A DNA stretch of 64,000 nt, from positions 1 to 64,000 of the forward strand of contig NZ_JAUOPE010000018.1 of the NCBI RefSeq assembly GCF_030546755.1. Reading direction: 5' to 3'. The position numbers were made by a program, and so were the translations under genes. Shown here in pieces: positions 1 to 64,000 of this stretch; the stretch's first letter is position 1, and each line of letters starts with the position of its first letter. The stretch comes from Colwellia sp. 1_MG-2023. GTDB taxonomy: Bacteria > Pseudomonadota > Gammaproteobacteria > Enterobacterales > Alteromonadaceae. The notes under the pieces are model-generated. The model worked only from the letters and a program-made list of their open reading frames with translations. It was not told where the DNA came from and searched no databases.

Positions 1-41
1 CATGGATTAATTCCCGATTTAGATTCACATCTGAACTGATT

Positions 42-67
42 AAAAAAGGCGCTTAGGCGCCTTTTTT
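42..67. terminator. Bidirectional Rho-independent terminator
   Basis: A-run, GGCGC, a 4-base loop, GCGCC and a T-run form a short strong hairpin that works on both strands. It can end the minus-strand gene at 150-737 and a plus-strand gene left of the window. Confidence 0.8.
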
Positions 68-149
68 GTTGTCTAGAGTTTAATAATGAATAGTCGGTGA
101 AAATAACTTTTGTCCTAAAGACTGATGTGAGCGAATTACAAACTTTATT

Positions 150-737
150 TTAACGAACCTGCCCCCGCAGGTTTACATACCTTTTAGCACCTAGGTCTAA
201 TTCAAAAAATTCAATTAAGCTTTTTATTTCATCTCTTACTTGCTTTGTATTTGTCATGTCAGTATGCTGTTTATACATATAATCCAAGACAGTTTCTGGA
301 TTTCCGTCTTTATTCATACTCACAGCATTCACATCAACATATAGTGAATCATCATCAGATAACAATTCATCAAAAAAGAGAACATTAAAAAGTTGATCAT
401 AAGCCCTTCCATGGTCAAAGGCTTTTTTCATATAATGTTCATTTTCTAGTCCACAGGTCATATAGTTTTTATTATGGTTTAAAAATTTGATTATTTCATC
501 CACTGTCGGATTAGGCTTTTCTTCATAAATTCGCATATGATCTAGAATGTTTTTTTTCACATTCTTAGCAACTTTATTTCCATCACCAGTAAACTGAAGA
601 CATATATTATTAGCCAAATTATCTATATTTTCAGATGGAGAATTATCAGTAGACGACGGCTCAATCATCACCGCCTTCGCAGACGAGTTCAAAGAGTACA
701 AAGAGAACAAAAGACTAAATACAATGAGTGTTTTCAT
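150..737 (-). CDS. Hypothetical exported protein, 195 aa
   Basis: I do not recognise this family. The N-terminus is a clear signal peptide: short basic start, hydrophobic stretch LIVFSLLFSLYSLN, and an SAKA-like cleavage site near residue 21, so the protein is probably periplasmic. The mature part is mostly charged and helical-looking, with two cysteines (near residues 46 and 95) that could form a disulphide, and an acidic DELLSDDDSLYVD stretch. No membrane segment follows the signal. It stands alone: a terminator lies just downstream, and upstream is a long repeat region. Codon use is ordinary and AT-rich. The function is open. Confidence 0.7.
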   Translation of the reverse strand: MKTLIVFSLLFSLYSLNSSAKAVMIEPSSTDNSPSENIDNLANNICLQFTGDGNKVAKNVKKNILDHMRIYEEKPNPTVDEIIKFLNHNKNYMTCGLENEHYMKKAFDHGRAYDQLFNVLFFDELLSDDDSLYVDVNAVSMNKDGNPETVLDYMYKQHTDMTNTKQVRDEIKSLIEFFELDLGAKRYVNLRGQVR

Positions 738-1031
738 AAGTATTTCCTATAAATAACGGGTGTCGTAGTAAAGTTAATTTTCTAGCCAAATAAACTTAAC
801 ATCGAAAGGTCTCATTTGCCACAAACCTATGGTTTACGCTCAACGTCTCGACCATCCGCTATCGTAGTATTCTTGCCGTTAAATCTGATAGTTCATGTAT
901 TCCGCTTTGGTGACGAAGCGGAACAATTATTGAGTTGAATTCAACTCTACTAAACGATTATTTAATGACAAAAGAAATAGAGTCTTATCTATTATCGAAT
1001 GGCTCCAAATGGCACTAAGCAGTCTATATTC

Positions 1032-1582
1032 TATATTGTCGCGGTGGCGACAGCACGCAAAGGGGAAATAACACCAGTTTCCCCCTTGCAACCCTCGGTA
1101 ACTGCGTCCTGCGTTACTCTACCACCTACATCCATGTAGGCTCCTCCGATGCCCAACTCAGTAAACATTTTACTCATTACCTAGCGGTAAACCTCGATAC
1201 CTGCCTATTTATCGTCCATGTCTCGGGTCGAGGCCTACCTTTGCTAGTTGATGAGTAAATCGCTGAGATGGGAAATGGTTAAGCCTGCAAGACTCACTTT
1301 TATAATTTATATTGTGAAATAACGAAGAAATATACTTTTGGTCATTTCTAATGTTGAACGGAGCATAAATTCTGCTTGAAAAAATGCTGAGTCAATTAAT
1401 CCTGCGCAGTGATTGCTATCATGGATGATAGCGAAGCGAAGTAGCACATGGATGTGTTATCTGAGCGTTCGCTCGAAGCAGGTTAAATTGATGAAGAATA
1501 CATTTTTTAGCAGCGCCATGGGGTTCCAAGGGGACAGTGGCGTTAGCGTCCCTTTGGGTGTCGTCGCCACCGCGACAATATA
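1032..1582. mobile_element. 551-bp element with perfect 20-bp terminal inverted repeats
   Basis: The left end (1032-1051, TATATTGTCGCGGTGGCGAC) is the exact reverse complement of the right end (1563-1582). Imperfect similarity goes on inward for about 40 bases (CACGCAAAGGG against CACCCAAAGGG). No transposase is encoded, so this looks like a non-autonomous element moved in trans. No target-site duplication is obvious. The parent transposase is not in the window. Confidence 0.65.
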
Positions 1583-1783
1583 ACCATGATAATTAACCAT
1601 CACTCGAAAGTATTTTACTGTTATGAAATACCAATGCTGATTTGTTATCGATCTCCCAATTGAAGTCTACTTTGCTAGTTGATACGTAAATCACTGAGGT
1701 GGGAATGGTTAAGTCTAATCTGCTCGTTTCTATAGTTAGCTGAATTTTTGACAAAGAAGTGAATTAGGTAATGAAGCTAATAT

Positions 1784-2018
1784 TGAACGGAGCTTAGACT
1801 CTGCTTCTTTAAACGCTGAAGTTAAAATCAATATTCACGTATTGTCATCATGGATGATGACAAAGGCAAAGCCGCACATGGATGTGCGATCTTTGTCGTT
1901 ACGTCGAAAATATTGTTTTTCACGTAAGGTTACGTTTAATGTAGCAGCCACTTTGGGGTGTCGGGGTCTTTAGTGGTTTAAAGACCATGACGTGTCGTCG
2001 CCACCGCGACAATATAAC
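1784..2018. repeat. 235-bp direct repeat, copy 1
   Basis: Matches 2441-2675 with a constant offset of 657 bases, no gaps, and three mismatches that I can count. It contains two imperfect palindromes around CATGGATG and ends in the GTCGCCACCGCGAC motif shared by the array. Confidence 0.85.
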
Positions 2019-2440
2019 CATGATATTAACCATCACTCGAAAGTATTTTACTGGCATAATTCACTATGGTTATTAAAATAATAGATCGTCGGTGTGCCGA
2101 CAGCACCCAAGGGGCGGCGTACCGCCGTGCCTCCCCTTGGAACCTCGGCAACTGCTCCTGCGTTGCTCTACCACCTACATCCATGTAGGCGCCTCCGACG
2201 GCCAACTCAGTAAAGACATAAATCATCATTTTGAGTGAACAGTCAATACCTGCCGATATTCGTCCATGAAAAGCGGCAGTCTTCGCCATCCATGGCTCAG
2301 CTTGACTGCACACTTTACAAAATGGTGATTTATTCACTGAGATGGGATTGGGTATTAATCAAACCTCTCTGCTCTTCTTTTGTTTTAAATTTCATTCGAA
2401 CCTTTAACAGCGAATTTAGCCTTTGCTTTAGTAAGAGTGC

Positions 2441-2675
2441 TGAACGGAGCTTAGAATCTGCTTCTTTAAACGCTGAAGTTAAAATCAATATTCACGTATT
2501 GTCATCATGGATGATGACAAAGGCAAAGCCGCACATGGATGTGCAATCTTTGTCGTTACGTCGAAAATATTGTTTTTCACGTAAGGTTACGTTTAATGTA
2601 GCAGTCACTTTGGGGTGTCGGGGTCTTTAGTGGTTTAAAGACCATGACGTGTCGTCGCCACCGCGACAATATAAC
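2441..2675. repeat. 235-bp direct repeat, copy 2
   Basis: Second copy of the repeat at 1784-2018. It forms the right part of a longer element whose degraded left end lies near 2085 (CGTCGGTGTGCCGACAGCACCCAAGG resembles the inverted end at 1035). The near identity suggests a recent duplication or gene conversion. Confidence 0.85.
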
Positions 2676-2947
2676 GTGATAATTACTATACACTCGAAAG
2701 TATTTTGCTGTTATGAAATACCATGCTGATTTGTTATTGCTATCTCAATTGATGTCTACTTTGCTAGTTGTTACATCGATTACACTTGAAGAAAAGAAGG
2801 GTAAGTTTGTTAGCAGCTCCGAGGGATTCCAAAGGGAGGCCGGAAGCTGTCTCCCTTTGGGTGTAGTCGCCACCGCGACAATATAACTATAATAAGGCTT
2901 TAAGCCTGAAAGAATTTTACGATTGATTAGCTGAAATTCAAGCCAAT

Positions 2948-2975
2948 AAAAAAGGATGCCGAAGCATCCTTTTTT
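2948..2975. terminator. Terminator after fusA2
   Basis: A-run, GGATGC, loop CGAA (TTCG on the minus strand), GCATCC and T-run. It lies about 20 bases past the fusA2 stop codon and reads well on the minus strand. Confidence 0.85.
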
Positions 2976-2994
2976 CATGAGTATATATTACTCA

Positions 2995-5082
2995 TTATTT
3001 TTTAGCGTTACGCTCTTTAACTTCAGCGATAACTTCTTCAGCTACGTTGTTTGGACAAGGCATGTAGTGAGAGAATTCCATAGAGAATTGACCACGACCA
3101 GATGTCATCGTACGTAATGATCCGATGTAACCAAACATTTCTGAAAGAGGAACGTCAGCTTTAATACGAACACCAGTTGTACCAGCTTCTTGGTCTTTAA
3201 TCATACCACGACGACGGTTCAAATCACCGATAACGTCACCAACGTGATCTTCAGGAGTGAACACATCAACTTTCATGATAGGTTCAATTAACTGAGCACC
3301 AGCTTTTGGAATTGATTGACGGAAAGCGCCTTTAGCAGCGATTTCGAAAGCAACAGCAGATGAATCAACTGCGTGGAAACCACCATCGTATAACTCAACT
3401 TCAACATCTAATACTGGGAAGCCAGCTAAAACACCAGTTTCCATCATGCCTTTAAAGCCCTTCTCAACAGCTGGGAAGAATTCTTTAGGAACGTTACCAC
3501 CAACAACCGTTGATTTGAATGTGAAACCTGAGTTTGGCTCACCTGGACGGATGCGGTAGTCAATTTTACCAAACTGACCAGAACCACCAGATTGCTTCTT
3601 ATGTGTGTAAGAATCTTCGATTTCTTGTGTGATAGTTTCACGGTATGCAACTTGTGGCTTACCAACAACTAAATCAACACCGTAAGTACGCTTAAGGATA
3701 TCTACTTTGATATCTAAGTGAAGCTCACCCATACCTTTAAGGATGGTTTCACCTGAATCTTCATCAGTTTCAACTTTAAACGTTGGATCTTCAGCAACCA
3801 TTTTACCAATAGCGATACCCATTTTCTCTGAACCACCTTTATCTTTAGGTGCAACAGCAATTGAGATTACTGGTTCAGGGAATACCATCGCTTCTAGCGT
3901 ACATGGTTCTTTAACAGAACATAAAGTGTGACCTGTTTGTACGTTTTTCATACCTACGATAGCTAAAATGTCACCCGCTTGTGCAGATGAAAGTTCAGTG
4001 CGATCTTCTGCTTGCATTTCAACCATACGGCCGATACGTTCAGTTTTACCCGTAAATGAGTTAAGAACAGTATCACCTTTGTTAAGCGTACCTGAGTAAA
4101 CACGAACGAAAGTTAACGCACCAAAACGGTCATCCATAATTTTAAATGCTAAAGCACGGAATGGCTCATCAGCATCAACTATAGCGAATTCACCAGTTGG
4201 TTCACCTTCTTCGTCAGTTAACGGCTGAGGTGGAACTTCAGTTGGTGAAGGTAAGTAATCAACAACAGCATCAAGAAGAAGTTGCATACCTTTGTTTTTA
4301 AATGCAGAACCACAGTAGGTAGGGAAGAACATTAATTCGTTAGTACCTTTACGGATACAAGCTTTAATTTGCTCTTCAGTCGGTGTAAGTTCACCTTCTA
4401 AGTATTCCATTAATAAATCTTCGTCAGCTTCTAAAGCTGTCTCGATCATTTCTTCACGGTATGCTGCAGCATCATCAACCATATCTGCTGGAATATCTTC
4501 AACTTTGTAGTTTTCTGGTTGACCTGAATCATCCCAGATATAAGCTTTTTGGCTTAATACATCTACAACACCAACAAATTCGTCTTCAGTACCAATAGGT
4601 AATGTCATTACAAGTGGACGTGCGCCAAGTACGTTTTCTACTTGTGCTTTAACACGGTAGAAGTCAGCACCTAAACGGTCTAATTTGTTAACGAAAATCA
4701 AACGAGCAACTTTTGACTCGTTCGCATAACGCCAGTTAGTTTCTGATTGCGGCTCAACACCACCAGAACCACAGAAAACACCAATACCACCATCAAGTAC
4801 TTTTAATGAACGGTAAACTTCTACTGTGAAATCAACGTGACCAGGAGTGTCAATTACGTTAAAACGGTGTTTTTTCCATTCACAAGTAACAGCAGCAGAC
4901 TGGATAGTAATACCACGCTCAGCTTCTTGTTCCATGAAATCAGTCGTTGATTCACCATCGTGAACTTCACCGATTTTGTGGATCATACCTGTAAGTTTCA
5001 AAATTCGTTCTGTTGTCGTGGTTTTACCAGCATCTACGTGAGCGAAGATACCAATATTTCTATATTTGGATAAATCTGCCAT
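2995..5082 (-). CDS. fusA2: Elongation factor G, second paralogue (EF-G 2)
   Basis: GTPase that moves tRNA and mRNA through the ribosome and, in some paralogues, splits ribosomes during recycling. The 695-aa protein has the G1 loop [12 protein letters not shown] near residue 15, the switch II DTPGH and the NKLDR motif, then domains II to V in normal order with no gap. The gene is alone, with its own promoter and terminator, and is not next to rpsL, rpsG or tuf. That fits the 695-697-aa second EF-G known from Vibrio, Shewanella and Colwellia rather than the str-operon copy. Which of translocation or recycling it favours cannot be read from the sequence. Confidence 0.9.
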
Positions 5083-5140
5083 TACTTTACTCTATTTAAT
5101 TTCTACTAAAAAAAGTGGAATTGATGAAAATTTGCGCGGG

Positions 5141-5169
5141 AGTATACCATTCTTACTAGCGATCAACAA
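5141..5169 (-). promoter_or_regulatory. Sigma-70 promoter of fusA2
   Basis: Read on the minus strand: TTGTTG (5169-5164), a 17-base spacer, then TATACT (5146-5141) preceded by TGG, an extended -10. A GC-rich CGCG start region follows. The leader to the ATG is about 50 bases. Confidence 0.7.
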
Positions 5170-5478
5170 AAGAAAATATTATTAATTATTCGATCGGATT
5201 ATTTTTAGCAATTTTTTGTGATGATTATTTTTTTAATCGGTAGATAATTATTTAAACCTGCGATTATATGCCTTTGAAATATAGGTTTTAATTAACGGTC
5301 TTTCAATTATAAGATGCTTTCGCCTTTTAAATATTCAAGATTAGCAGAACAAGTTCTTCATGACGTTAGCTTAGAAAATGCTTAATAAAAGAGTATATAA
5401 GAAAAATAAGCAATTTTTTGCGACGTTATTTATCATTTAATTGTTAAGGTAAACATATATACAAAAAAGGATTTTCAT
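5170..5478. other. Intergenic region before the sigma-factor operon
   Basis: AT-rich and without a gene. It must hold the promoter of the sigma factor at 5479. I see only AGAACAAGTTCT near 5347 as a small inverted repeat and no confident ECF-type promoter. Confidence 0.5.
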
Positions 5479-6021
5479 TTGGACATTTGGGAAGAGCAGT
5501 TAGTTGATGAGATGAAGCAAGGCTGCCCGCAGGCTTTTGCTCGTTGCTACCGACTCTTTTCCGCCAAGCTTTATACTGTAATTTTTCATATATGTCGTCA
5601 ACCTGATTCAGCACAAGAGCTATTACAAGATACCTTCCTCGATATTATTGAAAATTTACACTGTTATACGGTTAAACAGTCATTTCTCGCTTGGGCCAAA
5701 AGAATTGCCTTTAATAACACTTTAAACTTTATCAAAAAAAATAATCGAATGGTTTTGATGGAGGAATTACCACAAGAGATTGAGTCAATCGAGTGCTCGT
5801 TTGTTAAAGAAATGCATGATAGCCGACTGATTGAATCATTATTTGCAAAAGTGGGGGAAGTTGAGCGGCTAGTTTTATGGTTGTTCGTAGTTGAGCAATA
5901 TAACCATGAAGAAATAGCTATTTTAGTAGGCAAGTCGCCGAGTTACTCTAAGTCTATTGTCTCTCGAACATTGAAAAAAATACGTTTATCAAAAGAGGTC
6001 AAAGATCGTGCATATAAATAG
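5479..6021 (+). CDS. ECF-type RNA polymerase sigma factor
   Basis: A 180-aa sigma-70 family factor of the ECF class (regions 2 and 4 only). Region 2 is seen around QELLQDTFLDIIENL (residues 43-60) and in the FLAWAKRIAFNNTLNF stretch. Region 4 is the C-terminal helix-turn-helix EEIAILVGKSPSYSKSIVSRTLKKIR. It would direct polymerase to a small set of promoters when released from its anti-sigma factor. The start is TTG, chosen because an AAAAAAGG ribosome site lies 8 bases before it and no upstream ATG fits. The next gene overlaps its end by 14 bases, so the pair is translated together. The sigma class and signal are unknown. Confidence 0.8.
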   Translation: MDIWEEQLVDEMKQGCPQAFARCYRLFSAKLYTVIFHICRQPDSAQELLQDTFLDIIENLHCYTVKQSFLAWAKRIAFNNTLNFIKKNNRMVLMEELPQEIESIECSFVKEMHDSRLIESLFAKVGEVERLVLWLFVVEQYNHEEIAILVGKSPSYSKSIVSRTLKKIRLSKEVKDRAYK

Positions 6022-6532
6022 TGATCGACTAACGGAAAGTTTAACTCAAATCGAGTTACTGCATATTGAAAGTTGCACGCAATGTAAAATTGAACGACAG
6101 AAGCTTATTGCGTTAACCGTTTCAGCAAATCAAATGGTTACAGTGCAACCACCAAATGATGTTTGGCAGGAACTCTATAAGAGGTTGCCGAGAAATAAAA
6201 ATAAAGCGTCTCAATTTAAGCAGTTTATATTTGCAAGTGCCGCATCATTGTTTTTTATAGCGGTAACTTGGTTAGTGTGGAGTAACTATTCATTACAAAA
6301 CCAACTACAAGAAATATTACTTGTTAACATGATGCTTGAAGATAAAGTTAATATTTCTCAGCAGGTAACATTTCAGCAGGCCACTTTAGTCGAAAGATTA
6401 CGCGAACTTGATCATGAATTATTTCAGGCACACTCAACTAAAGAAAAATTAAAGATATTGCAAAAAAGACGAGCGTTGATCCAACAACACCTAGCTGAAC
6501 CACAAGGAAAGAATGATGAATTTAGTATTTAA
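6008..6532 (+). CDS. Zinc-binding membrane anti-sigma factor
   Basis: A 174-aa protein whose cytosolic N-terminus carries H19-x3-C23-x2-C26, the zinc anti-sigma signature. One membrane helix follows near residues 75-93 (FIFASAASLFFIAVTWLVW), and then a coiled-coil-like outer domain rich in Q, L and E. This is the normal shape of a factor that holds an ECF sigma at the membrane until an envelope signal arrives. The start is GTG inside the end of the sigma gene, which fits coupled translation. Its C-terminal part overlaps the next gene by about 20 bases, giving a tight three-gene operon. The partner is inferred from position. Confidence 0.75.
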   Translation: MHINSDRLTESLTQIELLHIESCTQCKIERQKLIALTVSANQMVTVQPPNDVWQELYKRLPRNKNKASQFKQFIFASAASLFFIAVTWLVWSNYSLQNQLQEILLVNMMLEDKVNISQQVTFQQATLVERLRELDHELFQAHSTKEKLKILQKRRALIQQHLAEPQGKNDEFSI

Positions 6533-8039
6533 GCTGGTTGTTTTATTTTTTTCATTATTTATAAAACAAATACTCGCTAACGACTATCACAATCTAGGTT
6601 GTTCAACCTTTACTATTAAGCAAAACGACGATTATATTTTGGAAGTGGTGGGGGTTGATGGAAAAATGCTTGAGAAAAAGGCAAATTACCGAAAAACCAT
6701 GGATAGCAGAGTTACCTATCAAATTTCATCAGGCGAGCATACTTTAACACTCTTACAATATCCAAAATCATATTATCAATTGAAACAGTCGCACTTTGCA
6801 CCAAGAGCTAGCGCTAAAGGTAGAGAAGTGGTTAAAGAGAAATTTATTCATTTGAATGTACTAGCTAATTATCATTTTCAACTAGAGATGATTGAAAAAA
6901 GTGAAATGACAGGCATTCATATCAATAGTTTTGAAAAAAGTACCTGTAAAGTGTCCGATGAAATAACTGTTATTGGTGGGGGTAATAGGTTAATTATAGA
7001 TAATGAACCTTTACCAAAATTGTTAGAACAACAACTGACACAAATACAAAAGCAACTGTATCAATTCCATCAACAAAGCCGAACCAATGAAGCGAATTTA
7101 ATTCCAATCAACATCGACCAATACTTTGGCAGCATTCTTGACCATGAGTATACCCAAAATAATCATATTAAAGTGTTATCGGTGTTACCTTTTTCTATCG
7201 CCTCATCAATGGGTTTTAAATCAGGAGATCTGATCACACAGCTAGGAGGAGAAACAATAAACCCTGACAAAGCTAGTAGTAGGGAGTTGTTTGAAACTTA
7301 TATTGGCAATGTGAAGTTTGATAACACTCTGAAATTTGACATTATTCGCGGGGGGAAGAAAATGAAGATTGAGGGGATAAAGCAAGTAGGGATAATTCCT
7401 GCTAGCTTTTATCATTTTAATCAAACGACAACTAATCAACTTCGGTTGGTTAATAATAAAATGATGGACCCACAAACGACTTTTTCATATCAAAGGCAAA
7501 TAATTGCCTTATATGACTATTACAAAGCAAAGAATTTGGCTGCAGATCAAATAAAACTATATCGAGATAAATTGATAAGCAAAGATTTAGGCATTCAAGG
7601 TAAAGCGCTGAAAGGACAGGGATTACTTATTCATACGGTCACTCGAATGAGCCCGATGGAAAAAATAGGTCTTCAAAGCGGTGATATTATCGTTAATGCG
7701 ACCAATAAAAATATTTTAACCGATAACATTACTGCGTTAATTTCTCAAGCACGTCACTGGCAAGAAGGACAAATAATTACTTTATTGGTGAACCGAGAGG
7801 ATAAGTTAATCGAATTAACCGGCCAGTTTGAAGCGACTGAAATTCCGGCATTTACATTAACCATTGATCTTAAATCACATGAATATCTTTCTGAATTACG
7901 GAAAAAGCTGACAACGCTTCAAAATGGATTTTATGGGCCGATTTATAGGAATACATATCAATCTCAATTTTCATCACCGTTTAGCAGTATTAAAAGTCGA
8001 GCGGCTTCAAATGCTGCAGATAACCCAAAATATAAGTAA
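6513..8039 (+). CDS. Exported protein with two PDZ domains
   Basis: A 508-aa protein with a signal peptide (MNLVFKLVVLFFSLFIKQILA), so it acts in the periplasm or at the envelope. Two PDZ-like domains are visible: one near residues 205-290 (SSMGFKSGDLITQLGG) and one near 365-445 (MEKIGLQSGDIIVNATN). There is no trypsin-like catalytic triad and no zinc-protease motif, so it is not a DegS- or RseP-type protease. As the last gene of a sigma/anti-sigma operon it is a good candidate sensor or modulator of the anti-sigma factor, but this is inference. ATG at 6513 or 6516 are both possible; 6516 has the better spacing to AAGGA. Confidence 0.7.
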   Translation: MMNLVFKLVVLFFSLFIKQILANDYHNLGCSTFTIKQNDDYILEVVGVDGKMLEKKANYRKTMDSRVTYQISSGEHTLTLLQYPKSYYQLKQSHFAPRASAKGREVVKEKFIHLNVLANYHFQLEMIEKSEMTGIHINSFEKSTCKVSDEITVIGGGNRLIIDNEPLPKLLEQQLTQIQKQLYQFHQQSRTNEANLIPINIDQYFGSILDHEYTQNNHIKVLSVLPFSIASSMGFKSGDLITQLGGETINPDKASSRELFETYIGNVKFDNTLKFDIIRGGKKMKIEGIKQVGIIPASFYHFNQTTTNQLRLVNNKMMDPQTTFSYQRQIIALYDYYKAKNLAADQIKLYRDKLISKDLGIQGKALKGQGLLIHTVTRMSPMEKIGLQSGDIIVNATNKNILTDNITALISQARHWQEGQIITLLVNREDKLIELTGQFEATEIPAFTLTIDLKSHEYLSELRKKLTTLQNGFYGPIYRNTYQSQFSSPFSSIKSRAASNAADNPKYK

Positions 8040-8083
8040 AATTTCACATTAAGTTCAGAGTTATTATCTTCTACTGACAAAGC

Positions 8084-8115
8084 GCAATAACTTTATCGAT
8101 TATTGCTCTTTTTTA
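8084..8115 (+). terminator. Terminator of the sigma/PDZ operon
   Basis: GCAATAA (8084-8090), 9-base loop, TTATTGC (8100-8106), then TCTTTTTT. It is 45 bases after the PDZ gene stop. Confidence 0.75.
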
Positions 8116-8168
8116 GTTTTAATAACATCCTCAGCTAGTTGAGAAATTACAAAAATGATTAGCTGAAA

Positions 8169-8279
8169 TATACCTCAAATAATTTAAGGTGGCAGATACC
8201 ATAAAATTATCACGCTATGCCATAAAGTTTAAGTTGCGAAGTGAAGTAAAGCTAGGCTGTGAAAAAGTCGTGAGGTATA
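8169..8279. repeat. 111-bp element with 9-bp inverted ends
   Basis: TATACCTCA at 8169-8177 is mirrored by TGAGGTATA at 8271-8279. The inside is non-coding. It looks like a very small MITE or its remnant. No target duplication is certain. Confidence 0.4.
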
Positions 8280-8298
8280 GATAAATAATAAAATAGAG

Positions 8299-8330
8299 GA
8301 GCAAATAGAAATATCAGTTGCTCTTTTTTT
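8299..8330 (+). terminator. Possible second terminator before the S10 operon
   Basis: GAGCAA (8299-8304) pairs with TTGCTC (8318-8323) and a run of eight T follows. The stem is short. Its right arm also serves as the likely -35 box of the S10 promoter. Confidence 0.45.
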
Positions 8331-8345
8331 ATGCTTATGTATAAT
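8318..8345 (+). promoter_or_regulatory. Promoter of the S10 operon
   Basis: TTGCTC (8318-8323), 16 bases, then a perfect TATAAT (8340-8345), followed by ACGCG. This gives a start near 8352 and a leader of about 170 bases. Confidence 0.6.
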
Positions 8346-8349
8346 ACGC

Positions 8350-8832
<483 letters not shown>

Positions 8833-8847
8833 TAAGGGGTTTTTAAC

Positions 8848-9486
8848 ATGACTATAGGTCTAGTTGGACGTAAAGTTGGTATGACTCGTATCTTCACTGA
8901 AGATGGCGCATCTACTCCTGTTACAGTCCTAGAAGTTGAAGCTAACCGCGTTGCTCAGGTTAAAACTGTAGACAACGATGGTTATTCAGCGTTGCAAGTT
9001 ACTACGGGAAGCAAAAAAGCTAATCGTGTTAACAAACCAACTGCTGGACATTTCGCGAAAGCAGGTATCGAAGCAGGCCGCGGCTTGTGGGAATTCCGTT
9101 TAAATGAAACTGAAGGTGAAGGTCTTGAAGCTGGCAGTGAAATCACTGTTGAGTTATTCAATGACACTAAATTAGTAGATGTAACCGGTACTTCTAAAGG
9201 TAAAGGTTTCCAAGGTGGTATTAAGCGTTGGAACTTTAGCATGCAAGATGCTACTCACGGTAACTCTATCTCTCACCGTTCAAACGGTTCAATCGGCCAG
9301 TGTCAAACACCAGGTCGAGTTTTCAAAGGCAAAAAAATGTCTGGTCATATGGGTGCTGTGAAGACTACTACACAAAACCTAGAATTGGTTCGCGTTGATG
9401 CAGAACGTAACTTACTCCTTATCAAAGGGTCAGTTCCGGGTGCTATTAACGGTAACGTAATCATTAAACCAGCTGTTAAAGCCTAG
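8848..9486 (+). CDS. rplC: 50S ribosomal protein L3
   Basis: L3 starts assembly of the 50S subunit and reaches towards the peptidyl transferase centre. The 212-aa protein starts [16 protein letters not shown]. It holds the conserved loop [20 protein letters not shown], whose glutamine is methylated by PrmB in E. coli. The ribosome site AAGGGG is about 10 bases upstream. It is cotranscribed between rpsJ and rplD. Confidence 0.97.
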
Positions 9487-9501
9487 TCCAGGAGATTTGT
9501 G

Positions 9502-10107
9502 ATGGAATTATCATTAAAAGACGCTAAAGGCGCTCTTGAAGTTTCCGAAGCAACTTTTGGACGTGAGTTCAATGAAGCTTTAGTACACCAAGTAGTAGTT
9601 GCATACGCAGCTGGTGCTCGTGCTGGTACTCGTGCTCAGAAAACTCGCTCAGAAGTTAGCGGCGGTGGCGCAAAACCATGGCGTCAAAAAGGTACTGGCC
9701 GTGCACGTGCTGGTACAACTCGTGGTCCAATCTGGCGTACAGGTGGCGTAACATTCGCTGCTAAGCCACAAGATCACAGCCAAAAAGTAAACCGTAAAAT
9801 GTACCGTGGTGCTATTGCTAGCATCTTATCTGAGTTAGTTCGTCAAGAACGCTTAGTTGTGGTAAATGATTTTGCAGTTGAAACGCCAAAAACTAAAGAA
9901 TTAGTAGCTAAGCTACAAGGTTTAGAGTTAAAAGACGTGTTAATTGTTACTCCAGAAGTAACAGAAAACTTGTTCTTATCAGCTCGTAACTTATACAAAG
10001 TTGACGTTCGCGATGTTGCGGGTATCGACCCAGTATCTTTAGTTGGATTCGAAAAAGTATTGATGACTGCTTCTGCAGTTAAGCAAATTGAGGAGATGTT
10101 AGCATGA
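9502..10107 (+). CDS. rplD: 50S ribosomal protein L4
   Basis: L4 lines the peptide exit tunnel and, in gammaproteobacteria, represses its own operon through the S10 leader. Length is 201 aa, as in E. coli. The long basic loop with [18 protein letters not shown] near residues 60-75 is intact. I use the ATG at 9502, not the GTG one codon earlier, because the ribosome site AGGAG is 8 bases before it. It overlaps rplW by 4 bases (ATGA), giving coupled translation. Confidence 0.97.
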
Positions 10108-10406
10108 TAAGCGAAGAACGTTTGTTAAAAGTGCTTTTGGCACCGAACATTTCTGAGAAAAGCACAATGGCTGCTGAAGCAAACAACACAGTTGTTTTCA
10201 AAGTTGCAACTACTGCTACTAAAGCTGAAATCAAAGCTGCTGTTGAGAAACTTTTCGAAGTTTCAGTTGAAGGTGTTCGCACATTAAATGTTAAAGGTAA
10301 GACAAAACGTACTGGTGCTCGTTTTGGTCGCAGAAGCGACTGGAAAAAAGCATACGTTACTCTTGCTGAAGGCAGCGACATCGACTTCGTCGGCGCGGAA
10401 TCATAG
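10104..10406 (+). CDS. rplW: 50S ribosomal protein L23
   Basis: L23 stands at the tunnel exit and docks trigger factor and SRP. The 100-aa protein begins [20 protein letters not shown], with the loop [22 protein letters not shown]. coli L23 also has 100 aa. The start overlaps the rplD stop, and rplB follows after 12 bases. Confidence 0.97.
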
Positions 10407-10418
10407 GAGTTTACAAAA

Positions 10419-11243
10419 ATGGCTATAGTTAAATGTAAACCTACTTCTCCGGGTCGTCGCCACGTAGTTAAAGTGGTAAACGCGGAGTTGCATAAAGGTA
10501 AGCCTTACGCACCATTATTAGACACTAAGTCTAAGTCTGGTGGTCGTAACAATACTGGTCGTATTACAGTTCGTCACGTAGGTGGTGGTCATAAGCATCA
10601 TTATCGTATGATCGACTTTAAACGTACTAAAGATGGCATTCCTGCAAAAGTAGAGCGTTTGGAATATGATCCAAACCGTAGTGCTAACATTGCGTTAGTA
10701 TTATATGCAGATGGTGAACGTCGTTACATCTTAGCCCCTAAAGGCTTAAAAGCTGGTGATTCTATCCAGTCTGGTGTTGACGCTCCAATCAAAGCAGGTA
10801 ACACATTACCATTGCGTAACACACCATTAGGTAGTGTTATTCATGCAATCGAACTTAAACCTGGTAAAGGTGCTCAAATCGCTCGTGCGGCGGGTACTTA
10901 TGCTCAATTAGTTGCTAAAGATGGTGCTTACGTTACTTTACGTCTTCGTTCAGGCGAAATGCGTAAAATCGAAGCAGACTGTCGTGCTACTTTAGGTGAA
11001 ATCGGTAACGCAGAACACATGCTTCGCTCTTTGGGTAAAGCAGGTGCTACTCGTTGGCGTGGTGTTCGCCCAACTGTTCGTGGTGTTGCCATGAACCCAG
11101 TTGATCACCCACACGGTGGTGGTGAAGGTAAAACTTCAGGCGGTCGTCATCCGGTATCTCCTTGGGGTGTACCAACTAAGGGTTACAAGACTCGTAAAAA
11201 CAAGCGTACTGATAAGTTTATCGTACGTCGTCGTACTAAATAG
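10419..11243 (+). CDS. rplB: 50S ribosomal protein L2
   Basis: L2 is needed for subunit joining and supports the peptidyl transferase centre. The 274-aa protein has the conserved [18 protein letters not shown] segment near residues 225-242, with the functionally important histidine, and a basic C-terminus. The family norm is about 273 aa. AGGAG precedes the ATG. Confidence 0.97.
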
Positions 11244-11268
11244 TACATCTAATTAAAGAGGAATCACC

Positions 11269-11544
11269 ATGCCACGTTCTCTCAAGAAAGGTCCATTTAT
11301 AGACCTACACTTGTTGACGAAGGTAGAGAAAGCTCTGGAAAGCGGGAATAAAAAGCCAATTAAAACTTGGTCCCGTCGTTCAATGATCATACCAAATATG
11401 ATCGGATTGACCATAGCTGTCCATAATGGCCGTCAACACGTTCCTGTATTTGTAACCGAAGAAATGATCGGTCACAAATTGGGTGAATTTGCACCAACTC
11501 GTACTTATCGCGGCCATGTCGTTGATAAGAAAGCGAAAAGATAA
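11269..11544 (+). CDS. rpsS: 30S ribosomal protein S19
   Basis: S19 binds the 30S head near the A site with S13. The 91-aa protein starts [20 protein letters not shown] and keeps the [19 protein letters not shown] core. The ribosome site AGAGGAAT lies just before the ATG. rplV follows 11 bases on. Confidence 0.97.
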
Positions 11545-11555
11545 GGGGAAGTTAA

Positions 11556-11888
11556 ATGGAAGCTATTGCTAAACATAAATTTGCCCGTGGTTCAGCACAA
11601 AAAGCTCGTTTAGTTGTGGATCAAATCCGCGGCTTGGGTGTTGAAAAAGCTTTAGAAATCTTAGACTACAGCAACAAAGGTGCTGCAGACTTAGTGAAAA
11701 AAGTTTTGAACTCAGCGATTGCTAATGCAGAACATAACGAAGGTGCAGACATTGATGAATTATTCGTTAAAACTATTATGGTTGACGATGGTCCTACAAT
11801 GAAACGTATCAAGCCTCGTGCGAAAGGTCGCGCGGATCGTATCCTTAAGCGTACAAGTCACATCACTGTGATTGTAGCTGATAGCTAG
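11556..11888 (+). CDS. rplV: 50S ribosomal protein L22
   Basis: L22 forms part of the exit-tunnel constriction with L4; changes in its loop give macrolide resistance in many bacteria. It has 110 aa, the normal length, with the extended hairpin at [20 protein letters not shown]. No unusual insert is seen in the loop. It starts [20 protein letters not shown]. Confidence 0.97.
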
Positions 11889-11899
11889 GAGATATTAGA

Positions 11900-12592
11900 A
11901 TGGGTCAAAAAGTCCATCCAAATGGTATTCGCTTAGGTATCACTAAACCTTTCGCGTCTACTTGGTTTGCAAGTAGCAAAGATTTTTCAGCGAATTTACA
12001 CGGTGACCATTTGGTTCGTGAATATTTAACTGAAAAGCTTAAGCGTGCATCATTATCAAAAATCGTAATTGAACGTCCAGCTAAATCAATCCGCGTAACA
12101 ATTCACACGGCTCGTCCAGGTGTTGTTATCGGTAAGAAAGGCGAAGACGTAGAAAAATTACGTTTACAAGTATCGAAAATTGCTGGTGTTCCTGCTCAAA
12201 TCAACATCGCTGAAGTACGTAAGCCAGAAATGGATGCGCAGCTTGTTGCAGACAGCATTGCTAGTCAATTAGAACGTCGTGTTATGTTCCGTCGCGCTAT
12301 GAAGCGTGCTGTACAAAACGCAATGCGTTTAGGTGCTAAAGGTATCAAAGTTGAAGTTAGCGGTCGTTTAGGCGGCGCTGATATCGCTCGTTCTGAATGG
12401 TATCGTGAAGGTCGTGTACCTTTGCATACATTACGTGCTGATATTGACTACGCAATCGCGCGTGGTGACACAACTTATGGTGTTATCGGTATTAAAGTTT
12501 GGATCTTTAAAGGTGAAGTGATTGGTGGTATGCCTACTCAGGTAGAAGCACCAGCTAAACCGAAAAAAAGAAACAATCGCAAGAGCAAGTAG
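11900..12592 (+). CDS. rpsC: 30S ribosomal protein S3
   Basis: S3 lies at the mRNA entry channel and helps the ribosome helicase function. The 230-aa protein has the type II KH domain with [13 protein letters not shown] near residues 75-87 and the C-terminal [18 protein letters not shown] motif. The tail is lysine-rich ([11 protein letters not shown]). Confidence 0.97.
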
Positions 12593-12602
12593 GGGATAAG
12601 TA

Positions 12603-13016
12603 ATGTTACAACCAAAACGTACTAAATTCCGTAAGCAATTTAAATTGCGTAACCGCGGTCTTGCACAAGTCGGTAGCTCAGTAAGCTTCGGTACTTTCGG
12701 GTTGAAATCAGTTGAGCGTGGTCGTATGACAGCTCGTCAAATTGAAGCAGCTCGTCGTGCGATGACTCGTCACGTTAAGCGTCAAGGTAAAATTTGGATC
12801 CGAGTATTTCCAGACAAACCAATTACTAAAAAGCCTCTTGAGGTTCGTATGGGTAAAGGTAAAGGTTCTGTAGAATATTGGGTATGTCAAATTCTACCAG
12901 GTCGTGTTCTTTATGAAATGGAAGGTGTATCAGAAGAATTAGCACGCGAAGCATTTGCTTTAGCGGCAGCTAAACTTCCGTTTAAAACAACCTTCGTAAC
13001 TAGAACGGTGATGTAA
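12603..13016 (+). CDS. rplP: 50S ribosomal protein L16
   Basis: L16 shapes the A-site tRNA binding region of the 50S subunit. The 137-aa protein starts [20 protein letters not shown] and keeps the central [20 protein letters not shown] and [11 protein letters not shown] segments. Its last base overlaps the rpmC start (TAATG), so the two are translated together. Confidence 0.97.
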
Positions 13017-13207
13017 TGAAAGCTAGCGATTTAAGAGAAAAAAGCATTGAAGAGTTAAATGCTGAATTACTTGAGCTTTTGCGCGAACAGTTTAACTATC
13101 GCATGCAAGCAAGCACAGGTCAGTTAGCACAAACTCACTTGCTAAGAACGGTACGTCGCAATATTGCACGTGTTAAGACTATCATAACTGAAAAGGCAGA
13201 TAAGTAA
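13016..13207 (+). CDS. rpmC: 50S ribosomal protein L29
   Basis: A 63-aa helical hairpin protein next to L23 at the tunnel exit. [20 protein letters not shown] and the REQFNYRMQ motif are typical. It overlaps both neighbours by one base. Confidence 0.96.
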
Positions 13208-13455
13208 TGAGCGAAAAAATTCGTACACTACAAGGTCGTGTAATCAGTGATAAAATGGATAAGTCTATCACTGTTTTAATTGAACGACGTGTTAAACACC
13301 CAATTTACGGAAAGTTCATGACGCGTTCAACTAAGTTGAAAGCGCACGATGAAACTAACCAGTGTAATGCAGGTGACGTAGTAACTATTCGTGAATGTGC
13401 TCCAATTTCTAAGTCTAAAAACTGGACATTGGTTGACGTAGTAACAAAAGCTTAA
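13207..13455 (+). CDS. rpsQ: 30S ribosomal protein S17
   Basis: S17 is a primary 16S rRNA binder with an OB fold. The 82-aa protein has [20 protein letters not shown] and the loop [17 protein letters not shown]. It is the last gene of the S10 operon here, because a strong terminator follows 25 bases after its stop. Confidence 0.97.
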
Positions 13456-13480
13456 TTTTTTAAGTTTTATAGTAACTATT

Positions 13481-13508
13481 AAAACGGCTCCTTAGGGAGC
13501 CGTTTTTT
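13481..13508 (+). terminator. Terminator between the S10 and spc operons
   Basis: AAAACGGCTCC, a short TTA loop, GGAGCCG and TTTTTT. It separates rpsQ from rplN, so the S10 and spc groups are at least partly independent transcripts. Confidence 0.9.
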
Positions 13509-13633
13509 ATTGGAAAAAGATAGATAAAAAGTCAAAAGTCCCACCTATAGCTCGATCTAGCCTTCTCAGGTAGAAAGAATACCGATTAATTATAAATAAT
13601 TGTTTAAATAAAGTACCACTTTTTAATAACTGG

Positions 13634-13642
13634 TGTTATAAT
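13634..13642 (+). promoter_or_regulatory. Extended -10 promoter of the spc operon
   Basis: TGTTATAAT is a perfect extended -10 (TGn-TATAAT). The -35 side is not close to consensus, which is common for this promoter type. The GC-rich start TCGCGCCC follows, and the leader is about 105 bases to rplN. I see nothing else sure in 13509-13753. Confidence 0.7.
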
Positions 13643-13753
13643 CTCGCGCCCTCTTAATATGAGTGGGATTTAAAAGGCAGTGACGGGTCAAATTTCTGGC
13701 CTTAAATTTCTATCTTTTTTATAGACGAAAGATAAATAGCGGAGACATATTAA

Positions 13754-14122
13754 ATGATCCAAATGCAATCACAATTGAACGTAGCTGATAACAGCGGCGC
13801 TCGACGTGTACAATGTATAAAGGTTCTTGGTGGTTCGCACCGTCGCTACGCACGCATTGGTGATATCATTAAAATTGCAGTGAAGGAAGCAAATCCTCGC
13901 GGTAAGGTTAAAAAAGGTGATGTTCTTACTGCAGTAGTGGTGCGCACAAAGAAAGGTGTTCGTCGTACAGATGGTTCAGCCATCCGTTTTGATGAAAACG
14001 CGGCTGTAATGTTAAATGCTAACTTACAACCAATTGGTACTCGTATTTTCGGACCTGTGACACGTGAACTTCGTAATGAAAAGTTCATGAAAATCGTTTC
14101 ACTTGCTCCAGAAGTACTATAA
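13754..14122 (+). CDS. rplN: 50S ribosomal protein L14
   Basis: First gene of the spc operon. L14 lies at the subunit interface next to L19. The 122-aa protein begins [20 protein letters not shown], and the length is close to the family norm. GGAGA precedes the ATG. The basic loop [14 protein letters not shown] is intact. Confidence 0.97.
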
Positions 14123-14134
14123 GGAGTCACGATA

Positions 14135-14449
14135 ATGGCATCTAAAATTCGTCGTGATGATGAAGTAGTTATACTAGCCGGAAAAGACAAGGGCAAGACT
14201 GGTAAAGTCACTAAAGTGCTTGTTGAAGATGGTAAAGTATTTGTTGAAGGCGTTAACTTAATCAAGAAGCACACTAAGCCTGTACCTCAGTTACAGCAGC
14301 CTGGTGGCATTGTTGAAAAAGAAGCACCTTTAAACGTTTCAAACGTAGCGATCCTTAACCCAGCAACGGGTAAAGCAGATCGTGTAGGTTTTAGAATTGA
14401 AGACGGCAAAAAAGTACGTTTTTTCAAATCTAATAACGAATTAGTTTAA
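14135..14449 (+). CDS. rplX: 50S ribosomal protein L24
   Basis: Assembly-initiating 50S protein. It has 104 aa with a KOW motif at the N-terminus ([21 protein letters not shown]). It lies between rplN and rplE with 12- and 15-base gaps, each with a clear ribosome site. Confidence 0.97.
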
Positions 14450-14464
14450 TAATTGGAGTAAACG

Positions 14465-15004
14465 ATGGCGAAACTGCATGATTTATATAAAGATACAGTT
14501 GTAGCTGAACTTCAAAAGAAGTTTGACTATAAAAGTGTCATGCAAGTCCCTCGGATTGAAAAGATCACCCTTAACATGGGTGTTGGTGAAGCTATTGCTG
14601 ATAAAAAAGTATTAGAACATGCCACAAATGATCTTACTGCAATCTCAGGTCAAAAGCCTATTACGACTGTAGCACGCAAATCTGTTGCGGGCTTTAAGAT
14701 TCGTGAAGGTTATCCTATTGGCGCAAAAGTAACTCTACGCGGTGAAAGAATGTGGGAATTTTTAGAGCGTTTAATCTCTATTTCTGTTCCTCGTATTCGT
14801 GACTTCCGTGGCTTGAACCCGAAATCGTTCGATGGCCGTGGTAATTACAGCATGGGTGTTCGTGAGCAAATCATCTTCCCAGAAATCGAGTATGATAAAA
14901 TCGATAAGATTCGTGGTATGGATATTACTATCACTACTACTGCGAAATCTAATGAAGAAGGTCATGCATTGCTGACTGCCTTTAATTTCCCGTTTAAGAA
15001 ATAA
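14465..15004 (+). CDS. rplE: 50S ribosomal protein L5
   Basis: L5 carries 5S rRNA into the central protuberance and touches S13. It has 179 aa, as in E. coli. It starts [20 protein letters not shown], with the conserved [20 protein letters not shown] region near residues 109-128. Confidence 0.97.
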
Positions 15005-15015
15005 GGTGTAGAGTT

Positions 15016-15321
15016 ATGGCTAAATCGTCAATGAAAGCTCGTGAAGCTAAAAGAACCAAATTAGTTGCACAATATGCTGAAAAGCGTGCAGCGCTAAAAG
15101 CAATCATCTCAGGTGTTGATTCTTCGGAAGAAGAACGTTGGGATGCAGTATTGAAACTTCAAAGTTTACCTCGTGATTCATCTAGTAGCCGTCAACGTAA
15201 TCGTTGTAACGTTACAGGTCGTCCACATGGTTACTTACGTAAATTCGGTTTAAGCCGAATCAAGTTGCGTGAAGCAACTATGCGTGGTGAAGTTCCAGGT
15301 CTTAAGAAAGCTAGTTGGTAA
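15016..15321 (+). CDS. rpsN: 30S ribosomal protein S14, zinc-free form
   Basis: S14 binds the 30S head late in assembly. At 101 aa this is the long form without the paired CxxC zinc motif. The C-terminal signature [20 protein letters not shown] is present. In E. coli its neighbour product S8 controls the spc operon. Confidence 0.97.
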
Positions 15322-15340
15322 TTCACGGGAGTAAATGGTT

Positions 15341-15730
15341 ATGATGACTGATCCTATCGCGGACATGTTTACACGCATCCGCAACGGTCAATCTGCAGCA
15401 AAAACTGCAGTAACAATGCCATCTTCTAAAGTAAAAGTTGCAATTGCTAACTTACTTAAAGAAGAAGGTTACATTACAGAGTATTCAGTGTCTGGTGATG
15501 CAAAACCAGAATTAGCTGTTACTTTAAAATATTTTGAAGGTAAAGAAGTAATCGAAACAATTAAACGTGTTTCACGTCCAGGTCTTCGCGTATACAAAGG
15601 TGCAAATGAGTTACCTAAAGTATTAGCGGGCATGGGTATTGCGATTGTTTCTACTTCTAAAGGTCTAATGACTGATCGTGCCGCTCGCTCTGCGGGTCTT
15701 GGTGGTGAAGTTCTTGGTTTCGTAGCGTAA
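15341..15730 (+). CDS. rpsH: 30S ribosomal protein S8
   Basis: S8 binds the centre of 16S rRNA and, in E. coli, represses the spc operon by binding mRNA near rplE. From the ATG at 15341 it has 129 aa, close to 130 in E. coli. I prefer this ATG over the one at 15335 because the GGGAG site would be too close to 15335; 15344 is also possible. It starts [17 protein letters not shown] and keeps the C-terminal [20 protein letters not shown]. Confidence 0.95.
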
Positions 15731-15741
15731 GGAGCAGAACT

Positions 15742-16275
15742 ATGTCTCGTGTTGCAAAAGCACCTGTCGAAGTACCTGCTGGCGTTACAGTAACGTTATC
15801 AGGTCAAGACATAAAAGTTAAAGGTCCAGTAGGCGAATTATCTCGCACGATCCACAGTGACGTTGTTGTTTCTCAAGAAGAAAACAACATTATCACTAAT
15901 ATCGTTGCTGATGTTAAAGGCGCTTGGGCTCAAGCCGGTACTGCACGTGCTTTAATCAATAATATGGTTGAAGGTGTGAGTAAAGGTTTTACAAAAACAT
16001 TAGTTTTAAACGGTGTTGGTTACCGTGCAAAAGCTGCAGGTAAGAACTTAAACTTATCTTTAGGCTTTTCACACCCGGTTGATCACGCTATCCCTGAAGG
16101 GATAACTGTTGAAACTCCTAGTCAAACTGAAATCACGCTGAAAGGCGCTGACAAACAGTTGGTCGGTCAAACTGCTGCGAACATTCGCGCTTACCGTAAA
16201 CCTGAGCCTTATAAAGGTAAAGGGATTCGTTATAGTGATGAATATGTACGCCGTAAAGAAGCTAAGAAAAAGTAG
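15742..16275 (+). CDS. rplF: 50S ribosomal protein L6
   Basis: L6 lies near the factor-binding site of the 50S subunit. The 177-aa protein starts [20 protein letters not shown]. The C-terminal signature is [20 protein letters not shown]. The length matches E. coli. Confidence 0.97.
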
Positions 16276-16284
16276 GGTAATACG

Positions 16285-16638
16285 ATGGATAAGAAAACAT
16301 CTCGTTTGCGCCGCGCTAAACGCGCTCGTGCAAAAATTAGCGAGCTGGGTGCGAATCGTTTAGTCGTTCACCGTACTCCTCGCCACATTTACGCGCAATT
16401 GATTGCACCAACAGGTTCTGAAGTAATCGCAACAGCGTCTACTTTAGATAAAGAAGTTAGTGCTCAGTTAGAAAAAACAGGTAACGTTGCTGCAGCTCAA
16501 GCTGTTGGTAAAGCAATCGCTGAACGTGCAAAAGCTAAAGGCATTGAGTCTGTAGCATTTGACCGCTCAGGTTTCCGTTATCATGGTCGTGTAAAAGCGT
16601 TAGCAGATGCAGCTCGTGAAGCTGGTCTTCAGTTTTAG
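16285..16638 (+). CDS. rplR: 50S ribosomal protein L18
   Basis: L18 binds 5S rRNA together with L5. The 117-aa protein starts [20 protein letters not shown] and ends with the conserved [20 protein letters not shown]. The length matches E. coli. Confidence 0.97.
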
Positions 16639-16647
16639 GGGTTGATG

Positions 16648-17157
16648 ATGGCTAATCATAATCAAGAAAACTCACAACAAAGTGATATGGCTGAAAAGCT
16701 AATTGCCGTTAACCGTGTTTCAAAAGTGGTTAAAGGTGGTCGCATATTCAGTTTCACAGCATTAACTGTTGTTGGTGATGGTGCTGGTCGCGTTGGTTTT
16801 GGTTACGGTAAAGCACGTGAAGTGCCTGCTGCAATCCAAAAAGCAATGGAAAAAGCACGTCGTAACTTAGTAACCGTTGATTTGAAGGGGACAACGCTTC
16901 AACATCCTATTAAAGGACGTCATTCAGGTTCTAAAGTTTACATGCAACCAGCTTCTGAAGGTACAGGTATCATCGCCGGTGGCGCGATGCGTGCAGTACT
17001 TGAAGTTGCAGGCGTACAGAACGTATTGTCAAAAGCATACGGTTCTACTAACCCAATCAACGTAGTACGCGCTACTGTTTCAGCTCTTGCGAACATGAAA
17101 TCGCCAGAAGCTGTTGCAGCTAAACGTGGCAAAAGCGTTTCAGATATCTTGGGGTAA
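16648..17157 (+). CDS. rpsE: 30S ribosomal protein S5
   Basis: S5 helps decoding accuracy and the mRNA entry channel. From the ATG at 16648 it has 169 aa, slightly longer than the 167 of E. coli. I prefer this ATG because AGGGG lies 6 bases before it; TTG 16642 and ATG 16645 are too close. The S5 domain [20 protein letters not shown] is normal. The first 15 residues are rich in N and Q. Confidence 0.96.
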
Positions 17158-17163
17158 TTGAAC

Positions 17164-17343
17164 ATGGCTAAAACAGTAAAAGTAACTCAAGTAAAAAGTT
17201 CTATTGGTCGTTTACCGAAACATAGAGCTACATTAAAAGGTCTTGGTTTACGTCGTATCAATCATACAGTTGAGTTAGAAGATACTCCATCTGTACGTGG
17301 TATGATCAATCAAGTACATTATATGATTAAGGTGGAGGATTAA
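17164..17343 (+). CDS. rpmD: 50S ribosomal protein L30
   Basis: A small 59-aa protein, as in E. coli, starting [20 protein letters not shown]. An in-frame TTG two codons upstream is not used, because the known proteins start at MAK. rplO starts 2 bases after the stop. Confidence 0.96.
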
Positions 17344-17345
17344 TA

Positions 17346-17780
17346 ATGCATTTAAATACTTTATCTCCTGCACCAGGTGCTAAGAAAGCCAAGAAACGCT
17401 GTGGTCGTGGTATTGGTTCAGGCATAGGTAAAACTGGTGGTCGTGGTCACAAAGGTCAGAAGTCTCGTTCTGGCGGTAGTGTTCGTCCAGGTTTTGAAGG
17501 CGGTCAAATGCCATTGAAACAACGTTTACCTAAATTTGGTTTCACGTCACGTAAATCTTTAGTTCGCGCTGAAGTACGTTTACATGAACTAAATAACATC
17601 ACAGGTGATGTTGTCGATATTCATGCGCTTAAAGACGCTAACTTAATCACACGTAACATTGTGACAGCAAAAATTATGTTGTCTGGCGAAATTACTCGTC
17701 CAATCACTGTTCGTGGCTTAAGTGTTACTAAAGGTGCTCGTGCGGCTATTGAAGCTGCCGGTGGAAAAATCGAGGAATAA
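17346..17780 (+). CDS. rplO: 50S ribosomal protein L15
   Basis: L15 is a late-assembly 50S protein with a long glycine- and arginine-rich N-terminal extension, visible here as [20 protein letters not shown]. It has 144 aa, as in E. coli. secY follows after 8 bases, linking ribosome synthesis to secretion. Confidence 0.97.
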
Positions 17781-17788
17781 TACAGGTT

Positions 17789-19114
17789 ATGGCTACACCA
17801 GGAATGGATAATAAAGGCGCAGGCGGACTGTCTGAGCTGAAACAAAGATTATGGTTTGTATTCGGCGCATTAATTGTTGCCCGTTTGGGATCATTCGTGC
17901 CAATCCCTGGTATTGACGCCGCTGTATTAGCTCAGTTGTTTGAACAACAAAAGGGCACCATTGTAGAAATGTTTAACATGTTCTCTGGTGGTGCACTTGA
18001 GCGAGCCTCTGTATTGGCACTTGGTATTATGCCTTACATTTCAGCTTCTATTATCATGCAGCTGGGTTCTCATATGATCCCTAGTTTGCAAGAATTGAAA
18101 AAAGAAGGTGAAGCTGGAAGACGTAAAATCAGCCAATACACCCGCTACGGTACTTTAATATTAGCAACGGTACAATCTGTCGCGATAGCAAGAAGTTTAC
18201 CTGGAATGATGCCTGGTCTAGTAATGGACGCAGGTTTTGGTTTCTACTTTGCTGCTGTAGTTAGTTTGGTTACTGGTACCATGTTTTTAATGTGGTTAGG
18301 TGAACAAATTACCGAACGTGGTATTGGAAACGGTATTTCTATCTTAATATTTGCGGGTATTGTTGCTGGTATGCCATCAGCTGTAGGTCAAACTGCAGAA
18401 ATGGCGCGTCAAGGGGAAATACACCTATTAGTATTATTGCTCATTGCAGTAATTGTATTTGCAGTAACCTTTTTTGTGGTATTTGTAGAACGTGGTCAAC
18501 GACGTATCGTTGTTAACTACGCTAAGAGACAGCAAGGACGTAAAGTTTTTGCCGCTCAAAGTACACATTTACCTTTAAAGGTCAATATGGCTGGTGTTAT
18601 ACCACCTATTTTTGCTTCAAGTATCTTGTTGTTCCCTGGCTCTATTGCCAGCTGGTTCGGACAAGGTGACGGTATGGTAGCCGACGTATTACAGGAATTG
18701 TCTATTGCAATTTCTCCAGGTCAGCCGCTTTACGTTATGTTACTCGCAGCAGCGATAATATTTTTCTGTTTCTTTTACACGGCATTAGTATTTAATCCGC
18801 GTGAAACAGCAGATAACCTGAAAAAATCTGGTGCGTTTATTCCTGGGATTCGTCCTGGTGAGCAAACGTCTAAATATATAGATAAAGTAATGACACGTTT
18901 AACTTTAACTGGTGCGTTGTATATTACCTTTGTCTGTTTGGTTCCTGAATTTATGATGATTGCATGGGATGTACAGTTCTACTTTGGTGGAACATCGTTA
19001 CTGATCATTGTTGTGGTTATTATGGATTTTATGGCTCAAGTACAAACACATTTGATGTCTCATCAATATGATAATGTACTTAAGAAAGCAAACCTGAAAG
19101 GCTATGGCCGCTAG
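17789..19114 (+). CDS. secY: Protein translocase subunit SecY
   Basis: Core channel of the Sec translocon in the inner membrane, working with SecE, SecG and SecA. The 441-aa protein has ten hydrophobic segments. It has the plug region [20 protein letters not shown] and the cytosolic loop [20 protein letters not shown] needed for SecA and ribosome contact. The length is the same as in close relatives (443 in E. coli). It lies in the usual place between rplO and rpmJ. Confidence 0.97.
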
Positions 19115-19131
19115 GTTTAACGGAGTATAAA

Positions 19132-19245
19132 ATGAAAGTTCGTGCATCCGTAAAAAAGATTTGCCGTAACTGTAAAGTTGTTAAACGTGCTGGTGTTGTT
19201 CGCGTAATTTGCGTTGAACCAAAGCATAAGCAACGTCAAGGCTAA
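19132..19245 (+). CDS. rpmJ: 50S ribosomal protein L36, zinc-binding form
   Basis: A 37-aa protein between secY and rpsM, starting [20 protein letters not shown]11, C14, C27 and H32 form the zinc site, so this is the zinc-dependent form of L36. The ribosome site CGGAG lies 7 bases before the ATG. It is cotranscribed with secY. Confidence 0.96.
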
Positions 19246-19258
19246 ATCTTTAGCAGTA

Positions 19259-19286
19259 GCATTATGCAGATAACTCTGTATAATGC
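19259..19286 (+). promoter_or_regulatory. Stem-loop between spc and alpha operons
   Basis: GCATTAT pairs with ATAATGC, with inner CAGA/TCTG pairing, so about 11 bp fold around a 4-base loop. No T-run follows, so it is not a standard terminator. It may pause polymerase or mark an RNA processing site. Confidence 0.5.
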
Positions 19287-19299
19287 CGCTTCGATTTAC

Positions 19300-19382
19300 A
19301 AAATAAGTCGCTGGTTGAGTATCCTAACGGGCTTTTCAACCGGTTAATTTTAATCTTTAAATAGGAGATGTGTTAGTGGCCC
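19300..19382 (+). promoter_or_regulatory. Alpha-operon leader (S4-binding pseudoknot)
   Basis: The leader has TTGAGTATCCTAACGGGC then TTTTCAACC, and ends in TAGTGGCCCGTAT over the rpsM start. This matches the E. coli alpha-operon leader as I remember it (TTGAGTATCCTGAAAACGGG, then TTTTCAGC, and the same GTGGCCCGTAT). In E. coli S4 binds this pseudoknot and traps the ribosome at rpsM. Function here follows from the close match. Confidence 0.8.
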
Positions 19383-19732
19383 GTATCGCTGGCATTAACA
19401 TCCCTGATCGTAAACATGCAGTAATCGCCATTACTGCGATTTACGGTATTGGTCAAACTCGTGCAAAAGCTATTTGTGCGGCGGCTGGTATCGATGAATC
19501 TACGAAGATCAGTGAATTAGACGAAGCAAAAATTGATTTGCTTCGCGCAGAAGTGGATAAATACACCGTAGAAGGTGATTTACGCCGTGAAGTTTCAATG
19601 AACATTAAACGTCTTATGGATTTAGGTTGTTTCCGTGGTATTCGCCACCGTCGCAGTCTTCCTCTACGTGGTCAACGCACTAAAACAAATGCGCGTACCC
19701 GTAAAGGTCCTCGTAAGCCAATTAAGAAGTAA
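19376..19732 (+). CDS. rpsM: 30S ribosomal protein S13
   Basis: S13 bridges the subunits and contacts P-site tRNA with its basic tail. From the GTG at 19376 the protein is [14 protein letters not shown]..., 118 aa, the same as E. coli. The AGGAG site lies 8 bases before this GTG. A GTG two codons earlier would add residues not found in the family. The rare start sits inside the leader pseudoknot, which suits regulated initiation by S4. Confidence 0.97.
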
Positions 19733-19745
19733 GAGGAACTAGACA

Positions 19746-20135
19746 ATGGCTAAAACACCTGTACGTACGCGTAAACGCGTAAAAAAACAAGTTGCTGATG
19801 GCATGGCTCATATCCATGCTTCTTTCAACAACACAATCGTAACTCTTACAGACCGTCAAGGTAATGCATTATCTTGGGCGACTGCTGGTGGTTCTGGTTT
19901 CCGTGGTTCGCGTAAATCAACTCCATTTGCTGCGCAAGTAGCTGCAGATCGTGCTGGTAAAGCTGCACAAGAGTTTGGCTTGAAGAATATTGAAGTGTTC
20001 GTTAAAGGTCCGGGTCCAGGTCGAGAATCTGCTATCCGTGCTTTAAATGCTGCTGGTTTTAAAATCACCAACATTACTGACGTTACACCGATTCCTCATA
20101 ATGGTTGTCGTCCTCCTAAGAAACGTCGCGTTTAA
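19746..20135 (+). CDS. rpsK: 30S ribosomal protein S11
   Basis: S11 shapes the 30S platform near the E site. It has 129 aa, as in E. coli. The central [11 protein letters not shown]-like and [18 protein letters not shown] segments are typical. AGAGGAA precedes the ATG, and rpsD follows after 33 bases. Confidence 0.97.
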
Positions 20136-20168
20136 TCGCTCATTTTTTAGGATAGTTGGAGAAAGAAA

Positions 20169-20789
20169 ATGGCTAGATATTTAGGTCCAAAGTTAAAGCT
20201 TAGCCGCCGCGAAGGAACTGATTTGTTCCTTAAAAGTGGTGTTAGAGCTATTGACACTAAATGTAAATTCGAAATGATCCCAGGTCAGCACGGCGCACGT
20301 CGCGGTCGTTTATCTGATTATGGTGTTCAACTTCGTGAAAAACAAAAAGTTCGTCGTATTTATGGCGTTCTAGAGAAGCAATTCCGTAACTACTATAAAG
20401 AAGCTGCGCGTCTAAAAGGTAATACAGGTGAAAACTTGTTACAACTTTTAGAAAAACGTTTAGACAACGTTGTATACCGCATGGGCTTTGCAAGTACACG
20501 AGCTGAAGCACGTCAACTTGTAAGTCACAAAGCTATCGTAGTGAATGGAAGTGTTGTTAATATTCCATCTTTCACTGTTAAAGCTGAAGATGTAGTTTCT
20601 GTTCGTGAAAAGTCGAAAACTCAAGCGCGTATCATTGCTGCTTTAGAATTGGCTGAACAACGTGAGAAGCCTGTCTGGGTTGAAGTAGATAATAAGAAGC
20701 TAGAAGGTGTTTTCAAACGCGTTCCAGATCGTTCAGATTTATCTGCCGAAATTAATGAACAGTTGATAGTTGAACTTTACTCTAAGTAA
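20169..20789 (+). CDS. rpsD: 30S ribosomal protein S4
   Basis: S4 is a primary assembly protein and the repressor of the alpha operon. It has 206 aa, as in E. coli. It starts [20 protein letters not shown], and an S4 RNA-binding domain covers about residues 95-155 ([20 protein letters not shown]). It follows rpsK and precedes rpoA. Confidence 0.97.
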
Positions 20790-20814
20790 AGTCGCACTTT
20801 AAGAGAGGACATAT

Positions 20815-21804
20815 ATGCAGGGTTCTGTAACCGAATTTCTTAGACCACGCTTGGTTGATATTGAAACTGTTAGCACTACACGCGCTAAAGTAACTTTAGA
20901 ACCATTGGAACGTGGTTTTGGTCACACTTTAGGTAATGCCTTACGTCGTATACTTTTATCTTCAATGCCAGGTTGTGCTGTAACTGAAGTAGAAATTGAT
21001 GGTGTATTACATGAGTACAGTAGTAAAGAAGGTGTTCAAGAAGACATCATCGAAATACTGTTAAACCTTAAAGGATTAGCAATTGGTTTAGAAGGCAAAA
21101 ATGAAGCAGTTCTTACCTTAACTAAGTCAGGTGAAGGCCCTGTAACGGCAGCTGATATTCAGCATGATGGAGATGTAGAAATTGCAAATCCAGAACATGT
21201 GATTTGTCACCTTACCGGTGATGGCTCTATCAGTATGCGCATTAAAGTTGAAATGGGTCGTGGTTACGTTCCTGCTTCAACTCGTCGTGATGCCGAGGAA
21301 GAAGATCGTGCAATTGGACGTTTGTTAGTTGATGCATCTTTCAGTCCTGTAGTTAGAATTGCTTATGATGTTGATTCTGCACGTGTTGAACAACGTACAG
21401 ATTTGGATAAATTGGTTCTTGATATGGAAACTAACGGTACGTTAGATCCTGAGGAAGCTATCCGTCGCGCTTCAACTATTTTAGCTGAACAGCTAGATGC
21501 GTTTGTTGAGTTACGTGATATTACTCAAGAAGAACCTAAAGAGGAAAAACCTCTGTTTGATCCGATATTGTTACGCCCAGTTGATGATCTTGAACTTACT
21601 GTTCGATCTGCTAACTGTTTAAAAGCAGAAGCAATACAATATATTGGTGATTTAGTACAACGTGCTGAAGTTGAGCTTCTTAAAACACCTAATTTAGGTA
21701 AGAAGTCTCTAACAGAAATCAAAGACGTGTTAGCGTCTCGTGGTTTATCTTTAGGTATGCGCCTTGAAAATTGGCCGCCTGAAAGCATTGCTGATAACGA
21801 CTAA
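20815..21804 (+). CDS. rpoA: RNA polymerase alpha subunit
   Basis: The alpha subunit dimerises to start polymerase assembly, and its C-terminal domain binds UP elements and activators. It has 329 aa, as in E. coli. The N-terminal domain starts [20 protein letters not shown] and includes [20 protein letters not shown]. The C-terminal domain holds [16 protein letters not shown] and [18 protein letters not shown]. It is cotranscribed with rpsD and rplQ. Confidence 0.98.
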
Positions 21805-21845
21805 GTCGATCATCGTTTTTTAATAGTTGAGAGAAGGATTAACTT

Positions 21846-22253
21846 ATGCGCCATCGTAAAAGCGGTCGCCAGTTAAACCGTAATAGCAGTCATCGCCAGG
21901 CGATGTTCCGCAATATGGCAAGTTCTTTAGTTAAACACGGCGTTATCAAAACGACTGTTGCTAAAGCTAAAGAATTACGTCGCGTTGTAGAGCCATTAAT
22001 TACTATGGCTAAGACCGACAGTGTAGCAAACCGCCGTTTGGCATTTGCCCGCACACGTGATCAAGAAGTAGTAGGTATTTTATTTAACGAACTTGGTGAA
22101 CGTTACCAAGAACGTCCAGGTGGTTACACTCGCATTTTAAAATGCGGTTACCGTACTGGTGATAAAGCGCCTATGGCTTACGTTGAACTTGTAGACCGCC
22201 CAGCAGTTGAAGAAGTTGCTGAAGAAGTTGAAGAAGTTAGCGAAGAAGCTTAA
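21846..22253 (+). CDS. rplQ: 50S ribosomal protein L17
   Basis: Last gene of the alpha operon. The 135-aa protein starts [20 protein letters not shown]. Its C-terminus is a glutamate- and valine-rich tail ([14 protein letters not shown]), which makes it somewhat longer than the 127 aa of E. coli. L17 lies near the tunnel exit. A terminator follows. Confidence 0.97.
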
Positions 22254-22281
22254 TTATTTATTATAATTAAGCGAATTATTT

Positions 22282-22309
22282 AAAACGGAGCTTTTTGCTC
22301 CGTTTTTTA
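22282..22309 (+). terminator. Terminator of the alpha operon
   Basis: AAAACGGAGC, loop TTTTT, GCTCCG and TTTTTT, 28 bases after the rplQ stop. Confidence 0.9.
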
Positions 22310-22424
22310 TTGCCAAAAATTTATAGTTAAAACACGTTTTAAACTTAGGTGAAGACGAACTTTCTTGACCTACCTTGATATTCTTCGTATAACATTAAAC
22401 CCGTTAATCAAAGGCTTAATTTTT

Positions 22425-23324
22425 ATGTCGTCTCGTAATCCTATAATAGCTGTAACAGGTTCGTCTGGTGCAGGCACGTCAACCACAACCGAGTCCTTTG
22501 AACATATATTTCGGACATTAGGCATAGTGTCAGCCAAAGTCGAAGGAGACAGTTTTCATCGCTACTCGCGACAAGAAATGGATTTGGAAAAAAGGAAAGC
22601 TAGGGAAGATAAGCGAAATATTAGCTATTTTGGTGATGAAGCCAATGACTTTGATGCATTGGAAAGATTATTTAGAGATTATTCAGAAACAGGTAAAGGC
22701 AAAATGCGCCGCTACTTGCATACATTCGATGAGGCTGTGCCATATAATCAAATGCCAGGTACGTTTACACCTTGGGAAAGCTTAGGTGAAGGTACAGACC
22801 TATTGTTTTATGAAGGTCTTCATGGCGGGGTAGTCACAGAGAAAAATGATGTCTCTCAACATGTCGATTTGCTTATTGGTATGGTACCCATTGTTAACCT
22901 TGAATGGATCCAAAAAATAATTCGGGATACCAATCAACGTGGTCATAGTAGAGAAGCTGTGACAGCAAGTATTGTAAGAAGTATGGAAGATTATATCTCT
23001 TTTATTACCCCTCAATTTTCACGAACCCATATTAATTTTCAACGTGTACCAACGGTTGATACTTCAAATCCTTTTAGTGCTAAAGCGATCCCTACGCTTG
23101 ATGAAAGTTTTGTGGTAATTCGTTGTCGAGATGGCAATCATATCGATTTTCCATATTTTCTCAGCATGATTGATGGTGCGTTTATGTCAAGAATGAATAC
23201 GCTTGTGGTGCCAGGTGGTAAAATGGGCTTGGCAATGGAGTTAATTTTAACTCCACTTATACAAGAAATAATGCAGAAAAAACATGAAGCTAATAAACAA
23301 TTAGACTGGATGAGCGATCTCTAA
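22425..23324 (+). CDS. prkB: Phosphoribulokinase-like protein PrkB
   Basis: A P-loop kinase of the phosphoribulokinase/uridine kinase family, 299 aa. The P-loop is GSSGAGTSTTT near residues 12-22. Calvin-cycle genes are absent nearby, so as in E. coli (where the gene is also called prkB) its true substrate is unclear. I use the ATG at 22425, which gives MSSRNPIIAVTGSSGAGTST; an upstream TTG would add 20 residues unlike the family. The next gene, on the opposite strand, is yhfA-like, and prkB and yhfA are also neighbours in E. coli. Confidence 0.88.
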   Translation: MSSRNPIIAVTGSSGAGTSTTTESFEHIFRTLGIVSAKVEGDSFHRYSRQEMDLEKRKAREDKRNISYFGDEANDFDALERLFRDYSETGKGKMRRYLHTFDEAVPYNQMPGTFTPWESLGEGTDLLFYEGLHGGVVTEKNDVSQHVDLLIGMVPIVNLEWIQKIIRDTNQRGHSREAVTASIVRSMEDYISFITPQFSRTHINFQRVPTVDTSNPFSAKAIPTLDESFVVIRCRDGNHIDFPYFLSMIDGAFMSRMNTLVVPGGKMGLAMELILTPLIQEIMQKKHEANKQLDWMSDL

Positions 23325-23356
23325 GTATCAATTACACCCGCTAGCTTCAAATAATA

Positions 23357-23761
23357 TTAACTTTCGATGATTGAGTAATCGTGAGTGATATTCACGGACT
23401 TGTTAAGCATCAATGCTACAGAGCAATATTTATCAGCAGATAGGCTAATAGCTTTCTTAACATGTTTTTCTTCAATGTTGCTTCCCGAAATGACAAAGTG
23501 TAAATGAATATCTGAGAATAGTTTCGGGACTGATTCTACTCTTGTGCCGGTAATTTCGACTTGACAATCTTTCACGTTTTGACGAGTTTTCTTTAAAATA
23601 CTGATCACATCTACAGATGAGCATCCACCTAATGAGATCAAAACATTTTCTAGAGGACTGGGTGCTAAGTTACCAGCATTAGCATCTAAAACGATAGTAT
23701 GTCCGCTTTCTGAAATCCCTGCGAACATTTCGTCGCCTATCCATTTAACTTGTGCTTTCAT
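23357..23761 (-). CDS. OsmC/Ohr-family protein, YhfA-like
   Basis: A 134-aa protein of the OsmC/Ohr fold, the same length as E. coli YhfA. Two cysteines, in SLGGCSSVDV (about C47) and SADKYCSVALML (about C110), match the positions of the redox pair used by Ohr and OsmC to reduce organic hydroperoxides. Activity for the YhfA branch is not well established. It converges with prkB. Confidence 0.82.
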   Translation of the reverse strand: MKAQVKWIGDEMFAGISESGHTIVLDANAGNLAPSPLENVLISLGGCSSVDVISILKKTRQNVKDCQVEITGTRVESVPKLFSDIHLHFVISGSNIEEKHVKKAISLSADKYCSVALMLNKSVNITHDYSIIES

Positions 23762-23811
23762 ATCATTTCCTAAAAATGAAAAATAATAACTGAAATAAGT
23801 TGGTTAGACTA

Positions 23812-24075
23812 GGGCGTGTTGATCTTTCGAGGTTAAATTCTGTCCAACATAAAAGTTATTTATTCAAGGCGTGAGTTAAGTAGCATGGATGTTCCATGTA
23901 AATAGCGAAAAACGAATAAATAATGGCTTTTAATTGAACCCTTCGGGCAACATTTGTTTGTCATTTCTACTACATTATTGCTCATTAAGGTGGAATAACC
24001 ACATATCATTCACAATGCTTTGTATAAATAGTAATTAAACTGTTGCATAAAACATCGCGAGAGATCAACACACCC
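23812..24075. mobile_element. 264-bp MITE-like element with 18-bp inverted ends
   Basis: Left end GGGCGTGTTGATCTTTCG (23812-23829) matches the reverse complement of the right end (24058-24075) at 16 of 18 positions. The inside is non-coding and holds a GCATGGATGTTCCATG palindrome. It has inserted in the gap between the yhfA-like gene and the gene at 24092, leaving both frames whole. I could not see a target duplication. The transposase is not in the window. Confidence 0.7.
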
Positions 24076-24091
24076 ACAATTTGTGCAGAGA

Positions 24092-24445
24092 TTACTGAAG
24101 GACGCCTGAGTGAACTTCAGTATCGAATAGATTTTTTATTAATAAGGCAAATTCTTTTAAAAATGTATTTTGTTGCTCTGTAACTGGATTATTGATAACC
24201 CCAGAAAGGATCTCTTCTAAATCATAAACAATCGCATCGACTTCCCGGATAATGGTATTACGTTGGTTGAACGATAATTGTTCATTTTGATTGCAAACCA
24301 TAATAATCTGTTCACTAAGCTCCTGTTCAATAACAGCAATAACAGAATCATTCGATGAATCAGTATCTGTACAGTTTTCGAATAAACTTAAATGCTCGGT
24401 CAGATACTCGATAATATGTACATAACCTTCAGTGTCGGTAACCAT
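24092..24445 (-). CDS. Hypothetical acidic protein, 117 aa
   Basis: I do not recognise this family. From the ATG at 24445, placed after a GAGAG ribosome site, the protein is MVTDTEGYVHIIEYLTEHLS..., 117 aa, acidic and mostly helical by eye, with no signal peptide or membrane segment. A longer frame upstream lacks a good ribosome site. The MITE-like element ends 16 bases after its stop codon, so the transcript's 3' end may come from the element. Confidence 0.55.
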   Translation of the reverse strand: MVTDTEGYVHIIEYLTEHLSLFENCTDTDSSNDSVIAVIEQELSEQIIMVCNQNEQLSFNQRNTIIREVDAIVYDLEEILSGVINNPVTEQQNTFLKEFALLIKNLFDTEVHSGVLQ

Positions 24446-24889
24446 ATTTCTCTCATTAAAATTTATCGTTGAATTAATAGTACTCCGTCTAGGTAAAAAC
24501 AATCAAGCATTGTGTTAAAGCAAAGAACATACAAGTTAGCAATGTAAATTTAGCGAGGGGCTGAGAGGTATCAGATTGAGTAAAATGTTACAGAAAAATT
24601 ATTTATTAATATTCTGACATTAAGTATTTATGACAAAAAATAATCATTCAGTGTACGTTTTTTAATACGGTTACTATGAAAATAAACTAACTGATTGACA
24701 AATTTCTTTAATATCAGGGTTTTGCGATAAGTAAGAATTATTAAGAAAAGTAATATCTTTGTATACTAATCACTTGAATAAATTTTCCTCTTTAGGCAGT
24801 ATTAGGTAGTCATGTTACGTTTAGTAACATTTATACATATGCAGAAATAACAATAAAAATACTAATTTTAGTCCAGAGAGAAACATAAA
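24446..24889. promoter_or_regulatory. Control region of the TonB receptor gene
   Basis: A gene-free stretch. A -10-like TATACT is at 24762-24767 with only a weak -35. A perfect inverted repeat ATGTTAC-GTTTA-GTAACAT lies at 24812-24830, about 60 bases before the ATG. It could be an operator or an mRNA hairpin. No clear Fur box is seen. Confidence 0.45.
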
Positions 24890-27844
24890 ATGAGAAATAA
24901 TATTTCTAAGTCGTTTAAACGCTCTGTAACAGCCGCAGCTGTTGCTATGTCATTAGGGGTAGCAATGCCCGCTATGGCAAATGATGGTGCTATTACAGGT
25001 ACTTCACTGAACCAATCTGGTAATGTTCTATCGAATGTAACCATCACAATTAAGAATTTGACAACAGGTTTAACTCGTTCGGTTCAATCTGATTCACAAG
25101 GTAACTACCGTTTTCCTTTATTACCATCAGGTAATTACTCTTTAGAAGCTAAAAAGGATGGTTTTACAGTTTTACAGCAAGATTCTTTAAGAGTTGGTCC
25201 AGCTGGTTCTACTACTGTTAACTTGACCTTAGAAGCAGGTGATGTTGAACGTATTACCGTAACAGGTGCAGCAATCTCTGCTATTGATGTTGCTTCAAGT
25301 GAATCGCAATTAATTGTTGATGTTGAATATTTAAATAAGGTACCAATTTCTCGTGATGTAACGTCAGTTGCAATGCTAGCTCCAGGTACTATCAAAGGTG
25401 ATAGTGATTTTGGTAACTTTGCTTCTTTCGGTGGTTCATCAGTTGGTGAAAACACTTATTATGTAAATGGTATTAACACTACTAACTTCCGTAATGGTTT
25501 AGGTGGTTCAGAATTACCATTTGAAATGTACAAATCTTTTGAAGTTAAAACAGGTGGTTACTCAGCTGAGTTTGGTCGTTCAACGGGTGGTGTGGTTAAT
25601 GCCGTTACTAAAAGTGGTACAAACGAATTTAAATTTGGCGCAAGTGCTTACTTTGAGCCTGGTTCAATGCGTGAAGAGTCACCAGATGTTTTTAGAACAG
25701 ATCAAGCCGATATAGATGCTTCTGGTTCTGAGTTTTATCAAGTTAATAATAAAGATAATAGAGGGAAAACTAACCTTAACGTTTGGGCGAGCGGTGCTTT
25801 AATCGAAGATAAATTATTCTTCTTCGGTCTAGTGAACCAAGAAAATCGCGATAGTGACTATGCTACAAGTAGTGCAATCTATGATCGTGAAGCCAATGAT
25901 ACCTTATATGCCTTAAAACTTGATTGGTATATCACAGATGATCATATTTTAGAGTTTACTGGTTGGGATAACACTTCTGAATTAGAAAGTACTAAAAACT
26001 TATACAACCCAGATTCAGACACTACAGGTGAGTGGTACGGTGATTATATTTTAGAGCGCGGTGGTAAAACATGGGGCTTAAAATATACCGGTATTTTAAC
26101 CGATGATTTAACCGTTAGTGCGCAATACTCAATTAACGAAGCTAGTTATAGTAATTTAAACATGGGTGATAACCCATTAGGTACTAAACCTGCTATATAT
26201 GAGCGTTTTTCAGGTCGTGAATTTGGTGCATTCGGTTTATTCACGCCTTCTGTACAAAATGATAAACGTACTGCTTACCGTTTTGATGTTGATTGGTATG
26301 TACATGATGATCATACATTACGTTTTGGTATCGATTATGAAGAAATGGAAGCGACTGAAGATACACAACGTGCAGGTGGTGTAGCATGGCGCTATGAAGG
26401 TTGTGATACTGATTTATTAGAAATGGGTCAACTTGACTGTTCTGCAGTACGCCAAGAGTTTTATGTTAACAAAGGTGATTTCGAAACCAGATCATCAGCG
26501 TTTTATATTGAAGATACTTGGCAAGTAACTGAAGATATCGTGGCACGTATTGGTTTGCGTAACGAATCTTTTGAAAACTACAACAAAGCAGGCGATAAGT
26601 TTGTTGACGTACAGAACCAATGGGCACCTCGTGTTGGCTTAAGTTGGGATATTAATGGCGATGGTGAAAGTAAAGTATTTGCTAACTACGGTCGCTATTT
26701 CTTACCTGTGGCTACAAACACCAACGTACGTTTAGCGGGTGATGAATTATATACTCGTCAATATTTCGATGTTGAAAGTATTAATGCTGACTTCACTCCT
26801 AATTTAGTTCCTGGTTCTGGTGGTTCGGTTACTACTTATGGCGACGGTACACTTAAGAACACTACTGAGACGGTAAATGCTGAGCTTGATCCTATGTACC
26901 AAGATGAGTTTATTTTAGGTTACCAACGTTTATTAGGTGATTCTTGGAGCTTTGGTATTAAAGCAACTTACCGTGATTTAGGTAGTTCTTTAGAAGATAT
27001 CGCTATTGATGCTGGTTTTGATGCGATGTTGGACGGCGGTTGTACATTATGTAGTGGTTTCCATTACTATGTATTAACCAATCCAGGACAAGACGTTACT
27101 ATCACAACTGACCCAGATGGTGATGGTCCTTTAGCTAACCAAGAGTATACTATTACTGCTGATCAATTAGGTTACCCTGAAGCAGAGCGTTCTTACGGCT
27201 CTGTCGATGTAACATTTGATCGTGCTTGGGAAGACGATTGGATGTTTGGTTTTACCTATACATGGGCGCATAGCTGGGGTAACAATGAAGGTTTTGTTCG
27301 TTCAGATAACGACCAAAATGATTCAGGCTTAACGACTAACTATGACCAACCGGGCTTAACTGATGGTGCAAATGGTAACTTACCAAATGACCGTCGCCAT
27401 TCATTTAAAATTAACGGTGCTTACCAAGTTATTGAAAACTTAACTGTGGGTGCTAATTTTAACTGGACTGAAGGTCGTCCACTTAACTCATTTGGTTTCC
27501 ACCCAACAGATGCATTCGCTTCTTTATATCAAGCAGAATCATTTGTTAAAGATGGTGAGTTAGTTAAACGTGGTTCGCAAGGTCGCACAGCCAATACTTG
27601 GCAATTAGATTTATCAGCATCTTATGATTATTACTGGGATGACAGTAAAATCACTTTCCGTGCTGATGTATTTAACGTAACGAATAACGACAAAGCAACA
27701 CAGTTAAACGAAGTTAATGAACGTTACGCTGGTTGGGATGCTGAATTAGGTGGCTACGATGGGGAACACAATCCTACATATGGCTTACCAACTGATTTCC
27801 AAACGCCACGTTATTTCCGTTTCAGTGTTAATGCTGAATTCTAA
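24890..27844 (+). CDS. Oar-like TonB-dependent outer-membrane receptor
   Basis: A 984-aa outer-membrane protein for TonB-driven uptake. Residues 1-30 are a signal peptide ending AMPAMA. About 31-115 form a carboxypeptidase-regulatory-like beta domain (TITIKNLTTGLTRSVQSDSQ). The plug follows (about 120-240, with YYVNGINTTNFRNGLGG and GGYSAEFGRSTGGVVNAVTK), then a long beta-barrel ending in FRFSVNAEF with a terminal aromatic residue. This is the Oar/CirA-like type common in Alteromonadales, often used for peptides or glycans. The ligand is unknown and no transport partner is adjacent. A terminator follows. Confidence 0.88.
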   Translation: MRNNISKSFKRSVTAAAVAMSLGVAMPAMANDGAITGTSLNQSGNVLSNVTITIKNLTTGLTRSVQSDSQGNYRFPLLPSGNYSLEAKKDGFTVLQQDSLRVGPAGSTTVNLTLEAGDVERITVTGAAISAIDVASSESQLIVDVEYLNKVPISRDVTSVAMLAPGTIKGDSDFGNFASFGGSSVGENTYYVNGINTTNFRNGLGGSELPFEMYKSFEVKTGGYSAEFGRSTGGVVNAVTKSGTNEFKFGASAYFEPGSMREESPDVFRTDQADIDASGSEFYQVNNKDNRGKTNLNVWASGALIEDKLFFFGLVNQENRDSDYATSSAIYDREANDTLYALKLDWYITDDHILEFTGWDNTSELESTKNLYNPDSDTTGEWYGDYILERGGKTWGLKYTGILTDDLTVSAQYSINEASYSNLNMGDNPLGTKPAIYERFSGREFGAFGLFTPSVQNDKRTAYRFDVDWYVHDDHTLRFGIDYEEMEATEDTQRAGGVAWRYEGCDTDLLEMGQLDCSAVRQEFYVNKGDFETRSSAFYIEDTWQVTEDIVARIGLRNESFENYNKAGDKFVDVQNQWAPRVGLSWDINGDGESKVFANYGRYFLPVATNTNVRLAGDELYTRQYFDVESINADFTPNLVPGSGGSVTTYGDGTLKNTTETVNAELDPMYQDEFILGYQRLLGDSWSFGIKATYRDLGSSLEDIAIDAGFDAMLDGGCTLCSGFHYYVLTNPGQDVTITTDPDGDGPLANQEYTITADQLGYPEAERSYGSVDVTFDRAWEDDWMFGFTYTWAHSWGNNEGFVRSDNDQNDSGLTTNYDQPGLTDGANGNLPNDRRHSFKINGAYQVIENLTVGANFNWTEGRPLNSFGFHPTDAFASLYQAESFVKDGELVKRGSQGRTANTWQLDLSASYDYYWDDSKITFRADVFNVTNNDKATQLNEVNERYAGWDAELGGYDGEHNPTYGLPTDFQTPRYFRFSVNAEF

Positions 27845-27872
27845 TATCGTATAAAGTAGTCATACTTTTGAT

Positions 27873-27902
27873 AAAACCCTAGAGTCATCTAGGGTTTTTT
27901 TT
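27873..27902 (+). terminator. Terminator of the TonB receptor gene
   Basis: AAAACCCTAGA, a short loop, TCTAGGG and a T-run of eight. Confidence 0.88.
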
Positions 27903-28049
27903 GTCTATAATTTACTTCACTTATCTTCAACATTAGTTGCGACGATTTTGCCTTCTAAATTGTTTGTATCAATAAGTGGTAATAAAAGTGGTTTGCTTCT
28001 CTGCTGTTACAAATATATATTGGTGGAAAATGAATAAGGATTTCAGACG

Positions 28050-28538
28050 ATGTTTAGAAAATTTTTACTAGCGATTAGTTGTTTCTTTGTTATAACTGCA
28101 CATGCAGGGAACAGCCAAATTATCTGGCAATCTCCTGAGAATTATGCTGATATTTATGCTTCTATTGAAAACAAGAAGACATTTCAAAAAGATTTATTCG
28201 AATTATTTGATAATCACTTTGAAAGCCTAGCAACTCAGTTGCCTGATGGATATAGTTTATATATTAAGGTAAACAATTTAGATTTAGCTGGTGCAATTTC
28301 ATTTGCTAACAGCCGAAAAATTAGAGTGGTTGATAATACGACGCCGCCAAGAATTGAATTTGATTTTCAAGTGATCGATCAAAATAATAAAGTGCTTATC
28401 TCACGTGGTGTTTATTTGTGGCCGAAACATTTTAAATTTCAACGCTCATTACATGCAAATAAACCTTATTATCATGAGTTAGATTTAATATCAGAGTGGT
28501 TTAACAATACTTTTGCACCGGTAATTGTCAAAAATTAA
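28050..28538 (+). CDS. DUF3016 exported protein
   Basis: A 162-aa protein with a signal peptide (FLLAISCFFVITAHA), so probably periplasmic. The mature part has the DUF3016 pattern: IIWQSPENYADI at the start, a central KIRVVDNTTPPRIEFDFQVI and a C-terminal HELDLISEWFNNTFAPV. The function of this family is not known; it is common in Shewanella and relatives. The gene stands alone between the receptor terminator and the terminator at 28569. Confidence 0.75.
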   Translation: MFRKFLLAISCFFVITAHAGNSQIIWQSPENYADIYASIENKKTFQKDLFELFDNHFESLATQLPDGYSLYIKVNNLDLAGAISFANSRKIRVVDNTTPPRIEFDFQVIDQNNKVLISRGVYLWPKHFKFQRSLHANKPYYHELDLISEWFNNTFAPVIVKN

Positions 28539-28568
28539 TACGCAAGAACAGTTTTAACGTATTCAGAT

Positions 28569-28592
28569 AAAAACGCAGCTTAGCTGCGTTTT
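28569..28592. terminator. Bidirectional terminator
   Basis: AAAACGCAGC, loop TTA, GCTGCGTTTT lies between two convergent genes (DUF3016 and the sulfotransferase) and can serve both. Confidence 0.75.
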
Positions 28593-28604
28593 GCGGTTAA
28601 TGAG

Positions 28605-30032
28605 CTAACTTATTGAAAATTGGGCTTGAATAAAGTCAGAAACATTAACAGAGTTGCTATTTAATGCATGCCTTACTTGACCAACACTTGCTGTTTGCAC
28701 CGGATGTTTATTGTTATAAAAGTTGAGCATATCTTCTTGGTAATCTATACCTATATGCTGGCAACAATCGGCAATAATTTTTTCTGGGGTGGCAATTAAT
28801 TCCTCGTAACTTATCTGATAAAGCTTGTCTTGAAATAATGATTGCCAATGTTTTGTTAATGCTTTTTCCGCAGTAAAAAACGTTTTTATATGCGCTAATT
28901 TAAAACTCCAGCTAAGTCCTTGGCTAAAAAAAGTTCTAAAACATGACCATGCATTAGCGACTTCATTTCTAGAAATATGAATAAAAGAAGCGTTAGGGTA
29001 AATATGCTGCAATAAACCAACGTGATGATTAATGTTCATGGATTTATCGATGATATAGCCATCATCACCGTACCTTTGCGTCGTTAAGTTGTCATATTCA
29101 CTTTCTATGTTGGTTAATAAAGCTTCATTATTTTTAACCTTGGCTAATTGATTAAGGGTATTTGCACCTATTGGAGCCATAGCAAGCGCCAGATTATTTG
29201 ATTCACCGCCAGCGTGTATTTGACTGTGTGAAGTTAATATTTGCTGTAAAAGTGTGGTGCCGCTACGTGGTAAGCCAACAATAAAAATATATTTTTTTTC
29301 AGAACTATTCTTGGAGACCGGCAAGTTTTTAAAGTAGTTTGCGTTTTGATGGTTAATAATGTCATCAATATTTTGTTGATAGGCAATATCGTTAAAGTTA
29401 AATTTTGTTTGCATCAATTGGCAACCAATATTGAATTTACTCATTGCCAACTCTTCATCGCCAATATCAAGTAATGCTTTACCATAAGCAAACCAATAAG
29501 GAATTTGATTTTGTTGATCATTGCCTTGTCGCATTTTATTTTCGATGGCTGACAAGGTTTCTAATTCATGGCAATTTTTAGTAAAGGTGATTAATGCCGA
29601 AAGTGTTAACCATGAAATACCTAATAACGGGTTTTTCTTTAATGTGATATTTAAATGTTTGACTGCTTGCTCAACTTCACCGACCTGACTATAAACAGTG
29701 CCGAGAAAATGATGAATAGCAATCGACTGAGTTGTATCTTTTATTGGTGATATTAACGAGATGGCTTGTTGAATTTTTCCTGCTTCTGCATAAATACTGG
29801 CAACTTGTAATAGTCTATTTTCGTCCTGTGGGTCAATATTCAAATAATTTTTTGCACTAGCTATTGCTAGGTTAATTTCGCCAACAGAAAGAGCAATACG
29901 AGTTAACCCTCCCCATAAATTTTCTAATGGTGCTTTTTGCTCAATAAGATCAGCTAACTTACTCATGGCACTTTTTTTATTATTATTTTTTATGTCTGCT
30001 AATACTTGGTTAGCTAAAGCTTTATGATCCAA
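28605..30032 (-). CDS. TPR-repeat sulfotransferase family protein
   Basis: A 475-aa cytosolic protein. Residues 1-215 are TPR-like helical repeats (for example AIASAKNYLNIDPQDENRLL). Residues about 245-465 form a sulfotransferase domain with the PAPS-binding loop FIVGLPRSGTTLLQQILTSH and a second PAPS motif near SFIHISRNEVANAWSCFRTF. It would move a sulfate group from PAPS to an unknown acceptor. The start is TTG, since no upstream ATG is in frame. The next ATG is 22 codons inside and would cut the first TPR, so the start is uncertain. Confidence 0.78.
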   Translation of the reverse strand: MDHKALANQVLADIKNNNKKSAMSKLADLIEQKAPLENLWGGLTRIALSVGEINLAIASAKNYLNIDPQDENRLLQVASIYAEAGKIQQAISLISPIKDTTQSIAIHHFLGTVYSQVGEVEQAVKHLNITLKKNPLLGISWLTLSALITFTKNCHELETLSAIENKMRQGNDQQNQIPYWFAYGKALLDIGDEELAMSKFNIGCQLMQTKFNFNDIAYQQNIDDIINHQNANYFKNLPVSKNSSEKKYIFIVGLPRSGTTLLQQILTSHSQIHAGGESNNLALAMAPIGANTLNQLAKVKNNEALLTNIESEYDNLTTQRYGDDGYIIDKSMNINHHVGLLQHIYPNASFIHISRNEVANAWSCFRTFFSQGLSWSFKLAHIKTFFTAEKALTKHWQSLFQDKLYQISYEELIATPEKIIADCCQHIGIDYQEDMLNFYNNKHPVQTASVGQVRHALNSNSVNVSDFIQAQFSIS

Positions 30033-30152
30033 AGGGTTTTACTCAATAAAATATGATGGTTATAGAGTAATATAAATGGTCAAATATGTAGAGAAATTAT
30101 TTGGAAAAAGTCTTGTGTTGCTCATTAATAATAATCATCAAGAGCGATAAAA

Positions 30153-30176
30153 AAAAGGCGCAATCTAGCGCCTTTT
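30153..30176 (-). terminator. Terminator of hslR-hslO
   Basis: On the minus strand: AAAAGGCGC, loop, GCGCCTTTT with a T-run of eight. It lies 25-50 bases after the hslO stop. Confidence 0.85.
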
Positions 30177-30200
30177 GATGCAACAAGAATGGTTACTTAT

Positions 30201-31064
30201 TTAATGTTGAACATCATTTAATAGATGTTGTAATTGTTTCTCATAAAAAGCATAAGTTGTTAAACAGTAATCGCACGTCATACTTATGCTACCTTGCTCT
30301 GCAAGAATGTTTTGAATTTCAGTTGCTTGAAATTGCGATATAGCATTCATGCATTTTTCTTCTGAACAACTACATTGATAGGTAACCTCTTGCGGATCAA
30401 ATAATCTGACTTTTTCTTGATTATATAAACGGAATAACAGTGTTTCTGCGTCTAACGTAAATATTTCTTCCGCTTTTAATGTATTGGTAAGTTGACACAA
30501 ATGCTCAAAATCGTTGTGTTGCTTTTCTTTATCGCCACCATCGGGTAATAATTGCACTAAACTACCAGCAACTTGCTGAGTTTCATCATTATGATAAAGC
30601 CAAATCATGGTCGGTATTTGTTCTGACACCTTAAAATAATGCGATAAGCAGTCAGCGATAGTTGATTGTTCAAGAGCAACAACACCTTGGTAAGCTTCAC
30701 CTTTAACAGGATGAATAGTAATAACCATTGTGCCTTTGCCTATTAAGTTTTGCAGACCTTGTGCTGCAGTTGTTTCTTTTAACTTGGCAATACCTCGCAT
30801 TTTTTGATTATGTCCGCCATTAACCGCAAGATAACCTATAGGTCCATCTCCTTGTAATTGAACGGAAATTTCACCTTCTAACTTTAAGGTAGCAGTCAAT
30901 AAACAAGTAGCGGCTACTAATTCACCCAACAATTGTCGAACGCCTAATGGGTAATCATGCGCAGCAATAATTTGTTGATAGGTATCTGAGAGCTGTACGA
31001 GTTCGCCTCGCACATGAAGGTCATCAAATAAATAGCGATGTAAAATATCAGGTTGTGTGTTCAA
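30201..31064 (-). CDS. hslO: Redox-regulated chaperone Hsp33
   Basis: Hsp33 holds unfolded proteins under oxidative stress. Oxidation of a zinc-bound cysteine tetrad switches it on. The 287-aa protein has this switch near the C-terminus: CSC in TYQCSCSEEKC and CDYC in MTCDYCLTTYAF. The N-terminal Hsp33 domain starts around LHRYLFDDLHVRGELVQLSD. It lies 3 bases after hslR and is cotranscribed, as in E. coli. Confidence 0.93.
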   Translation of the reverse strand: MNTQPDILHRYLFDDLHVRGELVQLSDTYQQIIAAHDYPLGVRQLLGELVAATCLLTATLKLEGEISVQLQGDGPIGYLAVNGGHNQKMRGIAKLKETTAAQGLQNLIGKGTMVITIHPVKGEAYQGVVALEQSTIADCLSHYFKVSEQIPTMIWLYHNDETQQVAGSLVQLLPDGGDKEKQHNDFEHLCQLTNTLKAEEIFTLDAETLLFRLYNQEKVRLFDPQEVTYQCSCSEEKCMNAISQFQATEIQNILAEQGSISMTCDYCLTTYAFYEKQLQHLLNDVQH

Positions 31065-31067
31065 ACC

Positions 31068-31475
31068 TTAAATCCTTTCTTTAAATTGTCGAATTTTACG
31101 ACGTTGTTTTTTATCGGGTTTAGTGTCCGAAGCTGGACTGAGTAAAATGCCTTGTTTGCGAGCTAACGCATTTTTCTCACGAGTTTCTATGCTAGCTGGT
31201 GTCTCTAAATAAAGTGTTTGGGCAAAAGTCGCGTCTTTACGCTTATCGGCAAGCGCAATGATTGTTACTTCTTTTTCTTCAAAGCCCTGTCGAACTTTTA
31301 CCAAGTCGCCAATAGCAACAGTCTTACCTGATTTGCTCCGTTGACCATTATAGAAAACTTTACCGCCGTCAATCATTTGTTTAGCAATTGCGCGGGTTTT
31401 ATAAAATCGAGCAGCCCAAAGCCACTTATCAAGTCGTGTAGAGGTATTTTCTGTTAAATTTTTACCTTGTGTCAT
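31068..31475 (-). CDS. hslR: Heat-shock ribosome-associated protein Hsp15
   Basis: Hsp15 binds free 50S subunits that still carry a nascent chain, so that translation can resume. The 135-aa protein has an S4 RNA-binding domain (TRLDKWLWAARFYKTRAIAK, residues 12-31) and a basic C-terminal helix (KPDKKQRRKIRQFKERI). It is the first gene of hslR-hslO, divergent from gspC. Confidence 0.92.
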   Translation of the reverse strand: MTQGKNLTENTSTRLDKWLWAARFYKTRAIAKQMIDGGKVFYNGQRSKSGKTVAIGDLVKVRQGFEEKEVTIIALADKRKDATFAQTLYLETPASIETREKNALARKQGILLSPASDTKPDKKQRRKIRQFKERI

Positions 31476-31656
31476 CGTCTTGTTATATACCGTATGTATA
31501 ATATCGCGAAAGTTACCATAGCTTAGTATTTTACACCATGAAAAATACTACTTTGTAAATATTAGTTAAATTTTGGGTAGATTTCTTGTTGCTTCAGCTT
31601 CGCTCAAGTATCATCGTAAGAATAATAATAGCTAAAATGAATTCATTATCATCAAA

Positions 31657-32601
31657 ATGCAGTTTCCAATGAATATGACAGAGTTTTCCGAGCAACTACA
31701 AAAATTGCCACAACAGAAAATTGCTAACGTAATTTCTGCTTTGTTGCTTTGTTATATTGCCTACATCTTAGCGCAATTTACATGGTTGATCGTAACAGAA
31801 AATAAAATAGCCTCGCCTATCGTTGCCAAATACAATGCATCTGCTAGTGATAGTAGTTATGACATTAATGTGGGAGTGATTAGTCAGCTCAATTTATTTG
31901 GTAAATACTCTGAACAAAAAACGATTGAAGAAGTCAAAGTTCAAGATGCACCAGAAACAAAACTTAGATTAACGCTAACAGGCACGGTTGCAAGTGATGA
32001 TGTTACGATAGCGGCCGCTATTATTGAAAATAACGGTAAACAAGAAACATATGGTATTGGTGATAAAATTACCGGTACACGAGCGGTACTTGATAGTGTT
32101 GCCACTGATAGGGTGTTAATCAAACAATCTGGTCGGCTTGAAACATTAATGCTTGATGGTTTTGAATTTAATCAAAGACAAACAAGTTCAATGAGTAGAG
32201 CAAGTGAAAGACAACCCAGTAGAGAAGTTGCTAAACCATCCCCTTTGCATGGCCCTCAAATACTTGATCAACGTGACAATAAAACGTTAAGTCGCACAGC
32301 AATGCAGCTTAAAAATGACATTAATGATGACCCAGGTAAAATTACCGATTATTTAAAAATTATCCCGAAAAGGGAAAATGGCGATATTATTGGTTATCAA
32401 TTAATGCCGGGTAAAGACCCTGAGTTTTTTCAATCTTCAGGGTTGAAATCAGGTGATGTTGCGGTTCAAATGAATGGTTTAGATCTGACACTGCCGGGTG
32501 AAGCTGCTCAAGCTTTACAGGCTTTGAAAGAAGAACAAGAAATATCATTACTGGTTGACCGTAGTGGTGAAATGACCGAAATACTTTTTAGTATTCAATA
32601 G
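31657..32601 (+). CDS. gspC: Type II secretion inner-membrane protein GspC
   Basis: GspC links the inner-membrane platform to the secretin. The 314-aa protein has one membrane helix near residues 23-45 (NVISALLLCYIAYILAQF), then the homology region, seen around LNLFGKYSEQ and KLRLTLTGTVASDD, which touches GspD. A C-terminal PDZ domain is near 225-310 (FFQSSGLKSGDVAVQMNGLD). It opens a 12-gene operon (gspC to gspN) divergent from hslR. The ribosome site is weak. Confidence 0.93.
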   Translation: MQFPMNMTEFSEQLQKLPQQKIANVISALLLCYIAYILAQFTWLIVTENKIASPIVAKYNASASDSSYDINVGVISQLNLFGKYSEQKTIEEVKVQDAPETKLRLTLTGTVASDDVTIAAAIIENNGKQETYGIGDKITGTRAVLDSVATDRVLIKQSGRLETLMLDGFEFNQRQTSSMSRASERQPSREVAKPSPLHGPQILDQRDNKTLSRTAMQLKNDINDDPGKITDYLKIIPKRENGDIIGYQLMPGKDPEFFQSSGLKSGDVAVQMNGLDLTLPGEAAQALQALKEEQEISLLVDRSGEMTEILFSIQ

Positions 32602-32630
32602 TCATAAATTTAATATATAAGGAATTTTTC

Positions 32631-34730
32631 ATGCGCAAGACTGTATATGCGTCTTGGTTAAAACGAGCAGTAGTCATTTTATCTACCGTATGTGTTTTTA
32701 ATGGCTTATTGCTAACGGCAAGTTCGGCCAGTGCTGCTCAATATTCGCCAAATTTTAAGGGTACAGATCTCAACGAATTTATTAATATTGTTGGTAAAAA
32801 CCTTAAAAAAACTATGATTGTTGACCCAAATGTTCGCGGGAAAGTCAATGTCAGAAGTTACGACTTGCTAACCGAAGAACAATATTATCAATTTTTCCTG
32901 AATGTGTTAGAAGTCTATGGTTTTGCCGCGATAGAAACCGGCAATAACATTATTAAAATTGTTCGTAACAAGAAAGCTAAATCTGCTGCAACACCGTTAG
33001 TTGATGATGACAACCCAGGGGTTGGCGACGAAATGGTTACACGAGTAGTTGAAGTAAAAAATGTCACCGTGCGAGAATTATCACCTTTATTACGTCAAAT
33101 GTCGGATCAAGCAGGCGGCGGTACAGTAGTAAACTACGATCCCGCTAATGTTTTTATCATGACAGGTACCGCGTCGGTGGTAAATCGTTTGGCAAATATT
33201 ATCAAACGTGTTGATAGAGCCGGCGATCAATTTGAACAAATTATTAAGTTACAGTTTGCATCTGCAGGCGAAATGGTACGTATTGTTGAAGCGTTAAATA
33301 AATCAAGCCAAGGTAAAGCCGGTGGTACGCCAAGTTTTCTTATTCCTAAAATTGTTGCTGATGAAAGAACCAATAGCGTTATTGTTAGTGGCGAAAAGCA
33401 AGCCCGTGAACGTATTGCAAAATTAATTCAACGTTTAGACAGCGAACTTGAAAATAACGGCAATACCCGAGTTTATTATCTTAAATACTCAAAAGCTGAA
33501 GAATTAGTGGATGTGTTAAAAGGGGTGAGTGATTCAATAGAAGCAGAATCTAGCAGCTCAAGTACCACTAAACGTAGTAGTCAAAATCGTAATGTTAGTA
33601 TTGATGCCCACAAAGATACCAATACCTTAGTGATCACGGCACAGCCTGATATGTTACGTTCTTTAGAGTCTGTTATTCATCAATTAGATGTTCGTCGCGC
33701 ACAAGTATTAGTTGAAGCGATTATTGTTGAGGTTTTTGAAGGAGACGGTGTTAGTTTAGGGGTGCAATGGGTAAATGAGAATGGTGCCATGACTCAGTTT
33801 ACTAATGGGCCAGCACCAATTAGCTCTGTTGCTGCTGCCGCTGAAGCAGCGAAAAGTACTCCAGGTGATTATGTTCCTGCAGAATACAATAGTGATAATG
33901 TATTAATCAAAGAAGGTTTCTATCAAAATGATACCAAAGGTGACTATTCACTCGCTGCAACATTACTCGGTACGGTAAGTGGTGGCATGTTTGGAGTGAT
34001 GAAAAATGGTTGGGGAGCAATCGTTCAAGCTGTTAGCAGTGACACTAATTCAAATATTTTAGCAACTCCAAGTATAACTACTTTAGACAACGAGGAAGCC
34101 CATTTCTTAGTTGGACAAGAAATTCCGATTATTACTGGCTCAACAACAGGCAGTGCTAACAGTAACCCATTTCAAACAGTAGACCGTCAAGAAGTAGGGA
34201 TTAAATTAACAGTAACGCCACAAGTGAATGAAGGCTCAGGCGTTCAGTTAACCATTGAACAAGAAGTATCTTCATTGAGTGGTGCCACGGGTGTTGATGT
34301 TATTACTAATAAACGAGAAATAAAAACGACTGTGATGGTTGATAGTGGTGAAACGATTATTCTTGGTGGATTAATTGATGAAGATGTACAAGAAAGTGTG
34401 CAAAAGGTACCTCTATTAGGCGATATTCCATTGCTTGGTCATTTATTCAAATCTACTAGCAATACCACGAGAAAGCGTAATTTGATGGTGTTTATTCGCC
34501 CGACAATTATTCGTGATGGTGCTTTAATGAATGAGATTAGCCAAGGCAAATATAACTTTATTCGCGCTGAACAAATTCGTAAACAGGATGATGGCTTAGA
34601 GTTGATGTCAGATGAAAAATTACCGCTGTTACCTACGTGGAATGATGAATTGTCATTACCGCCATCGTTTGATCAATACCTTGATAAAAAACAACAAGAC
34701 AAAAAGTCAGCAGATGGTAATGAGAAGTAA
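32631..34730 (+). CDS. gspD: Type II secretion secretin GspD
   Basis: GspD forms the outer-membrane gate as a multimer. The 699-aa protein has a signal peptide to about residue 36 (TASSASA). The N0 domain begins [20 protein letters not shown]. Three N domains follow, with a serine-rich linker in N3 ([13 protein letters not shown]). The secretin core has the signature [18 protein letters not shown] near the end. No pilotin (GspS) gene is in the operon, so targeting must use a gene elsewhere or another route. Confidence 0.95.
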
Positions 34731-34735
34731 CACGG

Positions 34736-36268
34736 ATGAGTGAAGAAATGTTAAACACCGCTGATGAAACGGAATTAGCTGTTGCTGAAGAAGTCGTGCC
34801 ACAATCAATTCGATTACCATTCGGTTTTGCAAAACGACACAGTGTGTTGTTTCAAAAAGTTGATGATGAATTAAGGTTACATTGCTTAGAAAATGTTGAC
34901 GTTAATGTCTTAATTGAAGCGCGGCGCGTGATTAAACAGCCATTTACATTAGTAACAGAAACCGCTGAAAAATTTGAATTATTATTAGCAAATGCTTACC
35001 AACGTGATTCTTCAGAAGCGAAGCAAATGATGGAAGATATTGGCAATGAAGTCGATTTATACTCATTGGCTGATGAAATGGTTGAAACGGAAGACTTACT
35101 TGAAAACGAAGATGATGCGCCGATCATCAAAATGATCAATGCTATGCTCAGCGAAGCGATCAAAGAAAATGCCTCAGATATTCATATTGAAACTTTTGAA
35201 GAATCGTTACAAATTCGTTTTCGTGTCGATGGTGTTTTACGAGAAGTGTTAAAACCTAACCGTAAACTCGCTTCTTTGTTAGTCTCTCGTATCAAAGTTA
35301 TGGCTAAATTAGACATAGCTGAAAAACGTATTCCACAAGATGGTCGTATTTCATTACGTATTGCCGGTCGTGCAGTTGATGTACGTGTTTCAACTATGCC
35401 TACCGGTCATGGTGAGCGAGTTGTTTTACGTTTGTTAGATAAAAACTCTGCCCGTTTAGATCTACAAGATTTAGGCATGACAGATGCCAATCGAGTGAAA
35501 TTTTCAAGACTGATTGATAAGCCTCATGGCATTATTCTAGTGACTGGACCTACCGGCTCAGGTAAATCAACGACCTTATACGCAGGCTTAAGCCAAATTG
35601 ATCATAAACAGCGTAATGTTTTAACGGTTGAAGATCCGATTGAATACGCCATTGAAGGCATTGGTCAAACTCAAGTGAATACTAAAGTGGATATGACTTT
35701 TGCTCGAGGATTACGTGCTATTTTACGTCAAGATCCCGATGTTGTAATGGTCGGTGAAATTCGCGATTTAGAAACCGCGCAAATTGCTGTACAAGCAAGT
35801 TTAACCGGGCATTTGGTATTATCAACATTACATACTAATACTGCTGCCGGTGCAATAACTCGTATGGAAGATATGGGGGTTGAGCCCTTTTTATTATCTT
35901 CAAGCTTATTAGGGGTTTTAGCGCAACGCTTAGTAAGAACCCTGTGCCCTCATTGTAAAGAAAGTCACTTACCAGATGAAGAAGAGTCACATTTATTAGG
36001 TTTACCTACTGGTGATAAAACGCCTATTTATCGTGCGGTAGGTTGTGATGAATGTAATCATAAAGGCTATAAAGGTCGTACGGGTATTCATGAATTATTA
36101 TTTGTCGATGATAAGGTTCGCGAATTGATCCATAACGGCAAAGGCGAACAAGAAATAGAAAAACTCATACGTAAATCTACACCTAGCATTCGTCGAGATG
36201 GTTTTGATGAAGTTCTGGCCGGCAATACGACACTTGAAGAAGTGCTGCGCGTCACCCGAGAAGATTAG
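34736..36268 (+). CDS. gspE: Type II secretion ATPase GspE
   Basis: Cytosolic hexameric ATPase that drives pseudopilus growth. The 510-aa protein has the Walker [11 protein letters not shown] near residue 270, the Asp box around [13 protein letters not shown], and a Walker B-type [12 protein letters not shown] near 333. A tetra-cysteine zinc site is made of CPHC (404-407) and CDEC (about 440), as in typical GspE. It is 5 bases after gspD. Confidence 0.96.
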
Positions 36269-36275
36269 TAAATAA

Positions 36276-37499
36276 ATGGCAGCGTTTGATTACCAAGCGG
36301 TTGATAACCGTGGAAAAATAAAAAAAGGCGTGATTGAAGGCGACACGCCCAGACATGTGCGAGCATTGCTGCGTGACCAAGGCTTAATGCCAACAGAAGT
36401 CACGGCAAGTTTAGTTAAGAGTAAACAAAAGCAGCAATCTTCCTCATTTGGCAATCGTCAAAAAATATCAGCGACTGAATTGGCTTTATTTACGCGGCAA
36501 TTAGCGACATTAGTGGAATCAGGATTGCCTCTTGAAGAATCATTATTAGCGGTTGCTGAGCAATGTGATAAAAACGCATTGAAAAGTATGGTGATGGCGG
36601 TTCGCACTAAAGTAACTGAGGGGTACGGCTTAGCTGAAAGCATGGCTGAGTTTCCACATGTTTTTAGTCATTTATTTCGAGCGATGGTGGCAGCCGGTGA
36701 AAAGTCAGGGCATTTAGATAAGGTGTTAGACCGTCTTGCTGATTACACTGAGCAGCGTCAAAAACTTCGCTCTCAAATGATACAAGCCATGGTTTATCCC
36801 GCAATCATGACTGTTGTTGCCATTGGCGTTATCGTTGTCTTACTCACATCAGTCGTGCCACAAATTATAGGTCAGTTTGAACATTTAGGCGCAAGCTTAC
36901 CAGGCACTACACAATTTTTAATCGCCAGTAGTGAGTTTTTACAACACTATGGTTTGGCGATATTTTTGCTGTTTGTTATCGCGGTTATGGTGTTTTTACA
37001 ATTAATGAAGCGTCCGCCATTTCGCTATAAAGTACATGAGAAGTTATTGGTTTTACCTGGCCTTGGTAAAGTAATTCGCGGGGTAAATACTGCTCGATTT
37101 GCCAGAACGCTTAGTATTTTAACCGCCAGTGCGGTACCGCTTTTAGAAAGTATGAGTATTGCCGGTGAAGTATTAGAAAACTTGTATATTAAAGACAAAG
37201 TTAAGAAAGCGGCTGATAAAGTGCGAGAAGGTTCAAGTTTGCGATTATCACTTGAACAAACCAAATTATTTCCACCTATGATGCTACATATGATCGCAAG
37301 TGGTGAAAAAAGTGGTCAACTAGAACATATGCTTGGTCGAGCGGCTGATAACCAAGATAGAGAGTTTGAAGCCTTAATGAATATTTCATTAAAGGCATTA
37401 GAGCCGGCAATTATGGTGACTATGGCCGGTATAGTGTTGTTTATCGTGATGGCGATTTTACAACCGATTCTTCAATTAAATACATTGATAGGAAGTTAA
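36276..37499 (+). CDS. gspF: Type II secretion platform protein GspF
   Basis: Polytopic inner-membrane protein that couples GspE to pilin assembly. The 407-aa protein has two repeated T2SSF domains (ELALFTRQLATLVESGLPLE and ARFARTLSILTASAVPLLES) and three hydrophobic segments near 170, 225 and 380. The length is typical. Confidence 0.95.
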   Translation: MAAFDYQAVDNRGKIKKGVIEGDTPRHVRALLRDQGLMPTEVTASLVKSKQKQQSSSFGNRQKISATELALFTRQLATLVESGLPLEESLLAVAEQCDKNALKSMVMAVRTKVTEGYGLAESMAEFPHVFSHLFRAMVAAGEKSGHLDKVLDRLADYTEQRQKLRSQMIQAMVYPAIMTVVAIGVIVVLLTSVVPQIIGQFEHLGASLPGTTQFLIASSEFLQHYGLAIFLLFVIAVMVFLQLMKRPPFRYKVHEKLLVLPGLGKVIRGVNTARFARTLSILTASAVPLLESMSIAGEVLENLYIKDKVKKAADKVREGSSLRLSLEQTKLFPPMMLHMIASGEKSGQLEHMLGRAADNQDREFEALMNISLKALEPAIMVTMAGIVLFIVMAILQPILQLNTLIGS

Positions 37500-37500
37500 C

Positions 37501-37953
37501 ATGAAAAAGAAAATGCAGTCTAAACGTTTGATTAAACAATCAGGTTTTTCTTTATTAGAAGTTATGGTGGTGTTGGTTATTATCGGTATCATTGCCAGTA
37601 TGATCGTGCCTAATTTAATGGGTAGTCAAGACACCGCTCGTGAGCAAAAAGCGGTTATTGATATTGGTTCATTAGAAACGGCATTAGGCATGTATCGCTC
37701 ACAAAACTATAATTACCCAACTACAGAGCAAGGACTTGAAGCCTTAGTAGAGCAAACAGAAATCGAGCCAATTCCTCGTCGCTTTCCTGAAGGCGGGTAT
37801 ATTAAACGATTACCTCAAGACCCATGGGGAAATGATTATCAGTTATTAAACCCAGGTGAGCATGGAAAAATGGATATATTTTCCATGGGACCAGATGGGG
37901 AAGCAGGTACCGATGATGATATTGGTAATTGGAATTTAGCGGATTATCAATAA
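37501..37953 (+). CDS. gspG: Major pseudopilin GspG
   Basis: Main subunit of the pseudopilus. The prepilin leader ends at G15, cleaved before FSLLEVMVVLVIIGIIASM, with the needed glutamate at mature position 5. The C-terminal part has the calcium-binding-type loop DGEAGTDDDIGNWN seen in GspG proteins. It has 150 aa. The processing enzyme (PilD/GspO) is not in this operon, so the type IV pilus peptidase is probably shared. Confidence 0.96.
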   Translation: MKKKMQSKRLIKQSGFSLLEVMVVLVIIGIIASMIVPNLMGSQDTAREQKAVIDIGSLETALGMYRSQNYNYPTTEQGLEALVEQTEIEPIPRRFPEGGYIKRLPQDPWGNDYQLLNPGEHGKMDIFSMGPDGEAGTDDDIGNWNLADYQ

Positions 37954-37997
37954 GAGTTTGTCGCGTGATAAAACCACTACCTCTATCTATTTAAGTT

Positions 37998-38648
37998 ATG
38001 TTGCAAAAAGGTAGTAAAAATATACACCAACAAGGCTTTACGTTAATTGAAGTCTTATTGGTGATCGTGGTGATCGGTTTAATGGTCGCTGCCATTCAAA
38101 TAAATTTCGCTACAAATAAACCTGAGTCACAATTAGAACAGGAAGCGCACCGTTTTGCTGGTGTATTTAATTTAGCGGCAGAATATGGCTTATTAAATAA
38201 CCTTGAATTAGGTTTGTTTATTGACAAAAACACGTATCAGTTTGTTGGTTATGATGGATTACGTTGGACCGCTTTACCCAATAACGAGATATTAGTACCT
38301 CACGAATTACCTGAAAATATTATCATAAAATTAATATTTGATGATTTGCCCTTAGAGCAACCCCCCTTAGTGTCAGCAGAATTGTTTACACCAGATGATG
38401 AGCATTTAGCTGAAATGAAAGAAGGGTTAAGCGATGATCAAAAGCCCATTATTCCGCAAGTATATATTTTATCTGGTGGCGATATCTCACCGTTTCGCGT
38501 TGAGTTTTCTTTTCATCCTCAATGGTTTGAAGCGCCTGATATGTCGTTCTCGGTAGTTGGTTTATATAGTACACCTGTAGATATTGTTGGCCCTTTCGTC
38601 AATGGCGCGACATTTTCTGCTGAAGATCATTATGGGAATAACGAGTAA
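37998..38648 (+). CDS. gspH: Minor pseudopilin GspH
   Basis: The 216-aa prepilin has its leader ending at G13 before FTLIEVLLVIVVIGLMVA. GspH joins the GspI-J-K tip. It lies 44 bases after gspG, the widest gap within gspC-H apart from that before gspD. The start at 37998 has a weak ribosome site. Confidence 0.9.
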   Translation: MLQKGSKNIHQQGFTLIEVLLVIVVIGLMVAAIQINFATNKPESQLEQEAHRFAGVFNLAAEYGLLNNLELGLFIDKNTYQFVGYDGLRWTALPNNEILVPHELPENIIIKLIFDDLPLEQPPLVSAELFTPDDEHLAEMKEGLSDDQKPIIPQVYILSGGDISPFRVEFSFHPQWFEAPDMSFSVVGLYSTPVDIVGPFVNGATFSAEDHYGNNE

Positions 38649-39025
38649 TGATGTGTAAACGTGTCTTGCAAGGCTTCACTTTAATTGAGGTATTATTGGC
38701 TTTATCGGTATTTTCTCTTGCCGGATTAGCACTACTCGATACGGCCGACACCCATTTTAATAGTTTAAATAATTTAGAAAATAAAATGATTGCCGATTGG
38801 GTGGCGTCTAATCAACTTGTGGAAGCAAGTCTTGATGAAACCTGGCCACCTAAAGATAATAAAACGGGCAAAGTAGACATGGCAGGCCGGGAATGGTTTT
38901 GGACCCAAAAGGTGATTAAAACCCAAGACAATAACATGCGCTCAATTGTCATTGAAGTTAGACAAAGTGAAAAGTCAGAGTTAGCACTTACTTCTTTGAT
39001 GACTTATGTATCAAAGGGTACATAG
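38648..39025 (+). CDS. gspI: Minor pseudopilin GspI
   Basis: The 125-aa prepilin has its leader ending at G9 before FTLIEVLLALSVFSLAGLAL. GspI starts the tip complex with GspJ and GspK. The start overlaps the gspH stop (TAATG). Confidence 0.92.
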   Translation: MMCKRVLQGFTLIEVLLALSVFSLAGLALLDTADTHFNSLNNLENKMIADWVASNQLVEASLDETWPPKDNKTGKVDMAGREWFWTQKVIKTQDNNMRSIVIEVRQSEKSELALTSLMTYVSKGT

Positions 39026-39027
39026 TG

Positions 39028-39762
39028 ATGAGTATTTATACCAAGCGTCAAAAAATCCGTGGTTTTACATTAATCGAAGTATTATTGGCGATTGCTATTT
39101 TTGCGATGATCAGTTTGGCAAGTTTTAGTGTCTTTGATGGTGTTATTCAAAGTGAACGTTTCTCTAATGAGAAAATGCAAAGGTTAAACGATATTCAACG
39201 AGCATGGTTGGTGATCGAACGAGATTTTCTCCAAATTGCGGCCCGTTCTATGCGCGTAGAAGGCGAAACGCCGTTGGAAAATTTTATTCATACTGAACAT
39301 AGCAGTTTTTCAACCAGTGATGAAAGTATCGCCTTTGTTCGACATGGTTGGACCAACCCAGGTTTATTGATCCCCCGCAGCGACTTACAATCTGTCGCCT
39401 ATCGTATTAACGACAATGTCCTGGAACGATTACACTTTAATTTTGTAGATGCGGTCACTGGAGAAGAGCCAAGAGCTCGAAAATTAATTGAGCAAGTAAC
39501 CGCGTTTGATATTGAATATTTTTATAAAAGTAAATGGCAAAACACCTTAATTAAAGCGCAATTTCCCAAAGCAATAAAATTGATTGTCGAAACAGAAGAT
39601 ATAGGTATTATCGAGCGAAAATTTTTGATCGCGGATGGATTAAATGAAGTTCGCATCATGGATCAACGAAGGCCTGACGCTAACGGCGATAGTCAAAATA
39701 ACTCAACGAACGCGCAACGAGGTAATACGCCTTCGCGATCATCTCAAGGTGATCAGCGATGA
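39028..39762 (+). CDS. gspJ: Minor pseudopilin GspJ
   Basis: The 244-aa prepilin has its leader ending at G12 before FTLIEVLLAIAIFAMISLAS. I use the ATG at 39028 rather than the GTG at 39025, because AAAGGG lies 8 bases before it. The C-terminus is a disordered N-, Q- and S-rich tail. It overlaps gspK by 4 bases. Confidence 0.93.
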   Translation: MSIYTKRQKIRGFTLIEVLLAIAIFAMISLASFSVFDGVIQSERFSNEKMQRLNDIQRAWLVIERDFLQIAARSMRVEGETPLENFIHTEHSSFSTSDESIAFVRHGWTNPGLLIPRSDLQSVAYRINDNVLERLHFNFVDAVTGEEPRARKLIEQVTAFDIEYFYKSKWQNTLIKAQFPKAIKLIVETEDIGIIERKFLIADGLNEVRIMDQRRPDANGDSQNNSTNAQRGNTPSRSSQGDQR

Positions 39763-40745
39763 GACGTATTCAGGGGAAAGGTGTCGCATTAATTACTGTA
39801 ATGTTGGTGGTAGCATTAGCGGCCATTATAGCCACGCAAATGTTAGCGCGTTTACAATTACAAGTGCAGCGCACAACGAATATAAACTTTAATCAACAAG
39901 CCTACTGGTATGCCATGGGTGCAGAAGCTTTTGCTAAACGCGTACTATTTACTGCCTTTAATGAAGAAAAAGATGTCACCCATTTAGGGCAAATGTGGGC
40001 ACAAGGAAAAACTACTTATCCGGTTGATTACGGTGAAATTTCTGGTGAAATAACTGATTTACAAGCGTGTTTTAATTTAAATGCGTTGCGATCGCAACCA
40101 TCTGAAAGGGGCCAAAATAAAAAAGCGCCGGCGAGGCTTGCCTTTGAAGAGTTATTGATTGCCTTAAATATTGATGAGGTGGATGAATTTTCTGCTGAGT
40201 ATATGGCGGATGCTTTGACAGACTGGCTAGATAGCGATTCCTCTATTGTCAGTGCAGGTGGTGCCGAAGATAATGATTATGCGGCAAAAGCATTTCCCTA
40301 TTTTCCGGCAAATAATTATTTGGCTAGCGTGAATGAATTACGCGTTATCGAGCATTTTTCGCTTCCGGTGATTCAGGCGTTGAAAGACTATGTTTGTGTT
40401 ATTCCTAACAATAATTTATATCAAGTGAATATCAATACCTTGTCTCAGGAATCACCCGAGATATTACAGGCGATATTGTCTATGAGTCGTGAAGATGCTG
40501 AACAAGCGCTTTCTGCAAGAGAAGAAGATGGTTTTAAAGATCTAAATGCGTTTTTTGAATTACCTGAAATTAAAACGCTAAAATTGACCGAAGAACAAAA
40601 ACAGCGGTTTGTTGTTGATAGCGAATACTTTAAACTAAAGGCAACAGCAAACTTTAATAATAGCTACTTTCAATTAAATTCTACTTTATATGTAGCTGAT
40701 AATAATAAAATTAGCGTAATTAGCCGCACTATAGGACGTGACTAA
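39759..40745 (+). CDS. gspK: Minor pseudopilin GspK
   Basis: The largest pseudopilin, which caps the tip. The 328-aa protein has its leader ending at G8 before VALITVMLVVALAAIIATQM. Mature position 5 is threonine rather than glutamate, as is usual for GspK. The large alpha-helical domain typical of GspK fills the middle. Confidence 0.94.
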   Translation: MRRIQGKGVALITVMLVVALAAIIATQMLARLQLQVQRTTNINFNQQAYWYAMGAEAFAKRVLFTAFNEEKDVTHLGQMWAQGKTTYPVDYGEISGEITDLQACFNLNALRSQPSERGQNKKAPARLAFEELLIALNIDEVDEFSAEYMADALTDWLDSDSSIVSAGGAEDNDYAAKAFPYFPANNYLASVNELRVIEHFSLPVIQALKDYVCVIPNNNLYQVNINTLSQESPEILQAILSMSREDAEQALSAREEDGFKDLNAFFELPEIKTLKLTEEQKQRFVVDSEYFKLKATANFNNSYFQLNSTLYVADNNKISVISRTIGRD

Positions 40746-41971
40746 TGGCAGAAAATCTAATCATACGTTTAGGCAGTAATTATCACAATACCATTCATTG
40801 GATGGTGTGGGACACACACGGGCAAGAAATTATTGCCAGTGGCGAGCTAGCTGGCGCTGAACAACTCTCGCAATTAACCGAAAAAGCACAATCAAGAGAA
40901 GTAGTAGTCTTGGTGCCTAGTTGCGATGTTACCTTGAAAAGTTTACATGTACCGGCAAAATCACAAAAAGCTATTCGCCTAGCGGCACCTTACATGCTTG
41001 AAGACGAATTAGCCCAAGATGTTGAACAATTATTTTTTGCTTATGGAGACCATAAAACTCCTGCATCAAATGAAAATTGCTTTGTTGCCGTTGTTGAACA
41101 ACAACAGATGCGACTTTGGTTGAACTGGTTAAATGAAGCGAGTATTTCGACCAAAAGAATGCTGCCTGAGGTATTAGCTTTACCTGATGCCCAGGAAAAT
41201 TGGCAAGCGATTATGATAGACAACCAAGTGTTGTTAAAACAACATAATTGGCAAGGCGGTTTGTTTGATGAAAACCTTTGGCAACAAGCCAATATGCTAT
41301 GGAAAAACGGCGAGACGATTAATATTGATGCGTTTTCATCGTTACCAAACTGTGAAGAAAATATCGTCATTCATTCTCAACCAGAAGAATTACCTTTAGC
41401 ATTATTTGCACAGCAACTTTCACATGCAAATTTCAATTTATTACAAGGTGAGTTTCAAGTTAAGTCAACGCGTTCACCTTTAGTTAAAACTTGGGTATGG
41501 GCGGCAGGTTTTGCAGGGTTAGCTTTGCTGGTAAACCTTATCTTAAAATCTGCAACTTTATGGCAGATAGATAATCAAAATAGCGCACTAGAGCAGCAAA
41601 TTATTGAGCAATATATGTCTGCATTTCCTGAAACTAAACGAGTGCGTATTTCCACCATTAGGTCGCAATTGAAAAGAAAGATGGCTGAAATTGGCGCGAC
41701 AAGTAATGATGCAAATTTTTTGATGATGCTGACAACTATACAACCAGCCTTTTCACAAGTTCCTCAATTAAAACCAGAGTCAATTAAGTTTGATGGCAAG
41801 CGAAGTGAATTACGTATGCAGGCGAGTGCAACGAGTTATCAGCAATTTGAACAATTTAAAACTTTATTAGAGCAACAAGGTTTTTCTGTTTCGCAAGGTG
41901 CCCAAAACAATCAAGGCGATCAAATTACGGGTTCATTTAGTATTACCGCTCCTAAAGGAGGTCGATCATGA
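40745..41971 (+). CDS. gspL: Type II secretion protein GspL
   Basis: GspL holds GspE at the membrane through an actin-like cytosolic domain (residues 1-240 here) and has one membrane helix near 250-270 (WVWAAGFAGLALLVNLIL), then a periplasmic ferredoxin-like domain. It has 408 aa and overlaps gspK by one base and gspM by 4. Confidence 0.94.
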   Translation: MAENLIIRLGSNYHNTIHWMVWDTHGQEIIASGELAGAEQLSQLTEKAQSREVVVLVPSCDVTLKSLHVPAKSQKAIRLAAPYMLEDELAQDVEQLFFAYGDHKTPASNENCFVAVVEQQQMRLWLNWLNEASISTKRMLPEVLALPDAQENWQAIMIDNQVLLKQHNWQGGLFDENLWQQANMLWKNGETINIDAFSSLPNCEENIVIHSQPEELPLALFAQQLSHANFNLLQGEFQVKSTRSPLVKTWVWAAGFAGLALLVNLILKSATLWQIDNQNSALEQQIIEQYMSAFPETKRVRISTIRSQLKRKMAEIGATSNDANFLMMLTTIQPAFSQVPQLKPESIKFDGKRSELRMQASATSYQQFEQFKTLLEQQGFSVSQGAQNNQGDQITGSFSITAPKGGRS

Positions 41972-42438
41972 AAGCTTGGTGGTTAGGTCTTAATGCTCGA
42001 GAGCAACGTTTAATTGGTTCGTTAGCGGGTGTGTTATTGGTGTTTGTTTTCTATAGTTTTATTTGGCAGCCTTTACATGAAAATATTGACAAGGGACAAG
42101 ATAAACTAACTCGTCAACAGGCTTTATTAACCTTTGTTGCAAGTGAAACACAACGTTATAAAGCGGAAAAAAAGGCGGGTAACGGTCAAACTAGTTCAGG
42201 GAGTATGTCGTCAATCGTCAATCGTAGTGCTAGACAACAAGCAATAACTATAACGCGTATTCAACCACAAAGTAACAGTGTACAAGTGTGGATAGATAAT
42301 ATTGCTTTTACGCAATTATTAACTTGGTTAGAAACACTCGTTAATGACGAAGGCATTCAAGTAGAAACAATTGATTTAACAAAAGGTGAACAACCTGGGC
42401 AAGTGCGAGTGAAGCGTTTGCAGTTAGGAAAGATTTAA
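41968..42438 (+). CDS. gspM: Type II secretion protein GspM
   Basis: Partner of GspL. The 156-aa bitopic protein has a helix near residues 16-36 (LIGSLAGVLLVFVFYSFIW) and a small periplasmic ferredoxin-like domain. It overlaps both neighbours. Confidence 0.93.
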   Translation: MKAWWLGLNAREQRLIGSLAGVLLVFVFYSFIWQPLHENIDKGQDKLTRQQALLTFVASETQRYKAEKKAGNGQTSSGSMSSIVNRSARQQAITITRIQPQSNSVQVWIDNIAFTQLLTWLETLVNDEGIQVETIDLTKGEQPGQVRVKRLQLGKI

Positions 42439-43181
42439 TGGCTAAGTGGTTTAAGATCAGCGCGGGTGTTATTGGCGTTTATTTCATATGTTTATTGGCA
42501 TTGATGCCAGCAAGTTTCGTTTTACAATGGGTGACTTTGCCAAGTCAGTTACAATTAAGTGTCGTGAGTGGCACTATTTGGCATAGCAAAATAAAAACAG
42601 CTAATTATGATAACTTTTTAGTGAATGATATAGAAATTGAGTTAAGTCCGTTGTCATTATTGACCTTGGACCCTAACATCAAACTTACCTTTGGTGGTGC
42701 TTTGGTATCTGGCCCTGAAGGCGTTGCTAATATTAATGGCATATTTTCGGCATTGCGTATAACTGATGCCAATATCTCACTTAGGGCAGATAATATTTCT
42801 GCTCATTTAAATTTACCGCTACCAGTTAAAGCGCATGATTTTGTTGATATTAACGTATCTGAGTTTGTTGCCGGTAAAGCAATTTGTCAGTCTTTATCAG
42901 GAAACATTGCGTGGAACAAAGCGGCGGTAACTGTCTTAGATCAAAAAGTAGCATTAGGAAAACTATCAACCGCACTTAGCTGCCAGCAAGGTGATGTAGT
43001 AATAACATTAGATGAGAAAAATGATTTAGGGTTAAGTTTTTCTGCTTCGGTGGGTCAAGGCTTTGCTGTCTCAGGGAATGGTTATTTAACGCCGAATAGC
43101 ACTATGCCTAAAGCGTTTGAACAAGTCTTACCCTTTTTAGGAAAACCTGATCGACAAGGGCGATATTTACTTCGCTTTTAA
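42438..43181 (+). CDS. gspN: Type II secretion protein GspN
   Basis: The 247-aa protein has an N-terminal membrane anchor (VIGVYFICLLALMPASFVL) and a beta-rich periplasmic part. GspN is present in some type II systems and is often dispensable. It closes the operon. Confidence 0.9.
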   Translation: MAKWFKISAGVIGVYFICLLALMPASFVLQWVTLPSQLQLSVVSGTIWHSKIKTANYDNFLVNDIEIELSPLSLLTLDPNIKLTFGGALVSGPEGVANINGIFSALRITDANISLRADNISAHLNLPLPVKAHDFVDINVSEFVAGKAICQSLSGNIAWNKAAVTVLDQKVALGKLSTALSCQQGDVVITLDEKNDLGLSFSASVGQGFAVSGNGYLTPNSTMPKAFEQVLPFLGKPDRQGRYLLRF

Positions 43182-43199
43182 TAAGAACTGTGCATGATT

Positions 43200-43230
43200 A
43201 GCACTTCTTAGGGGAATATCTAGAAGTGCT
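43200..43230 (+). terminator. Stem-loop after gspN
   Basis: A perfect 9-bp stem (AGCACTTCT/AGAAGTGCT) with a 13-base loop lies 19 bases after the gspN stop. AAAAAG, not a T-run, follows on the plus strand, so simple termination is doubtful; it may protect the mRNA end. Confidence 0.45.
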
Positions 43231-43400
43231 AAAAAGTACTGTACAAGTCATATTTACACCGGTGATTTAAGCTAATTGATTTCGACTTTATCATTGTCCT
43301 TTTTTATTGAAAACTCTTTAAATTCTTATGATTAAGTAATTTTGCGTTTACGCTATTTGCTTGTCATAATCAATTTATCATTGTTTAACGATAGAAAAGT

Positions 43401-44051
43401 ATGCATGTAAAAAAAACTATTTTAATTTGTGCGACGATAATATTTGCTTTTAGTCATTTTGCCTTTTCTACCACTATTGTTATTCTTGACCAACACGGTA
43501 AACCTTTAGTCGATGCCGTGCTTGAGATCCCTGTTCATCAAGCTGAAAATAAGTATAGTGATACCCCATTAATGATGGATCAAATAGACAAAGCTTTTGA
43601 GCCTATCGTATTAATAGCTAACAAAAATAGTTTAGTGTCTTTTCCAAATAGTGATGATATTCGCCATCATGTTTATTCTTTTTCAGCCGCGAAAACATTT
43701 GAGTTAAAACTTTACGCATCTCGTCCGAAAGCCCCGATTAAGTTTGAGAAAAGTGGTGTCGTAGTATTAGGCTGTAATATACACGACTCTATGGTGGGTT
43801 ATATTTATATTCATGATAATACGTTCGCAGTTAAAGCAAATGCTGAAGGAAAAGTTGAGATAGCAGACGTTCCTGCATCTGCCACTTATTTTTATTTATG
43901 GCATCCTGATGCAGTACAAGGTGTGGATCACCGAGAAAAATTGCCTATTTCTATACTCACGTCTAACAAAAGTGAGGTCACGATAACAGTGAATACTAAA
44001 ACTCCGGCACCTCGCAATACTTTTGGAGAATTAAGTAAACATGCTCACTAG
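43401..44051 (+). CDS. Cupredoxin-like exported protein (methylamine-utilisation type)
   Basis: A 216-aa protein with a signal peptide (residues 1-23, FAFS). The mature part has a copper-site pattern: H90 in RHHVYSF and C125-x2-H128-x2-M131 in VLGCNIHDSMVGYIYIHDN. Proteins of this type are often annotated as methylamine utilisation proteins, but no methylamine genes are here. A copper electron carrier or copper/redox sensor role is inferred from the ligands. It overlaps the next gene by 11 bases, so the two are coupled. Confidence 0.72.
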   Translation: MHVKKTILICATIIFAFSHFAFSTTIVILDQHGKPLVDAVLEIPVHQAENKYSDTPLMMDQIDKAFEPIVLIANKNSLVSFPNSDDIRHHVYSFSAAKTFELKLYASRPKAPIKFEKSGVVVLGCNIHDSMVGYIYIHDNTFAVKANAEGKVEIADVPASATYFYLWHPDAVQGVDHREKLPISILTSNKSEVTITVNTKTPAPRNTFGELSKHAH

Positions 44052-46365
44052 GTTAAGTATTCGATCACAGGTAGCTTGGTTATCAGCGTTGCTCATTATT
44101 ATTACAGCGATCACGCTTACCACAAGTTATGCCTTTAGAACCGCACAATTAACGGAGAAGCAAATTGAGCGACAAATGAGGTATGCTCAAAATGTACTCA
44201 CGCAATATTTATCATCACAAGAACAATTATTAGTGACGGCAACTCGAGTATTAACGGCTGATTTTGGGTTTAAACAAGCAATTGCCACAAGAGATAAAAA
44301 TACCATTGAAAGCGTTTTATTAAACCATGGTGAAAGAATCAATGCAGATTTGATGATGATGGTTGATTTGCAAGGTGAACTTATTTCAGTTAGCGCGAAA
44401 CAAACGATATCAATCGATCAAGCGACAAGTAAAATTAAAACATTATTAGCCAATGCGAATTTGACACAATTTCTTGTGTTTAATAATCGTATTTATCAAC
44501 TTATTATTTTGCCGGTAAAAGCTCCTAGAGAAATAGGGTATGCGGTTGTAGGTTTTCAATTAAGTCGTGACGCTTTACTCAAATTGAAAAACTTAACATC
44601 GCTAGATATTACGTTAGTTGTGAATAAGCAACATATCGTTTCTAGTTTCGGAGACTTTAAAAATACCACACAAGATTTACACGTTACCCCTATAACGACC
44701 TTAGACTTATTAATTAACAAAACAAATTACTTTAATAAGCAGGTTCCATTTGATCAAGAAGCAGGTATTTCTGCTGTATTATCAACATCGCTAAAAGAAG
44801 TACATGAAGAGTTCAATCAACTTATTTCGTCTATTTTAATCATTGCTTTATTAATCATTTTAATATCGATGTTCTTATCGCGCCTACTGTCTAAGGGAAT
44901 TTCTACCCCACTTAAATATTTGATGAAATTAACGGCCCGAATTGGTCGTGGTGAATTAAAAATAGAGAAAAATGAGCAACAACTCCCTACGGAATTTAAT
45001 GAATTATATTATGCGTTTTCAACGATGGGCGAGGCGATTAGTCATCGTGAAAAAGAAATTAAATACCAAGCTGAGCATGATCACCTTACGGGCTTATACA
45101 ATCGTCAAATGTTACTTAAAATTATCGACCAGCAATTAAATGCAAAAGCTAATTTATTAATTGCTAGTATCAATATCAAAAGCTTTAATCAAATTAATGA
45201 CACTATTGGCCCTGAAAATGGTGACTTAATATTGCAAGGCTTAGCTTCACGTTTACAAGACTACATAAAAGCACATCATCAAAGTATTAATGTTGGTGCT
45301 GCTGGTCGGATTGACTCCGATGAGTTTATTTTAGTGCTAGCGATTTCAGAGATAACAGAAATAGAGCCAGAGTTATTAAATTTACATGACAGATTAACTC
45401 AACCCTATTGGCTTGATGATATAAAAATGAATCTTGAATTAAACATAGGTTCGGTAAATTCGATATTGCACGGTACATCCCCTGAGTTATTACTTCGCCG
45501 AGTAATCATGGCGATGCGTGCTGCAACAAAAGAGCAAAAATCAATTCGTCAATATGTTGATGGTGAAGATGAAGCGTATTTACAAAAAATACAAATGATT
45601 GAAGAACTGCGTATTGCGTTGCATTCAGAAAATAGTCCATTATTTCTGAATTATCAGCCAAAACTTAACTTATCTAATAATAAAATAGAGAAGGCTGAAG
45701 CATTAATTCGTTGGATAAATAAAGCGGGAGAATTTGTAAATCCTGAACATTTTGTTAGTTTAGCGGAAAAATCCGGATTAATTGTTACTCTTACCCATTG
45801 GGTGATAAAGCATGTTGCTATGCAAATGGAACAATGGAATAAAATTGGTCTTAATATTCGTGTGTCTGTGAATTTGTCAGCACAAGATATTCAACACCCA
45901 GAGTTTGTCGATTATTTGCTTTCAACCATCGAAACTTACCAGGTATTACCTAATCAATTAACGCTAGAATTAACAGAGCGAGATTTAGCTGAAAATGAAG
46001 AAATTGTTGTTCAAAGGCTTTCGCATCTTCAATCCCTAGGTTTTCAAATTTCGGTTGATGACTATGGTATTGGCCAATCTTCGTTATCTAAACTAAAAAG
46101 TTTACCTGTTGATGAATTGAAAATTGATAAATGCTTTATTTTGTCATTAGAAGCATGCCTTAAAGATCAAGATATTGTCAGTTCAACTATTTCTTTAGGA
46201 CATAAGTTAAATATGCAAGTAGTGGCTGAAGGTGTCGAAAACAAAGAGAGTCTTGCGTTACTGGCATCCTACGGTTGTGAATATGCTCAAGGATATTATA
46301 TCTCAAGGCCCGTTGACGCCGAGACTTTTGTGCAATGGTATAAGCATTATGAACCGAATTATTAG
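44041..46365 (+). CDS. Membrane GGDEF-EAL protein, likely c-di-GMP phosphodiesterase
   Basis: A 774-aa inner-membrane signalling protein. A helix near residues 12-30 and one near 262-280 enclose a periplasmic sensor domain. A HAMP follows (about 285-340), then GGDEF (350-510) and EAL (520-770). The GGDEF site reads DSDEF at about 425-429, so it is probably inactive as a cyclase. The EAL side keeps EAL (about 551), NLSAQD, ELTERD, VDDYGIG, LKID, AEGVE and the AQGYY glutamine, so it should cleave c-di-GMP. The coupled cupredoxin upstream suggests its periplasmic domain reads a metal or redox state; this is inference. Confidence 0.85.
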   Translation: MLTRLSIRSQVAWLSALLIIITAITLTTSYAFRTAQLTEKQIERQMRYAQNVLTQYLSSQEQLLVTATRVLTADFGFKQAIATRDKNTIESVLLNHGERINADLMMMVDLQGELISVSAKQTISIDQATSKIKTLLANANLTQFLVFNNRIYQLIILPVKAPREIGYAVVGFQLSRDALLKLKNLTSLDITLVVNKQHIVSSFGDFKNTTQDLHVTPITTLDLLINKTNYFNKQVPFDQEAGISAVLSTSLKEVHEEFNQLISSILIIALLIILISMFLSRLLSKGISTPLKYLMKLTARIGRGELKIEKNEQQLPTEFNELYYAFSTMGEAISHREKEIKYQAEHDHLTGLYNRQMLLKIIDQQLNAKANLLIASINIKSFNQINDTIGPENGDLILQGLASRLQDYIKAHHQSINVGAAGRIDSDEFILVLAISEITEIEPELLNLHDRLTQPYWLDDIKMNLELNIGSVNSILHGTSPELLLRRVIMAMRAATKEQKSIRQYVDGEDEAYLQKIQMIEELRIALHSENSPLFLNYQPKLNLSNNKIEKAEALIRWINKAGEFVNPEHFVSLAEKSGLIVTLTHWVIKHVAMQMEQWNKIGLNIRVSVNLSAQDIQHPEFVDYLLSTIETYQVLPNQLTLELTERDLAENEEIVVQRLSHLQSLGFQISVDDYGIGQSSLSKLKSLPVDELKIDKCFILSLEACLKDQDIVSSTISLGHKLNMQVVAEGVENKESLALLASYGCEYAQGYYISRPVDAETFVQWYKHYEPNY

Positions 46366-47170
46366 TCTTTTTTTGTTGCTGTTACCGATGCAGATTTTTG
46401 CTAACGGTAAAATTTTGGCTACACCTGGCGTTTCTCAAATTGAAGGGGCAGCAGGAGGAGGCTTAGTACCTTGGGCGCAATTGGCAGGATACGCCACAGA
46501 AAATGAAATCGCTCTTTCTGGCTTTTGCTCACTCGCTAATGTTGATGATTTTAGATTAAATGTTTGTGGTGCCCAATTGAATATTTATGACAGGGTTGAG
46601 TTGTCATATGCCGAACAACGTTTTGAAGTAAATCCTCTTTCATTAACATTAAAGCAGCATATTATCGGAGCAAAAGTTAGGCTGTATGGGGATATTGTTT
46701 ATAGTACGTGGCCGCAGTTTTCCGTGGGTATTCAAGCTAAAACGGTCACTACATGGGATATTCCCAGTGCCTTAGGTGCAGAAGATGATAAAGGCATTGA
46801 TGTGTATCTTGCCGCTAGTAAATTACATCTCGGTGCGGTAGCTGGATATAATTTACTGTGGAATGCAACATTGCGTTATAGCCAAGCAAATGAATTAGGT
46901 TTGCTAGGTTTTGGCGGTAAAGAAGGGAATGGTTCAATTAATGCAGAAGTTTCAGCTGCAGTGCTATTGAATAAGCATCTCGCCATCGGTGTAGAATATC
47001 GACAAAAACCGGATAATTTAGGATTGAAAGAAGATGATTGGCAAGATGTTTTTGTCGCTTGGTTTCCAAACAAACATATCAATTTTACTCTTGCCTATTT
47101 GAATTTGGGGGCTATCGCAGCGATAGATAAGCAACAGGGGTGGTACCTTTCAATGACAGGAACATACTAA
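46349..47170 (+). CDS. DUF3034 outer-membrane-like protein
   Basis: A 273-aa protein with signal peptide MNRIISLFLLLLPMQIFA. The mature part is beta-rich with a glycine-rich start (GAAGGGLVPWAQLAGYATEN) and ends in the aromatic MTGTY, which fits a small outer-membrane barrel. It matches the DUF3034 pattern as I know it; the function is not known. The start at 46349 overlaps the GGDEF-EAL gene by 17 bases. An in-frame upstream start would read through that gene. Confidence 0.75.
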   Translation: MNRIISLFLLLLPMQIFANGKILATPGVSQIEGAAGGGLVPWAQLAGYATENEIALSGFCSLANVDDFRLNVCGAQLNIYDRVELSYAEQRFEVNPLSLTLKQHIIGAKVRLYGDIVYSTWPQFSVGIQAKTVTTWDIPSALGAEDDKGIDVYLAASKLHLGAVAGYNLLWNATLRYSQANELGLLGFGGKEGNGSINAEVSAAVLLNKHLAIGVEYRQKPDNLGLKEDDWQDVFVAWFPNKHINFTLAYLNLGAIAAIDKQQGWYLSMTGTY

Positions 47171-47171
47171 G

Positions 47172-47609
47172 ATGAATCAACGTATATTCTTTCTCATCAT
47201 TATCATCACCTCAATAATGAGCTGCAGTGTTCAAAAGCAAACGACAGAAACTCAGCAAACTCTTTATCAAGCCATTGGTGGAGCACCTCAAGTTGAGAAA
47301 ATTGTTGATGCTTTTATTATTAACATAGCAAATGACCCTCAAGTGATTGGTTATTTTACCCATACGAATGTTGACTACTTTAGACAAGGTTTTATTCAAC
47401 ATTTTTGCCAAGCTTTAAGCGGGCCTTGTACGTTTGAAGGTGACAGTATGCAAGACATTCATACTGGTATGTACATCACAGAAGGAGATTTTAATCGAGT
47501 AGTTGAATTGCTCATAAAAGCCTTAGAGCAAACGAAGGTGAGTTATCCTTTGCAAAATAAAATACTCAATAAGCTTGCTCCTTTACGTGATGATATTATT
47601 AAAATATAA
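47172..47609 (+). CDS. Lipoprotein group I truncated haemoglobin
   Basis: A 145-aa protein with a lipobox (IMSC, C18), so it is exported and lipid-anchored, unusual for a truncated haemoglobin. The globin part starts TLYQAIGGAPQVEKIVDAFI and has the probable haem-binding histidine H97 in MQDIHTGMYITEGDFNRVVE. It would bind oxygen or nitric oxide in the periplasm. It starts 1 base after the DUF3034 stop. As the last gene of this operon it may feed a gas signal to the GGDEF-EAL protein; this is inferred. Confidence 0.8.
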   Translation: MNQRIFFLIIIITSIMSCSVQKQTTETQQTLYQAIGGAPQVEKIVDAFIINIANDPQVIGYFTHTNVDYFRQGFIQHFCQALSGPCTFEGDSMQDIHTGMYITEGDFNRVVELLIKALEQTKVSYPLQNKILNKLAPLRDDIIKI

Positions 47610-47614
47610 GTTAA

Positions 47615-48289
47615 TCAGCGTATTGGGTTTTTTAGAATATCCGTTACTAATGTTCGAAAGTCAGTCACAGAAGCGTAATCAGTGATGATGCGCGTAGGCT
47701 TTTGACTATCTGGATTAGCGACAGCCAATAAATGCTTAATACCAAATTCTTTCGCCGAATCAAGAATTTCAAGACTATCATCAACAAATAGCGTACTCGA
47801 TAACTCAAAAGGTTGTTTGGCTTGCAAACGTTGCCATAGTTTTTGAGATTCTTTTGTGACACCAAATTCGTGGGTTGAATACAAAACATCAAAATACTGA
47901 TCTAACTGTGTGTGCTCTATTTTCAGCGATAGGCTGTCTGGATGCGCATTTGTCACTAAAATTATTTCTCGGCCTGATTCTTTTAAGGCAATTAAAAAGT
48001 CATGTGCGTCATCACGAAGTTGTATTAAATGCTGAACCTCACGTTTTAACGTGGTAATAGGTAACTTAGTTTGCTTTGCCCAATAATCAAGGCAATACCA
48101 ATCGATAGTACCAGAGACTTTTTCATAATGATCCACTAAGTTTTGCTTTGCTTGTGAGAGAGATAACTTAGCATCTTCACTATAACGTTGTGGCAAATGA
48201 TGCAGCCAAAAATGATTGTCAAAATGCAAATCGAGGATTGTGCCGTCCATATCCAATAAAACTGTCGAAATTTTTGACCAATCAAGCAT
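47615..48289 (-). CDS. yrfG: GMP/IMP nucleotidase, HAD family
   Basis: A HAD-fold phosphatase that removes phosphate from purine nucleotides. The 224-aa protein has motif I LLDMDGTILDLHFDNHFW, motif II LVTNAH near 112, and motif IV FVDDSLEIL. The WYCLDYW segment and length match E. coli YrfG (222 aa). In E. coli yrfG lies between nudE and hslR. It is divergent from nudE here. Confidence 0.88.
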   Translation of the reverse strand: MLDWSKISTVLLDMDGTILDLHFDNHFWLHHLPQRYSEDAKLSLSQAKQNLVDHYEKVSGTIDWYCLDYWAKQTKLPITTLKREVQHLIQLRDDAHDFLIALKESGREIILVTNAHPDSLSLKIEHTQLDQYFDVLYSTHEFGVTKESQKLWQRLQAKQPFELSSTLFVDDSLEILDSAKEFGIKHLLAVANPDSQKPTRIITDYASVTDFRTLVTDILKNPIR

Positions 48290-48378
48290 AGATTTTTCCT
48301 AGTAATACAAGTTATCTAAGGTATTATATCTAATAATAAAAAAGCGTTCTGAAGTTATTTACTGATTTGCCAAACATT

Positions 48379-48936
48379 ATGACAGAAAAAAACAACTTAC
48401 CTTTGATCCGAAACCGCAGACAAATTGCGAAAAGTAATTTATTTGCGATTGAACAAATAGATCTCACGTTCAGTAACGGTGTTGAACGGGTTTATGAACG
48501 CATGGAAGGGTCAGGACGTGGCTCTGTGATGATAGTACCGTTAATGGATGACGAAACTATCTTGTTAGTGAAAGAATATTGTGCTGGCACGCATAGTTAT
48601 GAATTAGGTTTTCCTAAGGGATTAATAGACCCTGGAGAACAAGCGGTGGAAGCGGCGAATAGAGAATTAAAAGAAGAGATAGGTTTTGGAGCCGAACAGC
48701 TCGATCTTTTGCATACCGTGGCTATGGCTCCGGCTTTTTTTTCTGGCACGATGGAAATTTTTATCGCCAAGCAGCTTTATCCTGAGCAACTTGCTGGGGA
48801 TGAACCTGAGCCATTAGACGTTATTCAGTGGAAATTATCTGATTATGCTGCATTACTGGCACAACCTGATTTTAATGAAGCCCGTAGCATTGCTGCATTA
48901 ATGTTAATAAGAGATAAATTAAAGGATGAGCAATGA
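48379..48936 (+). CDS. nudE: ADP compounds hydrolase NudE
   Basis: Nudix hydrolase for ADP-ribose and related compounds. The 185-aa protein has the Nudix box GLIDPGEQAVEAANRELKEE followed by IGF near residues 80-102. I use the ATG at 48379; a TTG four codons earlier is in frame but is less likely. No strong ribosome site is seen. cysQ overlaps its end by 4 bases. Confidence 0.9.
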   Translation: MTEKNNLPLIRNRRQIAKSNLFAIEQIDLTFSNGVERVYERMEGSGRGSVMIVPLMDDETILLVKEYCAGTHSYELGFPKGLIDPGEQAVEAANRELKEEIGFGAEQLDLLHTVAMAPAFFSGTMEIFIAKQLYPEQLAGDEPEPLDVIQWKLSDYAALLAQPDFNEARSIAALMLIRDKLKDEQ

Positions 48937-49751
48937 AGCTAGAACAACTATTAACCATTGCTCTTGAAAGTAGCAAAAAGGCGGGTGTCGAAGTTGTTAA
49001 ACATTATAAACGTGGTGATTATACCGCTGAAATAAAAGAAGATAATAGCCCTGTTACTAGTGCTGATATAGCAGCAAATGATATTTTAATGGCTGAGCTT
49101 TCGCGGTTAACACCCGATATTCCTATTATTTCAGAAGAAGTTGGCGCGCTACCTTTACAAGATCGCAAAGCCTGGTCTCGATATTGGTTACTAGATCCAA
49201 TTGACGGTACCGGTGAATTTATTATTGGTAGTGGTGATTTTGCCGTTAATGTAGCCCTTGTTGAAAATGGTTGGCCGGTTATTGGGGTGATCCATGCACC
49301 CGATCATCAATTAACTTACTACGCACAAAAAGGAGTAGGGGCTTTTAAAGAAAGCGCGCAAGGAAGTCAGCAAATTTCTGTAAAGCCTTATGATGGAAAG
49401 CGTAAAATAAATGTCGCGATCAGTCGTCGACAAAAACTCAGTTTAATGGGGCAATATTTAAACGATGCATTTGAATTCGATTATATTGCGCTAGGTAGTT
49501 GTTCATTAAAAAATTGTTTAATTGCCGAAGGTGGCGCTGACTGTTATTTACGCATTGGGCCTACTGGAGAGTGGGATACAGGCGCAAGCCAATGCATTTT
49601 AGAGGAAGCAGGTGGTACAATATTAGACAGTGAATTTAATGCCTTATCGTATAATGTACGTGAAAGCTTACTCAACCCTGATTTCATCTCATTAGGGAAT
49701 AAAAGTATTCCTTGGCAGAAAATTATTAAGCCTCATCGGGCAATCCGTTAA
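48933..49751 (+). CDS. cysQ: 3'(2'),5'-bisphosphate nucleotidase CysQ
   Basis: Removes PAP, the by-product of sulfate assimilation and of sulfotransferases. The 272-aa protein has the inositol-monophosphatase signature LLDPIDGTGEFI and the second metal site GEWDTGASQCILEEAGG. ISEEVG supplies the first glutamates. Translation is coupled to nudE. It could recycle PAP made by the sulfotransferase at 28605. Confidence 0.92.
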   Translation: MKLEQLLTIALESSKKAGVEVVKHYKRGDYTAEIKEDNSPVTSADIAANDILMAELSRLTPDIPIISEEVGALPLQDRKAWSRYWLLDPIDGTGEFIIGSGDFAVNVALVENGWPVIGVIHAPDHQLTYYAQKGVGAFKESAQGSQQISVKPYDGKRKINVAISRRQKLSLMGQYLNDAFEFDYIALGSCSLKNCLIAEGGADCYLRIGPTGEWDTGASQCILEEAGGTILDSEFNALSYNVRESLLNPDFISLGNKSIPWQKIIKPHRAIR

Positions 49752-49789
49752 ATAATGCTACTCAATTTACAATCACTTAAAGGGACAAA

Positions 49790-50377
49790 ATGAACATACA
49801 TTTCAAAAAAATTACTGGATTATTATTGGCTGGTTTGTTTAGTTGTTATAGTGCCGCAGAGTGGCAATTAACACCTACAGATTCAACCCTTAACTTTATC
49901 TCGGTAAAGAAAACGCATCTCGTTGAAAATCATTCTTTTAACAATTTTTCTGCCTCTATTACTGAAAAAGGACAAGTTAATTTATCAATCGACTTAACGA
50001 GTGTTGATACTAAAATTGCTATTCGTGATCAACGGATGAAAGATTATCTTTTTAATACTAAGATTTTCCCTAAAGCGACTTTTACAACGCAATTAAATGA
50101 TAAAGCGTTAGCAAGTTTAGCAAATGGTGCCAGTGAAAATATGATGGTTACTGGTGAAATTGACTTACATGGTCAAAAGCAAACGATTACTATAAAGGTT
50201 TTAGTCACTAAATTAACCGCAAAAAAATTACTCGTAGTTAATCTAGAGCCTTTGATTATTAGTGCAGAAGATTTTGACTTGATAGCAGGTATTAATAAAC
50301 TGCAATCGTTGGCAAATTTACCCAGTATCACACATCGGGTGCCAGTCAACTTTGTGTTAACTTTTACTCATCAATAA
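49790..50377 (+). CDS. YceI-family exported protein
   Basis: A 195-aa protein with a signal peptide to about residue 23 (SCYSAAEW). The YceI beta-barrel pattern is clear: DSTLNFISVKKTHLVENHSF, then RMKDYLFNTKIFPKATFTTQ, then GEIDLHGQKQTI. YceI proteins bind isoprenoid or other lipids in the periplasm. Its last 14 bases overlap the end of yheU on the other strand. Confidence 0.87.
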   Translation: MNIHFKKITGLLLAGLFSCYSAAEWQLTPTDSTLNFISVKKTHLVENHSFNNFSASITEKGQVNLSIDLTSVDTKIAIRDQRMKDYLFNTKIFPKATFTTQLNDKALASLANGASENMMVTGEIDLHGQKQTITIKVLVTKLTAKKLLVVNLEPLIISAEDFDLIAGINKLQSLANLPSITHRVPVNFVLTFTHQ

Positions 50378-50600
50378 ACTGGTTTTGTGCGAATTGCTCT
50401 GCGGGTAAAATATTAACCGTTTGATGTAATTCCGAATAAACTAATACGGCCTTTTCTTGCACAAGTTGTTGTTTAACTTGTGCAATCTTTTCAGATAAGC
50501 TTGCTTCATTAACTCCATACTCGGTTCCTTCTGTTAAAACAAAAGCTTCTATGACCGCGTTAAGCGTTTCTGGAGGCAAAGACTGGTAAGGTATTATCAT
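50364..50600 (-). CDS. yheU: YheU/UPF0270 family protein
   Basis: A 78-aa cytosolic protein matching E. coli YheU: MIIPYQSLPPETLNAVIEAF, then TEGTEYGVNEASLSEKIAQV and VYSELHQTVNI. The function is unknown. It is convergent with the YceI gene, and the two coding ends overlap. Confidence 0.88.
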   Translation of the reverse strand: MIIPYQSLPPETLNAVIEAFVLTEGTEYGVNEASLSEKIAQVKQQLVQEKAVLVYSELHQTVNILPAEQFAQNQFIDE

Positions 50601-50661
50601 AAAGTTATTTCGGTTTTTTATTGAAGTATCGAGAATCGATTATGAGTTTAACGCTTAGCAA

Positions 50662-50687
50662 TAAAAAAGCCTACAGGTAAGTAGGCT
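50662..50687 (-). terminator. Terminator of the flagellin-like gene
   Basis: On the minus strand AGCCTAC, a 5-base loop, GTAGGCT and six T, 40 bases after the stop. Confidence 0.85.
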
Positions 50688-50726
50688 AGAATTGATTATA
50701 TTTTTGAGCGTTAAGAAGTTAACGCG

Positions 50727-51416
50727 TTAAATTAATTGATTAATCAATAAACCTTTACGGGCTTCATTATCTTTTTTGGCAATGATAGTTGCTTGCAATA
50801 AGGTATCTAACTTTTCTTCTTCACCAGCGGTTTTTGCAAAATCTGTATCTTGAATGCGAGACCGAGACTCACTGACATTGACACGGCTAGTTTCATAGGT
50901 TGAAACTTGACTTGCTAATGCGTTGGTTTCTGCGCCAAGCGCCGATGCTGTTTCGCTTAAGGTTTCAAAAGCTGTGTCTAATGCGCCTTGCGTAGTAGTT
51001 GGATCACTTGCATCTAAACCTGATAAGAAGTTTGGATCATCAAGCACTTCAGCGGCAATGGTATTTATTTGTTCGGTAATTTGATCAAGTTCACCTTGAA
51101 TAGCACTACTGTTATTTAGCGGACTACCTGACTGAACTGAAAGCTCTTTTGCTCGTTGTAAGCCATCGGTAATTGACGCGAGTTGACCAGATTGAACATT
51201 ATTAAGGTTAATTTGATCTTGAGAGTTAACACTAAGTTGTTGATAACTGTTTACTTGAGAAGTTAATCTGTTCGCTATCTGTAAGCCTGCAGCATCATCA
51301 GCGGCACTATTAATACGTTTGCCAGAAGCTAGTTTCTCGGCTTTTTCTTCACGCTCTTGTGTTAAGCGTTCGATAAAGCTTAATGATGAGGAAGTTTGAT
51401 TAATAGAGACATTCAT
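50727..51416 (-). CDS. Short flagellin-like protein
   Basis: A 229-aa protein made only of the two helical ends of flagellin. The N-terminal part (MNVSINQTSSSLSFIERLTQ, SGKRINSAADDAAGLQIANR) is normal. The C-terminal part has SRSRIQDTDFAKTAGEEEKL, but ends in IIAKKDNEARKGLLINQLI rather than the usual hydrophobic VLSLL-type end. There is no D2/D3 outer domain. I use the ATG at 51416, after AAAGGTG, not the one at 51425. No flagellar gene is near and the gene has its own terminator. It may be a minor flagellin, a filament-like adhesin, or a decaying copy. Confidence 0.75.
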   Translation of the reverse strand: MNVSINQTSSSLSFIERLTQEREEKAEKLASGKRINSAADDAAGLQIANRLTSQVNSYQQLSVNSQDQINLNNVQSGQLASITDGLQRAKELSVQSGSPLNNSSAIQGELDQITEQINTIAAEVLDDPNFLSGLDASDPTTTQGALDTAFETLSETASALGAETNALASQVSTYETSRVNVSESRSRIQDTDFAKTAGEEEKLDTLLQATIIAKKDNEARKGLLINQLI

Positions 51417-51574
51417 AAACATCACCTTTAAAAATTAAATGAATAACGACAAAATATTCAAATTAACTATAGCAAAAAATAAACGTCGTCGCTCATAAAA
51501 TATACAGCGTTTTAGGTGTTGCGCATTAAAATATTATTTAATTACAAATAAATCATCGCTCTATCGCAGAAAAT

Positions 51575-51703
51575 TTAATTATTTTCTTCAATGTTTTTGA
51601 AGAAGTAATAGACATAAAAACTGCAAATACCAATAACTGTGGTTAAACCGATAAAAGAAATTAACACAATAGGATCATTGATTAACATATGTAAAAGATT
51701 CAT
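51575..51703 (-). CDS. DUF3149-type single-helix micro-protein, 42 aa
   Basis: The frame MNLLHMLINDPIVLISFIGL... has one long membrane helix and a short charged end (FKNIEENN). GGAG lies 6 bases before the ATG. The pattern of a short N-terminus with NDPIV, a helix and a charged tail fits the small DUF3149 family of Shewanella and Vibrio. The function is unknown. It lies between the flagellin and Sel1 genes. Confidence 0.65.
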   Translation of the reverse strand: MNLLHMLINDPIVLISFIGLTTVIGICSFYVYYFFKNIEENN

Positions 51704-51858
51704 AGGATACTCCAAGTGCATTGAAAAACCATTATTTCTATAAGGGTATTCTACTGTATTAAATGGAGTAATAATGTGATGTAGATCAAGTTAAGAATGG
51801 AAACTGTTTCAGCCCGAAAAATGTAATTCGGGCTTTCGGTATCGTCAGATGCAATTAA

Positions 51859-52599
51859 CTAATAACGTTGTTGCGCTCGTTTTTTATTTTTTAAATCGAT
51901 TTGTTCAATAATTTGTGCGTAGAGAGAATTAGCGTGGTCACGTCCTTTTTGAATATCGTCAACGCTGAGCTTATGTTCATCCATATCTCTGCTTTTAATC
52001 GCAGGCGTATAGCCGCTTCGTGCCGCAATATAATTCCAAACATAAGACATCTCGGTACTTTTCTTGACACCTTTACCTTCAAAATACATTAATGCTAAAT
52101 TAAATTGCGCTAAAGTATAATTTTGTCTTGCTGCCATTTCATACCATTTTGCTGCTTTGGCAAGATCTCTGTCGACGCCTATCGCATTAGCATACATAAC
52201 ACCTAAATTAAATTGCGCACTTGGTAGTTCTTTATTGGCTGCTTTTTCCATTAAAACAAATGCTGTTTTCAAATCTTTTTTAACAATTTCTCCTTCACTA
52301 TACATCACAGATAAATTAAATAGCGCGTCTGGGTAATTTTGTGCGGCAGCTAAACTCATAAATTCGAAAGCTTTTTGTGGATCTTTCTTAACACCCCAGC
52401 CATTTTCATAAATTAATGCCATTTGATATTGTGCAGGAGAATACTCTTCGGCAATTAAAGGCTCAAATTCGGCGATAGCTGCTTTAAATTCACCTCTATT
52501 AAGTTGAAAAATGCCTAACTCTAAATCGCCATCAAAACTATAGGCAAAAAAGTTAATTGAAAATGTTAGAAGTAATGCTATTGATTGAATTGTTTTCAT
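51859..52599 (-). CDS. Sel1-repeat exported protein
   Basis: A 246-aa protein from the ATG at 52599, after AAAGGTG. It has a signal peptide (IALLLTFSINFFAYS) and about five Sel1-like repeats of 36 residues (for example SAQFNLGVMYANAIGVDRDL and AKWYEMAARQNYTLAQFNLA). Such proteins act as protein-binding scaffolds, often in the envelope. The partner is unknown. A stem AGCCCGAA/TTCGGGCT follows at about 51812-51836 without a T-run. Confidence 0.82.
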   Translation of the reverse strand: MKTIQSIALLLTFSINFFAYSFDGDLELGIFQLNRGEFKAAIAEFEPLIAEEYSPAQYQMALIYENGWGVKKDPQKAFEFMSLAAAQNYPDALFNLSVMYSEGEIVKKDLKTAFVLMEKAANKELPSAQFNLGVMYANAIGVDRDLAKAAKWYEMAARQNYTLAQFNLALMYFEGKGVKKSTEMSYVWNYIAARSGYTPAIKSRDMDEHKLSVDDIQKGRDHANSLYAQIIEQIDLKNKKRAQQRY

Positions 52600-52669
52600 A
52601 AAGCACCTTTGTGTATTTTTAATGTTCATTTCATTCTTCTTAAGTGTAGCAATGGATCGGAAAAGTTCG

Positions 52670-54586
52670 CTATTGTTGTGACATTATTTCTTCTATTTGT
52701 TCTTCAAGCTCAAGCCATAACATCTCGTTTTCTTCAATATTTTGTTTTAATTTTCCTTGTTCTTTCATAAGTTCTGCTAAGCGAGCTTTATGCTCTGCTT
52801 GATAAATTTCACTATCAGCTAAAATGTTTTCTACTTCAGTCAGTTTTGCTTGCCACTGTTGTATTTTTTTCTCGTATTGTTGTGCTTGTTTTTTTAATGG
52901 AGCTGCGATTTTTCTTAATTCTGCCTGCTGTTGTCGCTGCTGCTTTTTATCCACTGATACAGTATTGCTTGCTGATAACTTTTCTGAACTTTTAGTTGTT
53001 TGACGCGCTAGTTTTTTGTCGTCATTTAACCATTGTTGGTAATCATCAATATCACCCGAAAATTCGCTGACTTGGCCATTTGCCACGAGATAAAATTCAT
53101 CCACGCAAGATTCAAGTAAATACCTGTCATGGGCAATAAGAATAATAGCGCCATTAAAATCCTGTAAAGCTAATACCAATGCTTGGCGCATTTCTAAATC
53201 GAGATGGTTAGTAGGTTCATCTAATAATAATAATTGCGGTTTATCTAAAACAATGAGTGCTAAAACTAGACGAGCTTTTTCACCACCTGACATCGTTTTT
53301 ACCGGTGATAATGCTTGGTCGCCACTAAAGCCAAAACGACCTAAAAATGTTCGAGCTTGTAGCTCTTTGAAGTCAGGTTTGGCGCGAATAATATGATCAA
53401 TCGCGCTTGAAGGAATGTGTAATTGTTCAAGTTGATGTTGTGAAAAATAACCAATTCTAAGTTCTTGAGCGCAATAACGTGTGCCTTTTAGAATATTGAT
53501 ATCACCGGCTAACGACTTAATCAAGGTCGACTTACCCGCACCATTTCGACCAAGCAACCCGATACGACTGCCCGGTACTAAAGAAATATTAGCGTGTTTT
53601 AATATGATGGCATCGTCGCTGTAACCACATACACTGTCGTCTAGTGATAACAAAGGGTAGGGCATGTAGTCAGGTTTCTCGAAACTAAAGGTAAATTGAC
53701 TATCTACATGTGCAGGCGCTAAATCTGGCAGTTTTTGTAAGCGTTTTAAACGGCTTTGTGCTTGCTTTGCTTTACTCGCTTTCGCTCTAAAGCGATCGAC
53801 AAAAGCGGTGAGGTGTGCCACTTCTTTTTGTTGCTTTTGAAATTGTGCATCTTGTTGAGCCAATTGTTCCGCGCGTTGGCGCTCAAAAGCTGTGTAATTA
53901 CCAGAATAGAGTTTCGCGGTTTGTTGTTCGATATGTAAAATTTGACCGATAACATCGTCTAGAAAATCTCTATCATGCGAAATAAGCACTAAAGTACCGG
54001 TATATCGCTTTAACCAACGTTGTAACCAAATTACCGCATCTAAGTCTAAATGGTTAGTCGGTTCATCCAGTAACATTAAATCAGCACGGCTGATGAGCGC
54101 TTGTGCTAAGTTTAATCGCATGCGCCAACCACCCGAAAAGTCTTTAACGGGATGAGTTAATTGTTCTTGTAAAAATCCTAAACCATGGAGCAATTCTCCT
54201 GCTCTCGCCGGCAAAGAATAACCATGAATAGTGTCTATTTGATTGATAATGGTTGCTTCTAAATTACCATTGTCATCTATTCGGGCTTGGGCTAATTGGC
54301 TTTCCAAGGCTCGAAATTCTTGATCACCATCTATCACATAATCTAGAGCTGATTTATCAAGTGCCGGTGTTTCTTGCTTTACGGTCGCTATTTTCCATGT
54401 AGCTGGCATTGATATTTCACCACTATCAGGTTGAAGTTGACCGAGTAGTGCCGCAAATAAAGATGATTTTCCACAGCCGTTGGCGCCAACCAAGCCTACT
54501 TTATGATTAGGATGAATAGTAAAGCTTGATGATTTTATTAAGTTTTTGATGCCTCGATCTAAACTTAAGTCTACTGCGGTGATCAT
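52670..54586 (-). CDS. yheS: ABC-F family ATPase YheS
   Basis: A 638-aa soluble protein with two ABC ATPase domains and no membrane part. Walker A sites are GANGCGKSS and GRNGAGKST. ABC signatures are FSGGWRMRLNLAQ and MSGGEKARLVLAL. Both Walker B sites are LLLDEPTNHLDL. The linker and the Q- and K-rich coiled C-terminus match E. coli YheS (637 aa). ABC-F proteins act on stalled ribosomes. I use the ATG at 54586, after AAGGAA; an upstream in-frame ATG would add 20 unlike residues. Confidence 0.92.
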   Translation of the reverse strand: MITAVDLSLDRGIKNLIKSSSFTIHPNHKVGLVGANGCGKSSLFAALLGQLQPDSGEISMPATWKIATVKQETPALDKSALDYVIDGDQEFRALESQLAQARIDDNGNLEATIINQIDTIHGYSLPARAGELLHGLGFLQEQLTHPVKDFSGGWRMRLNLAQALISRADLMLLDEPTNHLDLDAVIWLQRWLKRYTGTLVLISHDRDFLDDVIGQILHIEQQTAKLYSGNYTAFERQRAEQLAQQDAQFQKQQKEVAHLTAFVDRFRAKASKAKQAQSRLKRLQKLPDLAPAHVDSQFTFSFEKPDYMPYPLLSLDDSVCGYSDDAIILKHANISLVPGSRIGLLGRNGAGKSTLIKSLAGDINILKGTRYCAQELRIGYFSQHQLEQLHIPSSAIDHIIRAKPDFKELQARTFLGRFGFSGDQALSPVKTMSGGEKARLVLALIVLDKPQLLLLDEPTNHLDLEMRQALVLALQDFNGAIILIAHDRYLLESCVDEFYLVANGQVSEFSGDIDDYQQWLNDDKKLARQTTKSSEKLSASNTVSVDKKQQRQQQAELRKIAAPLKKQAQQYEKKIQQWQAKLTEVENILADSEIYQAEHKARLAELMKEQGKLKQNIEENEMLWLELEEQIEEIMSQQ

Positions 54587-54694
54587 GTTTTTTCCTTTTG
54601 ATACGTTTTCGACGCTATTGTCGCTTTTCCTTGTAGGGTTATTCAAGGTAAAATGTCGATAATTCGCGCTTTATATAAGAAACAAAAGTTAACT

Positions 54695-54886
54695 ATGAAA
54701 AAAAGATTCATCGCAGGTGCTACATGCCCTAAATGTCAAGCGGTTGATACTATGGCTTTGACAAAAGAAAATGATGTCGAGAAAGTCACCTGTGTTAATT
54801 GTGGTGACCAAATGAGCCAACCAGAAGAACATATCGTGAAAGATGTTCGACCGTTAGAACAAGTTATTGGCGTCTTTAAACCTTAA
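54695..54886 (+). CDS. yheV: YheV-family zinc-ribbon protein
   Basis: A 63-aa protein with CPKC (11-14) and CVNC zinc pairs, and MKKRFIAGATCPKCQAVDTM and EQVIGVFKP as in E. coli YheV. The function is unknown. The start at 54695 gives the known N-terminus, although an earlier ATG is in frame. It is divergent from yheS. Confidence 0.88.
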   Translation: MKKRFIAGATCPKCQAVDTMALTKENDVEKVTCVNCGDQMSQPEEHIVKDVRPLEQVIGVFKP

Positions 54887-54933
54887 TAAATAATCTCTGT
54901 GTTACGAATTTTCAGTGATTAATGTCTAATACA

Positions 54934-55173
54934 TTAATAATGTGGAGGAGGCGGCTCTATTTCTTCTGTTGTTGATTGGTTAGGGGTATTGTCCTTTATT
55001 CTATTCGCTATTAATTTTAGTTGAGCTTTTAAATTACTGATCTCATCTTGATGAATCGCTAATTCATTATTAAGTTGCTCTATGATGTCGTCTTGAAATG
55101 CATTTCTAGACTCTAATGCTTCAATACTGGTTTCTAGTTTTTCTATCGATGAAGCTAAAGGTTTGTCTGCCAT
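54934..55173 (-). CDS. slyX: SlyX-family coiled-coil protein
   Basis: A 79-aa protein with a long helical coiled coil (ALESRNAFQDDIIEQLNNEL) and the family end PPPPHY. The role of SlyX is unknown. It starts inside the last 19 bases of the WD40 gene, so translation is probably coupled. In E. coli slyX is next to fkpA; here the WD40 gene lies between. Confidence 0.9.
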   Translation of the reverse strand: MADKPLASSIEKLETSIEALESRNAFQDDIIEQLNNELAIHQDEISNLKAQLKLIANRIKDNTPNQSTTEEIEPPPPHY

Positions 55174-56150
55174 AATTCAGCAAATCCTGATGATGATTCG
55201 GTTAAGATAAAATTATTATCGCTAAAAGCAACGCTATACACAACCGCTCCAGCAGGACGAATATCTTTTCTTGGTGTCACTCGCCAACTAGTGAGGCGTT
55301 TTCCGTTCGTTATTTGCCAAATACTCACTTTACGCGAAGGCGCACCTGTCACTAAGTATTGCCCGTCAGGTGAAAAACGAACTGAACTGAACACTTCTTG
55401 TCGGTTTGCATATTGTAATTGACTGATAAGTTTTCCATTTTTTAAATCCCAAATGTTTGCTGACTTTTTACTGTCAGCGGTAAAGGCATAACGCCCTTGC
55501 GCGTCAAAAGCGACCATAGTTACACGACTAGGATGATTAAATCGATATATCACTTGGCCTGTTTGTGTATCCCACACATAAGCAACAAAGTCATTCGAGC
55601 CAGAGATGGCAATGCGACCATTTGGTAACATATCAACGGAATTTATTTTTTCTTCATGCCCTAGAAATTCAATTCGTCTGCCGGTTTTTGGCGTTAAATG
55701 GACAACTTTGCCATCGCCTTTACCTAATAATATATATTTACCATTATTAGCAAGAGCGATATCTCTGATATTTGAATCTTTGATTTGCCAATAACCTTCC
55801 GAACTGCCCGTAGTTGTATTCCATAAAGAAAAGTTGGTGCGGCTGGCGGTTAAAACATGGCTATTATTATCTGAAATATCGGTGGCAAGTACGAGGTTAT
55901 CAGCGGTGTTTTGTTGCTGTGACCAATTGAATTTTAAGGCATTGTTTTCAATGTCCCATAAACTGATGCCGTGATGAATTGAAGAAACTACACTGAGTTT
56001 GCCATCATTTGAAATATTGGCGGCATAAGCCCCTTCTACCGCATGTTGCCATCGCTCAAGTGGTTTTTGTCCGGATGGCTGACAAGCTGTTACTAAAAGA
56101 CTAAACATGATGCCATAGAGGAAAAGGTAACTTCGTTTACAATTCGTCAA
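55155..56150 (-). CDS. WD40-repeat lipoprotein
   Basis: A 331-aa protein with a lipobox (LVTAC, C23) and about seven WD40-like blades (for example VDMLPNGRIAISGSNDFVAY and FSPDGQYLVTGAPSRKVSIW). It is probably anchored in the envelope facing the periplasm and used as a binding platform. The ligand is unknown. It is divergent from fkpA and overlaps slyX. Confidence 0.85.
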   Translation of the reverse strand: MTNCKRSYLFLYGIMFSLLVTACQPSGQKPLERWQHAVEGAYAANISNDGKLSVVSSIHHGISLWDIENNALKFNWSQQQNTADNLVLATDISDNNSHVLTASRTNFSLWNTTTGSSEGYWQIKDSNIRDIALANNGKYILLGKGDGKVVHLTPKTGRRIEFLGHEEKINSVDMLPNGRIAISGSNDFVAYVWDTQTGQVIYRFNHPSRVTMVAFDAQGRYAFTADSKKSANIWDLKNGKLISQLQYANRQEVFSSVRFSPDGQYLVTGAPSRKVSIWQITNGKRLTSWRVTPRKDIRPAGAVVYSVAFSDNNFILTESSSGFAELWQTNL

Positions 56151-56278
56151 AATATTCTACTTTTCTCTTTTGGTGTTTATCGTTAGTATAAGTTCTTTTT
56201 TAGCACATGTGTAATACACATACTATTTAGCTCTGATTAAAAAATAATATTTAGCAGAGCATTTTGATGGAGAAATGA

Positions 56279-57034
56279 ATGAAATTGTTTAAACCCACTT
56301 TAGTGGCCTTGGCCCTTGTATCTGTAATTGGTTGTCAGGAAACAAAACAAGAAGAAAAAGCGCCGGTATTAGACACTGAAGTGCAAAAGCAAGCTTATAG
56401 CTTAGGTGCATCAATTGGTATGTTTACTCAACGTAACTTAACAGAACAAGAAAAATTAGGTTTAACGCTTGATAAAGCACTTATTCTTCGAGGCTTTAAA
56501 GATAGCCTTGCCGGTAAATCAGCGATTGAAAAAGAAGAAATTCAAGCTCTAATGATGAACCTTGAACAAACAATGAAGGCGAAACAGCAAGAAGCGGCAA
56601 CTAAAGCAGCTGAAGAAAATATTGCACAAGGACAAAAGTTTCTTGAAGAAAACGCCAAAAAAGAAGGCGTTCAAGTGACTGAATCAGGTATTCAGTACTT
56701 GGTTATTACAGAAGGCGAAGGTAAAAAGCCAGCAGCAACTGATCGCGTTAAAGTACATTATAAAGGAATGTTCTTAAATGGTGATGAGTTCGATAGCTCT
56801 TATAGTCGTAATGAACCGGCAGTGTTTGGTTTAAATCAGGTCATTAGAGGTTGGACTGAAGGTGTTCAGTTGATGAGTGTTGGCTCAAAATACAAATTTG
56901 TTATTCCTTCTGAACTTGCCTACGGTCCAAATGGTAATCCACCACGTATTCCAGGCAACTCAGTATTACAATTTGAAATAGAGTTACTTGAAATTATAAA
57001 AAAAGCAGAAGCGCCGAAAGTTGGCGATAAGTAA
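56279..57034 (+). CDS. fkpA: FKBP-type peptidyl-prolyl isomerase FkpA-like
   Basis: Periplasmic folding helper. The 251-aa protein has a lipobox-like signal (VIGC, C19), so unlike E. coli FkpA it may be lipid-anchored. It has an N-terminal dimerisation domain (QAYSLGASIGMFTQRNL) and a C-terminal FKBP domain from about residue 140 (VKVHYKGMFLNGDEFDSSYS, IPSELAYGPNG). GGAG precedes the ATG by 6 bases. A terminator follows. Confidence 0.9.
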   Translation: MKLFKPTLVALALVSVIGCQETKQEEKAPVLDTEVQKQAYSLGASIGMFTQRNLTEQEKLGLTLDKALILRGFKDSLAGKSAIEKEEIQALMMNLEQTMKAKQQEAATKAAEENIAQGQKFLEENAKKEGVQVTESGIQYLVITEGEGKKPAATDRVKVHYKGMFLNGDEFDSSYSRNEPAVFGLNQVIRGWTEGVQLMSVGSKYKFVIPSELAYGPNGNPPRIPGNSVLQFEIELLEIIKKAEAPKVGDK

Positions 57035-57060
57035 CTAAAACTTATTCTTTAATCAAAACA

Positions 57061-57101
57061 AAAAACCAGTGCTCGTCCGGGCTATTGAGTCAAATCGGAG
57101 C
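57061..57101 (+). repeat. 3'-end repeat element, plus-strand copy
   Basis: Starts AAAAACCAGTG and contains the core CCGGGCTATTGAGTCAA, followed by a TCGGAGC. It lies just after fkpA and directly before its terminator. An inverted copy with the same core is at 60874-60917. Confidence 0.75.
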
Positions 57102-57129
57102 TACTATTTTTTGATAGTGGCTCTTTTTT
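57098..57129 (+). terminator. Terminator of fkpA
   Basis: A 10-bp stem GAGCTACTAT/ATAGTGGCTC (one G-T pair) and TTTTTT. Confidence 0.85.
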
Positions 57130-57253
57130 ATTATATCCAACTGAAAAATAACGATTAAAGTCCTGATACATGTAAGCCGCTACCGTTTAACTAATCAATA
57201 ATAATGTACGATTAGCCTAATTTTTCAATGAGTTATATAAAATTAGCTAAAAC

Positions 57254-57277
57254 CTCCTATAATACTAGCTATAGGAG
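57254..57277 (+). promoter_or_regulatory. Hairpin over the ribosome site of the exonuclease-fusion gene
   Basis: CTCCTATA (57254-57261) pairs perfectly with TATAGGAG (57270-57277), leaving an 8-base loop. The GGAG arm is the only well-spaced ribosome site (8 bases before the ATG at 57286). So the fold would block translation, or the DNA palindrome could be an operator. TATAAT lies within it (57258-57263). Confidence 0.55.
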
Positions 57278-57285
57278 TGGGAGTC

Positions 57286-59817
57286 ATGACGAAATATGTA
57301 TTCTTAGATACGGAAACAACCGGGTTAGATCCCCATAAAGGCAACCATCGAATTATCGATGTAGCGTGCATAGAATATGAAAACTCTGCCCCAACAGGGA
57401 ATGTATTTAAACTCAATATTAATCCTGAAGGCAAAAAGTCTAACAAGGGGGCTTTTCTAGTTCACGGAATCTTAGATGAAGAATTAGTCGGCTTACCTAC
57501 TTTTAAAGATATCCATGAACAATTCATATCTTTCATCAAAGATTGTCATCTTGTTATCTTCAACGCGGCCTTTGACTTAAAATTTTTAAATGCTGAGCTA
57601 AACCGTCTTAATTTCCCATCTACTGTATCTGATATTTGTGCTGAAGTGACTTGTGCGATGGAACTTGCTAAGTCAAAGTTTGGCGTTAGAAAGATTAGCC
57701 AAGATGCGGCCTGTCTTCGATATGGCATTGATATTTCTGCTCGTACTACTCATAGTGCTGAATTAGACGCTTCCCTTTGCGCTCAACTGTTTTTTAAACT
57801 CCTTGATGATACAGTGGAGCCGTTAAAGTCAACACCGCAACAGAACCAGCATACACCTACCAAAGCGATATCCATACCTAGATCTTATAAAAACAAAGAG
57901 ACAGGTTTATATACTCAGCTTAATTTTTGTAAAAATCCAGAGTGTAATAATTTCGGTGTTGTTGCTAAGAATGCGACTTACAAAGTTAATGGTGAACTCA
58001 ACCGAGGTTTAGGTAATGAATACAAACTAACGTGGAGTGATGATAAGTCTGAGCGAATGCTTACCTGTAAGCTTTGTGGTCACAGTACAACCATGATTCA
58101 CAACCGTTGCTTTGAGCTTGAGGTTAATCGCCTATCAACCGTATACCAACATGTAGAGCCGACTTGTCCTAATAAAGCCATTCCAGCAGACCCTAAAAGC
58201 TTTAGATATTATTACATCCCTCACTCACCTGAACAAAGACGAGGAACAAAAGTTCAAAAGCCCAGATGTAAAAATAGCAATAAAGGCATTTATTCTCATC
58301 CTGAGTTGTATAAATTGGATGGCAAAACACAGCCTAACAAATACATTGGACACACGGTGATAAAACCACTAAAAAAAGGTGGTAAGCCTGTAAAGCAAAT
58401 GGTTGTTGAAGAAAGACTGGCCTCACAAAATATTACCTGCCTCGCGTGTGGCTCAAAGTTTGCAGTTAAACAAAACCCGGCAAATAGACATTATCGAGAT
58501 TTAGAGAACGTCACACTGTTTAAAGATTTGATGAACAAAGACATCATTAATCGCATGATGGATAAACACAATCTTGGTGCAAAAGTCATCTATGACAAAA
58601 TAAACTTTTTCTATGAACAAGCATTAGCCTTTGACCATTATCACTCAGAGCTACTAGAACACGCAGTTGCCAGAAGAGAGCTTAACTTAAGTACGGATAG
58701 ACAGTTTTATTTAAGCAACTGGGGCGACCATGATATGCCCAAGCCAACGCCCATAGTAAATACCTCTAGCGTAGATAATGAGTCTGGCTTTGTTTTTGTC
58801 TCTAACGTCAACTTCGATTTCATCAGTGATTTCAAAGAAATCAATAAAGAGCATCGAGAAAAGAAAGAGCAGGAAAAATTCCCTTACTACAGACGCTATG
58901 CGCAATATGTACTAAGTAATGACGAAGTGAACGTACAAGCACCAGAAGCAGAGCGAACTGTTGAACTCCAAATGCCACCAAAGGGTTTGCTGGTCCAACA
59001 AACGTATAGTGTGCTGGCCCATTTTGCACTTCTGAAAGAAAAGTTAAAGTACTGCCCTCGTATTCGCTTATATGCGGATAACGATTCTGGCATCAAGCTA
59101 GCAATCGGAGCAATATTTCCTGATTGGATAGCAAATGAAACGCTGTATGCGTTTCAAATTTCCGCTGATAAAGCGGGTAGCGCTCAATACCTTGATGAAA
59201 CAACAACTGAACATTTAAATAAAGTCGAAGCAGAGCTAATTAAAGAGTACCCAGATATCAGCAAAGCTGAGATTAAAGCGCGATTATGGCAAGAGCAATT
59301 GGCAAATCGAATGCGAGTGGGAAATGCAAAATCAGAATGGATCATTAGTCCCAATAAAGAGTCACGCTTAGGAATGTTGCTTCCTCTTGGTGATGTAAAA
59401 AATATGAATCAGTACCAAGTGATTAAGTCATTAACGAATGCATCACTTCATGGGGTAGATAACTGGTTTCAAATCTTAAGACGACACGTTAACTTCTTAG
59501 AGCGACCCGTGACCAGCGCTACCAATTCAAAACGCTGGAATGCTTATGCAGGCTACAATCCTGAATGGATGGTAAAACTCATTGAAATCAAGCGCGTCTA
59601 TTTTAATTATTGCATGACTAATGAGCGCACCATTAATAGAAATTTCAAAGGCAATAACAAACCAAAGCCATCTACTCCTGCTATGAGATTAGGCTTAACA
59701 AGAAAGTTATATACCGCTGAAGATTTATTATCATTTAGTCTGGATAAAGTGCGCATTGATGAAGTTTATCGCAACAAGACTGAACACAAACCAAGTTTCA
59801 TGAATAACCGATTTTAG
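57286..59817 (+). CDS. DEDDh exonuclease fused to a transposase-like, zinc-finger body
   Basis: An 843-aa protein from the ATG at 57286. Residues 1-175 form a DnaQ-type 3'-5' exonuclease with all five catalytic positions: D8 and E10 (FLDTETTGL), D97 (FNAAFD), H156 and D161 (HSAELDA). Then come paired cysteines: C215 and C220 (CKNPEC) with C261 and C264 (CKLC), and later C294, C328 and C385-C388 (CLAC), like the zinc ribbons of transposases. A helix-turn-helix-like stretch lies near 410-450. The end has RLYADNDSGIKLAIG, HVNFLERPV and STPAMRLGLTRKLYTAEDLL, which recall DDE transposases. I know no named family with this layout. The body's activity is inference. Confidence 0.7.
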   Translation: MTKYVFLDTETTGLDPHKGNHRIIDVACIEYENSAPTGNVFKLNINPEGKKSNKGAFLVHGILDEELVGLPTFKDIHEQFISFIKDCHLVIFNAAFDLKFLNAELNRLNFPSTVSDICAEVTCAMELAKSKFGVRKISQDAACLRYGIDISARTTHSAELDASLCAQLFFKLLDDTVEPLKSTPQQNQHTPTKAISIPRSYKNKETGLYTQLNFCKNPECNNFGVVAKNATYKVNGELNRGLGNEYKLTWSDDKSERMLTCKLCGHSTTMIHNRCFELEVNRLSTVYQHVEPTCPNKAIPADPKSFRYYYIPHSPEQRRGTKVQKPRCKNSNKGIYSHPELYKLDGKTQPNKYIGHTVIKPLKKGGKPVKQMVVEERLASQNITCLACGSKFAVKQNPANRHYRDLENVTLFKDLMNKDIINRMMDKHNLGAKVIYDKINFFYEQALAFDHYHSELLEHAVARRELNLSTDRQFYLSNWGDHDMPKPTPIVNTSSVDNESGFVFVSNVNFDFISDFKEINKEHREKKEQEKFPYYRRYAQYVLSNDEVNVQAPEAERTVELQMPPKGLLVQQTYSVLAHFALLKEKLKYCPRIRLYADNDSGIKLAIGAIFPDWIANETLYAFQISADKAGSAQYLDETTTEHLNKVEAELIKEYPDISKAEIKARLWQEQLANRMRVGNAKSEWIISPNKESRLGMLLPLGDVKNMNQYQVIKSLTNASLHGVDNWFQILRRHVNFLERPVTSATNSKRWNAYAGYNPEWMVKLIEIKRVYFNYCMTNERTINRNFKGNNKPKPSTPAMRLGLTRKLYTAEDLLSFSLDKVRIDEVYRNKTEHKPSFMNNRF

Positions 59818-59896
59818 TGTCAGGTTATTTTACAAAGGTGCGAGTCTTAAATCATACAAATCTGCTAACCTGCTGTTTTTTTGTAAGTTACCTGAT

Positions 59897-59913
59897 TGGC
59901 ATAGTGCTTGCTT
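59897..59913 (+). promoter_or_regulatory. Sigma-54 promoter of the PEP-CTERM gene
   Basis: TGGCATAGTGCTTGCTT fits TGGCAyr-N4-TTGCw with GG and GC exactly 10 bases apart. It predicts a start near 59923 and a 70-base leader. PEP-CTERM genes in other bacteria are known to use RpoN with the PrsK/PrsR system. Confidence 0.72.
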
Positions 59914-59992
59914 AGTACCCAATAAGTATTTATTTTTAGCTTTATTAAATACCTTCCAACCTCGATGGAAAGGGATTAAAAGGATAACTCAA

Positions 59993-60622
59993 ATGAAGAA
60001 TAAATTTTTAAACGGCTTAGTTGCAAGCTTTGCTTTGGTTGTTAGTGGTGTAGCTAACGCTGGTTTGATCGAGTTTACAGACTTTAGTGACTGGGAGATA
60101 AATAGCGAAAATATCACAACCATAGATTTTAATGGCAGCCAAGGCCAGACTGGTGAAATTTATAGAGGTTCTTCTTTCTTTATTGATGGTGTTACTTTTA
60201 ATGCTGGGGGCATTTATAGTATCTATGATGTAGCTCATGATGCAGCATTTCATGATACTGGATGGCTAGATCTTCAAGCTGGAAATTATATGGCTACATT
60301 TTCACAAGCTATAACGTCATTGAGTTTTGATTTTGGCGACTTTTACAGTAATGCGATGAATTTAACTGTGACTACAAATACAGGCGAAATTATTCAAGGC
60401 AGTTCGTTGGCAAATTCATATGGCTTTATCGGTTTCACCACAGATTCCGCCTTTACATCGGTGTCTTTTCAAACCACAGGTACAACTGGACCTTACTGGG
60501 GATTTGACAATTTATCATATGGTAATGCTAAGTTAAGTGAAGTACCAGAGCCTTCTACACTAGCTGTTTTTGCTTTGGGCTTAATGGGATTAGCTTCTCG
60601 TAAGTTTAAAAAGCAAGCTTAA
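59993..60622 (+). CDS. PEP-CTERM sorting-domain exported protein
   Basis: A 209-aa protein with a signal peptide (ASFALVVSGVANA, cut near residue 23), a beta-rich middle of about 150 residues with few charges, and a C-terminal sorting signal. The signal consists of VPEPSTLAVFALGLMGLASR and KFKKQA: PEP motif, membrane helix and basic end. Exosortase (EpsH type) cuts this signal during export, usually with surface polysaccharide. No exosortase is in the window. The middle domain is not recognised. A terminator follows. Confidence 0.88.
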   Translation: MKNKFLNGLVASFALVVSGVANAGLIEFTDFSDWEINSENITTIDFNGSQGQTGEIYRGSSFFIDGVTFNAGGIYSIYDVAHDAAFHDTGWLDLQAGNYMATFSQAITSLSFDFGDFYSNAMNLTVTTNTGEIIQGSSLANSYGFIGFTTDSAFTSVSFQTTGTTGPYWGFDNLSYGNAKLSEVPEPSTLAVFALGLMGLASRKFKKQA

Positions 60623-60643
60623 TTTACAAGAGTAAACGAGTTG

Positions 60644-60675
60644 AAACACTGATCATAGTGGTCAGTGTTTTTTTG
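60644..60675 (+). terminator. Terminator of the PEP-CTERM gene
   Basis: AAACACTGATC, short loop, GGTCAGTGTTT and more T. Confidence 0.85.
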
Positions 60676-60843
60676 TTTTTAGATTTATGAAATCGGGCAA
60701 ATTACAGTATTGCCTATCTAAATCTTTGTGATTCATTTATTAACTATTTGAAAAACTTAACTAAACGTACATTTCTAGGCTTTTTAAAGGTATTCTGAAA
60801 ATTTACTTTTTATTGAAAAATATAGGAAATTTCTTGAGAAAAC

Positions 60844-60874
60844 AAAAAACCGCTTTGTTATTTCAACAAAACGG
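60844..60874 (-). terminator. Terminator of the S1/P1 nuclease gene
   Basis: On the minus strand CCGTTTTGTT, loop, AACAAAGCGG and six T. It is about 70 bases after the nuclease stop. I see no feature in 60676-60843. Confidence 0.75.
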
Positions 60875-60917
60875 CTCCGAGTTGACTCAATAGCCCGGTG
60901 CTCGTCACTGGTTTTTT
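60874..60917 (-). repeat. 3'-end repeat element, minus-strand copy
   Basis: On the minus strand it reads AAAAACCAGTGACGAGCA, then CCGGGCTATTGAGTCAA and CTCGGAGC, sharing the core of 57061-57101. Like that copy it lies between a gene end and its terminator. Confidence 0.75.
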
Positions 60918-60940
60918 TATATCAGATAAATAGTGAGGGT

Positions 60941-61852
60941 TTACAATAATTGATTTAACTTCGCTGAAAGTCTTACAGCTGCCTGTAATATTCTTTTGTG
61001 TAAAATCGTTTGGTAGTGTTGATGATATGCTGGCGTGATCAAAACCTTTTTATGATCCATTGCTGCACAATTTTGACCTTTGATTTGACAATAATTGAAC
61101 GCGTCATCTCGAATAATCATTAAAGACTCATTCGCCCAGTCAATAGCGTCGCTTTTTTTCCAATGTACTTTTGGAGAAGAATCTAGTTGCTTACTCAGTA
61201 CATTATAAATTTCAGCTTTAAAGGCGAGGTAATTAAATTTATCCAATTGCTTTTCTTTTTTGACAACCGGATACAGTAAGCATTCATCCCAATACCAATG
61301 TAAATTTTCACATTGCCCAACTAATGGTGTTATTTTATTGCGATTACCGCCGTAATCACTTGCGAAACTTACATGTAAGGGTTGATGGATATCACCGATC
61401 CAATGACCTAAAAACATTAATGCTTCAACTTTATCTTGTGAATTTTTTGCATGTTTAAGCTGGTTTTTGTGGTAAGAGATTGCTGAGGTAATGCAATTTT
61501 TTTCACAGGTTTCTTTCGTTATTAAAGTACTGCTTCTTGCAATATTTAGGTAATGCCAAGGTTTATATCTATCATAGGCTTTATCTTTTTTGATGGCATC
61601 AGCCCAAGTACAACTGTCGGCAAATGTTACCTTGTGATCTTTTTTGTTCCGGTTATAGCTATTGATACGATTTTTGTCTTTATTTGAGAGTTGTACTAAT
61701 AAATCATCAATTTTTTGTTGTTGATTGATAGGCAACAAATCATAAGATAATTGACAAACGAGTTGATGGCTGAGTTTTCCTAAAGCGGATGCTGGTGTTG
61801 AAAAGAAGGCAAGTAAGATGATACTTACAATTATTGATAGTCGCGTGGTCAT
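60941..61852 (-). CDS. S1/P1-family nuclease, exported
   Basis: Zinc nuclease that cuts single-stranded DNA and RNA outside the cytosol. The 303-aa protein has a signal peptide ending PASA; cleavage leaves LGKLSHQ. The known metal ligands are all seen: H (KLSHQL), D (FADSCTWAD), H (KPWHYLN), H and D (LGHWIGDIHQPLHVS) and H and D (NLHWYWD). Mature residue 1 is L, where the family usually has W (its backbone binds zinc). Three extra cysteine pairs may form disulphides. It could supply phosphate or nucleosides from DNA. Confidence 0.88.
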   Translation of the reverse strand: MTTRLSIIVSIILLAFFSTPASALGKLSHQLVCQLSYDLLPINQQQKIDDLLVQLSNKDKNRINSYNRNKKDHKVTFADSCTWADAIKKDKAYDRYKPWHYLNIARSSTLITKETCEKNCITSAISYHKNQLKHAKNSQDKVEALMFLGHWIGDIHQPLHVSFASDYGGNRNKITPLVGQCENLHWYWDECLLYPVVKKEKQLDKFNYLAFKAEIYNVLSKQLDSSPKVHWKKSDAIDWANESLMIIRDDAFNYCQIKGQNCAAMDHKKVLITPAYHQHYQTILHKRILQAAVRLSAKLNQLL

Positions 61853-62380
61853 GATAGGTAGTTTTCTTTTTATGCTAAGTCACCCCATGTTATTACACGT
61901 TAGCTAAAATTACACGCCAAAGGCTTTATTCAGATGTGTTCAAATTAACGACTTAACAAACATCCAATCTTGGTAGATTGGCTTACTAATATATAAAAAT
62001 GGGTAGTCATGCATTTATTTTTGAAATTAACTAACGGTAAATTGAAAGCTCAGGTTATTCACTAATCTACCTAATAATGAATAAATATTTACTCGACGAA
62101 AAGCATTAATCGTAGATTTAAGATTAATAGCACAATGAACTGTTAGTAAACCTATTCCAACCTTACAACGTAACCATTAGATAAATAAGAGGTATTTTTG
62201 GTAAGTTATTTTCAGTTCTTTTCTCAATAGTTCATCCATTTAAAGGGAAAATGCATATTTGGATAGTTTTTCCCCTTGATATAGATAACTATCAATAATG
62301 TTGCAAAAGCAATAATTGATGATTAATTGCACAATTGTTATATCTTATTCTTAAATAACTATTCATTAAATGTGAATTTT
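61853..62380. other. Long AT-rich intergenic region
   Basis: No gene, repeat or strong terminator is seen. It must hold the promoter of the S1/P1 nuclease on the minus strand near 61870. Confidence 0.5.
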
Positions 62381-62601
62381 TTGTCAATATAGACTTAAGT
62401 TTTTAACATTGATTGGCTTTATTGCTTATGTCGAAGTTCAATAAAGTTCAATTGGTAATGATCCTGACTGTTATGAACACGTTTTACTCTCTCTGGTAAG
62501 CTGTTTTGTAACAAATGAGGTAGCTTTCTAGTGAAATGATCTGTCAATCTTAATTACTAAGTAAGCGTTTTTTTGGGGTAGCATTTGCTACCCCTTTTTT
62601 T
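62381..62601 (+). ncRNA. Possible small transcript upstream of the histidine kinase
   Basis: TTGTCA (62381-62386), 17 bases and TAACAT (62404-62409) make a plausible promoter. A strong terminator, GGGGTAGCATTTGCTACCCC plus T-run, lies at 62575-62601. There is no gene between except a 23-codon frame (62428-62499, MSKFNKVQLVMILTVMNTFY...) without a good ribosome site. This fits a regulatory RNA of about 185 bases or a short peptide mRNA. No known family is recognised. Confidence 0.4.
62575..62601 (+). terminator. Strong terminator not attached to a known gene
   Basis: GGGGTAGC, loop ATTT, GCTACCCC and TTTTTTT. No coding gene on the plus strand ends in the 1.9 kb upstream of it. Confidence 0.85.
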
Positions 62602-62705
62602 ACGTTAAATTTTATAAAGTCGCTGATAATTATAATAATTGTATACTGGCATCCAGGTAATACTCTGCTAGTATGATATATATTTATATAATTTTATTGC
62701 GATAG

Positions 62706-64000
62706 ATGGATTCTCAGCAGCAGCAAAACCAAAATTTAACATATCAAATGAGGCAAGTTATTTGGGCCTCACAATTAACTCTTTTTATTCTTTCTATTAC
62801 TCGTGTTTACTTTGGTGATCATACTACTGCACTCATCTTAGGTTTAGTTATTGCTTTTCTACAGCTGTTAAATGTTTTACTTAATAGAGGGAAATTACAG
62901 CTAGCGACCAACTTTTTTTGTTTGATGTTGTTTTTTGTCGCTGTTGGTTTTATGTGGGGATTCGAAGGTGCAAGAGACGAAGTAGTGTTTGTCATCCCTT
63001 CAATTATAGCCTTTTCTTTGATTGCGGGTTCTAAAAAAGTCACCTTATTCTTAGTGTTTTCTTTGAGTGTCAGCTTGCTTGCTATCGGGTATTTAACTGA
63101 CATAGGTTTTCGTAACCAAACGAATTCATTAAATAGCTTTCAATCGTCGTTGTTAATTTTAATTTTGATGTTTTTTAGCTTATTTATTTATTGGACCTTA
63201 TTTAATTATTTGTTGAGTGCTCACAAAAAGATTAAACATGCACTCAATACTCAATCAGCTATTTTAAATAACTTAGGGGACTCATTACTTATAACCGATT
63301 CTAATGGCATCATTTTACAAGTGTCACCTAATAGTCATGCATTATTTGGTATTGAAGAAGGTAAATTAGTAGGGGAACAAATTCATTCGATAATCCCTGA
63401 TGTTAGTTTTGCTTACCAAAGCGTTATGGGCGTTGAAAATCTTGAAGGTAAGCATCAACAGTTTAAAGCAAAGAAAGCCGATGGTAGCCAAATTGACATT
63501 CAATTAGTGTTAACAAAAACTCAAATAGACTCAGATGTTACCTTTATTGCTTTAATAAGTGATATTTCTGAAAGTTTACATTTTCAAAATGAATTAAAAT
63601 TCGCTAAAGAAGAAGCAGATAAAGCTAATCAAGCAAAAAGTAACTTTTTGGCAAATATGAGCCATGAAATAAGAACACCAATGAATGGTGTGATGGGATC
63701 TTTGCAAATGTTAGCGCGAGAAAATTTATCTGAAAATGCCAGAGAGTTAGTGAATACTGCCGCCACTTCTTCTTCATCACTTATTACCATCATCAACGAT
63801 ATTCTAGACTTTTCTAAGATAGAAGCAGAAAAGCTTGCTTTAGAAATTATCCCTTTTAACGTGACTAAAATTATTGAGTTATTACTTAATGAAACGAAGG
63901 AACTTGCTCAAACGACAGGAAATATTGTTCGTTTCACAATCGCTGAGGATTACCAAGAAGGTTGGCAAGGCGATCCCGTTCGTATTAAGCAAATCATGCT
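62706..64000 (+). CDS. Sensor histidine kinase, 5' part (cut by window end)
   Basis: The frame is open to the window edge (431 codons). It has about six membrane helices in residues 15-185 (MASE-like), a PAS domain near 195-310 (ILNNLGDSLLITDSNGIILQ), and then the histidine kinase dimerisation domain with H in NMSHEIRTPMNGVMG near 330. The ATPase domain has begun (WQGDPVRIKQIM) before the end. This type is often a hybrid kinase with receiver domains, which cannot be seen here. The start ATG 62706 has a weak ribosome site; ATG 62748 is an alternative. Confidence 0.82.
   Translation, partial: MDSQQQQNQNLTYQMRQVIWASQLTLFILSITRVYFGDHTTALILGLVIAFLQLLNVLLNRGKLQLATNFFCLMLFFVAVGFMWGFEGARDEVVFVIPSIIAFSLIAGSKKVTLFLVFSLSVSLLAIGYLTDIGFRNQTNSLNSFQSSLLILILMFFSLFIYWTLFNYLLSAHKKIKHALNTQSAILNNLGDSLLITDSNGIILQVSPNSHALFGIEEGKLVGEQIHSIIPDVSFAYQSVMGVENLEGKHQQFKAKKADGSQIDIQLVLTKTQIDSDVTFIALISDISESLHFQNELKFAKEEADKANQAKSNFLANMSHEIRTPMNGVMGSLQMLARENLSENARELVNTAATSSSSLITIINDILDFSKIEAEKLALEIIPFNVTKIIELLLNETKELAQTTGNIVRFTIAEDYQEGWQGDPVRIKQIM

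Follow-up and report, generated by a model that had tools for sequence, protein, structure and literature searches.

What might a DnaQ-like exonuclease be doing at the head of a transposase? The question is raised by one gene in the window, by which we mean the whole 64,000-nucleotide stretch of DNA analysed here, from Colwellia sp. 1_MG-2023 (contig NZ_JAUOPE010000018.1). An earlier note, made from the letters alone, had left two options for its product, possibly a new type of self-processing transposase or a domesticated defence or repair protein, and had seen neither the insertion into terminators nor the exchangeable cargo described below. From comparisons of sequences and insertion sites, we concluded with little doubt that the gene belongs to a DDE transposon which has an exonuclease-fused transposase and targets transcription terminators (Table 1).

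Table 1. Positions in the window of the element, its genes and its insertion site
Feature	Position	Strand	Basis
Left half of split host terminator, AAAAAACCAGTGCTCGTC	57060-57077		flank sequence
Left 9-bp target duplication, GTGCTCGTC	57069-57077		direct repeat
Whole transposon, 3,820 bp	57078-60897		inverted repeats and exact 9-bp duplication; two congeners empty
Left terminal inverted repeat, CGGGCTATTGAGTCAA...	57078-57101	+	comparison with homologous loci
Apparent replacement terminator, left end: 12-bp hairpin and T tract, inward-reading from left flank	57097-57129	+	sequence
Fused exonuclease-transposase gene	57286-59817	+	843 aa from ATG
DnaQ-like DEDDh exonuclease domain, residues 5-169	57298-57792	+	PF00929, E 1.1e-22; catalytic residues invariant
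Zinc-ribbon region with conserved cysteine pairs, residues 211-395, then HTH-like stretch	57916-58470	+	alignment of fused homologues
Putative DDE core	58696-59490	+	conserved residues; model of equivalent part of L010
Candidate catalytic residues D471, D598, D725	58696-58698, 59077-59079, 59458-59460	+	conserved in alignments
Cargo gene, 209-aa PEP-CTERM protein	59993-60622	+	PF07589, E 5.8e-7, 29.8 bits against cut-off 20.7
Cargo, constant signal peptide	59993-60070	+	comparison of cargo genes
Cargo, variable middle	60071-60541	+	comparison of cargo genes
Cargo, constant C-terminal segment	60542-60619	+	comparison of cargo genes
Apparent terminator of cargo gene	60644-60675	+	read from sequence
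Apparent replacement terminator, right end: hairpin and T tract, inward-reading from right flank	60839-60878	-	sequence
Right terminal inverted repeat, CGGGCTATTGAGTCAA...	60874-60897	-	inverted copy of 57078-57101
Right 9-bp target duplication, GTGCTCGTC	60898-60906		direct repeat
Right half of split host terminator, duplication then ACTGG and T tract	60898-60918		flank sequence

The fused protein

The Pfam RNase_T model (PF00929) matched the window protein at 81.8 bits against a cut-off of 24 (E 1.1e-22), and the closest model for the exonuclease domain was that of proteobacterial DnaQ (E 2.2e-48). Like DnaQ, the epsilon subunit of DNA polymerase III, the domain is of the exonuclease type, with all catalytic residues. 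Unlike DnaQ, it is fused to a transposase and misses the equivalog cut-offs (164.9 against 196 and 161.9 against 222.7), and its match to the DnaQ models stops near residue 204, leaving their C-terminal part uncovered. In the exonuclease tree the fused domains also formed a clade separate from 25 host DnaQ-type proteins, with support of 100/99. The five exonuclease residues listed in the earlier note (D8, E10, D97, H156, and D161) are exactly as written there and are invariant across 13 fused homologues sharing 30-83% identity with the window protein. Such invariance in all 13 fused homologues, even at 30% identity, means that the fusion did not arise by faulty assembly and that its exonuclease domain has not decayed; 3'-5' exonuclease activity of the DEDDh type is predicted for it. 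The view that a DEDDh exonuclease and a DDE-type transposase in one polypeptide make an unusual layout held up as well, and the homologues have the same layout. The reading frame is likewise open from an alternative GTG start at 57277.

For the body of the protein there was no Pfam match above cut-off, and a PDB sequence profile returned zinc fingers only. Eight body cysteines (C215, C220, C261, C264, C294, C328, C385, and C388) are invariant in the 13 fused homologues, and the zinc/HTH region of non-fused relatives gave a weak match to the transposase family phrog_1191. The DDE-transposase-like C-terminus recognised at the outset is conserved throughout the whole family. An aspartate near YADND, followed by a second aspartate and a glutamate, had been expected of the catalytic core; D598 agrees with the core as predicted, but the fused branch has an aspartate (D725, in GVD) as its third acidic residue and not a glutamate, and in the alignment this third candidate position is N in Tn7491, a relative discussed below. 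Our model of the window protein body was poor (pLDDT 42), since few sequences were usable in the alignment. The core of a relative (L010) was modelled with a pTM of 0.53 and a mean pLDDT of 55.6. Foldseek alone returned nothing significant for this core model, and VIA-align ranked integrases and Tn5 first at that pTM of 0.53, with HIV integrase at Z 9.2 (rmsd 3.0 over 138 residues) and Tn5 transposase at Z 8.9. The body thus has a candidate D-D-D motif by alignment, and the modelling suggests, with modest confidence, that the core of the relative resembles those of integrases and Tn5.

Limits and mobility of the element

Comparison with five homologous loci set the left limit of the element, with DNA identity beginning at 57078, or 18 bp earlier in one locus (L006). 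Terminal inverted repeats, which the earlier note had not seen directly around the gene, are present at both ends. The left one begins 208 bp ahead of the start codon, the right one ends 1.08 kb downstream of the stop codon, past the passenger gene, and they are flanked by a 9-bp direct repeat, GTGCTCGTC, that is an exact duplication. Two genes only are enclosed, those for the fused transposase and the PEP-CTERM protein. In two congeners (L259 and L261) the site is empty, with the same neighbouring sequences and an intact terminator of the same kind, and relatives of the window element occupy other, unrelated terminators; the empty site and the relatives at unrelated sites together imply past movement of the element. 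A comparison of homologue flanks had been proposed in the earlier note as a test of mobility, and the inverted repeats, 9-bp duplications, and unrelated sites that it yielded point the same way. The genome of the window (G000) holds a single full-length fused copy and, on contig C1, a decayed second copy that has a right end and a PEP-CTERM gene of its own.

Insertion into terminators

When the flanks of the element were joined minus one 9-bp repeat, they gave AAAAAACCAGTGCTCGTCACTGGTTTTTTT, a Rho-independent terminator with the insertion point in its loop. We extended the comparison to 27 complete elements, which take in two Tn7491 copies at different sites. All 27 have inverted repeats and 25 have an exact 9-bp duplication, and a terminator loop lies within 1.5 nt of the centre of the duplication in 24 of the 27, as against 1.1% of 20,800 random flank positions. 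Terminators were unclear at two of the 27 sites (L128 and L296). We tested 20 sites for neighbouring genes: in 19, at least one side has a gene-sized open frame whose end is no more than 200 nt away, and 10 of the 20 lie between convergent frames. The preference is weaker in Tn7491 than in its relatives, with clear terminators at 5 of about 9 distinct sites. On plasmids of Gram-positive bacteria, Tn7491 with dfrG occupies the loop of a clear terminator at five or more distinct sites (L129, L299, L300, L304, and L305).

An inward-reading terminator (hairpin and T tract) lies immediately internal to the inverted repeat at 35 of 44 element ends, compared with 3.7% of random stretches, and its orientation is such that it would halt transcription coming from outside. 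The stem sequences of these end terminators vary between ends and between elements, so their structure seems to be the conserved property. Because 35 of the 44 ends have an inward-reading terminator of their own, the split terminator appears to be replaced, the element apparently breaking one terminator and supplying two.

Relatives and cargo

In the body tree the fused proteins made up one group, counting as fused the protein of G228, which is split over two contigs (L113 and L123), and on the simplest reading of the trees the DnaQ-like domain was probably gained once. Apart from the dfrG element, scans of viral_contigs found no relatives of the body, the remaining matches being to DnaQ-like exonucleases only; a phage origin was rejected on the ground that body relatives there were limited to the dfrG element. 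Ends were sought for L126, L127, L111, L292, and L295, and none was clearly defined. Eight genomes of a single other genus (g35) have shorter relatives, about 493-526 aa long (L297 in G065:C2, and L277-L284).

Eight elements of the window's subgroup carry PEP-CTERM cargo (the window element, L007, L009, L101, L102, L114, L121, and L122). Among these the upstream DNA, the signal-peptide segment, and the C-terminal segment of the cargo gene have mean DNA identities of 80-82%; the middles have 48% identity against 45% when shuffled, with no significant blastp similarity. In a tblastn search for the origin of the middles (E 1e-4) against the PEP-CTERM loci in hand, each middle matched only itself. 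At full length, the window cargo shares 34% identity with a PEP-CTERM protein encoded on the chromosome. The PEP-CTERM cargo is possibly a payload-swapping surface-protein cassette. An exosortase is encoded in all six genomes that hold the eight elements, G000 included, and a search for one in P. luteoviolacea (G345), whose element carries another gene, gave no match, a single negative. One genome (G031) holds two PEP-CTERM elements with different middles.

The passenger load of relatives is one or a few genes. PADLOC assigned the cargo of L099 to Septu PtuA/PtuB (E 1.8e-152 and 7.1e-63), that of L100 to Gabija GajA/GajB (E 4.6e-213 and 1.6e-163), and that of L103 to a type IV retron reverse transcriptase with a 2TM partner (E 1.4e-139 and 3.6e-46), together with type III restriction-modification in L010 and type II restriction-modification with a NotI-like nuclease in L108. 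L115 (G000:C30:165000-180000) is a non-fused distant relative with Tmn-type defence cargo (E 8.2e-73); its transposase is frameshifted or broken by a stop, and its ends are intact and lie within a terminator. L128 and L129 are Tn7491 with dfrG. The cargo of L118 (G413:C33, 4831-6489) is a protein of serine beta-lactamase fold (PF00144, E 1.7e-56), a match that does not imply resistance. L126 (8920-17321), on a Polaromonas plasmid, has a non-fused relative; next to it come an AAA-domain protein, an HNH endonuclease, and more genes, an arrangement like that of a defence cassette.

Comparison with known systems

Tn7491 is a dfrG trimethoprim-resistance transposon with published perfect inverted repeats and a 9-bp duplication, in a paper that does not mention terminators (PMC10763498). 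It is hosted by staphylococci, enterococci, and Listeria, with a transposase annotated 'insertion element protein', to which the window protein aligned by tblastn with an E of about 1e-20 over 75% of the query. Like the window element, Tn7491 has a homologous one-protein transposase, matched ends, a 9-bp duplication, and one small cargo gene; unlike it, Tn7491 has no exonuclease domain and a looser terminator preference, and identity is about 24%. A 9-bp duplication is usual in IS1, and IS1 resembles the window protein in having a zinc-ribbon and HTH ahead of the catalytic core; the Tn7491 protein is labelled 'transpos_IS1 superfamily' in a phage record. IS1 transposase models gave no match to 18 family members, among which there were weak InsA zinc-ribbon matches only (best E 0.026). 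In contrast to IS1, the window family has one long protein, elements of 2-8 kb with cargo, the exonuclease fusion, and terminator targeting.

Tn7 uses one site beside glmS, chosen by TnsD binding the gene, and has several Tns proteins and a 5-bp duplication. It is like the window element in carrying cargo and in terminator insertion after a gene, entering at attTn7 the transcription terminator just after glmS, according to Gay et al. (1986) as cited in PMC2918618. No TnsA, TnsB, or TnsC gene was found in the window element, whose genes are those for the fused transposase and the cargo protein alone. Intrinsic transcription terminator motifs are also the insertion sites of group IIC introns (PMC4424553), which insert after the terminator and not in its loop by the title of Robart 2007. 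Unlike the window element, in which there is no reverse transcriptase gene, they are retroelements with a ribozyme and a reverse transcriptase and without inverted repeats or a duplication. In the literature searched, with preprints and most subscription papers outside its scope, there was no description of terminator targeting by this family or of its replacement terminators, and nothing relevant on a DnaQ-transposase fusion, PEP-CTERM cargo, or terminator-targeting DDE transposons. Within that literature, Tn7491 as a family member and the use of terminators by Tn7 and group IIC introns through other means were known already.

Proposed mechanism and alternatives

We propose that the zinc-ribbon/HTH region of the transposase would bind the element ends and that the D-D-D RNase H-like core would join them to target DNA with a 9-nt stagger. 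The target may be recognised by its structure (a palindrome, an extruded or single-stranded hairpin, A/T tracts) and not by its sequence. Insertion would be nearly neutral, since the site lies directly behind genes and both ends would restore termination. The exonuclease is dispensable for terminator targeting and for the 9-bp duplication, since non-fused relatives do both; the role that we tentatively favour is one in the same reaction, where it might trim the 3' ends of the donor or of the hairpin target. Our working proposal, possible though short of probable, is that the fused DEDDh exonuclease is a functional part of transposition, in which hairpins are recognised by structure and a built-in nuclease processes 3' ends.

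In a main rival account, the exonuclease would tether the transposase to the replication fork or Pol III. Terminator DNA on the lagging strand is single-stranded there and forms a hairpin, which would make target choice dependent on replication. The domain is indeed closest to the Pol III epsilon subunit, and beta-clamp contacts occur in many transposases (PMC5371812). Yet the fused proteins have no conserved clamp-binding motif, the match to the DnaQ models runs only to about residue 204 and misses their C-terminal part, and non-fused members, which lack the exonuclease, target terminators; we regard such tethering as unlikely. Unlikely, too, is a passenger function (for instance the destruction of phage or competitor DNA, or the trimming of cargo ends) that was fused for co-mobility and has no role in transposition: DEDDh nucleases do occur in defence systems, as the PADLOC DEDDh and PDC-S48 matches illustrate, and defence genes are frequent as family cargo, yet in the fused clade the exonuclease always forms part of the transposase polypeptide and nowhere stands as a cargo gene of its own, and it has persisted across deep divergence during which the cargo changed.

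Terminators might also not be targeted at all, with insertion being random and survivors selected between genes or in terminators. An insertion directly 3' of a gene does the least harm, but the loss of harmful insertions would not place the middle of the 9-bp duplication within 1.5 nt of a hairpin loop in 24 of 27 elements, which makes this account very unlikely. Still harder to credit is that the window protein is a repair or defence protein domesticated from a transposase, the second option of the earlier note. Its genome has one full-length fused copy only, but that genome also has the decayed second copy, and the element itself is intact, with inverted repeats, a 9-bp duplication, an empty congener site, and relatives elsewhere at unrelated sites with different cargo. 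We rejected the domesticated-gene reading on the empty site and the target duplication.

Significance

Transposons that enter terminators and bring their own could add genes at almost no cost to the bacterium, and small defence or resistance cargoes may spread unnoticed because the transposases are mostly annotated as hypothetical proteins. Tn7491 with dfrG is a clinical member of the family, and its site choice is now open to study. A single protein that targets DNA structure is a possible insertion tool, and the exonuclease fusion poses a testable question about how transposases process ends. Should the exonuclease process 3' ends, it would make a transposase-exonuclease enzyme of a kind undescribed in the literature searched. 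On that reading, the enzyme would belong to a family of transposons that make good the terminators they disrupt and exchange the central part of a surface-protein gene while its ends stay constant.
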